A DNA stretch of 64,000 bases from Hyperoplus lanceolatus (lineage: Eukaryota; Chordata; Actinopteri; Uranoscopiformes; Ammodytidae). Where the stretch lies: contig CM049414.1 in NCBI GenBank assembly GCA_026929865.2, positions 1,800,001-1,864,000 of the forward strand, in the 5' to 3' direction. The position numbers and the translations under genes are program-made. Below, piece by piece: positions 1-64,000 of the stretch (the stretch's first letter is position 1; every line of letters starts with the position of its first letter). The notes under the pieces were generated by a model, which worked only from the letters and a program-made list of their open reading frames with translations, did not search any database and was not told the DNA's origin.

Positions 1-516
1 ATTCAGTGTTTGAGAAGGCATGCCAACAACTGTGGGATAAATTAAGTTTATGTATGTGTGTGTCTTATACAAATGTTTGAATGTATGCATTGACAAGGAC
101 CAGGAAGCTGAGGGCTTTAAGGTCCTTCACACTTGGTATTTGAAGATAAGATGGGCCTTTGAGCAGCACCTGACTTGTTCTTCACTCCCAGGTGGACTGA
201 TCCACTACTGTAGGTCTGGACTTGCTGTGTTATACTGAGATTGTTAAGCTTATGGTAGATGACTTTGCCAATGGATAAAATTACTATATAAATGTCTGAT
301 GTATTGGCAAGGAATTCACGATATGATACGCATCTTGATAGATGGCTCACAATATGATATACACTCACCGGCCACTTTATTAGGTACAGTGCTTAATTTT
401 CTTGTTAACACATATAGCATATAATCAGCCAATCACATGTCAGCAACTCAATGCTTATTGAATGCTTACTGAAAACTTATTGAAGTTAAAACCGAGCAAT
501 AGAATGGGGAAGAAAG

Positions 517-698
517 TTTTTTTTTTTAAGATATTTTTTGGGCATTTTTTTTTAATGTTTTGTTGATAGTGTAGAGACAGAGTTGGAATGGGGCAGAGAG
601 GGGAGTGACATGCAGAGAATGACCACGGGCTGGAATCGAATCTGGGTCCGCTGCTGCCCATGGGGGGACGCCCTACCAACTGAGCTAAGCGCGCCCCC
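517..698 (-). repeat. tRNA-derived SINE inserted in the Tc1-like element
   Basis: On the minus strand the head reads GGGGCGCGCTTAGCTCAG, with box A TTAGCTCAGTTGGTAGG and box B AGATTCGATTCC, and the tail is A-rich (T-run at 517-528 on the plus strand). The direct repeat AGAAAG flanks it at 511-516 and 699-704, so this is a clean retroposition event within the transposon. Confidence 0.75.
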
Positions 699-734
699 AG
701 AAAGGGGGTTTAAGTGACTTTGAACATGGCAATG

Positions 735-1300
735 TTGAGGGTGCCAGGAGGGCTGGTATGAGTATATCAGAAACTGCTGATCTACTGGGATTTTCACTCT
801 AAACCATCTCTAGGGTTTACAGAGAATGGTCCGAAAAAGAAAAAATATTCAGTGAGCGGCATTTGTGTGGACGTAAAATGCCTTGTTGAAGTCAGAGGTC
901 ATTGGAGGATGGGCATACTGGTTCGAGATGATAGAAAGGCAACAGTAACTCAAATAACCACTCGTTACAACCAGGGTATGCAGAATACCATCTCTGAACG
1001 CAAAATATGACCAACCTTGAAGCAGATAGGCTACAGCAACAGAAGACCCCACCGGGTGCCACTCCTGTCAGCTAAAAACAGGAAAATGAGGCGGCTACAA
1101 TTCTCACAGGATCACCAATATTGGACAATAGAAGATTGAAAAATCATGCCTGGTCTGGTGAGTCTCGATTTCAGTTGTGACATTCAGATGGCAGGTTCAG
1201 AATTTGGCGTAAACAACGTGACAATATGGATCCATCCTGCCGTGGACCATCAACCATGCCACGTTCAGAGTCACTTAAACCCCTTTCTTCCCCATTCTGA
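735..1300 (+). pseudogene. Decayed Tc1-like transposase
   Basis: The plus strand encodes recognisable blocks such as SISETADLLGFS, then an in-frame stop, then TISRVYREWSEK, the helix-turn-helix region of Tc1 transposases. Later blocks near 960-1080 (QGMQNTISE region) and 1100-1200 are in shifted frames. No long frame survives. Confidence 0.7.
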
Positions 1301-1650
1301 TGCTCGGTTTGACTTCAGCACATAGTCCTGTCCAGGTCTACATGCCTAAATGCATTAAATTGCTGCCATGTGATTGGCTGATTAGCTTTTTGTTTTTATA
1401 AGCAATTGAACAGGTGTACCTAATAAAGTGGCCGGTGAGTGTATAGCGATACATTGCGATACAATGCATATTGCAATATTCCAGTTAAATGCAAATGTAA
1501 AAACAGAGCTGAACTACAAGTTGCTGTGTAAGAATTGGGTGCTCTTAATACATCACATTAAAATATCCATACTGGAGCTGACGATACAGATATCATGAAA
1601 ATAAATATCACGATAGATTGCTGTATCGATATTTTAGCACAGACCTAGTC

Positions 1651-2931
1651 TGAAGTACAAGTCAATGACTTTTATCATACAGATATAGATATGCTGAAGA
1701 TAGCTGCAACCTCCCTGAGAGGAATTAACTTTGCAAAATGTGTGAAAGTCGAGATTTTGTGTCTTCCAATGAATGTGCATAATCAGGGATTTGGGACCAA
1801 TTAATAGTAAATTAACGGAATACAAAATATACAGAAGTTTTTAATGGTAAATCTCCCAATACAAAGTTTATTTACACAAACTTTAAATAGTTTGGAAACC
1901 AGCTTTGAACTTTCATTTTGATTGAAAAATGAAGGCCCCTTTGAGATGTAAATGAAGGCAGCTTTTCCCGCCAACACCAGCGATCAGGACTGCTGTAACG
2001 CTGAAACAAACTGTCAGGGGGAAAGTGCTCTTGTGTGTGTGTGTGTGTGTGTGTGTGTGGGGTGTGTGTGTGTGGGGGGGTCACCCACACCAGATGAAGT
2101 TGTTAAAAATCTCTTGCAGAAGCCTGACTGACACATCCGAATGAAGGCAGCACCAATTACAACAGGGAGAGAGAGCAGGGCATGTCTCATTATTTTTCCA
2201 CCGCGGGAAGGGAGATTCAAATAAATAAAAGATGGATCAAATTATATTGTCAACTGTTCACAAGTCCTTGCTGGTTAAGCAGGAATTCTTCGTAGGTTCT
2301 TAAGTTGCTGTAGGACAGGAGAAAGAGAGAGACACTGTTTCGGTATGACATGTAGAAGAAAATATGACCCTATTCATTAGTCTTACCATTTGCATTGTCT
2401 TCTGTTTCGTTTGACACTGTACGCATTCATCAGTTAGCAGTTCAGGGCAAATCATTGTCTCACTATTTTTAAACTGACCATCATGTAATATCTCCACCAT
2501 ATGCGTCTAATATGATTGGTATCCAAACTCCGCTAAAATAACCTATACCACTCACTGTCAAATAATATACATTTTAATAACCAAGCCAGAAATAGGAGGG
2601 AACTGCCACAACTTTCCCCAAACCAAAAATGCTTTCACAACATATTCAAGTCAAAAACCTTGATTATTTTCATTTGCTGAACATTAGGTAATTGCAATTC
2701 AGCAACCTCCCTATAGGGGGCACAATGTGTACAGGCAACATTGAGAGGGGGGTAAACCAGTAGTGCTGGGGGATGAATTCCAACACAGCAGCTCTCTGTT
2801 GTGCAGTGGTGATGATGAGTAGCAGGTATCAGTCTCTAGACCAGGACAACATGTCATGACATCATTCGTCAGAGCAGGGTACAATGGATGACAGTGGCAG
2901 CTGCTAACAAAGATATTGTATTTCTGTCTCT
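1651..2931. other. No gene recognised
   Basis: Apart from the GT microsatellite I see only AT-rich sequence without splice-flanked coding blocks or terminal repeats. Confidence 0.5.
2031..2075. repeat. (GT)n microsatellite
   Basis: GT dinucleotide run interrupted by GGGG near 2059 and ending in a G-run. Apparent Thr/His frames here are artefacts. Confidence 0.9.
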
Positions 2932-3705
2932 GGCTGTGTTCGGAAAGCCATACTAGCGTCCTACATCCTACATACTCACCATCTATATACTGCATACTGT
3001 CTACTCAAAGATCGATTGTGTATGGGATGTGCATCGAAACGTTTTCAGTTGAAGTATACTCAATCAATGAAGAATTTCTTCTTCTTATAAGATTCAGGCA
3101 GTTTAGACGCTGTTTAGCGTATAACCGCCCTCTGCAGGTTAGATATTGACCTAGATTTTTACAGTCCTGTGTTCATCACCTGTGTTTTAAGCCTCTTGTT
3201 TTATAATTATGTTTCGAGGCGGAGGATCCCTCCGACGCTCTCTGTCCGGCTCATCAGACAGCACTCAGCTGTCTGTGAGTTGAGCTGGACAAGTCGCGGT
3301 GTGCGGAACAGCGATCTGTTCTGATCTCTCTCCACTATCAGACTCACATCACTCATTTCACTTAGTAACTCTAATGTTGTTAGGTATTTATCTTCATCTC
3401 TTATCTATTGTAAGAGTTTATGAATGACTGCACATACAGTTGTCAGATCGCGGACCCCAAACAATGTCATTGCCTAGCAACTTGCTCGAAAAATATTTCA
3501 TTTTCCTGGGCATGTAGAATTGACCCAGTGCATTGTGGGGCAGTTGAGTAGGAAAAGTATCGAATCGATCCATACCCAAAATCTTCCCGAAAATTATTAC
3601 TCATCCGGGAATTTCTCGCATAACCAAACTCGCATACCCAACATACTCAAATTGAAGTCAAAATGAGTATGAGTAGGACGTTAGTATGGCTTTCCGAACA
3701 CAGCC
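2932..3705. mobile_element. 774-bp TIR element (GGCTGTGTTCGGAAAGCC ends), non-coding
   Basis: The left end GGCTGTGTTCGGAAAGCC at 2932 is matched by its complement ending at 3705; the inverted repeat runs about 33 bp with few mismatches and includes TACTCACC/GAGTATGAGTA subterminal motifs. No clear target duplication is visible, so the superfamily is undecided. The interior has no transposase-like frame. Confidence 0.7.
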
Positions 3706-4059
3706 CCAGTCCATTGTTGGTGAACACTACATGTGTGAGTTTGTTATATTTGTGTATCAGTGTACTATTTAAGGCCAAAAGTATGTGGACAGGGGTTGTT
3801 TCTTACTTTTGGCGTGGTACTGTTTGTGTTATGGTTTCATTTAATAAGGATACATCTGAGGCATACAATACGGTTTTAAACAAGGCCTGCTTTCTAGCAA
3901 CTGTTTCAAACATTACATTGAGGAATGGTTTTTCCCAGTTTCTTCTGGTGGAAGAACTTCAGGCGTGGACACTCGTGTGGTCCAACTTTTAAACTTTCTT
4001 TCAGTGCAAGTTAAATCTCTAATTATGTCAATTAAAAATAGATACAGTACGTACATTGC
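3706..4059. other. No gene; short Tc1-type terminal remnant
   Basis: AAGGCCAAAAGTATGTGGAC at about 3771-3790 resembles the terminus of another fish Tc1-like family; no partner end is seen nearby. The rest shows nothing recognisable. Confidence 0.35.
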
Positions 4060-4063
4060 TTAA

Positions 4064-4560
4064 AGCTGGGGTATATGATTTGGGAGAAAATAGCAGTTGA
4101 TATAGAGATTCGAATCCAAATACCTCAACCACTCCACTTGTGTTCCCTCTGCCTGCTGTAGCTCCTCCCTCCGAACGACAGCTATGCACGTTCATTTGTT
4201 TTCAACTAGTGTCTTTCCCGGTCTTTCCTCGTATCCTTGCTGTCTTAGCGGTGTACGCAGTTGTAAATAGGACATGTAGGGGCCGTTGATTGTAGACATT
4301 GCTGTTTGTTGGCTGCAGTAGCGCCAAATTGTCAGACTGCTAGGGTCGTGAACGCTCACGCAACTGACGCAACAACGTCGGCGGCAAAGTGAATGGAACA
4401 GTCCCACAGCCAATGAGAACGGAGAATCGGAGACTCACTCTGATTGGTCAAAGTGTACATGAGCGGTGGCAATTTTTTGGGGCGGCACACAGAGTCAGGG
4501 GAGAGCAAAGTGATGAGAGAGATGGCCGAAGTGCAGTGTTGACAGAGCATGCTGAATCGC
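4064..4560. mobile_element. TTAA-type repeat (AGCTGGGGTRTAKGATTTGG family), one end only
   Basis: TTAA at 4060-4063 is followed by AGCTGGGGTATATGATTTGG. The next ~500 bp match the family of the complete 243-bp copy at 40397-40639 in pieces (CCAAATACCTCAACC, TCTGATTGGTCAAAGTGTAC). The right terminus was not found, so the copy is truncated or rearranged. Confidence 0.55.
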
Positions 4561-4752
4561 CCAGATGAGAGGAAGCGTTTCCCGAAAATCGACAGTTTTT
4601 TGTGATGTGATTCGTGTCAGGTTGCTCTACTGTATAGCAGTTTTTAACAAGAAATTAAGACCACAGAAGTAGTATAATAGGAGATCTTGAAGGTACAATA
4701 GAAAAAATTAATGTATGTGTGTGTGTGTTTCCTCAATACTGTGTGTGACATA

Positions 4753-4931
4753 CAGTGTCGTGCGAAAGTTTGTGAACCCCTTGAGCCTTGAAAGAAAAAT
4801 GTTGAATTGATAAACAAACATCTGTTATTTCATATAAAAAATACTGGTGTTGAAAAAAATTAATTAATAATGGTTAAAATAAATAAAATTCCAAAAGGCT
4901 CAAGGGGTTCACAAACTTTCGCACGACACTG
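4753..4931. mobile_element. 179-bp MITE with 36-bp perfect TIRs, TA duplication
   Basis: The TIR begins CAGTGTCGTGCGAAAGTTTG and continues to GAGCCTT; its complement ends at 4931. TA at 4751-4752 and 4932-4933 is the target duplication. The layout fits a Tc1/mariner-type MITE. The interior is AT-rich and non-coding. Confidence 0.85.
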
Positions 4932-4933
4932 TA

Positions 4934-5536
4934 TGTACTTATTGTTACGAGCACGTTTAGGGTTGTTTACTAGGGCTGATTGAAGACATGCTGTAGCTTT
5001 GTTTAGGAGCGTTATGTTAGTGACATCACATAGGTGCACACGGACTGTTAGATGATTGACAGCAGCCAGGCTGCTTGAGGGGAATTGTTTGAGACAGACA
5101 CCTGCAGAAGACACAAGGAGGATATGTGCTTGGCAGGCGAGTTCCCTGCTGGAGACAGGGCTCTTCCAACCAGTGGAAGGTGAACATTGGTGAACACTTG
5201 GCCTCTGTTTCATCAGCTCAGTTTGTCTTTTATTTTTGTTCTTTGCGTTGTGTTGCAGTAGCGGCAGTCCGAATACCGGGCTTGCGGCGGCTGCAGTATA
5301 ACATTATGGAAACTTTTGTGTTGACCTTTATCGTGTGAGTGTTTGTGCAGGTTACGTGTGCTTTGCATGTTGCTAGATATACCTAACCAGTAAGTGCATG
5401 TAGTGTATGAGCACTGATCTCTTATACTGTATGTGTCTGTGTAATGTACATATTAATTTATCATATGCATGTGCATTTTCAGGTTTCCTTGTCTGGTCAG
5501 TTTATGGTGCCCTTATTCGCAGATCATGTACATTTG

Positions 5537-5613
<77 letters not shown>

Positions 5614-6473
5614 TGAACGGTGTGAGTTCCAGAGAGTGGGGAGAGAGCACAGCCATTTCGAGGTTGATTATGATATACATCTGTGCCCAACCTGGGCTCA
5701 TAACCCTGTCACTTTACAACACCACATCATGAATAAACAATCCCTTTCCTGAAAAGCCACAGTGTCTTTCTGCTGCTCCTGCTGCTGCTAGTGAAAAATG
5801 ACCCCCGCTCAGATTAATGACTGCATTGGTCTAATCAGATGAAACAAGGGCTACCTGGGGCCTGGGAAATGACTGTCCATTTTCACAGGTAATTTGCTTA
5901 ATGCTCCCTTATTAAGATAGCTGTTGTGTAATTCTATGTCACAGTAGGTGTCCGGGATTTTTGCTCATGAAATACAGCTTCATCCGCTTTCCTCTGGGGA
6001 ACAATGCCTAGTTATTATGTTTCAAACCCATTACACTTGTAATTTTCACAGATGTAAAGTGTTGTCTCCACAATTAGTCTGCCCCCTGCCATCAAATGAA
6101 ACCCCACTGGCTCAGATGTGTGGAGTAAACATATCCCTTCATAGCACAGGCACTTTTGTTTCCTAAAATTGTATGATCTCTTACTCGCTCTTGGTTAATT
6201 CTGAGCACCACACCAATCAAGTCCAACATCCAGGGGCTTTAATCTAGCAGCTCAACAATCTGGCAATGCCGTACCTCTACAGGCACCGTCTGTCGCTGGT
6301 GGGAACAGGAGACCTCAGTGGGGGAATGTCTTCTATTTGACTTGGGGGTGACAAACTGCTCTTGCCAGGAGCAACTGTGGTGACTGTGTGTCGCGGGTGC
6401 AGAGCAGAGAGGCCTCACCTTCAGCTAAGACCAAACATCAGCTATTACCAGTCTAGACACTGGTGACAAATGC
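4934..6473. other. No gene recognised; contains (GT)n
   Basis: No coding block or element boundary found apart from the microsatellite at 5539-5610. Confidence 0.5.
5539..5610. repeat. (TG)36 microsatellite
   Basis: An uninterrupted dinucleotide run. Confidence 0.97.
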
Positions 6474-6477
6474 TTAA

Positions 6478-8646
6478 GGCGAGACACCCCAGGTGAATAG
6501 GGATTTTTTTTAAACTTATAGACATCACCATGAAACTTTGCCAGTTGATTACTGACACTAACACAATTATTTTTTGTATTACATGTTTTTCTTTAATATT
6601 TTATTAAATATGCAAATATGGCAATACTTAACCAATTATGCGTAAATTTGGGTCATTTTTCAAGAAAAAAATCGAGATGTTGGATGAAGCCAGAGTTAAA
6701 ATTTCTATTTTATTTTAAGCACATATTAGTTTCTAAAGTTTTTACACAACAGATTTTGGATACAGCCTTTTTTCATTTAATAAATCAAAAAAGACTATGT
6801 ACATGTCTTAGAAATGCATTTTAGGTATGTTTTTAGGAGGAAAATGTATCCTAAATCAGACAATTAACAATATATTAACAAATCCTTGTGTAAAAACCTT
6901 TAAAATAGTGTTATGAATGATTATAGAAAGTTTGGTTGATGTCAGTGGTCTAGAAGTTGAGATATCTTTCTCAGAGTATTGGAAAAAGCTGATTTTGAGA
7001 AAACGGCCGTTAAAGATAAAAACGTGAATTCTGCTGATAATCACTGATTATAGCTAGAGTAATTTATTGAATTAGGTCCTACACCCCTCAATGCCATATA
7101 GGCCTACCACTGCTTAACATATATAAACCATAGCATAGTAACATTTACATCCACATGCTAATTTAAACTTGATTAATTCATTATTAGCCACTGTCTGTCA
7201 ACCTGCTCCGGAGCCGGCACAGACGCTCTCTCTCCCCACCATCTCCCCTCTGATCATCTGACAGTCTGTGTCTCTCCGACGTGATCGGCGTGATTTACAT
7301 GTCTTTAACACTTCTCCCCTTCAAATGGCGATCATGTAATGTCTGTAGCCAATTGATTCAGTATTTTTTTTGTGTTGGTTTGGCATATTTTCAACGTTTT
7401 TCCCATTTTATTTTGTGATTTTCGAGCTACCCGCGGCTAGCATCACGTGATGCCTTTTAGCGAATCACATCGTCAGAAATGTGCATTAGCCAATGAGGTC
7501 GCGTTCCTAGCATTGAATCCCTCCTCACACTTTCACGATTGGTTACTGATATAAAGGAAATGACCATATTTGGATCCGATAACGTTGCACTTGAGATTCA
7601 GAGCTTTCCAACAGTACCATGGTTATTTAAGCAATATCACATGAGAGGGAGCATGTTGTCGCTCTTTATCAGCGCTGCTGTGATTTGGTCGTAGGTACGA
7701 GGCCGCAGGTGATATTGCTTTTATACAGCAGTTTTACAACTTAAATTCACAAGTTAACTTTAAAATGTGATCTTTAATCATTTAAGAATGTATTTGCTTC
7801 CGCCAACACAAATAGTCCGACAACAGCAGTCAGAGCGGAGCGCTTTGCTAAGCAACAACTTGACAGGAGCTCGTCCTGCAGTGTTTACTCTGGTAACATT
7901 GACCACGGCGGCCCGATGTCCCGTAAAAATTACCAAAGAAAAGGAACGGCGGATTTTAATCTGTTGGTGATAAGGTCCGCTGCCCATTCCAAAGTCCCAC
8001 GCTTCATTTCCCAGAGTTTATGAGTGTATTTCGGCCCGGGGGAAGTAACGTTATTCAATGAGGTGGGAAAGCTAGGCTAGGCTAAAGCTATGCTGCGCTC
8101 GTATTATTCAGCAGCCTGAGTTTATCTCCACACACTTTGTTGTCTTCAGTAACGTGAGTGTGAGTGACTACCGCACACTGTCTCTGTCTGTGTGTGGCAG
8201 CGATGCCCTCTCATAGGGGAGAGACTCGCCACAGTCAACCTGAGTCACACACACACACACAGTTTACACAAGTGAAGCTCCGGCTCGTCAGTGAGCGGAC
8301 TGATTTTGTCAGTTTGGTGAACAGTCAGAGTGATGTTGTTCGCTCATATCAGCACTCCTTCAGAACGCATAGAAGGTCTCTCGTCCAATCAAATCACTCG
8401 CTCAGAACCACTGCTGTATAATATGATTCATACAGCGGTCGCGGTGCTGTATGTTACGTTAGAATGCTCACTTTTGATGAATTTAGGAGCAAAATACAGA
8501 TGTACAGTCAAAGTTTAGTAAAATAAACACCTAAAATATATATTTTGGACCTTTTATCCATACTAGTATGAAAGAAGACATGTTATGGAAGCTAAAAAGA
8601 CACAAATCTCAAAATTGACCAGTGCTTGAAAAACACCTGTCTCGCC
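6478..8646. mobile_element. 2.17-kb TTAA-flanked element (GGCGAGACA ends), Kolobok-like
   Basis: TTAA occurs at 6474-6477 and 8647-8650, directly next to inverted termini GGCGAGACA and TGTCTCGCC. TTAA duplication with a GG-starting terminus fits Kolobok better than piggyBac (which starts CCY); this is inference. No transposase-like frame is visible, so it is probably non-autonomous. Inside, GTGATATTGCTT and its complement (7629-7640 and 7709-7720) form a 12-bp inverted repeat. Confidence 0.65.
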
Positions 8647-8650
8647 TTAA

Positions 8651-10512
8651 ACATAATAATAAATCAATATGATTATATCAAAAATATATCAGTGTTTGAG
8701 GCAAATGGGCTTTAGATGACTCCCTAATTCTTTTTCTTGGGGACAATGCCTAGACAACTCCAGAAAATGAACAATACTCCGAAAACCATCAACCTGTTGG
8801 GTTGTAAAAATTATTGTATAATTATATGAGAACTGAAACATGACATGGAACAAAGGAAATTTTACAAATTTATATGTAAAATAAGGTATGCCCCTTGTCT
8901 TAGTATAGCTGTACTGCCACATACAAATAGATATGGCAGAGGATAGCTTGAATATCCATCTGTACATTTTGCTTTGACTGGTGGTTACACTTACTTTGAT
9001 TATTATTCAATCTCATTCCACATTTGAAAGTAACATTATACTTAGGATGAATGATATGAAGCTGTCATAGTGAACAATTAATAACTTTCTGGCTAAATTG
9101 ATCCTCTTGCTCTAAATGGGTGTTCAAAACCAACCTGTTCTGAACCAAAACAGCACAAAGGGCTGCATTGGTGGGGGCATGTGGTTGAAGTCACATTATC
9201 AGTGAGGATAAAATGTTGCATTATATTCTTCTCACTGATAATGTGTCAATCATCTGCTAAAATCCTGAGGCAGTTTTTCTCTGCAACAAACCACCTTTGG
9301 CTGAGCATATAGTGCCCGTTTTGTATTCCCGTTAAGGTCACAGCTCACTTATTTTGACTTGACTGACCAAAGTGAATGTTTATGCAACTTACAAAATATG
9401 ATCCAACGTGATAACAGTTATCCTGAGATCTATTTTACAATAAGACCAAGGGGGGTATATTGATGAAGCATTTGATGTTTTCAGAGGCTGTTTGGCACAA
9501 TAGAGTAGTGGCTCAAACTGAGAAATGGTATACATAAAGCTGAGCTCTGCTCATTTCTAATCCTACAGTTGTTGCTTCAATCATTACGCATATAAAAGGT
9601 GGCATGATACTTAGCCAAAAAAGAAGTGTAGAGCAAAAACAACCCTCATGGCATACTTTTAACTAAGGAGTAGAAAAGGATACACATTAAATAAACCAAA
9701 ACAAATAAACAGAGCTTTTGCTCAGCAGAATCAAAAGGGCAACAATCATTCTTCATCGCAAAAATGTCATAATAACAGCAGAAATCTGTACAAATTTAGA
9801 AGAGAGTAACCTTACTTAATTAAATTTACAACAACAGATTAAACAAATAGCGTTGCTTGCAGGCAGGCAGGCTAAACCGGGGATGAGATGAGATGTAGCT
9901 AGATGTACAGTAATTGTATTAACAGGGCCCCGCTCAGGTGTTCAGAGAGCTACAGTAAAGCCCATCAGATCAGTGTTCGGCACTGCAGAAAGGACAAATG
10001 TTTTGTCAAGATATATAATTTATTTTGGACCTCCTTGGGCTTCTAAAGCTGTTTCAGCACTCACAAACAAGGGCAGAAAGCATCCGGCAGAGTGAATGAG
10101 GTTTCAATGCAGTAATGTAACAATTTATAGAATGTATGATGCGTCTCTCATTCAAGGTCAGTGTTATGAAATATGAGATCTCATCATCTGCATTTACCGT
10201 ACATAAATGGCCTGCACACATTAACATGCTATCCCCCTTTCTCTATTTGTCTTTGGCCCCATGTGAAGTCTGTTAGCCTGACCTAAATATTACCTCAGCA
10301 CTCAACCGACAGCTGTGATGCAGCAGTTTCCCCTGAAAAAGCCTTTACAATACACATTGTTAACTGTTGAACTCATCGATTGAATAAAAGCAAAGTTAAA
10401 TTGATTTCTGACAACAAAGGTGTGGTGTTAGTGGGATGTGTCGCTGTCTAGAGCTGTTTTTGGCATTTGCTGTTGTGATGACAGTAATGAAAATGTAAGG
10501 CTCACGTATCCA
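8651..10512. other. No gene recognised
   Basis: AT-rich sequence; no coding blocks, RNA genes or element ends seen. Confidence 0.5.
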
Positions 10513-11020
10513 CCAAGCCCCAACCACAGCGAGTTCTACCAGCATCAAATGCGGACTTGTTCACCCAGTGGCCACTAAGGGCAGGTACCGAAACAGAGCA
10601 ATTTCTCATTGACTCCCATGTTGAATAGGCTTTTCCCACAGCATTATTAAACCTATTTAAGGCCTAGTCCAAAAAACATTCTAGTCTGTATGTTTAGGTC
10701 ATATCTCCATAACAACACTGAGGGGGTTGAATTGTTTTGAACCAGTCCAGTTTTTATTCAATTGGAGGTTTAAATGTATGAATAATTAGGGGCGCGACCT
10801 CATGACTGACAGCGTGCCGCTGGCCCTAACTTGGCCTCGGAGGTATACTTCAGCTAGATGGGCGTATCTCCCTCCCCCAACTTCACATCAATGCCCTATT
10901 TTGGTAAGAGGAAATTTGGCGGAGTCAAACTCTGACAAGATGGCCTGGATGATTGGATGCAGTTGGAATAACTAGGTTCAGCCCGGATGCTATATCCATT
11001 TTATATGCTATCTATGGTAG
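10513..11020. repeat. Dispersed repeat, copy 1 (second copy 51963-52350)
   Basis: Both copies run in the same orientation from CAAGCCCCAACC through TCTAGTCTGTATGT, TCATATCTCCAT and GGCGTATCTCCCTCCCC-type blocks to CTATCTATGGTA. Copy 1 is about 120 bp longer. I see no TIR, tRNA-like promoter or coding frame, so the class is unknown. Confidence 0.65.
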
Positions 11021-11270
11021 CCACATACCTGCTGTGTACAAACCCATTATTATATCTGGAGCGTAATGATGTATCTCATTAATATTGATTCAGGGACCAG
11101 TTAATTGATACAAAAAGATCTCTCTTAAATACAGAGTTTACAGTATGTTGACCCAAAATCCACATGCCTAGACGGTTAGACCTAAACTCAGGGTTTCCCC
11201 CAGTTTATTCTCACCATGCCTGTATTGCCCCCACGCCATGCCATGCATTGTTAATGTATTATTATTATTA

Positions 11271-13787
11271 GGGGGCCAAGCCCGAGAAGGGCCTGGGACC
11301 GCGTTTTGCAGAGCAACACGGTTCCATAGCCCTGCTGGGCAGGGAACCCTATTGTTTTTGCTGGGATTATTATTATTTCGCTTATTATTTGGTGTCGTGT
11401 AAAACTGGTGCTGCAGCCCAAACCGTAAAGGCTTGGGACATGCCACTTGCATGACTAGATCCAGGTCCGTGCCTGGTACGCAGACGAAAAAATTCAGACA
11501 TGCCGGCCACTGGGTGGCGCTACAACAAAGGAAAACGCGTTTGGGGCTATAACTCCCGCACCGAAAGTCCGACAGTCAAAAACTTCATATCCACACATGC
11601 ACACAAGTCAGATGCATCTTTTGAGATAGGCCACGCCCATTTGCGTATATATAGATTTTTTGCTACATCGCAAAAACTGTGTCAGTCACCAAAACACACA
11701 CCTCCTAGAGTTTTTGCCCGATTTGGACGAAACCAAAAGCATTATGCTCTACCGACTCCCACGACCAAAAGTTGTATAAAGAATTTTTCTCCAACCATCG
11801 GAAGACCAAACGGTAGCGCTTTAAAGATTTGCACATTAGCTACCTTGTACCAAACTGCCTCTAAATCCAAAACGATTCATCCTATTAACACCAAACTTCA
11901 CACGTGTTTGTCCTATGGTTCTCAGGTTGGTTCTACTTTTTCCTTAAATTGCTCCAAAAGGGGGCGCCAAAAACACACTTGAGCATCTTTCTCTGCGATT
12001 TTGTTGCCTTTTGGTCTATAACTCCGAAACCAAACATCCCACATTCAAAAACTTTATATCCCCGGATTCCGTGAAGCGAGGGGCCAGCGCCGCGGACGAC
12101 GACGCGCCATCCCGAGTCGCGTGGGAGGCTTGGCCCCCGGTCACAACTGCTTGCAGTTCTTGAGATAGGCCACGCCCATTTGCGTATATATACATTTTTC
12201 GCTACATCGCAAAAACTGTCAGTCACCAAAACATACTCCTCCTACAGTTTTCGCCCGATTTGGACGAAACCAAAAGCATTATGCTCTACCGACTCCCACG
12301 ACCAAAAGTTGTATAAAGAATTTTTCTCCGACCATCGGAAGACCAAACGGTAGCGCTTTAAAGATTTGCACATTAGCTACCTTGTACCAAACTGCCTCTA
12401 AATCCAAAACGATTCATCCTATTAACACCAAACTTCACACGTGTTTGTCCTATGGTTCTCAGGTTGGTTCTACTTTTTCCTTAAATTGCTCCAAAAGGGG
12501 GCGCCAAAAACACACTTGAGCATCTTTCTCTGCGATTTTGTTGCCTTTTGGTCTATAACTCCCAAACCAAACATCCCACATTCAAAAACTTTATATCCCC
12601 GGATTCCGTGAAGCGAGGGGCCGGCGCCGCGGACGACGACGCGCCATCCCGAGTCGCGTGGGAGGCTTGGCCCCCGGTCACAACTGCTTGCAGTTCTTGA
12701 GATAGGCCACGCCCATTTGCGTATATATACATTTTTCGCTACATCGCAAAAACTGTCAGTCACCAAAACATACTCCTCCTACAGTTTTCGCCCGATTTGG
12801 ACGAAACCAAAAGTATTATGCTCTCCTGACTCCCACGAGCAAAAGTTGGTCAAATAATTTTTCTACGACCATCAGAAGACCAAACGGTAGCGCTTTAAAG
12901 ATTTGCACATTAGCTACCTTGTACCAAACTGCTCCTAAATCCAAAACGATTCATCCTATTAACACCAAACTTCACACATGTGTTTGTCCTATGGTTCTCA
13001 GGTTGGTTCTACTTTTTCCCTAAATTTCCTTAAACAAAAGGGGGCGCCAAAAACACACTTGAGCATCTTTCTCTGCAATTTTTTTGCCTTTTGGTCTATA
13101 ACTCCCAAACCAAACATCCCACATTCAAAAACTTTACATCCCCGGATTCCGTGAAGCGAGGGGCCGGCGCCACGGACGACGACGCCCCATCCCGAGTTGC
13201 GTGGGAGGCTTGGTCCCCGGTCACAACTGCTTGCAGTTCTTGAGATAGGCCACGCCCATTGCGTATATATACATTTTTCGCTACATCGCAAAAACTGTGT
13301 CAGTCACCAAAACATACTCCTCCTACAGTTTTCGCCCGATTTGGACGAAACCAAAAGCATTATGCTCTACTGACTCCCACGAGCAAAGGTTGGTCAAATA
13401 ATTTTTCTACGACCATCAGAAGACCAAACGGTAGCGCTTTAAAGATTTGCACATTAGCTACCTTGTACCAAACTGCTCCTAAATCCAAAACGATTCATCC
13501 TATTAACACCAAACTTCACACATGTGTTTTGTCCTATGGTTCTCAGGTTGGTTCTACTTTTTCCTTAAATTTCCTTAAACAAAAGGGGGCGCCAAAAACA
13601 CACTTGAGCATCTTTCTCTGCAACTTGTTTGCCTTTTGGTCTATAACTCCCAAACCGAACATCCCACATTCAAAAACTTTACATCCCCGGATTCCGTGAA
13701 GCGAGCGGCCGGCGCCGCGGACGACAACGCCCGATCCCGAGTCGCGTGGGAGGCTTGGCCCCCGTTCACAACTGCTTGCAGTTCTAG
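11271..13787 (+). mobile_element. Helitron-like (Helentron/HINE-like) non-autonomous element with internal tandem array
   Basis: The element begins GGGGGCCAAGC after an ATT run and ends with GCTTGGCCCCC (11-bp inverted repeat), followed by a hairpin AACTGC-TT-GCAGTT (13770-13783) and CTAG before a T. A 3' hairpin directly before CTRR and insertion next to T are Helitron marks; inverted subterminal repeats and internal satellites are known in Helentron-type elements. The 5' TC of canonical Helitrons is not seen. No Rep/helicase frame is present. The class call is inference. Confidence 0.5.
11633..13786 (+). repeat. Four-unit tandem array, ~540 bp per unit
   Basis: Units start at GAGATAGGCCACGCCC: 11633-12161 (529 bp), 12162-12698 (537), 12699-13241 (543) and 13242-13786 (545). 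Each holds GTACCAAACTGC, a GC-rich core near GGCCGGCGCCGCGGAC and ends with CAACTGCTTGCAGTTCT. The open frames of ~100-160 codons found here repeat with the units and on both strands and show no protein family, so I treat them as non-coding. Confidence 0.9.
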
Positions 13788-13940
13788 TTTTCTCTTGATA
13801 TGCAATGCGGAAAGTATGATTGAGTGACAAACATGAATGCCGCAGTGCAGAACTAAAAAGATATATATATAACACACAAGAAATAGCAGATCACAAAAGT
13901 CTCTCCACTTACACTCCCATCCACTCATACATGAACACCT

Positions 13941-13963
13941 ACACACACACACACACACACACA
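13941..13963. repeat. (CA)n microsatellite
   Basis: A short dinucleotide run. Confidence 0.9.
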
Positions 13964-13969
13964 AAGACA

Positions 13970-14930
13970 CACAGCGCTAGAAATGGCCCAGACTTCCTGA
14001 GGGGGACTCGGCTTGTTACCATTACGCCGCCAGAAATGAATCATCTGCTATTGATTCCTGCACACTCTCCTCCACTGGCGTATTCATCACAGCTCTATTT
14101 TCAGAATCTTTCTCTTTTCCAACCATTTCCATAAAAGCCTTTTGATTGATCTCTCCTGCTAGACTCGAGCTGTTTTAACTCCTGTTTGGTTTCCTAGGCA
14201 GTAGCAGGATTTGTCCCCTTGATTATTTACAGGGCGAGCCGAGCCCGTGGCGCTGATTCATTCCCACCTAATTGTAACCTGTGTGCTCTGTATGGATTTT
14301 TCTAGACATGACTTCGCCCAGAGCTGCACATTAATAATATTGCAGAGACAAGTGTGCCTAAAACTTTAACCTGACCCCCTGAAATAGATGACTATTATAG
14401 CAAACAACCTTTTACTTCAGGTAAATATTGCTTTTCTGACAAAACTGCCTCCTCAGCCCCCAATTTGATAATAACAAATACATTTCAGGAAGCATTGAAC
14501 ACCACATCACGCTATTTCTACCTTGAGTTTATAAACTGTGAATATTGATTTGCCTCTTGGCGGGTCTGCTTAGAAGGTGAAGAAGCCATATTGGAAAGAG
14601 AAACACTATTTAGCAAAAGTGCTGCACTCATCAAAAGGAGAACACTTGAACTAATAAATTATGCTTGATCAAACACAGGTTGGTTATCTGCCTTTATACA
14701 GTATCTGCTACGTGTTAGGTCTAATTTACACTTGCAATAGCTGGCAATGTAGAAGTCATGTGTAGGCGGGATTCATTTTTACCCTGCATTCAAAAATGTC
14801 AGTGGTTGAATGTTCACAGCTTGTGGGTGATACTTATAACGTCAGTGCAGTACAGTGTTCAGAGAACCAAGAAGTGAAAAATAAAGGTCTATGAGACTAA
14901 ATTAACCCAGGGTATAACACTCCACACCTC

Positions 14931-14933
<3 letters not shown>
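13970..14933. other. No gene recognised
   Basis: Nothing identifiable beyond single-copy looking AT-rich DNA. Confidence 0.5.
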
Positions 14934-15018
<85 letters not shown>

Positions 15019-15045
15019 GTATATATATTTTTTATATATATATAT

Positions 15046-15092
<47 letters not shown>

Positions 15093-15093
15093 G

Positions 15094-15150
<57 letters not shown>

Positions 15151-15176
15151 ATTTATATATATATTTATATATATAT
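14934..15176. repeat. (TA)n microsatellite, compound
   Basis: About 240 bp of TA with TTT, TG and TAA interruptions; it abuts the terminus of the next repeat. Open frames of Tyr/Ile here are artefacts. Confidence 0.95.
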
Positions 15177-15540
15177 GGGAGAACGGGGGAATGTGAGCCA
15201 TCGGGTAATGTGAGACACCCCCTAGGCAATGGAACACATTTTTGGTCATGTGAGATATATGTTTTCAAGCCCCTCTCATTTCCCCTTGGCCATGAAAGAG
15301 AGGACCTCATGGTGATGTTTTTTCACAAAAATGTATTTTTTGCATGTAAAAGTAAATAAGAAAAACTTATATCATGCATGTTGATGAACTACCAACATAT
15401 GAAACCATAGGATGATGATAACTCAAGATTAGCCTGATTTGCTGAGAGAGGTAGTCTTTTCTCAAATTGTGGCAGTGGGGTAAAGTGAGACAAATGCTGT
15501 GGGGTAAAGTGAGACAGTGTCTGTGCCCTCTTTTAATGAA
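15177..15540 (+). repeat. GTGAGAC-type dispersed element, plus-strand copy
   Basis: It starts GGGAGAACGGGGGAATGTGA right after the TA run and contains several GTGAGAC motifs, twice as GGGGTAAAGTGAGACA. A homologous copy lies on the minus strand at 54484-54888. Repeated subterminal motifs resemble transposase-binding arrays, but I cannot identify the superfamily. Confidence 0.6.
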
Positions 15541-16085
15541 TCCATTATATTTGAGGTAGCAAGGAGACTAGTTTGAATAAGACAAAAGACAATGTGGGCT
15601 GGACGTGGGGGTTGATGGTTGAAGGGGTGTCAGCAAGGGCATGGTTTGGCACATGTGTATGTTGGGGACAGGAGCATTTGGAGAATCTCTCAATTTACTA
15701 ATGCACTTCCATAACGGGGGAGATACAGGATACGTATTTAAAAAGAAAGTAGCAGGTCCCAATGGGGCAAGTTCCACAACAACTCAATCTTACATTTCCC
15801 ACTAAACAACTAAAACTGGAAATTCTTCTTTTTGCCAAAGCCCATATCTTTCAAATTCCACATTTCCAGTTAATAATGCAAGAAAAAACATCACCATCAT
15901 TAGGATTATTTCTTGGGGGTCATTCTATTGACCACAATTCTAATGACCACAATTAATGTTAGCATTATACCTTAAAAGATGGCCACCGTTGCAACAGGTC
16001 AGTTGGTGAAATGTCTTACCTCCTAGAGATTCCACTGTCAACTCTAAGGGGTATTAATTAAGTGTACATGTTTAGGAACCACAGC
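15541..16085. other. No gene recognised
   Basis: No coding block or repeat boundary identified. Confidence 0.4.
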
Positions 16086-16634
16086 AAGTCAGACACATGG
16101 TGTCAGACCACAAAAAGTTACAAAATGTACCCAAACATATAGTGAGTAAAAGTGTTTTTCTTGGGTTGGCCTAATGTTCTCTTCGTCCCAGTGAAGGGAA
16201 ATATTAATGTGCCAGCACACCAAGACATTTTGGACAATTCTATATTTCCAACTTTGTGGTAACAGTTTGGGGAAGGCCCATTTCTGTTCCTGCATGACTA
16301 TAGGGTGCAAGCTCCATAAATGTATGGTTGGATGAGTTTGGTGTGGAAGTACTTGCCAGAGCCCTGACCTCAACCCCATGGAAGACCTTTGGGATGAACT
16401 AGAAGGGGATTGTGAGGGTCAGACCTCAGAAATGCTCTTCTGGATGAATGGGTAAGAATTCCCACAGGTACAGTCCAAAATCTAGTAGAAAGCCTTCCCA
16501 GAAGAGTGGAAGATTTTTTTAGCTGCAAAATGGTGACCAGCACCATAGTAATGCATATGGATTCAGAATTGCATGGCAGAAAAGCTCCTGGAGGTGGAAC
16601 ATAAGTGGCCCACAACTTTAGTCCGTATAGTGTA
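16086..16634 (+). pseudogene. Decayed Tc1-like transposase, C-terminal part
   Basis: Translated in shifting frames, the plus strand gives ANNTILYNFV, WGRPISVPAW, INVWLDEFG, then PTGTVQNLVESLPRRVEDFF, blocks of the catalytic half of a fish Tc1-like transposase. Stops and frameshifts break it. The end near CCGTATAGTGTA at 16634 looks like the element terminus; the left end is not clear. It differs from the CACTCACCGG family. Confidence 0.6.
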
Positions 16635-17999
16635 TGTGCTAGGTAGTTATAAATGTTAACAGGAAATGTATGACATCAAACTATAAGTAGACCACTAGAA
16701 AGTGGGCTGCGACGGATTGTGACTTCCTCTTCCATACTGTAGCCTACTGTTTATGTTCCACTCAGAACGGGAGACAACAGAAAGTATCCAGCCCATAGAC
16801 TATGTATAAAATAAATGTTTCTGCACACAGCGCCTGCATTAACGGTTTTGATCGGCATCAAATTGAACTATTTTGAAAGGACATGTTGCGCCTTCCTGGT
16901 CTTAGTGCCGCGCAAGACGATTGTGATTTGTTTAAAGAAATGAAAACAGGCCAGCTCAGTTTTCCCCCCAATCTCAAAAATGATTTAGCGTCTGTCCATA
17001 CAATACAAGATTTTGTTTTGGTCTGGCTGTGCGAAACTAAACCATTATAAATACTAAATGTTTGTATTTCCACGATTATAATTGTGTTGGGTGTGATGCT
17101 GTGTCATGTAATGCACTGTGATCTGCTATGTTAATTTGACATCATAACTGCAGGAAGCTAAAGCCTTGTCTCCGTTGAGTGGTTTGGCATGGTACAGTTC
17201 GGTGTGGGTCGCGGCACCATTCCAACAGCTCTGATCTATAGACTGTATATACTCTGAAGTCCAGCATAAACCCACCTACCAAGTAAGGGTGCTGTCGGCA
17301 GGGGAAAAGCAAGACATATCTAGGGTTATCGTGCCCTGTCGAACTGAACTGTGCTGTTCAGTGGAAACAATGCATACAAATTGGGAGCTCTTTATACAGG
17401 GAAGTTTTCCATTGCATTTCTCCCTCAATCGAGTGGGAGTTTTTTCTACATGCCGACATGCCCGGAATGTAACATGTATTACTGCTGAGGGCCAGTGGGT
17501 GTCCACTGACCCCACTGGTAATTATGCTGATAGGCAGGTATAGTACGGAGTAATAACTCGAGGAAGCTAGGGCTGGTGAGCTGCTGTCCTTGATACTTAT
17601 GTCATACTTTTTCTCTTTTTTTTGCAGTGCATACCTACACTGTCTGTCTTGCTCTACTAAGAGACCTTTCATTTCACACTTTGGAGGTTGTTCAACTGAC
17701 TAATTGGGCCCATTTTCCCCAGACATGTGTGTTCCTATTAATTCCCAGTCTGAAGTTAACCAGAGCATTGCTGTGCCTTTGGATGTGACTTGATGCAGCA
17801 TCGGTGAGTGGGGGAGGACTGAAGGACCACTGTGGGTCCCACTGTGAGGATTAATGGGGTGCATGCTGTGCCTCAGCTGGAATTAGCATAGCCACAAACT
17901 GCATGGCAGGCCTTGGATGAAGCAGAATAGGAACTATCGGAGGTGCACGACATGTTTGACATGTTTTAAACTGTCTGGATGGAAAAACCCCTGACAATG
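16635..17999. other. No gene recognised
   Basis: Apart from the possible MITE at 17163-17375, no coding or structural feature is visible. Confidence 0.45.
17163..17375. repeat. Possible MITE with imperfect inverted ends
   Basis: CCTTGTCTCCGTTGAGTGG on the left and the complement of CAGTGGAAACAATGC on the right share a TTGTYTCCRYTGAR core and AGTTCGG/TTCAGTTCG. There is no clear target duplication. Confidence 0.3.
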
Positions 18000-18177
18000 C
18001 AGGGCTCCAGACTAACCTTTTTTACTAGGAGCACTGGCGCCCCTAACTCAGAATTTTTAGGGGCGCAAGCAGAAAATTTAGGGGCACACATTAAATAGAC
18101 CTGCAACGCATCTAAAATGTTTCCCAATTTTAACTATATAAAGCCTACTGATATTGTATTGCCAGCATGTTTTAGAC

Positions 18178-18551
18178 TAGCCTGGCTCTGCCCGCCCGCC
18201 TACTTCCGGCCAAATTTTATTTTCCCTTCAGTAGTCAGTCTGGGTGTACAGCCCATTTCCCAGTTTTGCCGGAGATTCGACAGCCGGTCCAATCAGCGAA
18301 CAGAGCGAGCGGCTGAGAACGATGACGTCGAAGTCGCGCTCCAGTTTCAGTTGCCAGAAGCCGGCTCATGACACACGTGACGACCAAACGTTATGCGATT
18401 GGTTGGCTAATCCAGAGTGGCACTGGGCAGATCCAATAGTTTTAAACTTTAACAGACACCCGCCTCCATGAGTGAACGTTTGCCAATTACAGCACTGCCA
18501 GACCTTCTGTACAAATGAAATGAAGTACGATGGTCTGGTAGCACCAGGCTA
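18178..18551 (+). mobile_element. 374-bp MULE-like MITE, copy 1
   Basis: Ends TAGCCTGG and CCAGGCTA. The flanks are GTTTTAGAC (18169-18177) and GTTTTGGAC (18552-18560), a 9-bp duplication with one mismatch. The second copy at 33729-34102 has the same length and very few differences. A 9-bp duplication suggests Mutator-like transposition. An open frame across it is shared by both copies but has no known domain. Confidence 0.8.
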
Positions 18552-18894
18552 GTTTTGGACCACACTGACAACAGATGATACAGTTAATTGTGTTTTTGAT
18601 TTTTCATCACCATGTGAAATCCTTCAGACATTCCTTTAGGAAAAGGATATTTTTTGCCCATTTTCACCACAATCACTTCTACAGCCGAGCCCTCTGATTT
18701 TGTTCTACTCTATAGCTGCTGATTCCTGTAAGGAAAATAATTATTGGCCCAAAATTAACTAGTAGTAGCTAGATGACATTATCAACTAATTTGCATTATA
18801 TGCTATTCTGTAAGAGGCAAAATTAATGGAAATTGCTGACCAGGTAGTTTACAAGTTAACTAGGCCTATTTACATTAACTAGGCCAGGGGTGTC

Positions 18895-19487
18895 AAACTC
18901 ATTTTGGTTTGAGGGCCACATACAGCCTCTCTGATCTCAAGTGGGCCGGACCAGTAAAATAATGGCAAAATAACGTACATATGTCAACTCCAAATCTTTA
19001 GCTTTGTTTTTCAGTTATATGCTTTATAACTCAGCCTACATATGTAACCTACATTATCACGGATCACAAGGGATCTCTGTAGCCCCCAGGAAATGTCTTA
19101 GTAAAGGTTGCTACTGGCCACGGGAATAGGAGGAGCGCCAGCAAAAATTTTGGGGGTATTTTGCTCAAAGATGCCAATACGCACTAATGAAATAAACAAC
19201 TGTTTATTTGAATACACAAATACAACAGGCACTGACCTTACAGTTGTCCAATTTTGTTTACTATATATACAGGGACACATTTTGTGCAAACATGTAGACA
19301 GTACAAAATACAATTAAATAAAAGTGCAACTTCTACTGTTTTGATTTATTTTTAAATACAGAGGTTATTTGTTGTTTTGGAATACGTTTTTCCCAATTTA
19401 ATTTAATTTTAATTTAACTTACTTTTTTTTTTAAATGCTCAGAAATGTGTGCTCTACATGTCGCGGGCCGTATGTTTGACATCACTG
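18895..19487. mobile_element. hAT-like element with CAGGGGTGTCAAACTC terminus
   Basis: The left end CAGGGGTGTCAAACTCATTT and right end GGGCCGTATGTTTGACATCACTG are inverted and typical of a widespread vertebrate hAT group. The 8-bp flanks do not match clearly. No coding frame. Confidence 0.6.
19090..19256. repeat. Direct repeat, copy 1 (second copy 20155-20286)
   Basis: Both copies contain GGGGGTATTTTGCTCAAAG, ATAAACAACTGTTTATTTGA and CTGACCTTACAGTTGT in the same order. Copy 1 has about 35 bp more between AAATGTCTTA and the shared block. Confidence 0.7.
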
Positions 19488-20154
19488 CCTTAGACACTTG
19501 ACACAATCAATCATCAATATTAGCATGCTATTTGGCCACATATTTGTCCTATTTACAGCCCTCAGAAAACTGACAGCTCTTCTTAGATGCAAGTTCATCA
19601 ATTCATGGCTTAAAATCCTGAGCTGTAGAACTTTCAGCAGACATTCCTAGCTGTAAGCCACGTAAGTTTCCTAACAGTTGGGAGCGTATGCAACGTGCGG
19701 ATATGGCACAGGCTCCATGAAGAAGAATTTTTTTTTTTTCAGACTTGATTCAAATCGGCCGAATTGATTCGCGGGCCAGATCAAAACGTGTGAACGAGGC
19801 CTATTTACGTATTTACAAACTCACTTTACACACTTGTTTTGTTGCCATATAACTACAAGGTTTAGCTTTTTTATAGATATGCAGTGGCCTATTGAATGTG
19901 GACCTATAAAACAATTTCCGTGTCACCTGGCACACGGCCCTGTCTGTCTGGGGGCTGTTGCAGGTGGCGGGGGGCTGCTATCATACTTGCCGTGTGCAGG
20001 GGCTTAGCACCAAATTCTGGGCCCCTATACAAAAAGTCCTGATGGGCCCCCTGAAAGGCGGTCTTACAATACACACGGCTCTCTGAGCCAGACAACTCCA
20101 CAATATTTCATTTGATGAATGACCAAATCATTACTTTTAGCAGTGCTTCTCCCA

Positions 20155-20286
20155 GAAAATGTCTTAATGAAGGTGGTCACAGGAGTGTTGGGGGTATTTT
20201 GCTCAAAGATGCCAAAGCGCACTATAAAAATAAACAACTGTTTATTTGAATACGAAAATACAACACACACTGACCTTACAGTTGTG
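20155..20286. repeat. Direct repeat, copy 2
   Basis: Homologous to 19090-19256, about 1 kb away in the same orientation. It sits next to hAT-like fragments (GGGGCTTAGCACCAAATTC near 20000 and CAGGGCCTTCGAAGATCG near 20598). Confidence 0.7.
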
Positions 20287-20897
20287 CATGGCCATCACTC
20301 TCATGCATTCATCAGACTTTTCTCTGCGCTGTCTGAGCTGATAGATAGGTTGTGTTGCCAAAGTGATGTGGAATCTTAAACTGTTCTAGCTTTGCCAGCA
20401 CTTATTTCTGTACAGCTAAATATCCCCATAGAAACATCGCTGAGTTTATTTTCACCACCAGTTCAATTCATTGTCGGCTTGCTCCTGCTTATTCTCCCGC
20501 ACACATGCCTTAGTCATGCGCAGGCCCCTGATCTCCTTGTAACGTTCAGGGGAGAAAAAAGCTAGTCAATTATTTGTTTTTTGGAATGGCATTGTTCAGG
20601 GCCTTCGAAGATCGGGGCCCCACATTTAACTTGTTTTTTTCCCCCCGCAGTCCGTCGGCCCTGGCCGTGTGAGTGACTGCTGTCAGCGGTAAGGAGGAGT
20701 AGACAGCTCCATTGCTACTCTGCTCTCGTGCGCGCGGTTAAAATGAAGCGATCTCGACTTCCAAAGTCTGATCTACAATGAAAATTTAGTTTTTAAGTTT
20801 ATTAGTTATGACCTATTAAACTAGTATTAACTAATTTGTAACACAATGCTTTAACTACAACCCTTTTCTTCATAAAGAACTACCCCCTACTCTCACG

Positions 20898-20968
20898 GCT
20901 TCTGCTGAGCAGCGAACCCGGGCTCTGGCGGTGAGCGCGTGGAATCCTAACCACTAGACTACCAGGGA
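20898..20968 (-). pseudogene. tRNA-Glu(CTC)-like pseudogene
   Basis: The minus strand reads TCCCTGGTAGTCTAGTGG, then TTAGGATTCCACGCGCTCAC with a CTC anticodon, then CCCGGGTTCG, matching eukaryotic tRNA-Glu through the T-arm. After GGGTTCG the sequence diverges (CTGCTCAGC) and the acceptor stem cannot pair. It is a pseudogene or a tRNA-Glu-headed SINE fragment, not a working tRNA. Confidence 0.65.
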
Positions 20969-21854
20969 TTCTCCTAAATAAATAAAAATTGTTCTACTTA
21001 AACCCACCGTGTTCAGCGTTTCACTTCTTCTAAACCTATTCTTCTATTTACTGAATCCTGTTTAGGTATGAAATGTAACACTTTATATTTGATCCTGATA
21101 ATCATTCACCACTTTCAGGCAAAGGATATCTTTCACAAGTTATTTACTGGAGTTTTATGTAACCGATGTTTATTAATTCCACCTCCTACAAATAGAACAG
21201 ATATACTATTTTCAGCATTCAACTGCACACGTTAAACCTGGGAAGTTATTAAAAACATTCCTTTATATAAAAAGGTATTGGTTATGAGATTGTGTTCAAT
21301 AATGTTGTCAGAGTGTGTCGGCCGTTGCATGAGTACCAACTTATGTTATGTTCTGCGGGGGCGCTTCACGTCATTCTGTAGAAAAAACTATAACTAGGTC
21401 CGTTGATTACTACTTATTAACTAATTGGTAACTGAGACAAGCGGAACGTTTGACTGGTTTTTATTCAATCACATGATATCAGAGTACATCATATATCAGA
21501 ATAAAGAAAAGACAGAAACAAGATTATTTGCCTAGTCACTCATCAAAACGGAGTGTTTGCTCATTATCCCCTAGTAGATGTTTTCTTGGTATTTTTCACA
21601 ATTTGCCAACGCACAAGACCAGAGTTATTGCATGCTCGATTTTAAACTTGCGCCTATCCCTATATCTAACATCCCTCTGAGTCTGTAAAAATGGTAAGGA
21701 CTTAAGGAAGATTGTTAACGACACCAGTCAGTAAATGGGAGATCTTGTCTCAACCCAATCTACGTTAATTCCAATCACCATTCTATAAGACCCCTGGTCT
21801 AATAATCCCTATCTAAAGTTTTAGAATTTTACCAAGTCATCTGTGTTTAAAGAC

Positions 21855-21876
21855 AGAGAGAGAGAGAGAGAGAGAG
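21855..21876. repeat. (GA)n microsatellite
   Basis: A short GA run. Confidence 0.85.
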
Positions 21877-22440
21877 GGGTGCTTGGTGGTTCCGTCCCAA
21901 AAAGTTACCGAGTTGATTTCTCAACTAACTATTTTTCCTCCCTGCCTCAGCTTTTATTCCGAGGGAGGTGTCTCCTCCCTGAACTAACGAAAAGGAGGAG
22001 CCCATTCAACCAGCACATAAAAATCTCTCTGTATCGCCCCCTCTCTTCTGCTGCGTGAACATACCAAGTTACTGTTTTAACTTACAAAGACAACTAACAC
22101 TTCCTTTGTTTTTCACAATAAAACCCACATCACTTCAACTCACCCGGAAACCAAATTCCCACAATCCAAACTTCAAAATAAAACAGTGTACTACTTTGTT
22201 TAAATGTACGAATGTAACAGTTTTATCACATATTCGTCCATAATACTCAACAAAAAAAAATTGCAAGATGTGTCTGTGGACTCTAACAGCCTTATCGCTA
22301 TGGCGGAAAGTCAGCAAATATAGCGGAACAAGTCGCCAGTTGGCAACATGGTAAAGACGTGACGACAGCGGGACACTGAGATGAGAGTAGGTCACGTGAT
22401 CCGTGCTGTTGATCGTTTCACTGATCACTCACGGATTATC

Positions 22441-22443
<3 letters not shown>

Positions 22444-22475
<32 letters not shown>
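22444..22475. repeat. (CT)n microsatellite
   Basis: CT run followed by (AAT)n near 22485-22502. Confidence 0.9.
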
Positions 22476-22478
<3 letters not shown>

Positions 22479-22601
22479 GCACTAATAATAATAATAATAA
22501 TGATAAAAAGGTCGGCGAATGCCCCTAGTTTTAAAAAGTACTCGTACAGTTTCCAAAAATGGTCGCAAAATACGAGCATTTGGTCGCAATCTGGAGCCCT
22601 G

Positions 22602-23495
22602 CAATGTGTAACAATCTTGTTTTCCATGTCTATCATTCTACCATGTATATTTCGGAAGGATGGTCCTTTGTTTAGCATTGCTAGCCAGACTTCAAATTGA
22701 ACATACAGACGGTAAATAGATCAAAGCAGGTCGCTCATGGGCAGGACTTGGCTTCAGAAAAAACCTGCTCATACCCTGAAACCCACCGCATGCTGACAAC
22801 TAAATGGACACCTGCTATTTAAATGCTCTTTCCACAAGGAGGTGTTGGATGAATTATTTTTACAAGTCTTCACCTGTCACTTCCCATTGTGAGCCCACAT
22901 ACTTGCTAGGGTTCAGTTGTGCTTTACTGCTGAGAAGTTGCACTAACACAGACTAGATCTGTATGTGGAATGTTTGTTGGAATTTCTCACATAATTGGAA
23001 ACAATGTCCATTACAAATAAGCTTCTAAATCCATATACACTCACTGGCCACTTTATTAGATACACCGGTTCAATTTCTTGTCAACACATCAACCGGAGCC
23101 TTGGCTGCAGCAGCGCCATAGCAACCACCTGAGCGCACACAGGCATATAGTGCGAGTCCATACAGTCTGAAATGAGCATGTGGCTCAGGTGGTAGGTTTC
23201 ACGCACAAATCAGTGATTTATCAATATAACAATACCTGCATTTCTTCGTATTCTAAGAACAAATTTAGAACTTCCTCAGACCATGTGTATGCACCAATTA
23301 TACATGTTTGACTGTCTAAGTAAAATGTACAAATAGTAATTATAACTCAATGCATAGCATATTAAAACCACATTAATTTAAGCTTATAGAATGTTTTAAA
23401 TTATTCATTTAATAATGCACTGGCCAAATGTATTGAATAACCATGAAATGATGCAAATTCATCTTCACTTTTTATTTATTGAATTACTATTTGTC
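22602..23495. other. No gene recognised
   Basis: Only the Tc1 terminal fragment at 23038 is identifiable here. Confidence 0.45.
23038..23098. mobile_element. Terminal fragment of the CACTCACCGG-type Tc1 family
   Basis: CACTCACTGGCCACTTTATT with TA before it, continuing to TTCTTGTCAACACATC. No opposite end is found in the next kilobase, so this is a solo terminus of about 60 bp. Confidence 0.7.
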
Positions 23496-23500
23496 ATAAT

Positions 23501-24000
23501 TGTTACAGCTCCCGCCTTATTTTCTCCTCTTGCCTCCTTCATTCTCTCTCTCTCTCAGGTGTTCTGGGGCCTGATTGGGGGCAGGTGCTTCCAATCCGGC
23601 AGAGTTTAAAGGCGTGGCCTGGGCGGCTGGCTGAGTCTCCCTGCCTGCCTGACGGGATGATGGTCGGCTGCTGACCTGCTGCGGCTGCTGGTGGTTTCCT
23701 TAGTTTTGGTTGTTTAGTTAATGGGGGGCTGCTAGGTTGTGTTCTGTTTATTTTATCGTAGTTTTTAGAAGGGCAGGGGAATAGTTTATTTGGAGGAAGG
23801 CCTGGGCAATACTGTGGTCCAACTGTGGCTGCCCCAGGTCTTCCTCCCGTTTACCTCTTTTTTCTTTTGCAGCCTCCTTATTGAGTTGTTGTTGTGGGTT
23901 TGGTTACAATAAAGCACATTATTACTTTGATTCTTGGTTTTGTCTGGGTTTATTTTAATGTTACTGACCGGTTAACGAGCTGGGATGGCCGGCAGTAACA
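23501..24000 (+). mobile_element. Solo LTR, 500 bp
   Basis: It starts TGTTACAGC and ends GCAGTAACA, the TG...CA form with a short inverted repeat. ATAAT flanks it on both sides (23496-23500 and 24001-24005), a 5-bp target duplication. A CCAAT box (23591), a TTTAAA box (23605) and AATAAA (23908-23913) sit in promoter/polyA order on the plus strand. No internal coding region remains, consistent with LTR-LTR recombination. The superfamily cannot be decided from the LTR alone. Confidence 0.85.
23908..23913 (+). promoter_or_regulatory. LTR polyadenylation signal AATAAA
   Basis: Lies 87 bp before the LTR 3' end, after a T-rich stretch; part of the solo LTR. Confidence 0.55.
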
Positions 24001-24476
24001 ATAATTAAAATGAAAAAAGCTGAGTTCCCAGTCCAAGATTGCATTGCAGCATTATTAGAATGTCCACATTCAAATAACAGTTTGGTTTTGGTTATTTATT
24101 GTTTGCATTGCCATTTTCTTTCAAATGAAATGTAAGTGTACTCATTTCATTTTGGTTGTTCATTATAAAAATTTAAAAAAGAATTTGCAAAAATATAATT
24201 TTACGATTATGAAAAACATTTTTAAGGTACAGTTCTTTTAAGTGACTTTCTCCCATATGTTTTGGCAAAATGCCACTGATAGACGTTTGTTAAAACATTC
24301 CAGTCATCCGGTGGTAGAAACAAAATCTGCTGGTACGTACGTTTCATAAATCTGACGATGATATTGCGTTCTAATTTTTGCTGCAATTAAGAATGTTTCC
24401 ACGCACTTATTGGTAAATGAGGGCCACTATTTGTAGAATGTCTATTGTCTATTGCAGGGAACCTCATGTGACAGGT

Positions 24477-24931
24477 CAACCCGATCTCACGCCGAGGCAT
24501 GAGATCCACACGCATGGACCGGCGGCTCTATTACATGCCTTGCCTGACCAGGGCGTGTGAGTTACACGCGCACCTCCCGTAGTCAAGATGGCCGCCACGG
24601 TCGCGCACCTCCCGTAGTCAAGATGGCCGCCGCGGTGTTCCGTCAATGTTCTATCTATATTCTAACCTCTCCCTGTCCCCTTGCCCTAACCCTAACCACC
24701 TAGGGGGCTGCAGCTAGATAGTATTGAAATGCTGGGAAAACATGTCGTGCTATTCCTGGGAGAACATGTCGGCCCCTGTTGGTGCTATTCCTCCGTTCAT
24801 TTAGACTATTCCTCCGTTCATTTAGACGGGCGGGAGGTGCGTGTAACTCACACGCCCTGGTCAGGCAAGGCGGGTAATAGAGCCGCCGGTCCATGAGTGT
24901 GGATCTCACGCCTCGGCGTGATACCGGGTTG
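24477..24931. mobile_element. 455-bp foldback element with ~100-bp TIRs
   Basis: The left arm begins CAACCCGATCTCACGCCGAG and includes CCAGGGCGTGTGAGTTACAC; the right arm is its complement and ends CGGGTTG. GACAGGT flanks both sides (24470-24476 and 24932-24938). Long TIRs and a 7-9 bp duplication fit a MULE- or hAT-like MITE. Inside, a 30-bp block is repeated at 24567-24596 and 24602-24631, and CTATTCCTCCGTTCATTTAG occurs twice near 24787-24830. Confidence 0.8.
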
Positions 24932-25518
24932 GACAGGTCTGTGGAGGTACATCTGAGTAAAGGTGGGAAAAGCACTGGTCTAGATTCATTTAGAACTGTG
25001 CTATCCTACTGGGTGACCTGTGTTTGAACTTGTGTGGTTTGTCTCACAGCTGATTAGACAAGACTTGCATAATATCTGAAAGACTATATTTATTCATCCT
25101 TCCTGTTTCATCTCCATCTGAAGTTTCCTGAAACGCCGAAGGGGATGTGAATCGATGCAAGATCTGGGGGAAGAGCGTTACTGTGATAAGTGTATTCCAC
25201 AGAACATGAAAGGGAATGCCATAATAAGCCGTCTGCCCCAAAGTATTTTAGACTGCGAGAGAGCGTGTGAGAATTTTAATCTCACAGCTGTCTTCTCTTG
25301 CTTGTAGACTCGGCTCCCTCTCAACAAATCTTTTTGCGAGACAAATGAGAACTTCGTGCCGTATCTAGGGTTTTCATTTGGAGTCAGACGTGCATTTTGA
25401 AAGAGGAACAATGCATATGTAGCCACAACTCTTCATGTCTTCTCGTGTAAACTGATAAACATTTAAGAATACAATATTATCTAGAGCATGACTGTCGACA
25501 GGCAGTTAAGTGGGTTAC

Positions 25519-25661
<143 letters not shown>

Positions 25662-26114
25662 CTTGGTCTAAGTGTGACAACACTTGCACCTCTCAAACAA
25701 CTTGTTATGAGGCAAGTATGAAGGCAACACTGCAGGGGATTTTTCACTGGCATGTAACATGCTTTTCCCTTACTTCACACTCTGAAGGGCACTGAACAAA
25801 AAGACATTCACACAACATATTTTGTAAATGTGAAGAGAGTTGGGTGAAAGAAGCAGAGTTGACAAACACATTTCACATGGACTTTGAGGGGAGAAATATG
25901 CCAGTTTTTGTCCATGCACATCAGTCAGTTCATTATTGCATGCCACTGAAATATTGAAAGGTTATACAATTCTAAGGTTATAACAGTCAGTTCCTGCTCA
26001 GTACACAGAGTAACTTGTCATATTTATGTTTAAAAAAAAGTTTTTGTCAGAGATCATCTATTTGGATACCCACTGAAAATACTGTTTAAGATGAGATATC
26101 GTACAATATATAAA

Positions 26115-26182
26115 AGTGATTACTGATCACAAAATATATATATTCTCAGTATTCTATATATATATTGTGATCAGTAATCACT
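26115..26182. repeat. 68-bp hairpin-forming palindrome
   Basis: AGTGATTACTGATCACAA (26115-26132) is followed after an AT-rich middle by its exact complement (26165-26182). The stem extends through ATATATA to about 26 bp with one extra A, leaving a ~12-base loop. Confidence 0.8.
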
Positions 26183-26806
26183 GTAATGAGGTTTGACTGT
26201 GAAGACAGAGAAACATATTGCTTATGAGTCATTATTAACTACTAAAATCTCTAACATCACATGACTTACTACCAAACTTGACAATAAATAATAATAGTAA
26301 ATTACTTTATCCATATAGCCAGTGGAATGGAAATATACATTTTGTAGATCATAATCATAATGTGTGAAGTAGCAAAGCCACACATTTTATTTAAAATGTA
26401 AAGATAATATAAACCTTGTTTACCTTACAAAACCTTCATTTTGTTTGCTTTAGCCTGTTTGACATCTTTTTTTGGGGTGAAAAAATTACAAATATAGGCA
26501 GAATAAAATGTCTGTGCCTTCCTCAGTACTTGCACCTATCATGCTCTTTATGTAGAATCGTAGAATTACACTGTGTGGGAAACGTCATCGGTGATGTCTC
26601 GGCTTATCCACATCACTGGAAACCACCAAGCCTGCAATAACATACCATTTACATAATAAGTCTCCTTGTCTGATATTCATGTTCAATACTCACATAAGGG
26701 ACACATCTTTTGTTTACGCTAAAATCTGTTTCAGGGATGTTACGATGAGAATACTGGATCAGAGATAAACGTTACTCTGCTGCTAACGCCAATAGCTATG
26801 TGTTAA

Positions 26807-27634
26807 AGCTCCCATATTCGCAAAATGCACTTTTTCGATATTTTTTAACATAAACATGGGTCCACGGTGTGCCTAGAGACTGACAAAGTATCAAAAAAGA
26901 AAACTCTCTTCTTTTCTCACTCTCCCCCTTTCTGAAAAGGCATTTTTGCCTGACTGGTGTATTAGCTATTAGCTTTGGGACAAGCATCCAGCTTTTGCTC
27001 ATAATAACCCATTTAGATTCCCCACAGCAGTCTGGCAATGCCTCGTTTTTAGCAAGACAAAGCATTGGAAGGTAATAGTTTAGACGTCTAACTTTGAAGC
27101 TAATTTTTTCACTGATTTTAGTGTTATTTTTAACCGTTAGCCCCCCGAGTAGCTTCGCAGTAGCCTCCATCTTTTGCTGCATTTTTATTGTGAACATGCC
27201 GTTTCCATTAGCTTGTGGCTGTGCATCTGTATGAACATAGTCTTTCATGTAGACAAGGATCGGTCATGTCAAACTGTTCAAAGTGCGGCTGAGCTCCTGC
27301 GTTACTAGCACTAGACATGGTTCTTCTCATGGGTAAACCTAACCGTGGTAACAGCATAGGGTAACAGGCACGGCAAGCTATGGACCTATGGGCAGACGCC
27401 AATGGCTTTGCTTCCGGACAGAGGCGGGGGGAGCTCATAGATTGTATATAAAACGAGGGGAGCTGCAGCTCGGTTTCCAAAATAGGCCATCGTGAGATTA
27501 GCTGAAAATCAGGGTATAGAGGCATACTACAATAAATGATCTGAACGTTTTTTTCAGCAAACAACTAAAGAAAAACGTATTAGGTACCTCTAAAACCATA
27601 TAATATTGACAGAAAAGTGTATAATATGAGACCT
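26807..27634. mobile_element. 828-bp TTAA-flanked element (AGSTCYCATAT ends), Kolobok-like
   Basis: TTAA at 26803-26806 and 27635-27638 border AGCTCCCATATT and AATATGAGACCT, imperfect inverted ends. A 150-codon frame lies on the minus strand but has no recognisable domain. A partial copy of the family is at 34800-34930 on the other strand. Confidence 0.65.
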
Positions 27635-27638
27635 TTAA

Positions 27639-29310
27639 CAGAGAGCTGGGCCTGCCGTGGGCAACCCAAGTAAGGAAAGGGGCAAGGCAAACACATCATT
27701 ACTCACTGCTAGAGTTTAGATGAAGATAGTGGTGAAGAGCAGATATTCCCACTGCATGCCACACTAGCGTCTTCCTTGATGGTTTCTCTTGAAACTAATC
27801 CAAAACACTCTCATGCTGGAGGGGCTTCAAAACAGCGTCAAAGATCACTTCTTAAACTTTGAACAATGTCTGATATGAAATCTTTTACAAAAAGAAGCTA
27901 CCTTGACATAAATATTGGATTCCATGCAGCTTGAAGGCAAGCAGGTTTTGTCAGGGCTTTAAAGTGAAGGTTATTTGGTATGATGAGGCTATTCGTACCA
28001 TTGTGGTCTTTCAGAAGAAACAAGCGATTGCAATTTGAATGTCTCATCGATCTTATTGTGTGGTTTATCTTACAGCATTCATCAAAAAGGCCATTTCCAG
28101 GGCCCTTGGTTCGTTTAGTGCTGAAGCCTCCATTTTATCTCATCTTGTATTTGGTCTTCAAACCATTTATTTTTTGGACTGGAGAGAAAATACCAGTGCA
28201 GGCGGAGAGTTGCACTCAATTTGAATTTATTTTAAGAATTCTTTACAGAAACTTATAGGGAAGTTGATCTGAAATACCCACCCAGCAGAGGTAAGAGGAG
28301 AACCAAAACATGGAGCAATAGATCCTTCACATTTTCATTTGCCCTGTATAAATTGGGCAACCCCAACATTGTTGGCCAGTTGAAGGCAGAACTTCACAAT
28401 TAGTCAAGGCTTCGTAAAGGTTAGAAGGGTAATGTGTTAGTGAACAGTGGCCCATTTTCACATTCAGCAGTTACAAAGCAAAGTTATCATTCATTTGGAG
28501 TTGTGTTTTTGTCCACCTGATGAATGTTATTTAGAGATGTCCGTATTCACTCACCTGAGTGAGAATGAGGAACTTTAAGTATTTGGTTGATTGTAGCGGC
28601 CCCTAAGGACATAAGCACTTTTTTGTTTTTGCGACACCACCGCCTGCCGTCTTACAGTTTTTTTTTATCGCTAAACCACAGTGGGAACAACTACTGTAGA
28701 GCGACATGGGCAAAACTCTAACAATGCAGTACTATGCACAGCAGCAGTTCATGTGGACCAAACACTAGCTAATTTTTCATTGATTAAACACAATTCTTAA
28801 ACTCAACACACTTATCTCATGGCTTATATCACAACCTGCACAACACTGTGGATTTCCGGCACTTTGTTCAAATGCTAACACACTGCTGTCACATCTGTAA
28901 ACCACACATTCAAAACAGAATGGATTTTATCCTGGTGCATTTTAAACACCGTGGATTGCAATTTCAACTGAACCACTAAGAAGGTGTCTTGTTTTAGATT
29001 TTCTTTTGGAAATGGAGCGATGAAGACAGGTTGGTGGACGGAGAAGAGTGGCAGTGAGAGTGTGGATGTGTGGAGGAAGACTTAGAAGACATAGAGCTGT
29101 AATTTCTGATGAAATACAGTAAGGGTTACACTGATAGACTTTGTTGTGAATCATGGTCTCTCATTGAGAGAGGTAGGAATTGATGTCTGTATTACAATTA
29201 TAACAGTAGATAAAAACTGCATTTGGAAATGTTATTAATACAATATACAAAATGTGTATCTATTGAAGCAAACGTATGATTTTTATTTATTTGTGTTTAC
29301 CTAAACATAA
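27639..29310. other. No gene recognised
   Basis: No coding block, RNA gene or repeat boundary could be supported. Confidence 0.45.
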
Positions 29311-29313
29311 CTG

Positions 29314-30611
29314 GGGCCTATTTCAGGTAGCTGGTTTTACATACTCTGGGTCTAATCCTGCGCTCTGAGTTGGTCAACTCAGAGCGCAGGGTTGACGAGA
29401 AACTCTGGGTTTTCGGTTTCAGAACAGTGGATCAGCGTTGGGTTAATCAACTCTGAGCGTGTTCACTCTGGGTGGAGCGTGTGCATAAAAGCCATCGTCA
29501 ATGGATCGCTGAAAACATGATTCACCATGGAAACAGAAGAAACAAATGCTTGATCCTCCCACTTCTCCGCTCCTCCCACTAGAGTAAGAAATATTAACTT
29601 ATGAGCTTATGGAGAATAATGAACGGGGATAGTCTCATACCTCTGATCTAATCACTTCGGCAATTCAGAAAAAAAACGGTGCAAACGTTTTTTGTCAAGA
29701 GCATCATTGCTTCCGTATGAGAAGCAAGTCTATTTTAAGAATTAAGTTACGCATATCAGCAGCAACAAAATTATCAAGCTGCCGCTGCACAGCACTGCTG
29801 ACAGTGTTTTATATTCGCTGTAGCCTATTATGTAGGCAAGCTATAATAGGCCTACTGTGCAGTAAACAGACTGTCGCTTCTTTTAAATGGGGAGTGAAAG
29901 ATATTAACGTTTGACACATAAGGTGACAGTTTCCATTGTAGATCCTGATTGTTTTATTACCAGATCCCTTGTCCTCTAGTGATCCCAGTTTAAATTATTA
30001 TATTATTTCTATATTCATATTGGGCTATTTAACGAGGCTTGTCTGTGACTTTGGGATGACACAAGTGAACAGTAACGATCGCGTGCAGCCGCAGAATTAC
30101 ATTTCAACCTGACATAAATAGCCTATGTTCAGTGGCACAGGTGTTAAAAAACTACTGATAATGATGAAAATAAATAACGAGATACATACAATACAATAGG
30201 TTTATTAATCTGAATGTAAAGCATGTTCACGATGTGTAAGGTGGCCGCATATGAACGAACGAGGGCTGAGAACAAGGCTACTGATCAAATGATCGATCAA
30301 ACGTAAAGTCATCAGGAAATGATAAAAACATCCCGATGGAGATTTCTATAGAGTGATTTTGCTTTAAACTGTACAGGGTTGCGTTGTGACAGTGACTCTT
30401 TCTTCAGTCGGAGCTGCAGCGTAAAGTGAAAACAAACTCAGGGTAGGTCTAACCACCTATCCAGCAGGTTAGACCCACGGCGTATGTTGCCGCTGTAACT
30501 GACTCTCGGTTGCGCTGAACCTGCTTCTTGAAACGGAAAACCGAGAGTTTCCACTAACTCAGAGCGAACAAACTCTGGGTTGCCTCAAAACCAGCTACCT
30601 GAAATAGGCCC
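29314..30611. mobile_element. PIF/Harbinger-type element, complete (1298 bp)
   Basis: Ends GGGCCTATTTCAGGTAGCTG and its complement, flanked by CTG at 29311-29313 and 30612-30614. A CWG 3-bp duplication is the known preference of fish Harbinger elements. Subterminal repeats AACTCAGAGCG and AACTCTGGGTT occur at both ends. No transposase or Myb-like frame is intact, so it is non-autonomous. Confidence 0.75.
29357..29390. repeat. 34-bp near-perfect palindrome inside the Harbinger left end
   Basis: Two 16-bp arms (CCTGCGCTCTGAGTTG and its complement) surround GT. The arms are made of the subterminal AACTCAGAGCG repeat. The neighbouring copy at 30854 lacks it. Confidence 0.85.
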
Positions 30612-30853
30612 CTGGTATGTTGTAAAATAAACAATTTCATGTGAAAGAATTTCACTCTTTCATCAAAGAAAATATTACGTAATTTGTGTGAAGTAACTCA
30701 AATTATTCAAACTGTAAAGATTAAAAGTGTGTCATTCGTGTATTGGGGTTTGATGCTAGTGTTTATACTCTGAGTGGACAGTGTGTGTTATCTCAATGAG
30801 GCTGATTCATAGTGTTTGCTGCACTGAGCCTATTTTGTTGGTGAAGTGAACTG

Positions 30854-31695
30854 GGGCCTGTTTCAGGTAGCTGGTTTTACATACTCTGGGTTGATAAGCA
30901 ACTCTGGGTTTTCGGTTTCAGAACAGTGGATCAGCGTTGGGTTTATCAACTCTGAGCGTGTTCACTCTGGGTGGAGCGTGTGCATAAAAGCCATCGTCAA
31001 TGGAGAGCTGATAACATGATTCACCATGGAAACAGAAGAAACAAATGATTGATCCTCCCACTTCTCCACTTCTCAAAAAAGAAAAAAGAAATCTCCGCTC
31101 CTCCCACTAGAGTTAGAAATATTAACAAATGAGCTTATGGTAGCCAATGGAGAAGAATTAACAGGATATTGTCTCATAACTCTGATCTAATCTCCTCGGC
31201 AATTCAGAAAAAAAACAAAGCAAACATTTTTTGTCAAGATAATCATTTCGCTTCCGTATGAGAAACCATAGTCTATTTTAAAAAGTTACGCATATCAGCT
31301 GTAAGGTAATACAGCTGGCGCGGCACAGCATTGCTGACAGTGCCTAAAGCCTACTGTGCAGTAAACAGAACAGACTGTCGCTTCTTTTAAATGGGGAGTG
31401 AAATACATTAACGTCAAGACACATTAGGTGACAGTTTCCATTGAAGAGCCTGATTGATTTATTACCAGATCCATTTTCCTCAAGTGATCACAGTTTAAAT
31501 TATTATATAATTTTTATATTCATATTAGGTTATTTAACAAGGCTCGTCTGTGACTTTAGGATCGCACAAGTGAACTACAACGATCGTGTGCAGCCGCAGC
31601 GTTACATGAATCCACCTGACATAAATCTGTTCAGTGGCACAGACGTTAAAAAACATACAATACAAATAGGTTTATTAATCTGAATGTAGAGCATG
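30854..31695. mobile_element. PIF/Harbinger-type element, right-truncated copy
   Basis: Same orientation and high similarity to the copy at 29314 (CTG, then GGGCCTGTTTCAGGTAGCTG). Homology stops at GAGCATG (31695), matching position 30225 of the first copy, so the last ~386 bp and the right TIR are missing. It carries an extra AAAAAAGAAAAAAGAAA block near 31075. Confidence 0.75.
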
Positions 31696-32072
31696 AAGGT
31701 GCAATATGCAGTTTCAGGGCAGGGATTTTTGGACATTTGCAGAGCCTGCAGTTTGTTTAAAAACGTATTTTCTCTACATGTAATTCTTAGTATTGAACAA
31801 TTCTATCTTTATGAATCAAACAATATTATTTTGAGAAACCTGGAATCAAACGTAAACCTAGAGTATGTTTGTAAACCAATCTGTGGGCCCTGCTGCTGTA
31901 AACAACAGCAGTGAAACAATAACTTTTACGGTAGCGTTCTAAGTTCAAACAGTGTTCCAGAGATCACATTGTCCTGTGATCCATGTTTGTTTACTCAGTT
32001 ATGAGAATACAGTATATATACCTTAGAACATCTTCATTTATCTGACACACCCAAAGTTGAATAGTGCACCTT
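31696..32072. mobile_element. TTAA-type element (AAGGTGCAATATGC ends)
   Basis: AAGGTGCAATATGC starts exactly where the Harbinger copy stops; the right end is its approximate complement (ATAGTGCACCTT) followed by TTAA at 32073-32076. The expected TTAA on the left is absent (CATG instead), so the left junction was rearranged. Non-coding. Confidence 0.5.
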
Positions 32073-32463
32073 TTAAAGATGTCATTTGGCAGTGGTAATG
32101 TGACAACCGGAGGGCTTTGGTTCAAATTAGAATGAAAGCAGAGCTGGACGTGCAGAAGCATACCTTTTGTTGTGAATTGACTTTCCACTCTCCAGTGAAT
32201 GAGCAGGCCCTGGCCCTTGCTTGTTGATGTGGGTGCAGTGCCACAGAGCAAATTAAAGGCAGCTCAGGGGAACAGGCAGGGAATAAAACATCGCATTTAT
32301 TTGTTTTTCTCATGACAAATAGAGTCAGTTGGCCAACAGCATAGTTTGTATGCTACATTAATACAGTGTCATATCAGTGTTCTTTATCATAGCCCTTACA
32401 ACATTCTATCATGTCCACAGTGCAACTTGAAGCATCACCTCCACCTTTTTACAAACAAACAAA

Positions 32464-32466
<3 letters not shown>

Positions 32467-32506
<40 letters not shown>
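32467..32506. repeat. (CA)n microsatellite
   Basis: A CA run flanked by AAAC repeats. Confidence 0.95.
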
Positions 32507-32507
<1 letters not shown>

Positions 32508-32508
<1 letters not shown>

Positions 32509-33452
32509 ACGCACAAACAAAGACAAAGACAGTTGTCAACTAGGATGATGTATGCTATCTATGAGCCAACACATCACAACAAACTGATACTGACAAGGTT
32601 GTAGTAGAGCCAGCATTTTCTAAGGGCGCACAGATTTATACAAACGCCACAATATAAATCATTAGAGAATACATACAAATAAGTCTGTAAACCGCATTAG
32701 AGGGACTTTTCACTATAGTTACTTAAAGGTCAAACTGTTTTCATGGTTCAAAATTATTGAAAATTACAGACTAATAACCTGAGCACAATGTCAATGTCAC
32801 TTACATATCAATATTGTAAAGAATAATACAGCCACTGTCAGACTTGTTTTTGAATACTTTTGCAGAAGTGTTTTGACTACCAGTTAAGAAATGGAACAGG
32901 CCAAATACAAGCCACTTCACACTTTATACACTTCATTGTCACAGAGAAACTGAACTGTGCTGAACTGATCTTAAAGCTGAACAATTACATTAAAATTGAT
33001 TGTGTATTGGACTGCAGATTCAAAAAAAAAAAAAAAAAATTTGTGTTGTTGTGTATATATGTGTATATATATATATGTGTTTATGTAGTATGTTATTTGC
33101 ATAAAAAAAAATGTTTTTTGTTTTATTTTTATTTTCTGCAGCTGTGTATCTGATTGAATTGAGAAAATGGGCGGACCTATACCTTGGCTTCTCCCCCCCC
33201 TTCGGACAACACAAGGTGTCAAGAAAAGTTGTGGTGCCAAAAATAAAAATGGTAGTTTCCAAAAAAAACATTCTCTAACCCTTAATATTTCTCACAGTAG
33301 GCCATTGCTGAATCTCCTCTTTTCAGCCTCCGTCTGAAACAATCCGTTTTAGAGCCTGTCTCTTTAAGCCACTCATTCCAAGCCTAGTCTGCTCTGATTG
33401 GCCATGAATCTAACTGCTGATTTGAATCAAACTGCCAGTTAGATTCAGGGGG
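32508..33452. other. No gene recognised
   Basis: AT-rich; an A-run at 33022-33038 and a short TA/TG tract at 33051-33080 are the only structures seen. Confidence 0.45.
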
Positions 33453-34790
33453 ATCAAGATTCAAGATTCAAGATGGTTTATTTTGTCATTGTACCAAAAC
33501 AACGATAATCTTTTTACAGTTATACCCCACCAAGAGACATTGAGTGACAGTAACCAAACATGGGAGACAGGGGGGATACATTGAAGAGTCGTCAAGCGTG
33601 CGCTGCGCCCCTTATAGTAGGAAGGATAAAGAGAGCATCAGGGAAAGACAGGTTAAAAAAATGCTACTCTCACACTCCGCTCCTTATGGGTGCGAAGTGT
33701 GTGATTAGTACAAAAACCACCTTGGCATTAGCCTGGCTCCGCCCGCCCGCCTACTTCCGGCCAAATTTTATTTTCCCTTCAGTAGTCAGTCTGGGTGTAC
33801 AGCCCATTTCCCACTCTTGCCGGAGATTCGACAGCCGGTCCAATCAGCGAACAGAGCGAGTGGCTGAGAACGATGACGTCGAAGTCGCGCTCCAGTTTCA
33901 GTTGCCAGAAGCCGGCTCATGACACACGTGACGACCAAACGTTATGCAATTGGTTGGCTAATCCTGAGTGACACTGGGCAGATCCAATAGTTTTAAACTT
34001 TAAAAGACACCCGCCTCCATGAGTAAACGTTTGCCAATTACAGCACTGCCAGACCTTCTGTACAAATGAAATGAAGTACGATGGTCTGGTAGCACCAGGC
34101 TACCTTGGCATAGTAAGCAACAAGATAACGCCACAGACAAATAGGCACGTCGATAAGCACAAAGGAATGGGTTAAGGGTTCATGGGACGGTAGGTGTCAG
34201 AGCCCAGGCACTAGGGGGCGTACGCAGCCGGCAGGCGCCCCACCCGCAGCATCCGCGCTGCGTCGGGAGGGGGAGGAGTCAGGAAGGCTTGAGTGGTCAG
34301 GATGTGTGTGCTATGTGTTTACGTGTGTGTGTGTGTGTTCTATGAAGCTATCTCGGTCCAGACGTAGTGGGAGTCTGCAGGCGCCAGGTGTTATGAGACA
34401 GTCCGTGGAGACGACCTCGAAGCCCGGTCACAGATAGAGTTCACAGGAGAGTAGGTGATGGGAGTGTGGGGGTAGAGCGTCTCTGTACATAAACATACCG
34501 GAGAGAGAAGAGATAACACCGCCAAGGTCGGTGTAGGGAGCCGAATCGAGAGATTGTGATTTGTTTTGGTTGAGACTAGGCGCTGGAATGAAGCCTGTCT
34601 TAAGAGTCACTGGTATCCGTATTATCCAAGCCGAAATCCAGTGGCCTAAATCTAAGTGCTTACGGCCTCTGGGGGTTTGTCTTATCACAGTTAGAGGTAG
34701 TGCTAAGTTAGGTTGGTATTGAGGGCATGTGGCTAATGACATAAGAGTAGAGAAATCTGACTGGGGTTTCTGAACACAGGTTTTCAAGGT
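33453..34790 (-). repeat. Probable LINE-type 3' region (minus strand), interrupted by a MITE
   Basis: Read on the minus strand it ends in CAAAATAAACCATCTTGAAT followed by repeats of CTTGAAT, like the short tandem tails of fish L2/CR1 LINEs. The MULE-like MITE at 33729-34102 is inserted in it. A 119-codon frame at 34428-34787 on the minus strand may be a relic of element coding sequence, but I recognise no motif in it. The upper limit is uncertain. Confidence 0.35.
33729..34102 (+). mobile_element. 374-bp MULE-like MITE, copy 2
   Basis: Ends TAGCCTGG and CCAGGCTA with a perfect 9-bp duplication CCTTGGCAT at 33720-33728 and 34103-34111. Nearly identical to the copy at 18178-18551. Confidence 0.85.
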
Positions 34791-34799
34791 TGATGTTGA

Positions 34800-34930
34800 T
34801 AACGTGTGTTTTTTCTCATACTTTGGGAGTCTCTAGTGACACTAGTGTCCCTGGTGTTTTTTTTAACATTGTTAACAGTGTTTAAAAAAAAATTAACATG
34901 AAAAAGTGCATTTTGAATTATAGGGGACCT
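34800..34930 (-). mobile_element. Partial copy of the TTAA-type family seen at 26807
   Basis: The minus strand from TTAA (34931-34934) reads AGGTCCCCTATAATTC and AAAATGCACTTTTTC, as at 26807-26850. The other end is not recognised. Confidence 0.45.
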
Positions 34931-35576
34931 TTAATATCTCATTGCATGTGTTTGCTATAAAAGTAAGCGGGATTCTGTGTTACCACAACATAGGTCTTAT
35001 TTTCATTAGGGATGCAATCTGATACTCCAAAATAATGGGATCTGAAATCCATTAACTTAAACTACACTCACCGGCCACATTATTAGGTGCACCGGTTCGA
35101 TTTCTTGTTAACACATATAACTAATCAGCCAATCACATGGCAGCAACTCAATGCATTTAGTTTTGTAGACCTGGACAGGACAACTTGTTGAAGTTCAAAC
35201 CGTGCAACAGAATGGGGGAGAGAGGGTGTTTAAATGACTCTGAACGTGGAATGGTTGGTGGCGCCAGACGGGCTGGTCTGAGTATTTCAGAAACTGCTGA
35301 TCTACTGGGATTTTCGCGCACAACCGTCTCTAGGGTTTACAAACATAAAATAAAATATCCAGTGAGCGGCAGTTGTGTGGACGAAAATGCCTTGTTGATG
35401 TCAGAGGTCAGAGGAGAATGGGCAGACATTAACTCAAATAACCACTCATTCGACCAAGGTATGCAGAATACCATCTCTGAACGCACAACACGCCCAACCT
35501 TGAAGTAGATGGGCTACAGCAGCAGAATACCCCGCCTGGTGCCACTCCTGTCAGCTAACAGAACAGGAAACTGAGG

Positions 35577-36494
35577 GCGCACTCACACTAGGCAAGTTTG
35601 CCTGTTCCGTGCTGCAGGAAGATTCAGCACGATTCCCCCCTCCCCCCGCTGGCCCGTGGTCACACTGCTCGTGGCTTGGGCACAATTGCACCTTGCCTAC
35701 GTCACCGTGCGCGTTTAGGAGCGTAGGCTACTTGTAGGCCAGATGACTGTTTGTGAATATTTTCATCTGGCCAAATTTGCATCATATATTCCACTTCCAC
35801 ATTAGAGCAACGAGAATCCTTAAGCTACTTTTTTTTTTAAATGTAGCCTTGACGTAATACGTCGCGGTGGACAGTCTCATATTTGTGCAGCACGCTGTTT
35901 CTTATTAATATAACGGCCCGTCATCAGACCATACGTACCGGATGGTTATACATATCGATCGCTCCATCAAGTAGGCTAATCCAAGTCAGAACTTTTTGTA
36001 TGGGCAGAGATCGTTTTTTTAAGTGTCTTTATAAAGTTTCTTGTTAAACCTTAGTGTAGGCTACTGTTTCCTCACCACCGGGCCGAGGAGTCCCGCTGTG
36101 TGTTGTCTTGGGTTAGTCTCCACCAATATGCGTGAATACAGCATTATGACAGCTGACGGGAGGAAAAAGAAAAAAATCATCTGACGAACGTGAGTAAACA
36201 CGAAAATCTTTTTGCTTTGCTTTCTGCGCTCACCTATTTAGCTCTCTCCCTCTTTTATTAGCCCACACCTAGGCTAGGCCTACACACACGTTAATTCTCA
36301 TACATTTTATGTAGCTACAAGTCCAAGTGGTGGGCAATTCTGGTGCCGACTAGTAAGGCAGTGGACGTTAACGGACTATGTATCCTTAATAAATTCAGGT
36401 CAGGAACACTGCCTGTGCACTTGCTTGTGCGCGTGTCATCTCATTAGCATCTGTACTTTGGCCACGGCACACTTGGCCCTAGTGTGAGTGGCCC
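35577..36494. mobile_element. 918-bp TIR element inserted in the Tc1 transposon (hAT-like)
   Basis: Inverted ends contain CACTCACACTAGG (35580-35592) and CCTAGTGTGAGTG (36478-36490). CTGAGG is duplicated at 35571-35576 and 36495-36500. A 6-8 bp duplication suggests hAT, with low certainty. No coding frame. Confidence 0.75.
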
Positions 36495-36977
36495 CTGAGG
36501 CTACAATTAGCACAGGCTCAACAAAATTGGACAATAGAAGATTGGAAAAATCTTGCCTGGTCTGATGAGCCTCGAATTCAGTTGCGGTAGGGTCAGAATT
36601 TGGCGTACACAACATGAAAGCATGGATCCATCCTGCATCAACGGTTCAGGCTGCTGGTGGTGTAATGGTGGGGGAACTTTCTTGGCACACTTTGGTCCCC
36701 TTAGTACCAATTGAGCATTGTTAAAACGCCACAGCCTACCTGAGTATTGTTGCTGACCATGTCCATCCCTTTATGACCACAGTGTACCCATCTTCTTATG
36801 GCTACTTCCAGCATGCACCATGTCAAAAAGCTCAAATCATCTCAAACTGGTTTCTTGAACATGACAATGAGTTCACTGTACTCCAATGGCTTGCACAGTC
36901 ACCAGATCTCAACCCAATAGAGCCCCTTTGGGATGTGGTGGAACGAGTGATTTGCATCATGGATGTGCAGCCACCAG

Positions 36978-38556
36978 GGTCCTCGTTTTTAATACTTTGC
37001 ATGGGATTCACGTGGAAAGCTGGCGCCCAGAAGAAACTCAGGAAGTGCTTGCGAACAAAAATATTCGGATTTATAAAACAGTGCTCACTCACGTCCTACG
37101 CCTGTTTCCCTTTATAGATCACAATCAATCCTAAATGTGGTGCAGCCTTTGAGGGCTCATGTAACGCCCATATTTACCCATACATAGTCATTGAAACGGC
37201 CAAAATTAATATCATTTACTGAGTGCATGAAGGCGATCGTGGCACACGCCGACGGAAAGGGAAATGGAAAAATAGTCCCCACGGTGTGGATCACTGCGGC
37301 CTCGCCGAAGTTCCTGTTGGGAAGGTTGTGAACAGGCAAAATATAGTTTGGTGACACAGTGTGTGCGTAAAGGTGTCAGAGTGCAGCGTGTGGAGATCTT
37401 TGTTAATGCTGCAGCCTCAGAATGTCGGACTGTGGTCGAAATAAAAAAGAAGCGATCCGACATAAAAGTGGACGCAAAAAAGTGCATATCCTCACACAGC
37501 AGTGTTTGTGCCACGAGCGGGGGACACTGAGACCCCCCATGTGTGGCAGCAGAGGAGGATTGTGCTCAAACATAAAGAAAACCACATAGATAAAACGGAC
37601 TAAAAGCCATGAAAAATTAGTACAGTATGTGATGTGCAGTAGGCTTATGATTAATGTATGAAACTGTGCACTCCTGTCTGCCTGACTGAGGCATCTAGCG
37701 TCAATGCAAAAGTAATATGTATTCCACCTCAATATAAAGAGAATGAATTCAATAACAATCAGATTAGTTATTTTTTAATAACGGCAGAGCTTATTCGAAC
37801 GTTGTTTTTTAAATTTGCACTCATACAGTATATCTTAGTTTGTAGGCTATTTAAGATCCTAATTAGTTTTTGTTGGGGTTATAAAACCTTGTGTGTAAGA
37901 CAAGACCCAGGCGTTAGTTCAAACAGACCAAAGAGATACAGACACAATGATACACGGAGACAAAGAGCTCATTTTACTTGCCGCAAGGAGAGTAGTAGGC
38001 AACTCCAAACCAACTCTGCCGTCCTGCTCTCCTTACACGCCTTTTATTCACATCTCAAATGGTGGTTACAAGCATTGTGTGGTCTACTAATGATTAGTGA
38101 TTCTGGGAACTTGTTTGTTTATTCCAGCTGGCGCATGTCAGCGTGTCCTAACTGCCCACGCCACTGGAAATCTGCAGAGTGTACAAAGTTCAAAACAACA
38201 TGTGGTTATCAGTTCACTTCAGAGCACATGTTTACACAATGAAAAAATCCAACTCTCAGTTTTTTTTGTTGGTAACATTCCATGGAAATTCTTTTGGAGC
38301 CATTTGTTTATTAGTTGTAAAAATGGCTTCATCCATTTTGCAAAGGAACTCCCAATATTTGATAGACCTACAGTACATGGCTTATAATAGGCCCATCTGG
38401 ATTAATTTTACACAAACACTTTCGTTCTCGCACTTCATACATGTGCCGACAGAGTCGTCATTCTTCCCATCAAGTTTGATTTTTATAAATGCCGCTGTTT
38501 GCTTAGAAAGTGGTATGCGCCTTCTCCTGCGTACGCCACATTTATAAATGAGACCC
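36978..38556. mobile_element. 1.58-kb PIF/Harbinger-like element inserted in the Tc1 transposon
   Basis: Ends GGTCCTCGTTTTTAAT and the complement of GGGTCTCATTTATAAATG, with CAG at 36975-36977 and 38557-38559, a CWG duplication typical of Harbinger. A 194-codon frame at 37658-38242 has no recognisable domain and I do not call it a gene. Confidence 0.7.
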
Positions 38557-38727
38557 CAGATTTGCAGCAACTGCGTGATGCCATCATGTCAAGATGGACA
38601 AAGACCTCTGAGGAATGTTTCAAACACCTTGTAGAAAGTATGCCATGATTAATTAAGGCAGTTCAGAAGGCCAAAGGAGGTCAAGTCCGGTACTGGCAAG
38701 GTGTACCTAAAGTGGCCGCTGAGTGTA

Positions 38728-39291
38728 TATGCCATATATATCAGTATTAACTTTGAGGGACATGCTATAAAGAGAGATGTCTCTCAAGTAACTCATATGA
38801 GCAGCATGCTTCACGTGACCAGTAGCTAGAACGTAAGACCTGTCAGCTGAGTGGAGTTATTTCAGGTTTAAAGCAATAATATCTAACTTTTCAACAAGAA
38901 TAAGAACTTTAAACGGGGAGCATGGCGTCTGTCCCATTCCCACATAGTGCCCTGGTCACCTGCTTTCAGTACGTTGGCAGTGGGCCATGGTTCAGTGCAC
39001 TATGCCACCTGGCTGTGACTGACTTGACCAATTTGTGATCCCATCTTGTTGAGTCAACTTTAGTCCTACATTGCAAGCTACATATTATATTAACTACTCT
39101 ATATTCAATGTTTGTGAATAGCCAATAAATCAATCACTCAACCTTTGTCAGATGGTGAGATTAATCAGAAATACTATGTATTCCATCTTGTGATTAGTGT
39201 GGTTACTAAATTACCTTCCAGACAATTGCATCATTAATTATATACTGTGCTTTAGGTGTGGTAAACCACTTCTGCTCCCTTTTAACAAGAA
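38728..39291. other. No gene recognised
   Basis: No feature identified. Confidence 0.4.
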
Positions 39292-39298
39292 TGCATAT

Positions 39299-40369
39299 CA
39301 GGGCTGTACGCTTATTTTTTAGGTGGTAGCACTGGTGCTAGCAAGCAAAAAAATTCAGTAGCACAAAAATTAATTTGGTAGCACACAAAGTATGATCGAA
39401 AATTTGCCTAACCTTAACCCTTGCATTTCACTGTAATTACTTTTGAGCCTGTCATCTTGGTCTCCTTTGAGATTCTCAATTAATATTATATCCTAGTGTG
39501 TGCAGTAATAATTGTAGAAGAATGAATAGGGGTACACTGATTGCAATTTAGACAAAAGAATCTAACCTGCCAATTGCAATTTTTTGCTGATTCAGAATAA
39601 TTTTTCCCCATAAAAATATAAAAATAATATCTATATCTATATATGTTTTGTATATACATATAATTATTGTATTAATAATAATATATATTTTTTTTAAATG
39701 TCCTTCTGTTAATTAAAACCAAACTTTAAAACATTAAACATAGCCAATTAAATAAATAAGTATACATATTGGTACAATTTAGGATAAATTAAATAGGTTG
39801 TCGTGAATGTGTTGGAAGTTGTTCTTCAGTGGCTTATTTCAAACTTTGTTTTTAGACTACTGTTGACTGCTCTCTGCAGCTGAATGAGTTGCCTTTCTAG
39901 ATAGCGTACTGCAGGGCTGTGAAGCGCTAACTTCCTGTTCTTACTGGCTTCAAAATAAAAGTCAACTCACGTTTGGCTTGTAACAGGCTTTTAACGTGAA
40001 GGCGTACAGGAAATTTTCTGTTTGCACACGCGCTAACTTAACTGTGGTAATCTCCTTCCGGTTATTACCGTTGGTGAAGTTTTTATACGGTAGAATCGCT
40101 GCATGAGCATAGATCCCGAGGACACACATCTTTCACCAGACAAAGTGAAGGGTGGACTCAATAACTTACTTGCCTAAGACTACATTTACCCCCATTTGGA
40201 GTGTTAATGTAGAGCCCTCTAAGCAGTCTTGTGCATCTCTCCTCTGTGTTTCAAAGACAGCCTCTCCTCATTATCAACTAGCACTAGTGCGAATGGACTT
40301 GTATTGATCCTCGCACATTATCAATTTCAGTAGCAAATGCGATCAAAACTGTCCCACTGTACAGCCCTG
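39299..40369. mobile_element. 1.07-kb hAT-type element
   Basis: CAGGGCTGTACGC at 39299 and GTACAGCCCTG ending at 40369 are inverted hAT-style termini. TGCATAT occurs at both junctions (39292-39298 and 40368-40374, overlapping the terminal TG), a likely eroded 8-bp duplication. The subterminal GGTAGCACTGGTGC resembles the hAT end at 18000. Non-coding. Confidence 0.7.
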
Positions 40370-40396
40370 CATATAATTTGCGTTCTTTTGACTTAA

Positions 40397-40639
40397 AGCT
40401 GGGGTGTAGGATTTGGGGAGAAAATGGCAGTTGGGATAGAGATTTGAATCCAAATACCTCAACCGCTCCACTTGTTCTCTATGGTCCCTCCCTGACACGC
40501 TCTACACCAACAAAGTCGTGCCAAAGTGAATGGACAGTCCCAACTGCCAATAAGAACAGAGAATCGGAGCCTCGGTCTGATTGGTCAAAGTGTACAGCTC
40601 ATGTTCATTTTGACCAATCAGAAATCACATACCCCAGCT
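40397..40639. mobile_element. 243-bp TTAA-flanked MITE (AGCTGGGGTRT ends)
   Basis: TTAA at 40393-40396 and 40640-40643 border AGCTGGGGTGTA and CATACCCCAGCT. It is a complete short copy of the family found truncated at 4064. Confidence 0.8.
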
Positions 40640-40643
40640 TTAA

Positions 40644-43600
40644 GCCAGGGGCAGTTTTCACTCAGGTTAGATGTTTTTATGATTAAGCATGGGGAGCCCT
40701 GGGTCCTGACAGTAAAATAATCAAATGTTCATGCCTGTGGAAACCGCTAAAGAAAAAACAATGCAATGACTCTAACTCAAATGTTGAACAAACCTCAGAA
40801 GCCATGCATGATTTCTGATAATAACACAGTAGGTGTAAGTCACTTTTTATTGTATCTACATTACTTACTGACGTTTTATTGTTGTATGAAGAAAAGGCCA
40901 TATCCTAGATTTACTCTTGAGTACTCTCTAGTTCATCATTAAGATATTTTATATATAAGTGATACTCAACTAATTTAGGAAAATACAGATTTTTGGGCCA
41001 GAAACTGTGCAGAATGATCAAAAACCAAAAAGGTTGGGGACCGCTATTTAAGAGAACATATATATATATATATATATATATTGTAATGGCTTTTCACTAA
41101 CACAACCAAGCGCGTTAACTAGCACAGAGAAGTACAGATCCGAGTATGATTTGTCCAAGCCAGACATTGTTGTATCTGGCACAGATCAGTATAATCACTG
41201 AGTGATTGGCAGTAATCTAAAATCAGAACATACTCCTGCTGATATAGTGCAGTCATTTTGTGCCATGGAGCAATAACATCTTCCTTATTGCTCCTTAAGG
41301 TGTTGGAAGTCACGATTGGAGCAATTTTAAACAATGAAAGATCAAACTGTCTCTCATATTGTTGGTGTAATACAGTGAGCCTTCATGTTGACAGAAAGAC
41401 ACCATTCTAGTACTGTGCAGTAAGTGTTTCAGACTCAGTCGTGCTTTTATCACTGTAGGAATGAACATCTTTATCTTTAAGGATACAGTTTACAACAGTG
41501 AAAAGAGAAATGGGCTGTTGAGATTTGGAATAAGCCAAAACCTAGAACCTATAGTTGGATGAAAAATGAGTTTTACTGTATGTAGAGAGGTTTGTGAAAT
41601 ATAATCTGTTTTATTGGTGATTTGTGTGCTCAGTTCAGGTGTAGTATACTCCCTACAGTACATATTGAACCATGTATATTGACGTTGGTCGGGTAAGGAA
41701 GACAGACCGACAGTGCTATTTATTTGATCTTAATTAAGTTAATTTCACTGAGTATATTGTCCATTAGGCTTTCAGATTTCAATTATTAAGTACAGTTGAA
41801 TTAAAAGAGATGAGGCAGGATACAGTAGCTTTTATTTGCAGACTTTTTAGAAGACGCATGGGCTAAAAGAAAGAAGGTTTTGTATTGAGGATTTTCTGTC
41901 TGGAAGTGGTTTCTCCTGGTTGTTTATTTATTTGCCCAGTCATTTTTCTATGTGGGTGTTTACTGTCAATACTTGTATTTGATGTCTGAGATGTTTATTT
42001 CTAGTTAGACAATGTATTAGTTAAACTATCATATTGTAACTGCTGCAATGTGCTCTTTTCATTTTGATTTTTGCAAAATGGAATATGTTGTATGTGGATA
42101 TTGGACTTGAAGCTGTGGGTGAAATGTATTTATTTTATTGGTGAAATTGCCTTCAAATTGGGGACGCAATTATTGTTAAAAATTAGAGACTTTTGCCATC
42201 CTGAGAGCTCCCGTGGTCACCATATTCACACAGTATAAAGAAAGGTAATAACGTGCTGGTCTGGGGCCACTTCCACCTTCACTCAAACTTGCTCCTAGTG
42301 TATAAGCCAAGAATTGCTCACAAGTGACATTTTAACAGCAATATCTGTGTGGGGTTCTGAAAATCCCTCAATTGTAATTGTAAAACATCCAACAAGAAGC
42401 CTGCTGCAATATTACTTAATGTGTGTTGTCATCAGGGTTGATAGGATAAAAATTTGATCATGCTAAGGAGAGTAATGGACTCCCCTCTCCAAATTAATTT
42501 GCTCTAAGTTCTTAATTAATATGGCTTTACTAATAAACTTTTCTCTTTGGCTGCCTTCCCAACAACAGGGTTGACCACAATAACTCAGAGAAATGCATTA
42601 CCACAACACAGGTTGGCAGTCAGTCATTAAGTCACTAATCACTGTGAGTAATACCACTGTGGAGGCCCTCCATTATGAGATCATAAATCTGCTATATTAA
42701 TATGACCGAGCCAAATGGCTTATTGGCTAACTGAAAGGTCAATTCGGGGTCAAAGTCATGTCCACCAACCCCTGAGTGAACAATTAGATCAGATCATTAG
42801 AATTATACAAAATGTTTTGGAGGATGCCAGCATGCTGCCAATCTGAGTAGACCTCTTCCTTCTACACACAGCCTGCTACATTTACTGATGGAAGCTACAA
42901 CTCAAAAGCTACTTGTCCTTTAGGGAGGGCACCGCTCTTCACTTGAAGTAGCTATGAGGAACTTTTAAATATTTTTTGAAACAGTCCAATTTTTCCTCTG
43001 ATAATCTTAAATGACATGTAACAGCAAATGAGACCATCAGTGCAAATCCCACTATTTTTATATAGTTTTTTGTAATGACTTTGTCATAGGAACAGCTGGC
43101 GTCGTACAAAACACTACCGCTTTTGTCTCAAGCTTTTGAATTACACAAACTAAAAGTTCCTCGTAGACACAAGTGTTAACACAATGTGTTTAGTAGCAAT
43201 GTAACGTGTTGATTCAGATTCTGATAAAAGCAATGTCAATGCCTCCCCGAAACCATTTTATTCATTTTGTGATACATTTCTCCAATATTAAATAGGTTCC
43301 AGAAGAGAGAGGGAGAGAGAGAGGGAGAGAGAGAGAGAGAGAGAGAGAATGATGGGAAAAAAAACGGTTGATGGACGCAAACCAATCATGCTCCAATGAC
43401 ACTGTGTGCAGTGTGGCCTGCTGGGCCACCAATGACTAAATCTTAATCTTTAGTCAGATTAACATCCTTTTTTGTTGACAAATCACTTTCACCATGACGC
43501 CTATTCACAAACATCTGTGCGATTCATCATCAACAATCAGCCCCTGCCATTTCATTCAGTTCCCCCCTGATGTTGGCCATTTTGAAGCAAAAACAACAGT

Positions 43601-43743
43601 TTCTTCTATTTTGAATGACTAAGGAGATCATTCTCTGCTTTCTGCAAAGAATGGTGGGAGGTCATGTGACAGTCAGAGATTAGGGGATTATGGTTTCTGG
43701 TAGATGAAACAATCATTATAGTTGTACACCATAAGATCTTCAG
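40644..43743. other. No gene recognised in 3.1 kb
   Basis: Only two simple repeats, (TA)n at 41060-41082 and (GA)n at 43303-43347, are evident. I looked for exon-like frames with splice sites and found none I could support. Confidence 0.45.
43303..43347. repeat. (GA)n microsatellite
   Basis: GA run with GGGA interruptions. Confidence 0.9.
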
Positions 43744-43978
43744 GTAAGACTTTACAATAAGGTACACACAATTGTAGTACCTACTACATATATATGCATT
43801 ACCTGCTACATAGGTTGTTTTTGTAGTAACTACTACTTAGGTAATTTTTTGTTGTAGCAGCTTCTACATAGGGTTTTCTGTTGTTCTAGTAACTAATAGG
43901 TTTTTTTCCTTTTAATAGTAACTACTACATATATATGCATTACCTACTACATAGGTTTTTTCTTTTCTTTTTAGTAAC

Positions 43979-44440
43979 TGAGGTGGAACTCCGATGGCTC
44001 AGGCATCACCCTGTGGCCGAATGTTGCATTCCTGCCAAAGGTGCTTCCACGCAACTACCAGCCCATCCAGCTGGCACGCTTTGACCCCCCATCTGAGGAG
44101 GGCAGGTCTGAGCTACTGTGCCCGATGCAGGGCTTATATTTCTGCTACTGCCTGTATTCGTCTGTCAGAGCAGGTCTTTGTTTGCCATGGTGGCCCTAAC
44201 AAGGGTCATGCTCTAACAAAGCAGAGGCTGTCCCACTGGATTGTTGATACCATTACACATGCCTATGGGACCACTCAGCCAGGAGCGTCTCAGCATCATG
44301 GGCTGCCCTGAGAACCATCTGTATCGCCTAGCACATTCTCTATGTTTTACCGTGTCAATGTCGCCACTCCCCATTCAATAGACGTGGTCCTGATGCCAAG
44401 CTCTGTCGACACTGGAATATATAGCCTTCCGGTGTCACAA
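43979..44440 (+). pseudogene. DIRS-like tyrosine recombinase fragment, frameshifted
   Basis: Blocks in successive frames: WNSDGSGITLWPNVAFLPK (43986 on), then SEQVFVCHGGPNKGHALTKQ and RLSHWIVDTITHAY (44160-44270), then RSVSASWAALRTIC (the conserved Arg region), then FYRVNVATPHSIDVVLMPSS (44344-44403), where the Tyr is the expected nucleophile. This order matches the C-terminal half of tyrosine recombinases of DIRS-type retrotransposons in fish. At least three frame changes and a short deletion make it non-functional. Reverse transcriptase sequence is absent. Confidence 0.65.
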
Positions 44441-44633
44441 GGGGTCACAGCTGATTTGGTTGGTATAGGTACTCGAACACTGCGCATGCACGAGACAGAT
44501 ATATCCAAAGATAAAATATAAACCTATGTAGGTAATGCATATCTATGTAGTAGTTACTACAACAATGAAAAAAACATGTAGTAGATACTACAAAAAGAAA
44601 AAAACTCATGTATATATAACTCATATATATATA

Positions 44634-45498
44634 CACTCAACAAAAATATAAACGGAACACTTTTGTTTTTGCTCCCATTTTTCATGAGATGGACTTAAAG
44701 ATCTAAAATTCATTCCAGATACACAATTGTACCATTTCTCTCAAACATTGTTCACAAATCTGTCTAAATGTGTGATAGTGAGCACTTCAGCTTTGCTGAG
44801 ATAATCCATCCCACCTCACAGGTGTGCCACATCAAGATGCTGATCTGACATCATGATTAGTGCACAGGTGTGCCTTAGACTGTCCACAATAAAAGGCCAC
44901 CCTGAAATGTGCAGTTTTGTCTCACAGCAAAATGCCACAGATGCCACAAGCATTGAGGGAGCGTGCAATTGGCATGCTGACAGCAGGAATGTCAACCAGA
45001 TCTGTTGCTCGTGCATTGAATGTTCATTTCTCCACCATAAGCCGTCTCCAGCAACTTCGCACAGCCATTGAAGAGGAGTGGACCAACATTCCACAGGCCA
45101 CAATTGACAATCTGATAAACTCTATGCGAAGAAGATGTGTTGCACTGCATGAGGCAAATGGTGGTCACACCAGATACTGACTGGTTCTGAGTCCCCAGAC
45201 CCCCAATAAAGCAAAAAAATGCACATTTCAGAGTGGCCTTTTATTGTGGATAGTCTAAGGCACACCAGTGCACTAATCATGATGTCAGATCAGCATCTTG
45301 ATGTGGCACACCTGTGAGGTGGGATGGATTATCTCAGCAAAGCAGAAGTGCTCACTATCACACATTTAGACAGATTTGTGAACAATGTTTGAGAGAAATG
45401 GTACAATTGTGTATCTGGAATGAATTTTAGATCTTTAAGTCCATCTCATGAAAAATGGGAGCAAAAACAAAAGTGTTGCGTTTATATTTTTGTTGAGT
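44634..45498 (+). mobile_element. Tc1-like deletion derivative with ~280-bp TIRs
   Basis: CACTCAACAAAAATATAAAC at 44634 follows TA; the right end is its near-perfect complement ending ...GTTGAGT before AT. The inverted repeats run to about 44916 and from about 45214. Between them is a short transposase-derived frame. The arms are strikingly similar, which implies recent activity or gene conversion. Confidence 0.85.
44932..45180 (+). CDS. 82-residue Tc1 transposase derivative: DNA-binding N-terminus fused to C-terminus
   Basis: The frame starts ATG at 44932 (MPQMPQALRERAIGMLTAGM) and carries the first helix-turn-helix (STRSVARALNVHFSTISRLQ). It then passes without frameshift into the C-terminal end (QLRTAIEEEWTNIPQATIDN ... 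GGHTRY) and TGA. A full transposase of this type is about 340 residues, so the second DNA-binding part and the whole catalytic DDE core are gone. The junction lies near 45046-45056 (CTCCAGCAACTTCG), where both parent sequences probably share CCAGC, suggesting microhomology deletion. It cannot catalyse transposition; whether it is expressed is unknown. It could bind its own TIRs. Confidence 0.6.
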   Translation: MPQMPQALRERAIGMLTAGMSTRSVARALNVHFSTISRLQQLRTAIEEEWTNIPQATIDNLINSMRRRCVALHEANGGHTRY

Positions 45499-46422
45499 AT
45501 ATATATATATATATATATAGTATATTACAAAAAATACCTATGTAGTAGTAATAACAATATAATGTACAGACTTACATTTACTTATTTCTGAGTCACATCG
45601 GCGGATCAAAACACAGAGAACCAAGAAGACAGTTCAACTACCGGTCCAGAGGAAAAAGAAAAGTGGTAAAAACAACAACAAGCAATGACATCATACAATC
45701 AACACTGTTTAGTTTTTGAAAGGGACTCTGGGGGATGAGGTCCAAGAGGGCACTCGAGCAATTACATGTTACCTCCAAAGCTGGCGCTAGAATCAACATA
45801 TACCTCAATATGACGGATTACGTATATTTGTGAGCATCTCTCAATGTGCTTAGGAAGTGGACAGAAGCAGGTTATAGATCGAACAAAGCATGGACGGCTG
45901 AATGTTACATACTCTGCTGATTGCTTTTACTTTTTTCTCCCATGAGATAACAATATAGTGGAAAGAAGGTGTTGTTCAATACACTATGGAAATCGGCCAG
46001 CGGTAGGAATTGTTCTGCTCACTTTTGTCATAATAAAAAAACCTTTTGTCTATTTGATCTGCAGAGTTATTTTTATGCACCGATGCAGCATCGAACACTT
46101 ATTTGAAATCTTGGAAGCACAAACGATACCTCTTGCGCTGTTTTCCTTCAATTGAAAGCATTTCAGTGCCCAGTGAAAACTTGACTTTGGATGTGATTAC
46201 ATTGTTAGTCAGCCTGGGACAGGGATCTTCAAAGGGAAATGTTCAAAGCTGGGGGGGTGGGGGGGTTATCTCAAAGTAGCCTTGGCAGCCATTGGTCAGT
46301 GCTGGGAATGTGTCCTTTAGTTGACTGTTTCACCTTTAGTTTTTTTCTCCTGAATTCACATTAGAACTTTAGTTTAACAGCCTATTCTACATCTTTACAT
46401 ATATCCCAAGTCATTTGTTCAA

Positions 46423-46480
46423 GGCGAGACACTGTAGGAAAAATCATAAATCATTCAAGAAATCTTAATCTACATTATGT
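46423..46480. repeat. Possible terminus of the GGCGAGACA TTAA-type family
   Basis: TTCAAGGCGAGACACTGTAGG resembles the left end at 6474-6495. No partner end is seen. Confidence 0.25.
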
Positions 46481-48361
46481 ACCTTCAGTTTCTCTTTGTC
46501 GTCTGTAAAAGTGAGCCACCGCCACCACTGATCCATCAAGTATTATTTTGTCCAGCCGCTGTCTACAGGTCTGTACACATGAAACACTTAAAAGAGTCTC
46601 ATCATATCATTCCACTTCAGTGATCATCCCTTGTCAAAAGCAGCGGTCAATGTCATTGAATTCAGTATACCATATTTTTTTCTTGACAATCTCCCTTGTA
46701 TCTTATGTACTGCACTTTGCCAAGGTTGCTTGCTGCTGTGGAATGACAAATAGCCGGGGTTGCTCTCAGCCTGAACCGACACTCCACCTTTGAGCCAACA
46801 GGGATTTGTGTTCTACGTTGTGATGATACAGAATATACTCTGTTTGGATGTATGCAGCTACCAGACCAGACTTACTTTCCCGGGTCTTTGGGTATAACGA
46901 TTACAAAAACAAGTGTAAGCCGCTGTAGTGACTTGCAGTGCCACAGCAGCAGAGTGAATAAGAAAAACAAAAGATGTATGCCTCTTGTCTGGTGGGCTAA
47001 CAAGCTAAGGCAGTGCTCGCCAGGGGATTTAAAAAAAAAAGTAAATTATTAAATACACGACTGCACGACGTGACCAAGCAAACAAGCATCCGATAATCAT
47101 TGCCGCTCTGAGGGACGTCAGAGTCAACAAGACTAGTGTCAATTATTTCCCGCTTGAGGTTCAGCAGAACAGAACTGAAATGATAGCTTGGCCTGTCGGG
47201 GGTAAATGAAGCCTCGTAGTTGCCGGTGGTATGAGCTTTTAAGCAGGCTGTTTTTTTAATAATTGAATCACAAATAAATCATGAGGAGCATAATTGAATC
47301 CTTGATTCTTTGTCATTATTTTATATTGGTGGTGTGCAATAATCAACCCTGCGGGCCCAGTTTGAGTTAAAGAGGGAGAATTGTAAAAACGATGTGATGT
47401 GCTTATTGTAAATCAGAAGAGAGGTAGATTATCCCTCCATCACACTGGGGCATCCTATTGTTGGGAGTAGTGCAGCTACCAGGGCCCCAACATTTGGAAG
47501 TCTGTATTTTTACAATTGGGTCAGACAAAAGTTGTTTGTTTCCAGACATGGAGCAAATGTTGGTGATTGGAATTGAAAGGAAAACTTTCAGACAATAATG
47601 GCTCACCAAAAAGTCAAAAATGTCTTATGCCTTCCACGAAGCAGCACAGGTTACTCTTCAGATTCAGCACTCTGGACAGAGCTCACCAAGACCTGAGCCA
47701 CCATGAAGGACATACTAATACAGTTTCCTGCATGAATTATGACAACAATCGTCTAGATTTCTTTTTAATACTCAACATTATGCTAAATTTGAAATCCATT
47801 TCAGAAAAATGTAATGGTTTATTTACGAAGTATGTACCCATCATGCAACAAAGGCGTAAAATCGGATATAAAGTCACAACTGGCGATAAGGAATATTTAT
47901 GTTTTTAAGCTATAAAAAAACATTTTAGTAACAAAGAGGGGAAGAACACCCACAGTGGTACGCTGCCTGTTTGAAGGGCCTATGCATATCTGTCTATGTC
48001 AATCTGACTCGACTGTTGCATGACGTCCACGTACGTGACCAGTTGATTTTTTGGTATATACAAACTACATTTTATTCTAATTATTGTTTATAAAACATAA
48101 ACATGTTCATCAAACTTTATTGTACGGACTACTATTTTTATTTACCTCAATTGACCTCCTTGAATAAAAGTTTCTTACAGATATGCCTGAGTTTCACCAC
48201 ACATACAGTACAGTATCCGACAACGTAACAGATCTTGAGGCATATTAGCTTGATTGTGGTCTAGATTTTTAAGTGATTAAACAAATGACCATGAGGACCA
48301 TGTGTTTTACTGTTATGTAGTTGATCCAGTTACTGAACAAGGCGTGTTTTAAAAGGGAATT

Positions 48362-48432
48362 GGGGCCCATTGACACAGTGGATAGAGCACTCATATGTCC
48401 ATGCCTTGTATATAAATTCAAGTGTCAGCTGC
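48362..48432 (+). repeat. Possible tRNA-like / SINE relic
   Basis: GACACAGTGGATAGAGCACTC resembles a tRNA D-arm with box A, and AATTCAAGTGTC about 40 bases later is a weak box B. The stems do not pair well; it is at most a decayed SINE head. Confidence 0.25.
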
Positions 48433-49260
48433 TGTCATCTTCCATGATGATACAATTCACACCATGAGAGCAGTGTCAGCAGCAGCAGGAAACGTCAGCG
48501 AAAATCAGCTTCTTGGTTTTTTCGTATTTTGTTTCTGTCTGCTTGGCGATCATGCTCATCACTTTACTTGAGAAAAAGCTAATTTAGTTGCCAATTTAAA
48601 TACTCTGTGATTCTCATTCTGACTCTTGAATACAAAGTAAAAAGAATCCCTTGACATGGCAAGATTTGGCAGATGTTTGTGGAAAGCACATTATAGCTGG
48701 AAAGGGATCTGTGCGTCCAGAGACCATACAACTTTTGATGTTGCAGCCGTAAACCCCTCAGTATATTTGATATTGGCCATTTCTACTGAACCTTGACTTC
48801 CCTCCCTGGGAATCTGTAATGCTGCAAGTTGGCTCTTCTTGAAAGTGCACCAATAGATGCTAGAGCAATTAAAAAACTGTGCCATGAAATCATCTCCGCT
48901 CAAATGTTCCGCTCTATTCCCTTGTCAAGGAGAACACGGTCCTCTCCGCAGTAATCCAGTGTTAATAGGACGGGTTCAACTGGAGTGTCAAGAGCAGCCA
49001 AAAGCTGGGGGATTTTCAAAGCCGTCTGACAACCGGAAAAAAAAACACTTCCCAAGCATTGGGATAATGAAGCTCGTACACCAGACAGAAAAGCAACAGT
49101 GAGCAAAACAAATAAATACACTTCGTGCTGTGTTATAATTAGTGCTCGGGGTTCATAGAGAGTGTTGCTTTTCATGTACACAAGTGTTGGATAAAGGGGA
49201 TATACTGTAGCACAAGCTGTTTCTACCTTGGCCACAGAGCTAGGCCACTTGTGTCAGTAG

Positions 49261-49262
<2 letters not shown>

Positions 49263-49291
<29 letters not shown>
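49263..49291. repeat. (GT)n microsatellite
   Basis: A short GT run. Confidence 0.9.
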
Positions 49292-49812
49292 TGTTAAAGA
49301 GTTAACGAGAGAAACAACCCCACTGTTGTGCCCACTGACCCTGCAATGGTAGAATCCCTTCTGCAATTTCAGCTGCAGTACATAAAGACTGATTATGTAA
49401 CAACACATTGTGTTAAAACATGTCATAAGAAGAAAAATAGCTCTGAGGTTCATCACTGGTTTTAAAGCCCTTATGTATCAATTTGTAGACTTAATACACG
49501 GACATGGCTTCATTTACAAGGCTATATTAGGTCAACTGTAGGCTACTTCCTTTTTACATTCTGACCCAAGTGAAACAAAATTACCAGATTATTAGTGTAC
49601 ACAATTGTCAGAAAATAACAAAACAATATAAGTAACACCTGCTGGTGTTTATTCAAAGTGCAGTTTTACACCACAGACCCCAGCAAACCATTGGAGCAGC
49701 CACTTTTCAGAATCACAACAAAAGAACAGCTGGTGTATCTATTTATGTGCAGCCAAACTTACTCAGGTTGTTTTAATGAATAATTCAGACAATAATCTGC
49801 CTTTTTTTAAAC

Positions 49813-51018
49813 AAAATCATTGAAAAAGCTGTTTATCAACAGCTAAATAACTACTTAGCAATGAACAACTGCTTTGATGTTTTCCAGTCAGGATTTCGAC
49901 AACACCACAGCACTGAGACTGCTCTCAGACTGGAGACTGGATCTCAGTGCCGCTTTTGACACAGTTGACCACAGCATATTACTAGATCAACTAGCAAACT
50001 GGGTTGGACTGTACTAAACTGGTTTGAATCCTACTTAAAGGACAGAGACTACTATGTGTCAATAGGCAATTTCACATCTGAGCGGACACATATTGAATGC
50101 GGGGTCCCCCAAGGTTCCATTCTTGGGCCTCTTCTGTTTAACATCTACATGCTCCCACTAGCTCAGATTATGAATAAAAACAAATTATGCTACCATAATT
50201 ATGCAGACGACACACAAATTTACATAACCATATCACCAGGAGACTACAGTCCGATACAAGCACTGAGTAAGTGCATTGAACAAATCAATGATTGGATGTG
50301 CCAAAATTTCCTTCAATTAAACAACGAAAAAACTGAAGTAATTGTCTTTGGTGCCAAAGATGAACAATTAAAAGTCAGCGCACAGCTTAGATCTGTTATA
50401 CTAGAAACCACACACCAAGCCAGACATCTTGGTGTTGTCATAGACTCCGACTTGAATTTCAAGAAACACATAAAATCAATTAATAAGTCAGCATACTACC
50501 ACCTTAAAAACATATCAAGAATTAAAGGACTTATGTCTCAGCAAGATTTAGAAAAACTTCATGCATTTATCTTTAGTAGACTTGACTACTGTAACAGTGT
50601 TCTTGCAGGCCTTCCAAAAAAATCTATCAGACAGCTTCAGCTAATTCAGAACGCTGCTGTTCGAGTCCTCACTAGGACCAAAAAAGTGGATCACATTACC
50701 CCAGTTCTGAGGTCTTTACACTGGCTTCCTGTCACTCAAAGAATTGATTTAAAAATACTGATGTTGGTTTATAAAGCACTAAATGGTTTAGCGCCAAAAT
50801 ACATTACTGATCTGCTGATACGTTATGAACCGTCCAGAGCCCTTAGGTCGTCTGGGACAAGTTTACTTACAGTCCCAAGAGTTAGGACTAAACGAGGAGA
50901 AGCAGCTTTTAGTTTTTATGCACCAAATATCTGGAACAAACTCCCAGAAAACTTGAGGTCTGCTGCAACCCTCAGTTCTTTTAAATCGAGTCTGAAGACT
51001 TTTCTGTTTCCATTTTAA
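49813..51018 (+). pseudogene. LINE reverse transcriptase, 5'-truncated and frameshifted
   Basis: The long open part runs from 50011 or before to TAA after 51015 (320 residues from 50056). It shows GVPQGSILGPLLF (residues 16-28 of that frame) and the YADD catalytic motif at residues 49-52, then the L2/CR1-type C-terminus (LDYCNSVLAGLP, LHWLPVTQRIDLKILMLVYK, WNKLPENLRSA). Upstream, KIIEKAVYQQLNNYL (49813 on) and DLSAAFDTVDHSILLDQL (49940 on) are in other frames, with a deletion between them and a frame change before 50011. The endonuclease domain is missing. It cannot retrotranspose by itself. Confidence 0.85.
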
Positions 51019-51172
51019 CCTGTACTTTTTATTTTATTTAAATGTTTTACTTCTTTTCATTCGCTGTTCTAATGTGTTTTATGTATTTTAATCTTGCCCC
51101 TGTAAAGCACTTTGAGTGGCCTTGTGTTTGAATTGTGCTATATAAATAAACTTGCCTTGCCTTGCCTTGCCT
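49813..51172 (+). mobile_element. L2-type LINE, 5'-truncated
   Basis: Begins abruptly inside the reverse transcriptase and ends with a 3' UTR (AAGCACTTTGAGTGGC, GTGCTATATAAATAAA) and a (CTTGC)n tail at 51151-51172, the form of fish L2/Maui LINEs. 5' truncation is the usual result of target-primed reverse transcription. Confidence 0.85.
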
Positions 51173-51962
51173 TTTCCAGCATGCAGCAACCATGATCTGA
51201 TTACGTGCTGTGCACACAGCAAGTTTTGCACACAACAAAAGGACACTTTGTTAGTTTGCTGAGGTGTTGAAGGAGTCATAAAAGGCTTCAAATGATCATG
51301 TCATGTTTTCTGTTGTCGTTGTTTTTTTCAGGTTAAGTTTTGATAAGCTCCTGACTAGATCAACTGTACTTTTATGGTAATATCTTGACCAAGCTCTGAC
51401 CATCTTAAAGTCAACACAGAACTTGGTTTCAAGCCTTATAGAGCCTAAGCATCCTATGGCCAGCTTTCATACACATAACCTGTATGTAGTGAAGCATTCT
51501 TTCCTGGTTAGATCATAGCTCAGGATGTGTAAATGGACAGATTCCGCACAGCAACACGTTTAAAAGAAGTTGGGACAGGGGCATGTTTACCACTCATTAC
51601 ATCAGCCTTTCTTTTAACAACACTGAGTAACCGTTTCGGTACCAAGGACATTAATTGTTGACATTTTGAAAGCAAAATTATTTTCCATTCTTGCTCGAAA
51701 TACAACTTCAGATGCTCAACATTCCGGGGTCTCCATTGTGATATTTTGTGCTTTAATGCACAACATTTTTTCAATGGGAGGCGGGTATGGACTGCAAACA
51801 GGCCTTTCTAGTACCTCTGTTCATATGAAGCTAAGCATATATTTCTGAAAAACATGTAACCCAGTAGAAAATTGGGCCCTGATATATTATTTTATTTCCC
51901 ATATTATCCCCTTATTTCTCATATAGTTTCCCCTTTCTGTAGCCTACTTAGCCTGTAATATC
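51173..51962. other. No gene recognised
   Basis: No feature identified. Confidence 0.4.
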
Positions 51963-52350
51963 CAAGCCCCAACCTCAGCGATTTTTACCAGCATCCAATA
52001 AGGAAGTGGTCCACAAAACCATTCTAGTCTGTATGTTCAGGTCATATCTCCATGACAACACTGTCATGTTTTTAGTTTTTATTCTTTTTGGAGGTTAAAA
52101 TGTATTGCGATCTCTTGAGTGACAGCTCTACGCCAGTTATCCCTCACTTTGCCTCGGAGGTATACGTCAGCTCGATGGGCCTATCTCCCTCCCCCCGGCG
52201 TGACGTCGATTCCCTTTTTCGGCAAGAGGAGTGAGGCGGAGTAAAAATCTCACAAGATGGCGACGCGCATAAACCAGGATTATTGGATGCCGTGTGAATA
52301 ACTGAGGTCAGACAGGATGCTACATCCATTTTAATATACTATCTATGGTA
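51963..52350. repeat. Dispersed repeat, copy 2 (copy 1 at 10513-11020)
   Basis: From CAAGCCCCAACCTCAGCG through TCTAGTCTGTATGTTCAGG, GGCCTATCTCCCTCCCC and CTCACAAGATGGCG to ACTATCTATGGTA. Shorter than copy 1 and diverged. Confidence 0.65.
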
Positions 52351-52385
52351 ATATCCCCTTAGTTCTCATATTGTTTACTTGTTGG

Positions 52386-52386
<1 letters not shown>

Positions 52387-52444
<58 letters not shown>
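52387..52444. repeat. (ATT)n microsatellite
   Basis: About 19 trinucleotide units. Confidence 0.95.
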
Positions 52445-52445
<1 letters not shown>

Positions 52446-54475
52446 TTTCGGACAATTCCACACAATACACAATTATCTCTTAATTAGTGTTGTCCGAAGG
52501 GTGACGGAAGAAGCCTAAGGCTTATCGAGTCCCGCCCCCAATTTCATCAGATTCAGAATCAGATACACATTTACTGATCACAAATAAAATAAATAAAAAT
52601 AAAAATAAAAAGGAAGAAAACACACAAATATGCATTTTTTTTTAAATGTGATGATTAATGATTAATGATGATGATTAATCCACTTGCTTCAGCTTTTAAG
52701 ATCAGTTCTGCTCCGTTCTGATTTTCTGCACAATGCAGAGTTTGTTTTGCACTTTTATTGTGGCCTTTTCAAAGTCATTATCTGGTAGTCTAAACACAAC
52801 TGCAAAAGTATTTAAACCCAAACAAGTCATTCTGCTGACCTCTCTTTTACAATAATGTTATGATAGTGCCATTCACCTTTACTCCGCTTATTAGTGCTCT
52901 GCTTTCAGTCTATAATTTTCCATAATTTTAGAAACAATCAGTAATTTTGAAGCTAAAATAAAACTGGAAACTATTGGCTGTATCTCAGAATACAGACCTC
53001 CTATTGGTTAGAGGGAAGTAAGCCCCGCCCTTCACGTTGATGTCGTCAATGCGCAGCCAGAACTCTAACACAAGCAGACGAGTGAGAACGAGCTGAGAAA
53101 ACGAGTCAAACTATATAAATAGTCAGTTATTAAATTGTATAAAAACTGAGTGGAAGTTGAAGGGAAACATAACCGAAGTGAGAGAGAGGGAATTGATGGC
53201 CGAGTGCCGGGAGTTTTATTATTTTCGGCGAGTTTTGGTGAGTACATGAAGCTAGAAGCTAAATCTAATGCTCATTGCTAACTGTGCTAGCCATGCTTTG
53301 TGTTATCATGCTGTGTCTTACCCATGGACATATAAAGAAATGTACAGCGGACTGAAAACCGTTGGAAGATGGCCGCCCACCAGCCGCCCATTCATTCCTC
53401 TGAAAGCTGCACATTGGCGCAAAGAAGCCACAAGGAGAACGCTTCCGCATCCCAATGGGTCTTCATGGAGCATGCACATTGTGAGTTCCATGACGTCAGC
53501 GTGATGTCGACGGATGTCGAAATATTCTCTCGTTAGCCTTGTAGCATCACATTGTTTACAGACCATGGAAGTATAAGTTACTAACCCCCCGATGATTCTC
53601 TATGTGATCTTTAAATGACACTCCCATTTTTGTAAAGTGATATAAGGGTTAACAAGTTCTAAACGAAGATTCTTCCTGCCATCTGGGCAACAATGATTAA
53701 CTAATGTAAGCTAAAGGCTAAGCTAGTGGGGTAGCGCTGTTTGTAGGCAATGTTCTTAAATCAACCGTCATTCCTGTTAAGTATAAAGAATAACCTTTGA
53801 CACGAGATGTTAACAGAAATGTTAAGCCTACTAGCAATGTTATAAATACGGAGCACTGAGCCCGGAGGCTGGGCCGAAAACAACATTTGTTTCACTACGG
53901 CTCCTTTCAGCGGCCCACCCCCCTCTGCTGTGAATAACTGATAAAAACGGCGAATAAAAACGGCTAATAAAATGCTTATAAAATTGGGGTTTGGTCAATT
54001 AAGCAAAGCAAATTTTCTAAACACTTGAAAGTAACTCTGAACAAAATACAAAATCAAATACAGCATATTATAATTCAAAAGGTTTTAATAAGATTCAAAT
54101 GAAAGATAGAACCAGTTAGATTAGAACACAGTCTGGGGGTCAGAACACAGGACCCTTAGAGCCAGCTAGTGTCTGGGGGTAAAAGCATAGGAAAATCAGA
54201 ACCAGCGAGAACAGCCTGGGACTCAGAACACAGGAGAAGACCCAACTGGATTATAACATCAGCCTGTCATACTCTACAACTAGGCCTACTCTACATTTCA
54301 GCCCTGAAGGTTACAGGGAAAGATGAGAAGGTGCTCTTTCTGTGTGGTTGCCCCAAGTCGTCTTCCTGGTGTATTTCCTTGGCATGATGGCTTTTCTACA
54401 ATGTGTATGACATTAAAATAAAACATATGTCATGTAATATTACATTAAAATATGTTTAAGACTAAACTTAACTTG
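52445..54475. other. No gene recognised
   Basis: GATTAAT repeats near 52648-52680 and a CpG-containing stretch at 53360-53540 (GATGGCCGCCCACCAG) that may belong to a dispersed repeat; no coding feature could be supported. Confidence 0.4.
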
Positions 54476-54483
54476 TCCCTTAT

Positions 54484-54522
54484 GGTGGGGGAAAGTGAGA
54501 CAGTGGCTCACTTTCCCCCACC
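54484..54522. repeat. Perfect 16-bp-stem hairpin at the end of the GTGAGAC-type copy
   Basis: GGTGGGGGAAAGTGAG (54484-54499), loop ACAGTGG, then the exact complement (54507-54522). The arms are the family's own GGGGAAAGTGAG motif facing itself. Confidence 0.85.
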
Positions 54523-54888
54523 ACCACAATTTGAGACAAAACTACCTCTCTTAGCATTTCAGGCTAATCTTCAGTTATCAGCATCACATGGTTTCATATG
54601 TTGGTAGTTCATCAACACGTATGATAGAATTTTTTCTACGTGAATACATTTGCTTTGGCACAACAGTTGATTAAGTTGACAGCAAGAAAATTTACTTTTA
54701 CATGCAAAATACCTATTTTGGTGAAAAAAACATGCTTACCACAGCACCAAAAGGTCCTCTCTTTCAGGGCCAAGGGGAAATGAGAGGGGCTTGAAAACAT
54801 CATCTCACATGACCACAAATGTTTTCCGTTGCCTAGATACAGGGGGTGGCTCACGTTACCCGATGCCTCAGATTCCCCCGTTCTCCCC
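54484..54888 (-). repeat. GTGAGAC-type dispersed element, minus-strand copy
   Basis: On the minus strand it starts GGGGAGAACGGGGGAATCTG and follows the same order as 15177-15520 (CATCGGGTAA, TTTTCAAGCCCCTCTCATTT, GATTAGCCTG, TCAAATTGTGG), ending in a hairpin at 54484-54522. Confidence 0.65.
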
Positions 54889-54889
54889 T

Positions 54890-55766
54890 ACATGGTCTAA
54901 AGATAATTATGAGCCATTGATTGAAATCCAGAAAAAAATTCTGGAGACACATTTCTATTCCCCGCTGTCCCCTGCTGTATTTGAGTGAGCGGTGATACCT
55001 CCTTCTGGCACCGTTGTGATTTGGGGACCCATCCAGCTCGCGCAAAAAATAACGTAATACCAGGCTTGGCCACTGGGCACTGCTGTATGCTGGGAGAAGG
55101 CACATTCCTGGGGGCCTAGTCTTACCATGAGGCTCAGTAAGAATGCTCGTATTTGACCGCTGATGCTGTGTGTGAACCTGCGTCTATGTTACTGTTGTAC
55201 AGTGTTGAAGCTACAGTTAAAGCAGCACATTATTGCACTGATAACCTGATAGAAAATCCATTTTACTTTGCTGCTCAATTTATTTGCACTTTACTTTTGC
55301 GGTGTTTTATGCTTACAATTTGAGCATGTATGCTCTGTTATAAACTATTTGTGCTCATGGTATGTAGTATAAAGACTGCTCTAAATGCACTTATTATAGC
55401 CTTTAATTTAATATTTTGAGGAAAGATGTGTTTTATGTTACATAGTGAATAAGGCTTATTTAACCATATTTCATGGTTAAAATAGTTGAAGTGATTTGGA
55501 ATTCATGATAAATAGCTAAACACAATTCATATTTAGTTAAGAGTATAACAGATTTCCTCTGTGGGAAAAAGCTGTACAGTTAAAAAACATAATTCTGCAT
55601 TACTATTGTGTTTCAACAGTATGTTGAGGATTTTTATGATGGCCACAAAGAATGTTAATTCGAGACCCATGTAGTAATAGCCTGTTTTTATATAGGCTAG
55701 GTTTTTTGGAGTCCTTGAAGAATCTGGATGGAATTCCAAACCGAAGAATCTAAAGGAAAACTAAAC
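54890..55766. other. No gene recognised
   Basis: No feature identified. Confidence 0.4.
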
Positions 55767-55770
55767 TTAA

Positions 55771-57376
55771 AGAGCAACTTGCAGGTTAGAGACCCCAGTT
55801 AAACAGCATATAGGAAAAAAATTCAACTACTCGATTTAAAAAAAATATTTAAAAATATACATCACAGTGGCTTCTGGAGCTATTTTTGTGCGAGAATTGT
55901 TCATCCGCATCTAAAAAAAGGCACAAGGCCGTGACGTCACGGGAGGGACTGCGGTCCATTCGAACAATAGAAATTAATGCGTTTTAGTGATATTTTGGAC
56001 ACTTGTAAAAATATATTCATGTGGATATGACGGGACACACACTTATAATTGTGATCCATATATGTCTAAGAGAACAGGACAAGTCAAGGATCAGAAAATA
56101 AAACTAAATAATAACAGAAATATGGACGGGAGTGATGGCATGTTTACAGGCTGACTGTGACTTACTACTGAGCGTTAGCTAAAGATATGCTGTGTCCACG
56201 TCGCGGCCAGACTACCACACGCCTACACTGTGATCACGTTGTAAATGATTGCTATTGTTTCAGCAGTAAGTGAACTAGTGTTGTGTAGGTTATCTAACAC
56301 TGACAGGAGTAGCCTATTGATACCTGTTATGAAACTATAGTCTCGGACTAATTGTAACTCCACATGCTGCTGCTCTAACGTTACCGCACGGGAGAGAGAG
56401 CGGGCGGGCGAGCGAGCGAGAGAAAGAGAGCGAGTGATTTATCAGATTTGTTCTACAATAGGAATAAAAGCATTGAGGATCAAATTAAAGTAAATACAAC
56501 ATACAGTAAATTGATTATGACTATGGGTTATGACTTGTTAGCTAGTGGTTATGCTGCCAGCAATACATTATAACCACACGTTGCTTCTCTCACCATTGAA
56601 ATTAGTATGCCGACTAACTTTGGAAGTTTAAAAACATTAGCAAACAAGATTTACAGATCATAGTTTCTGTGGGATGAATTTCTGACGGCTCCGTGTCCGG
56701 TCGGCCCTAGCTAGGTCCTAGGTCTGTGTCCCACCGTGTGTCCGTCACCGTCAGTCCAGCTGCGGCTCGGGACAGAGATTGTGAAGCAGCTCAGCTGTTT
56801 ATTAAACCACGCAGGTCAGGTGTTGTATGGGTATCCCCTCCTCAACTTCACCTTGTCGCATAATAAGCCTCCAGTCCTGTCTAAAATGATCACCGTGTGT
56901 TTCGTGAGGGAGGGAGGCGGCTGCGGCAGCAATGTAGTCCCGTCTCTTCACGTCTAAACACACCCGGTGACTACAGCTAGCTAGCGCGGTTTACAGTATG
57001 TACTGTTACAGACACCGTGGACTACTTTTCCTCAAAGGCTGGAGTACACAATACTTCTCCATTATTTTAAAAATGCAATGTAAAACTACAGAACAAAAAG
57101 GAACACACTAAATGACAACAGTTCAATTCACTACTACCTACTACTGTGCATTGGTTGAGGCTGTTAGGTTCGGTCAGGTTCTCACGACTCCCTCCCGTGA
57201 CGTATTCGAATGCTGTGAACTTTTTAGCAGCGTAGCTCAAAAACGCCACTTTTCTCTCAGAATTTACACATTTGTGTTTTGAAAAACGTATAAAATCCTT
57301 CATAGTCTTTTTGAATGGGCATGTCCAGAGTAGGTTATGAATCAATCTCGTTTTTTTTTAACCTGCAAGTTGCTCT
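55771..57376. mobile_element. 1.6-kb TTAA-flanked element (AGAGCAACTTGCAGGTTA ends), Kolobok-like
   Basis: TTAA at 55767-55770 and 57377-57380 border AGAGCAACTTGCAGGTTA and its complement, an inverted repeat of about 18 bp. The interior includes a purine-rich GAGCGAGCGAG tract near 56400 but no transposase-like frame. Probably non-autonomous. Confidence 0.75.
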
Positions 57377-57664
57377 TTAAGTGGTGTTTTAGCCGACACC
57401 CCTGAAGTGAATCCAGTGATATAGCAGATCAGCACGGTACATTCAGCAGTTTCCTCTACTACTTTTGTTGAGAACAAAATACTAGGCTACTAGAAGTGCA
57501 GGATAAAAAAATACTTGAAGTGCAGGATAAACCTCTTGCTGTCTGTTGATGTGCAATACATATTGAAGGTTATAGCCTACAAGTAGGCCTACCTGTCTGT
57601 TCTACTCATTTCAACTGACTTGTGAAAACTGCTCAGAAAGATCAAATTTTTTGGACATTTAGCA

Positions 57665-57815
57665 ACTTTTTTTTTACAGTACGCAAATAGTTACTTTCCC
57701 TGGTAACAAGTTACTTCTATCATAAAGTAATTAAGTTACTAACTCAGTTACTTTTTGGAACGAGTAGTGAGTAACTATAACTAATTACTTTTTTAAAGTA
57801 ACGTTCCCAACACTG
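57665..57815 (-). mobile_element. hAT-type terminal fragment (CAGTGTTGGGAACGTTAC)
   Basis: On the minus strand from 57815: CAGTGTTGGGAACGTTACTT then repeated AGTTACTT/AAGTAACT motifs, a known style of fish hAT MITE terminus. The opposite end is not recognised. Confidence 0.5.
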
Positions 57816-58284
57816 CATTGGGTTGAATTTTTGTGATTTTGTGATGCTTCAGCACATACCTTCTTGTTAGCTCTGCAGCTACAAATTGACACCAAGGACA
57901 AACACATCTGAACTCACCAAAATTACAAAACATACCAAAGAAGCTTTTGTATTTCGATCATAGTAGGGTTTAAGACATACATTATAAAAACTATGAGAAC
58001 TCTCAAAGAATACAGCTACTGTATGCATGATTACATAAATAAACTTTATTTAAATGAGTAAATCGATAGTGAATTTGTTTGACGTACAGTATGTATCATG
58101 TAAACCATGACCCTTGCTAACAGATCTTCATGAGTGCAAATACTTTCCTGGCATTCCAGGGGTAAATACACACATTTTTTGGCTTATTGTTTTTGTGATG
58201 AATGGGCCAAGTGCTTTAGTTGGCTGTGTGATTCTTTTTGGCCAATAGTGGAGCTTACTTTCGTCAGAATCGTTCAGTTGATTA

Positions 58285-58468
58285 TACAAGCGTGAAAATT
58301 GGTGTGAGCAGTCTCCATGGGTCACTTGACAAGAAAATTGTCCGAGACATTTGAAATGTTCTCATACAAATGTATTGGGTTTATAATTTAAATATAATTT
58401 TTTTCATTTTATTGTCTCAGACAATTTTCTTGTCAAGTGACCGCTCGTGCCAATTTTCACGCTTGTAT
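58285..58468. repeat. Imperfect inverted repeat downstream of the mucin-like gene
   Basis: The left arm (58285-58350) and right arm (58411-58468) are complementary for most of their length; both contain ACAAGCGTGAAAATTGG and CTTGACAAGAAAATTGTC on opposite strands. The loop is about 60 AT-rich bases. It may be a MITE or a foldback in the distal 3' flank of the gene. Confidence 0.6.
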
Positions 58469-58769
58469 CACACATCGAAAGATTGTACATTTATCTGCTC
58501 CACTACAAGGGTCCTGGATAGTGACATGTTGAATTGGAGAAACTCTTGTTAATACAAAGTTAAATAAGATAGAGGTATTTTCTCTGATTTTACGTACAAC
58601 TATAAATACATGTTTTAAATGTGCAGGAAGATAAATGATACCAAAGTGTTTTATATGGAAATGTTCAGAACACATTAGCCCTTTGTTTTCTAAGGTCTAC
58701 TTATGTCTGTGTAAATAAATCATATTTTGCATATGCGAGCCAAGACTCCAGAGGGTTAAACGGAAGCTG

Positions 58770-58775
58770 TTTAAT
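58770..58775 (-). promoter_or_regulatory. Candidate polyadenylation signal (ATTAAA) of the mucin-like gene
   Basis: ATTAAA on the minus strand lies about 65 bases after the stop codon. It is the only near-consensus signal close to the stop; an AATAAA further away at about 58044-58049 is an alternative. Confidence 0.35.
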
Positions 58776-58840
58776 ATGAAGACAATCACGATTCTTGGAT
58801 CTTGGGTTGACGGTTTTTCAAATGGAAATCATTACTGATA

Positions 58841-58926
58841 CTATGACTGGCTTGACAGCAGCCATGACAACAGTCCAAGGCAGGATGCAGTGACAAGACT
58901 GATCGTGTGGCATACTCCACCTGAAG
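58841..58926 (-). CDS. Last exon: GPI-anchor signal and stop codon
   Basis: Acceptor CTCATTTACAG. The 86 bp encode SSGGVCHTISLVTASCLGLL then SWLLSSQS and TAG. Small residues (SSGG) followed by a hydrophobic stretch that runs nearly to the C-terminus, with no basic cytoplasmic tail, is the layout of a GPI-attachment signal rather than a transmembrane anchor with an intracellular domain. Confidence 0.75.
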
Positions 58927-61900
58927 CTGTAAATGAGGAGAAAAGGAAACAAATCATTAGTTCAACAAATTGCAATTTTGAGAGTGCAACTTTTGAGATG
59001 TTGATCAAGTAGCACTCCATAATGCTTACATATGCCATTGACAAGAATGGAGCTGCCTTCAATGTCGAATCCAATGACATTTGAAGATGCACTGATCAAA
59101 ACATTTGTAATCTGAGTGTTATTAGGAACATATGTGCTTTCAAAGCCAGCGTTCATTTCAGTGATAATCGATCCGCTTCTGCATTAGGAGAAACAAAAAA
59201 TATTAGAAATATCAGATCTAGGCAAACATTCTAAAATTGTTATACGATGTTATAAGTCTTAAAATATTACCTGAAGGCCACCACTTTCAAGGACTTGAAT
59301 GAAATGAATTCCGATTGGAACAAAGGTCCCAGCTGCAGAAAGAGAACATTTAATGTTTTTTACTTTTTAAATTATATATATTTTTCATGTGAAACTGAGC
59401 TGCTTGTATATGAAATACGTTGTGTAGTGATACAGTTGTGAGGGTTTGTGCAGCATTTGTCTTGATATATTCAACATGATGTCTCTGTCATCAATCTTCG
59501 ACAGGAAGACAGGAGGACAATAATTGATTTGTACCAATACTGTGTTTAAACAAAGCAATAGATGAGCTGTTTAACATTAATTTGTTTAAGTGTAGCTCAC
59601 TGCGTTTGAATTACTACATTGTTTAATATAAAATGTATATGCAAGTTTGAAATGCCCTAATGTCCATTTTCCTTAGTGCCTTTTACTTGTGCTGATCCTA
59701 GCAGTAGCACATACAGTATAGACTTACAATTCTATTGTCTAGATTTTTTTAAATAATTTAAGTAATTTATAACTACAAGGTACATCATTGGAAAACAAAA
59801 TATATGGGAAAATGGTCATAACAACGCTGATATGCTGCAGAACCTACCAAGTTATTATTTAGTACAGTTATAACATCTCACCAAAACATGTGTGGGGTAA
59901 AGTAATGTAACAGTTTAATTTCCTAGTACTGTAAAATAGATAATACATGCGGCGAAATTTATTTCACATTGCCTCAAAACTGTCAAAAAAGTGACTCCTA
60001 AAATGTAACCTTGTTTTCTTTCTCTGTACCTTCATTTATGCAGCATTACAAACTTGTATCTTAGTGCTGCTTAATTCATACTAAACAATGCTACTGAAAA
60101 TTCCCAGCAGATTTGCTTTTAAGGGAGAGACTTACCTGACTTTCTATCATTGAGGCTCGGTTTTTAAAAGCTATAGATGATGAATTCAGCAAGTCACTTC
60201 TAAATGTGGCCAGAAGAGATCTGAAAGACACCCTTTGTGTTAAGATTGTTACAGCTGTAGGGACATCAGTTCCAGGAGCTCCAATTGTAGGTGCAGCAGT
60301 CAAAGGAGCAACAATTTCAGGTGCAGCAGTCATAAGTGCAGCAGTCGTAAGTGCAACAGTCGTAGGTGGATCAGGTACTGGACCTGTTGGAAAAACAGTT
60401 TGTTAAAGAATTGAATTATGATCTGTCAAGTATTTGTGCCCACATCAAAAGGATTTATTATTTTTAATGTCACTAAAAAAAATCTTTAAAGATGTCTTGA
60501 TGAATCTTGACTATAATTATATTTATTGTATAGCAGAATTGTTTTGCACAATTTGAGTAGTACATTTTTCTTTACAAATCTTTAATGAACTAGAGTGCAA
60601 AATCGTGCTGTAATTACTCACCTTCTACTTTTATTTGATCGACAACTATGTCCACACTGAAGGAATTGTTGGTATTATTAACAGCATCAACTAAGGTTTG
60701 ACCAACAACACTATTCCGTGGGAGATTGTCAGTGGGAGTAGTCTGATTAAACAGAACACCCACATCTACCTCAGTTATATTCTCTCCTGTTTTTAGACTT
60801 TGAGCACTCCTGTTTCAGGAAAGCAAATTGAAAAAGTGTTAGTTAAAGATAAATAAAGGATTCTGTTGATGTGTGTCAAAAGTTCTTGACATGACTCGAT
60901 AAACATTAAAACATATTGATATATTTAGGGCCTTTAAAAATGCAAATTAAGCAAAATAAGGAAACCACTGTTTTAAAAAAATGTTTTACCTGAACATTCC
61001 CACAAAGCTCCTGTCATACAGGAGACCAAATGCTCTTCCATATATCATATTGAACTAGAAAAGAAAGCAACATTTAAATACCTTGAGCACAAATGAACAG
61101 ACTAGCTAAATCATTTTCGCCTCATTAGATTTGTTGTTCAGCTAATGCACTCCATCCAGTCATGATTTACAACACTGAAACAGTAAATTAAATATTTGAT
61201 CAGTTTGAAAAACTCACAATTGCTATAATTTGTCGTACAAGATCATTGTGTCTTGCACTATTTGGGTCATTGAGGTCATCTGAATAGGGTACTTGCAATA
61301 AAACTGTAACAGTGTAAAGAGGGGCTGCGGTAGTTGTTGTTGGAGCAGAGGTTATCGCTGTTGTGGGTTCAGGATTCATAGTTGTGGGGGTAGAAGTTCT
61401 TGTAGAGGCAGCGGTTGTTTTTATCCAGGCAGCAGTTGTTGAAGGGGCAGCGGTTGTTGTTGTGGGTAAATAAGTTGTAGTTGTAGCTGAAGTTGTTATT
61501 TTAGGGGCTGTGGTTTTTATAGTTGGTGCAGCGGTTGTAGTTTGGGCAGCATGTGTTGTAGTTGGATCTGCAGTTGTTGTTGTGGAGGCAGTAGTTGTTT
61601 TAGTTGGGCCAGCGGTTGTTGTAGGGGCAGCAGCTGTTGTAGTAAGAGCTGCAGTTGTTGTGTGTGCAGCAGTTGATGTGGAGTTAGCACTTGTCATTGT
61701 AGAGACAGTGGTTGTTGATATGGGGGCAGCAGCTGTTGTTGTAAGGGCGGAATTTGTTGTCAGGGTTGCCATTGTTGTTATGGGGACATTAGCTGATGCT
61801 GCAGTTGATGTTGTGGGGGGAGTTGTTGTAGTTAGAGCTGCAGCTGTTGTTGTTGTGGGGGCAGTGGTTGTTGTAGTTGTTGCAGCAGTTGTTGTAGTTG

Positions 61901-64000
61901 GTACAGCAGTTGTTAAAGTTGGAGTAGCGGTAGTTGGGGGGGCAGACCTTGTTGTATTTGAGTCTGCAGTTGTTATTGGGGCAGCAGTTGTTGTTGTTGT
62001 TGGGGCAGTAGCTGTTGTAGTTGGGGCTCCTGTTGTTGTTGGGGCAGCAGTTGATGTAGTGGGGGCAGCAGTTGTTGCAGTTGGGGCAGCAATTGTTGTA
62101 GTTGAGTCTGCAGTTGTAGTGGGGGCAGCAATTGTTGCTGTTGGGGCAGTAGCTGTTGTAGTTGGGGAAGCAATTTTTGTAGTTGGAGCTACAGTTATTG
62201 TGGTGGGGGCAGTGGTTGTTGTAGTTGTGGCAGCATTAGTTGTAGATGGATCAGCAGTTGTTGTAGGGGCAGAAGTTGTTGAAGTTGGGGCAGCAGTTGT
62301 TATAGTTGGGGCAGCAGTTGTAGTTGGGGCTGCAGTTGTCGTAGTTGGGGCAGCGTTTGTTGTAGTCGGGATAGCAGCAGTTGTAATTGGAGCTGCAGTC
62401 GTTGTGGGGGCAGCAGTTGTTGTAGTTGGTGCAGCGGTTGTTGTAGTTGGGACAGCAGTTGTTGTAGTTGGGGCAGCAGTTGTTATAGGGGCCGTAGTTG
62501 TAGTTGGGGCTGCAGATGAAGTAGTTGGGGCAGCGGTTGTAGTTGGAGCAGCAGTTGTTGTAGTTGGAGCAGCGGTAGTTGTGGGGGCAGCAGTTGTAGT
62601 TGGAGCAGCAGTTGTAATAGTTGGAGCAGCGGTAGTTGGGGGGGCAGACGTTGTAGTTGTTGAGTTTGCAGCTGTTATTGGGGCAGCAGTTGTAGTTGGG
62701 GCTGCAGTAGTTGTAGATGGAGCAGTGGTTGTCGTTGTAGGGGCATCAGTTGTTCTAGTTGGGGCTGCAGTAGTTGTAGTTGAAGCTGTTGTTGTTGTTC
62801 GGGCCGTGGTTGTTGTAGTGGTGGCAGCAGTTGTTGCTTTCGGGGCAGTAGTTGTTGTACTTGTAGCTGCAGGTGTTGTGGGGGCAGCAGTTGTTGTAGT
62901 TGAAGCTGCAGTTGTTGTTTTTGGGGCCGTGCGTGTTGTAGTTGGGGCTGCAGTTGATGTTGTGGGGGCAGTTGTTGTAGTTAGAGCTGCAGCGATTGTT
63001 GTGGAGGCAGTGGTTGTTGTAGTTGTTGCAGCAGTTCTTGTAGTAGAAGCTGCAGTTGTTTTAGTTGGGGCTGGAGTTGTAGTTTGGGCAACGGTTGTTG
63101 TGGTGGCAGCAGTTGTTGTAGTTTGGGTAGCAGCTGTTAATGTCGGGCCAGTAGTTGTTGTAATTGTCCCAGCAGTTGTTGTTGGTGTAGCAGTTGTTGT
63201 AGTTGAAACTGCAGATGTTGCAGTGTGGGCAGCAGTTGTTGTAGTCGGAGCTGCAGTAGTTGTAGTTGGAGCTGCAATAGTTGGAGTTGGAGCTGCAGTT
63301 TTTGTTGTGGAGGCAGCAGTTGTTGTAGTTGGGGCAGCAGTTGTTGATGTGGGTGCAGTAGTGATTGTAGTCGGGGTAGCAGTTGTTGTAGCAGGAGCTG
63401 CAGTTGTTATAGTTGGAGATGCAGTTGTTGTGGGGGCAGCAGTTGTTGAAGTTGTTGTAGCAGTTGTTGTGGGGGCTGCGGTTGTTGAAGTTGGAACTGC
63501 AGTTGTTGTGGGGGCTGCGGTTGTTGTAGTTGGTGTAGAGGTTGCTGTAGATGGGGCAGCAGTTGTTGTTGTGGGAGCAGTAGTTGTTGTAGTTGGGGCT
63601 GCAGATGTTGTAGATGGAGCAGTGGTTGTCGTTGTAGGGGCATCAGTTGTTGTAGTTGGGGCTGCAGTAGTTGTAGTTGAAGCTGTTGTTGTTGTTCGGG
63701 CCGTGGTTGTTGTAGTGGTGGCAGCAGGTGTTGCTGTTGGGGCAGTAGTTGTTGTTGTTGGGCCCGTGCTTGTTGTAGTTGGGGCTACAGTTGATGTTGT
63801 GGGGGCAGTTGTTGTAGATAAAACTGTAGCTGTTGTAGTTTGGGAAGCAATTTTTGTAGTTGGAGCTACAGTTATTGTGGTGGGGGCAGTGGTTGTTGTA
63901 ATTGTGGCAGCAGTAGTTGTAGATGGAGCAGCAGTTGTTGCAGGGGCAGAAGTTGTTGAAGTTGGGGCATCAGTTGTTATAGTTGGGGCAGCAGTTGTAG
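58841..64000 (-). CDS. Mucin-like protein with two SEA-like modules and a GPI-anchor signal (3' part of gene, 7 exons)
   Basis: Reading the minus strand, exons are 64000(open)-61218, 61054-60990, 60809-60622, 60383-60136, 59332-59271, 59178-59030 and 58926-58841, ending in TAG. All six introns are GT-AG (163, 180, 238, 803, 92 and 103 bp) and the frame stays open through every junction. About 1,190 residues are visible. Order: at least 890 residues of Thr/Ala/Pro repeats (TTTAAP style), a SEA-like module starting YTVTVLLQVPY, a short Thr/Ala/Pro linker, a second SEA-like module containing FRSGSIITEM, and a tail (GVCHTISLVTASCLGLLSWL) after a small-residue SSGG site that fits GPI anchoring. 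Several N-glycosylation sequons (NIT, NQT, NNT, NSS) are present. Such proteins are heavily O-glycosylated cell-surface mucins; the family assignment follows from architecture, and I cannot name an orthologue. The start codon lies beyond the window. Confidence 0.82.
59030..59178 (-). CDS. Exon: SEA module 2, C-terminal part with GSII motif (149 bp)
   Basis: Acceptor CCTAATGCAG, donor GTAAGC. It completes Arg and reads SGSIITEMNAGFESTYVPNN, then QITNVLISASSNVIGFDIEG and SSILVNG. G-S-I-I-T sits where SEA domains that self-cleave carry G-S-V-V-V. It enters in phase 2 and leaves in phase 1. Confidence 0.78.
59271..59332 (-). CDS. Exon: SEA module 2, short central exon (62 bp)
   Basis: Acceptor CTTTCTGCAG, donor GTAATA. 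It reads LGPLFQSEFISFKSLKVVAF then the first two bases of Arg. Phase 0 in, phase 2 out, the same as the 65-bp exon of module 1. Confidence 0.78.
60136..60383 (-). CDS. Exon: short Thr/Ala/Pro linker and start of SEA module 2 (248 bp)
   Basis: Acceptor CCAACAG, donor GTAAGT. The first ~45 codons (PVPDPPTTVALTTAALMTAA and on) are a short, degenerate version of the long mucin repeat. The rest (QRVSFRSLLATFRSDLLNS and on to ASMIESQ) is the N-terminal part of SEA module 2. It enters in phase 1 and leaves in phase 0, as the mucin exon does before module 1. Confidence 0.78.
60622..60809 (-). CDS. Exon: SEA module 1, C-terminal part (188 bp)
   Basis: Acceptor AAACAG, donor GTGAGT. It reads SAQSLKTGENITEVDVGVLF and continues through NQTTPTDNLP and SFSVDIVVDQIKVE, with the alternating hydrophobic pattern of a SEA beta-sheet. 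It enters in phase 2 and leaves in phase 1. There is no Gly-Ser cleavage motif at the position where the second module has GSII. Confidence 0.78.
60990..61054 (-). CDS. Exon: SEA module 1, short central exon (65 bp)
   Basis: Acceptor TTTTCTAG and donor GTAAAA flank 65 bp reading FNMIYGRAFGLLYDRSF then VGMFR. It enters in phase 0 and leaves in phase 2. Its size, phases and ending (FR split as AG|G) match the 62-bp exon of the second SEA module. Confidence 0.78.
61218..64000 (-). CDS. Exon: Thr/Ala/Pro mucin repeats plus start of SEA module 1 (open at window edge)
   Basis: I read the frame line by line from 61218 to 64000 and found no stop, so at least 927 codons are open. Almost every codon is Thr, Ala or Pro, with occasional Ser, Val and Ile, which is the composition of an O-glycosylated mucin domain. 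The last ~34 codons change to ordinary sequence (YTVTVLLQVPYSDDLNDP) and begin SEA module 1. The donor is GTGAGT at 61217-61212, phase 0. Other frames of the same array give long Gln/Leu/Pro open frames that are shadows. In-frame internal duplications are visible at spacings of 702, 897 and 1677 bp. Confidence 0.8.

Follow-up and report, generated by a model that had tools for sequence, protein, structure and literature searches.

Do identical intron phases in two SEA modules of one mucin gene mean that one module was copied from the other? The question is raised by a locus at C20:1800001-1864000 of the Hyperoplus lanceolatus assembly (806.7 Mb); this whole stretch of 64,000 nucleotides is referred to below as the window. 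On its minus strand, seven exons were read as joining into one open frame, with GT/AG borders at all six introns between them and with intron phases of 0, 2, 1 and then again 0, 2, 1 (Table 1). Both central exons end in TTC AG, encoding Phe and an Arg split after AG. The exon borders, the phases, the 65- and 62-bp central exons and the split Phe-Arg pair listed in a first-pass annotation of the window are all present in this frame, as is the degenerate Thr/Ala/Pro (T/A/P) linker that it described before module 2, in which tandem-repeat rows lie at 60274-60368. T makes up about half of the residues of the T/A/P tract in the window. The gene crosses the window end at 64000, where the exon 61218-64000 is still open. 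Coordinates past this point continue the numbering of the window (window-extended 66983-98174 is C20:1866983-1898174), and a frame scan in these coordinates follows one clean frame from 61250 to 65270.

Table 1. Features of the SEA mucin gene in the window (positions are those of the window)
Feature	Position	Strand	Remarks
T/A/P mucin tract, C-terminal part	61326..64000	-	open frame; extends about 38 kb past the window
SEA module 1 (M1), first exon part	61218..61325	-	ends in phase 0, after QIIAI; Pfam SEA
SEA module 1, central exon, 65 bp	60990..61054	-	phase 0 to 2; ends F-R, split after AG
SEA module 1, third exon, 188 bp	60622..60809	-	ends in phase 1; without G-S-[IV] motif
Short T/A/P linker and first part of SEA module 2 (M2), 248 bp	60136..60383	-	phase 1 in, phase 0 out; Pfam SEA
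SEA module 2, central exon, 62 bp	59271..59332	-	phase 0 to 2; ends F-R, split after AG
SEA module 2, third exon, 149 bp	59030..59178	-	ends in phase 1
Gly-Ser, candidate autoproteolysis site	59169..59174	-	context FRS-G/S-IITE; aligns with the FRNG-SIV site of ADGRF1
Last coding exon, 86 bp, ends TAG	58841..58926	-	small residues, then hydrophobic tail ISLVTASCLGLLSWLL, SSQS and stop; resembles a GPI signal

The other contents of the window were surveyed by a Pfam scan of 10 of the longest open frames. A reverse transcriptase piece lies at 49969-51015 (PF00078, E 2.2e-17), and helix-turn-helix and DDE fragments of Tc1-type transposons, with weak Pfam scores, lie at 35161-35505, 36725-37114 and 44893-45177. 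A direct repeat of several copies, spaced at about 537 bp, was observed at 11000-14200 (585 shared 14-mers at that offset).

Are both modules SEA domains? Against Pfam SEA (PF01390), for which the curated cut-off is 26.4 bits, module 1 alone scored 30.8 bits (E 3.4e-7), module 2 alone 29.9 bits (E 6.6e-7) and the two together 53.7 bits (E 2.6e-14). Each module thus lies separately over the cut-off, and what had been annotated as SEA-like is SEA by this score; the same result ruled out a mucin with one true SEA and a second match by chance. In searches of the PDB with single sequences, module 2 was found to match the SEA domain of ADGRF1 (E 0.0022), and module 1 retrieved no SEA chain but an unrelated capsid match (E 1.4). 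The M2 family profile matched the ADGRF1 SEA at E 9.8e-9 and chain 8hc0_B, whose last residue is the G of FRNG in ADGRF1, at E 1.7e-7; its match to 1ivz was weak (0.017). Weak matches were also obtained with an M1 profile built from relatives, namely to 1ivz (0.0025) and to TMPRSS11-type SEA (0.0052 and 0.0066). Compared with each other by BLASTP as single sequences, the two modules are weakly similar (28%, E 0.18), and as profiles they are homologous (hhalign probability 96.4, E 1.1e-9). Module 1 and module 2 are judged to be genuine SEA domains, each of a separate old type that recurs across a family of such genes.

The encoded order is a candidate signal peptide, a very long T/A/P tract, M1, a short linker, M2 and the GPI-like tail. 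A long PTS-type tract N-terminal of SEA is thus present, in the form of T/A/P sequence in the window and, with interruptions, over about 41 kb upstream of it. The gene probably encodes a large SEA-type surface mucin that combines two old SEA paralogues with a GPI-like tail, a cleavable M2 and an uncut M1 spacer. The loop of M2 reads F-R-S-G-S-I-I at the place where SEA domains self-cut. Autoproteolysis at the SEA motif G-S(V/I)VV, and at GSIVA in ADGRF1/F5, is described in passages of two earlier reports (PMC6954182, PMC10687090), the first of which, in its part on the ADGRF1/F5 motifs, also has the cut halves staying joined until force acts (PMC6954182). For membrane mucins, another passage likewise describes SEA autoproteolysis with halves that hold until force is applied (PMC9578598). 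In the working proposed here, the mucin would be GPI-anchored on the epithelial surface, and M2, nearest the membrane, would fold and cut itself at G-S. The cut halves would hold together until force separates them, at which point the whole mucin would be shed, and M1, which lacks the G-S site, would stand above as an uncut folded spacer. Such a glycan brush with a cleavable base joint is suggested by the M2 motif, the ADGRF1 match and the GPI-like tail taken together.

How would the protein be held at the membrane? By eye and by hydropathy, its end consists of small residues (the run ISSGG), a hydrophobic stretch whose 19-residue mean hydropathy is at most 1.60, and then SSQS and the stop. 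This end looks like a GPI signal and is a candidate anchor, in line with the first-pass reading of a mucin with GPI, since the gene is mucin-like and the hydrophobic GPI-like end is present. Related tail exons were found at 9 other places in the genome, 65-89% identical to that of the window. A transmembrane segment with a cytoplasmic tail was not found in the window gene, in which only SSQS and the stop follow the hydrophobic end. The same protein might instead span the membrane by an ordinary helix that leaves next to no residues in the cytoplasm, or be released, but this is unlikely: although the hydrophobic stretch is, at its hydropathy, long enough for a short helix, the protein stops 4 residues past it without basic stop-transfer residues, the small-residue run stands directly before it, and the tail exon is similar at those 9 places. 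GPI anchoring therefore remains the preferred reading.

Constraint on the two modules was estimated by simple substitution counting on short sequences, which gave dN/dS values of 0.48-0.60 for the window M2 against four relatives and of 0.82 and 1.13 for the window M1 against two relatives. M2 is read as constrained. For M1, constraint may be weak or absent on this measure, because the window M1 evolves fast.

How far does the gene extend past the window? T/A/P-rich sequence continues, with interruptions, for about 41 kb upstream, to an acceptor at window-extended 102277, and a candidate signal-peptide exon of 43 bp at 102472-102514, identified by eye, reads MGVRSILSCFLILTG and ends in phase 1. 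At the two ends of the T/A/P region, the outer 4.1 kb and 4.0 kb are each in one frame. Ad hoc frame tracing over the 41 kb gave 269 segments (268 switches), mostly within 98174-66983, with 29 stops on the path; this count is rough because some of the switches lie in non-T/A/P sequence. The segment at window-extended 66983-98174 holds about 31 kb of T/A/P-coding sequence, in which all three repeat frames are nearly without stops. A search for more units upstream of 64000, which the first-pass annotation had proposed, yielded two further M2-like units with the family profile, one near 78.6-77.5 kb (E 1.7e-7 and 1e-5 for two exons) and one near 94.0-92.9 kb (E 4.4e-5 and 0.045), both in window-extended coordinates. 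A single unbroken 41-kb mucin exon, considered as a candidate, was dropped once these two SEA-like units had appeared there. Both units carry RSGSV at the cleavage position, match each other in 90% of the 51 columns that they share, and are frameshifted at different places in the assembly. No tail exon was matched in this region upstream of the window at E up to 0.05, which would fit a single gene with four SEA modules. An intact full-length gene stays putative because the assembly does not keep an open frame through its middle 31 kb. The favored source of these breaks is repetitive long-read sequence that was poorly polished, as in a gap fill. Somewhat less probable than the transmembrane version discussed above is a gene in decay from which no full mucin is made, with genuine frame breaks both in the 31-kb middle and in the upstream SEA units. 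The 268 switches, the frameshifts in both upstream units and the dN/dS near 1 of the window M1 would fit such decay, whereas no break affects the seven window exons or the outer 4.1 kb and 4.0 kb of the tract, the breaks crowd in one stretch, as in poorly polished gap fill, and the dN/dS of M2 is about 0.5. Defects of the assembly thus remain the favored explanation.

What are the relatives of the two modules in the same genome? In a whole-genome search with Pfam SEA, a single locus exceeded the cut-off, and it was a non-mucin gene on C4; the low yield is explained by exons splitting the SEA domain. Protein searches of the genome with each module returned 38 and 61 matches among those listed, and 30 complete modules, 16 of M1 and 14 of M2 type, were extracted at 13 places, the window included. 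The central exon measures 65 bp in all 16 M1 and 62 bp in all 14 M2, the introns have phase 0 and then 2 in all 30 modules, and the modules end at a phase-1 donor in 27 cases and read on into the next T/A/P tract in three. The extraction script required splice borders in phases 0/2/1; when this requirement was lifted, 32 of 33 central-exon matches (E up to 0.01) were found to have the borders, the exception being at C20:3389908, and a phase-1 GT lay within reach of 30 of 33 third-exon matches by a lenient test, the three without one being the C10 and C23:15544801 copies. In the M2-type arrays at C10:13087801-13092500 and C23:15544801-15548700, the third SEA exon has no donor and continues into the next T/A/P tract. 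The motif G-S-[IV] is present in all 14 M2 and in none of the 16 M1, one of which (C23:13304052, copy 4) has G-S-L near the cleavage position. M1 precedes M2 at all six places at which both were fully extracted (the window, C2:34622707, C23:13191726, C23:13221641, C23:13304052 and C23:21652983). M2 stands alone at three places, one of them with three copies, and M1 alone at two (C23:21680051 and C23:21672901), in stretches of 3 to 8 kb that may miss neighbors. The closest relative of the window M2 is at C23:21781273 (85%), and that of the window M1 is at C23:13221641 (52% over the module). In this set, the central exon of 65 versus 62 bp is taken as the mark of two old types.

Two further places were noted in the course of these searches. 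An M2 first exon at C20:3391408-3391530 shares 76% identity with its window counterpart. No second or third exon for it turned up within the 5 kb read, and upstream of it there is a possible M1 central exon that lacks the usual donor. At C23:21673198-21705000, of which small parts were read, many SEA-like matches at a spacing of about 766 bp have the look of a longer array of distant M1-type units.

Tandem copying is evident in paralogues. C23:13191726 carries three M1 units at a spacing of 1,632 bp, of which the first two are identical over 1,600 bp without gaps; C23:13304052 likewise carries three M1 units, at a spacing of about 1,078 bp, and here the identity of the first two covers 600 bp without gaps. 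For the third copies at these two places, the ungapped comparison was out of register and gave 65% and 80%. Judged by these repeats, what is copied in this gene family is a phase 1-1 unit of T/A/P tract plus SEA. Such copying keeps the frame because each unit starts and ends in phase 1. Units could be gained or lost in this way without damage to the frame, by which related genes would reach two to five SEA modules.

Does the same hold for the two modules of the window? In a tree of the 30 modules, the 16 M1 and the 14 M2 were placed on opposite sides of one branch with a support of 100/100; the root was not inferred, and that each type forms one group is meant in this sense of opposite sides. 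Window M1 and M2 as sisters were rejected (delta lnL 94.5, p-AU 5.6e-8), and so they were in a tree to which the open parts of the two upstream units were added (delta lnL 96.6, p-AU 5.5e-52). These units group with M2 (100/100), and support for the other 14 M2 as a set of their own then drops to 64/72. The tree program flagged the window M1 and two other M1 as long branches and raised a warning of long branches meeting in the 30-module tree. The trees do not use the incomplete modules at C23:21672901 (two), the truncated second copy from the C10 stretch, matches to part of exon 3 where C23:21680051 begins, the lone M2 first exon at C20:3389908 or the listed genome matches outside the extracted places. 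The window modules were not each other's nearest relatives in these tests, as a recent tandem duplicate within the gene would be. The M1 and M2 types probably split before the genes of this mucin family multiplied.

The phases themselves were compared with a non-mucin control, one gene on C4, tentatively named matriptase (ST14) from its likeness to the human sequence. This matriptase-like SEA gene has a phase-0 donor after KQVTDQ, then a 71-bp central exon ending in Phe plus AG, and SEGSVVV after the next acceptor, that is, the same 0/2 introns; read by eye, an apparent phase-1 donor follows DVMSS. The SEA domain of MUC1 has the same intron split as that found here. The 0/2/1 pattern is most likely an old trait of SEA genes at large, inherited from an ancestral SEA gene, because the non-mucin matriptase-like gene has the same introns, and phases so inherited would be no sign of recent copying between module 1 and module 2. 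The first-pass annotation had taken the identical phases to show that the whole unit was duplicated in this gene, and the same introns occur not only in the control but at 10 other places in the genome, in modules of M1 and M2 type. An origin of module 1 and module 2 from a mucin-SEA unit duplicated within the gene, with a later change in tract length, is rejected by the tree tests and very improbable overall, since the shared phases, the similar central exons and the tandem copying of phase 1-1 units in paralogues are outweighed by the rejection of the sister pair in both trees, by a pairwise BLASTP match (E 0.18, 28%) far below that to relatives elsewhere (M1 up to 52%, M2 85%), and by the same introns in a non-mucin SEA gene. 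With the sister pair rejected, the proposed shrinkage of the second tract or growth of the first after copying is left unsupported, and the idea of an exon-shuffled mucin-SEA unit holds for the phase 1-1 unit copied in paralogues and fails for the window pair. The control gene thus corrects the tempting inference that the same intron phases mean a duplicated unit.

What could the two old types mean? In this multi-copy mucin family, cleavable and non-cleavable SEA appear as two separate, persistent types in a fixed order, and since M1 and M2 occur within one protein, comparing them would be a way to test what SEA cleavage does in mucin shedding. A broader view, offered tentatively, is that of a fish family of giant GPI-anchored mucins in which a cleavable SEA sits by the membrane and non-cleavable SEA modules were multiplied outward. 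If so, M2 self-cleavage and cutting of the GPI anchor would provide two independent shedding routes for a coat of MUC16 size, and the number of units would differ from gene to gene and perhaps from one individual to another.

How does this mucin compare with known systems? In the literature searched, a set with most subscription papers outside it, no GPI-anchored, multi-SEA fish mucin is described. I-Muc and Muc13 of gilthead sea bream, compared here by description only, are fish membrane mucins with SEA, and they differ in being described with one SEA beside a transmembrane domain (PMC3680472). MUC1 and MUC3/12/17 share a mucin tract and a membrane-adjoining SEA with a G-S-V/I type site (PMC9578598), whereas theirs is one SEA module in a transmembrane protein with a cytoplasmic tail; the MUC1 SEA is a weak match for the M1 profile (E 0.13-0.19) and is not among the matches listed for M2 up to E 1. 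The SEA of ADGRF1 (GPR110) is the best PDB match of M2, the FRxGSI site included, but it belongs to a receptor of the adhesion GPCR family without a mucin tract. Matriptase (ST14) shares the 0/2 introns, a central exon ending in Phe plus AG, SEGSVVV and an apparent phase-1 end, but is a serine protease with a central exon of 71 bp. MUC16 (CA125) is alike in its very long region of O-glycosylation type, its several SEA modules with T/S/P linkers and its tandem copying of SEA units, each MUC16 repeat being encoded by five exons (PMC3431878); the murine MUC16 SEA 1ivz is a weak profile match to M1 and M2. Unlike MUC16, the window gene has two SEA types, T/A/P instead of S/T-rich tracts, and a GPI-like end in place of a transmembrane segment with a cytoplasmic tail, and the similarity is weak. 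It is not filed as a MUC16 or MUC1 orthologue because the transmembrane segment and tail that define those are absent. Overall, as far as its sequence tells, the predicted mucin resembles MUC16 most in plan and works like the SEA membrane mucins.
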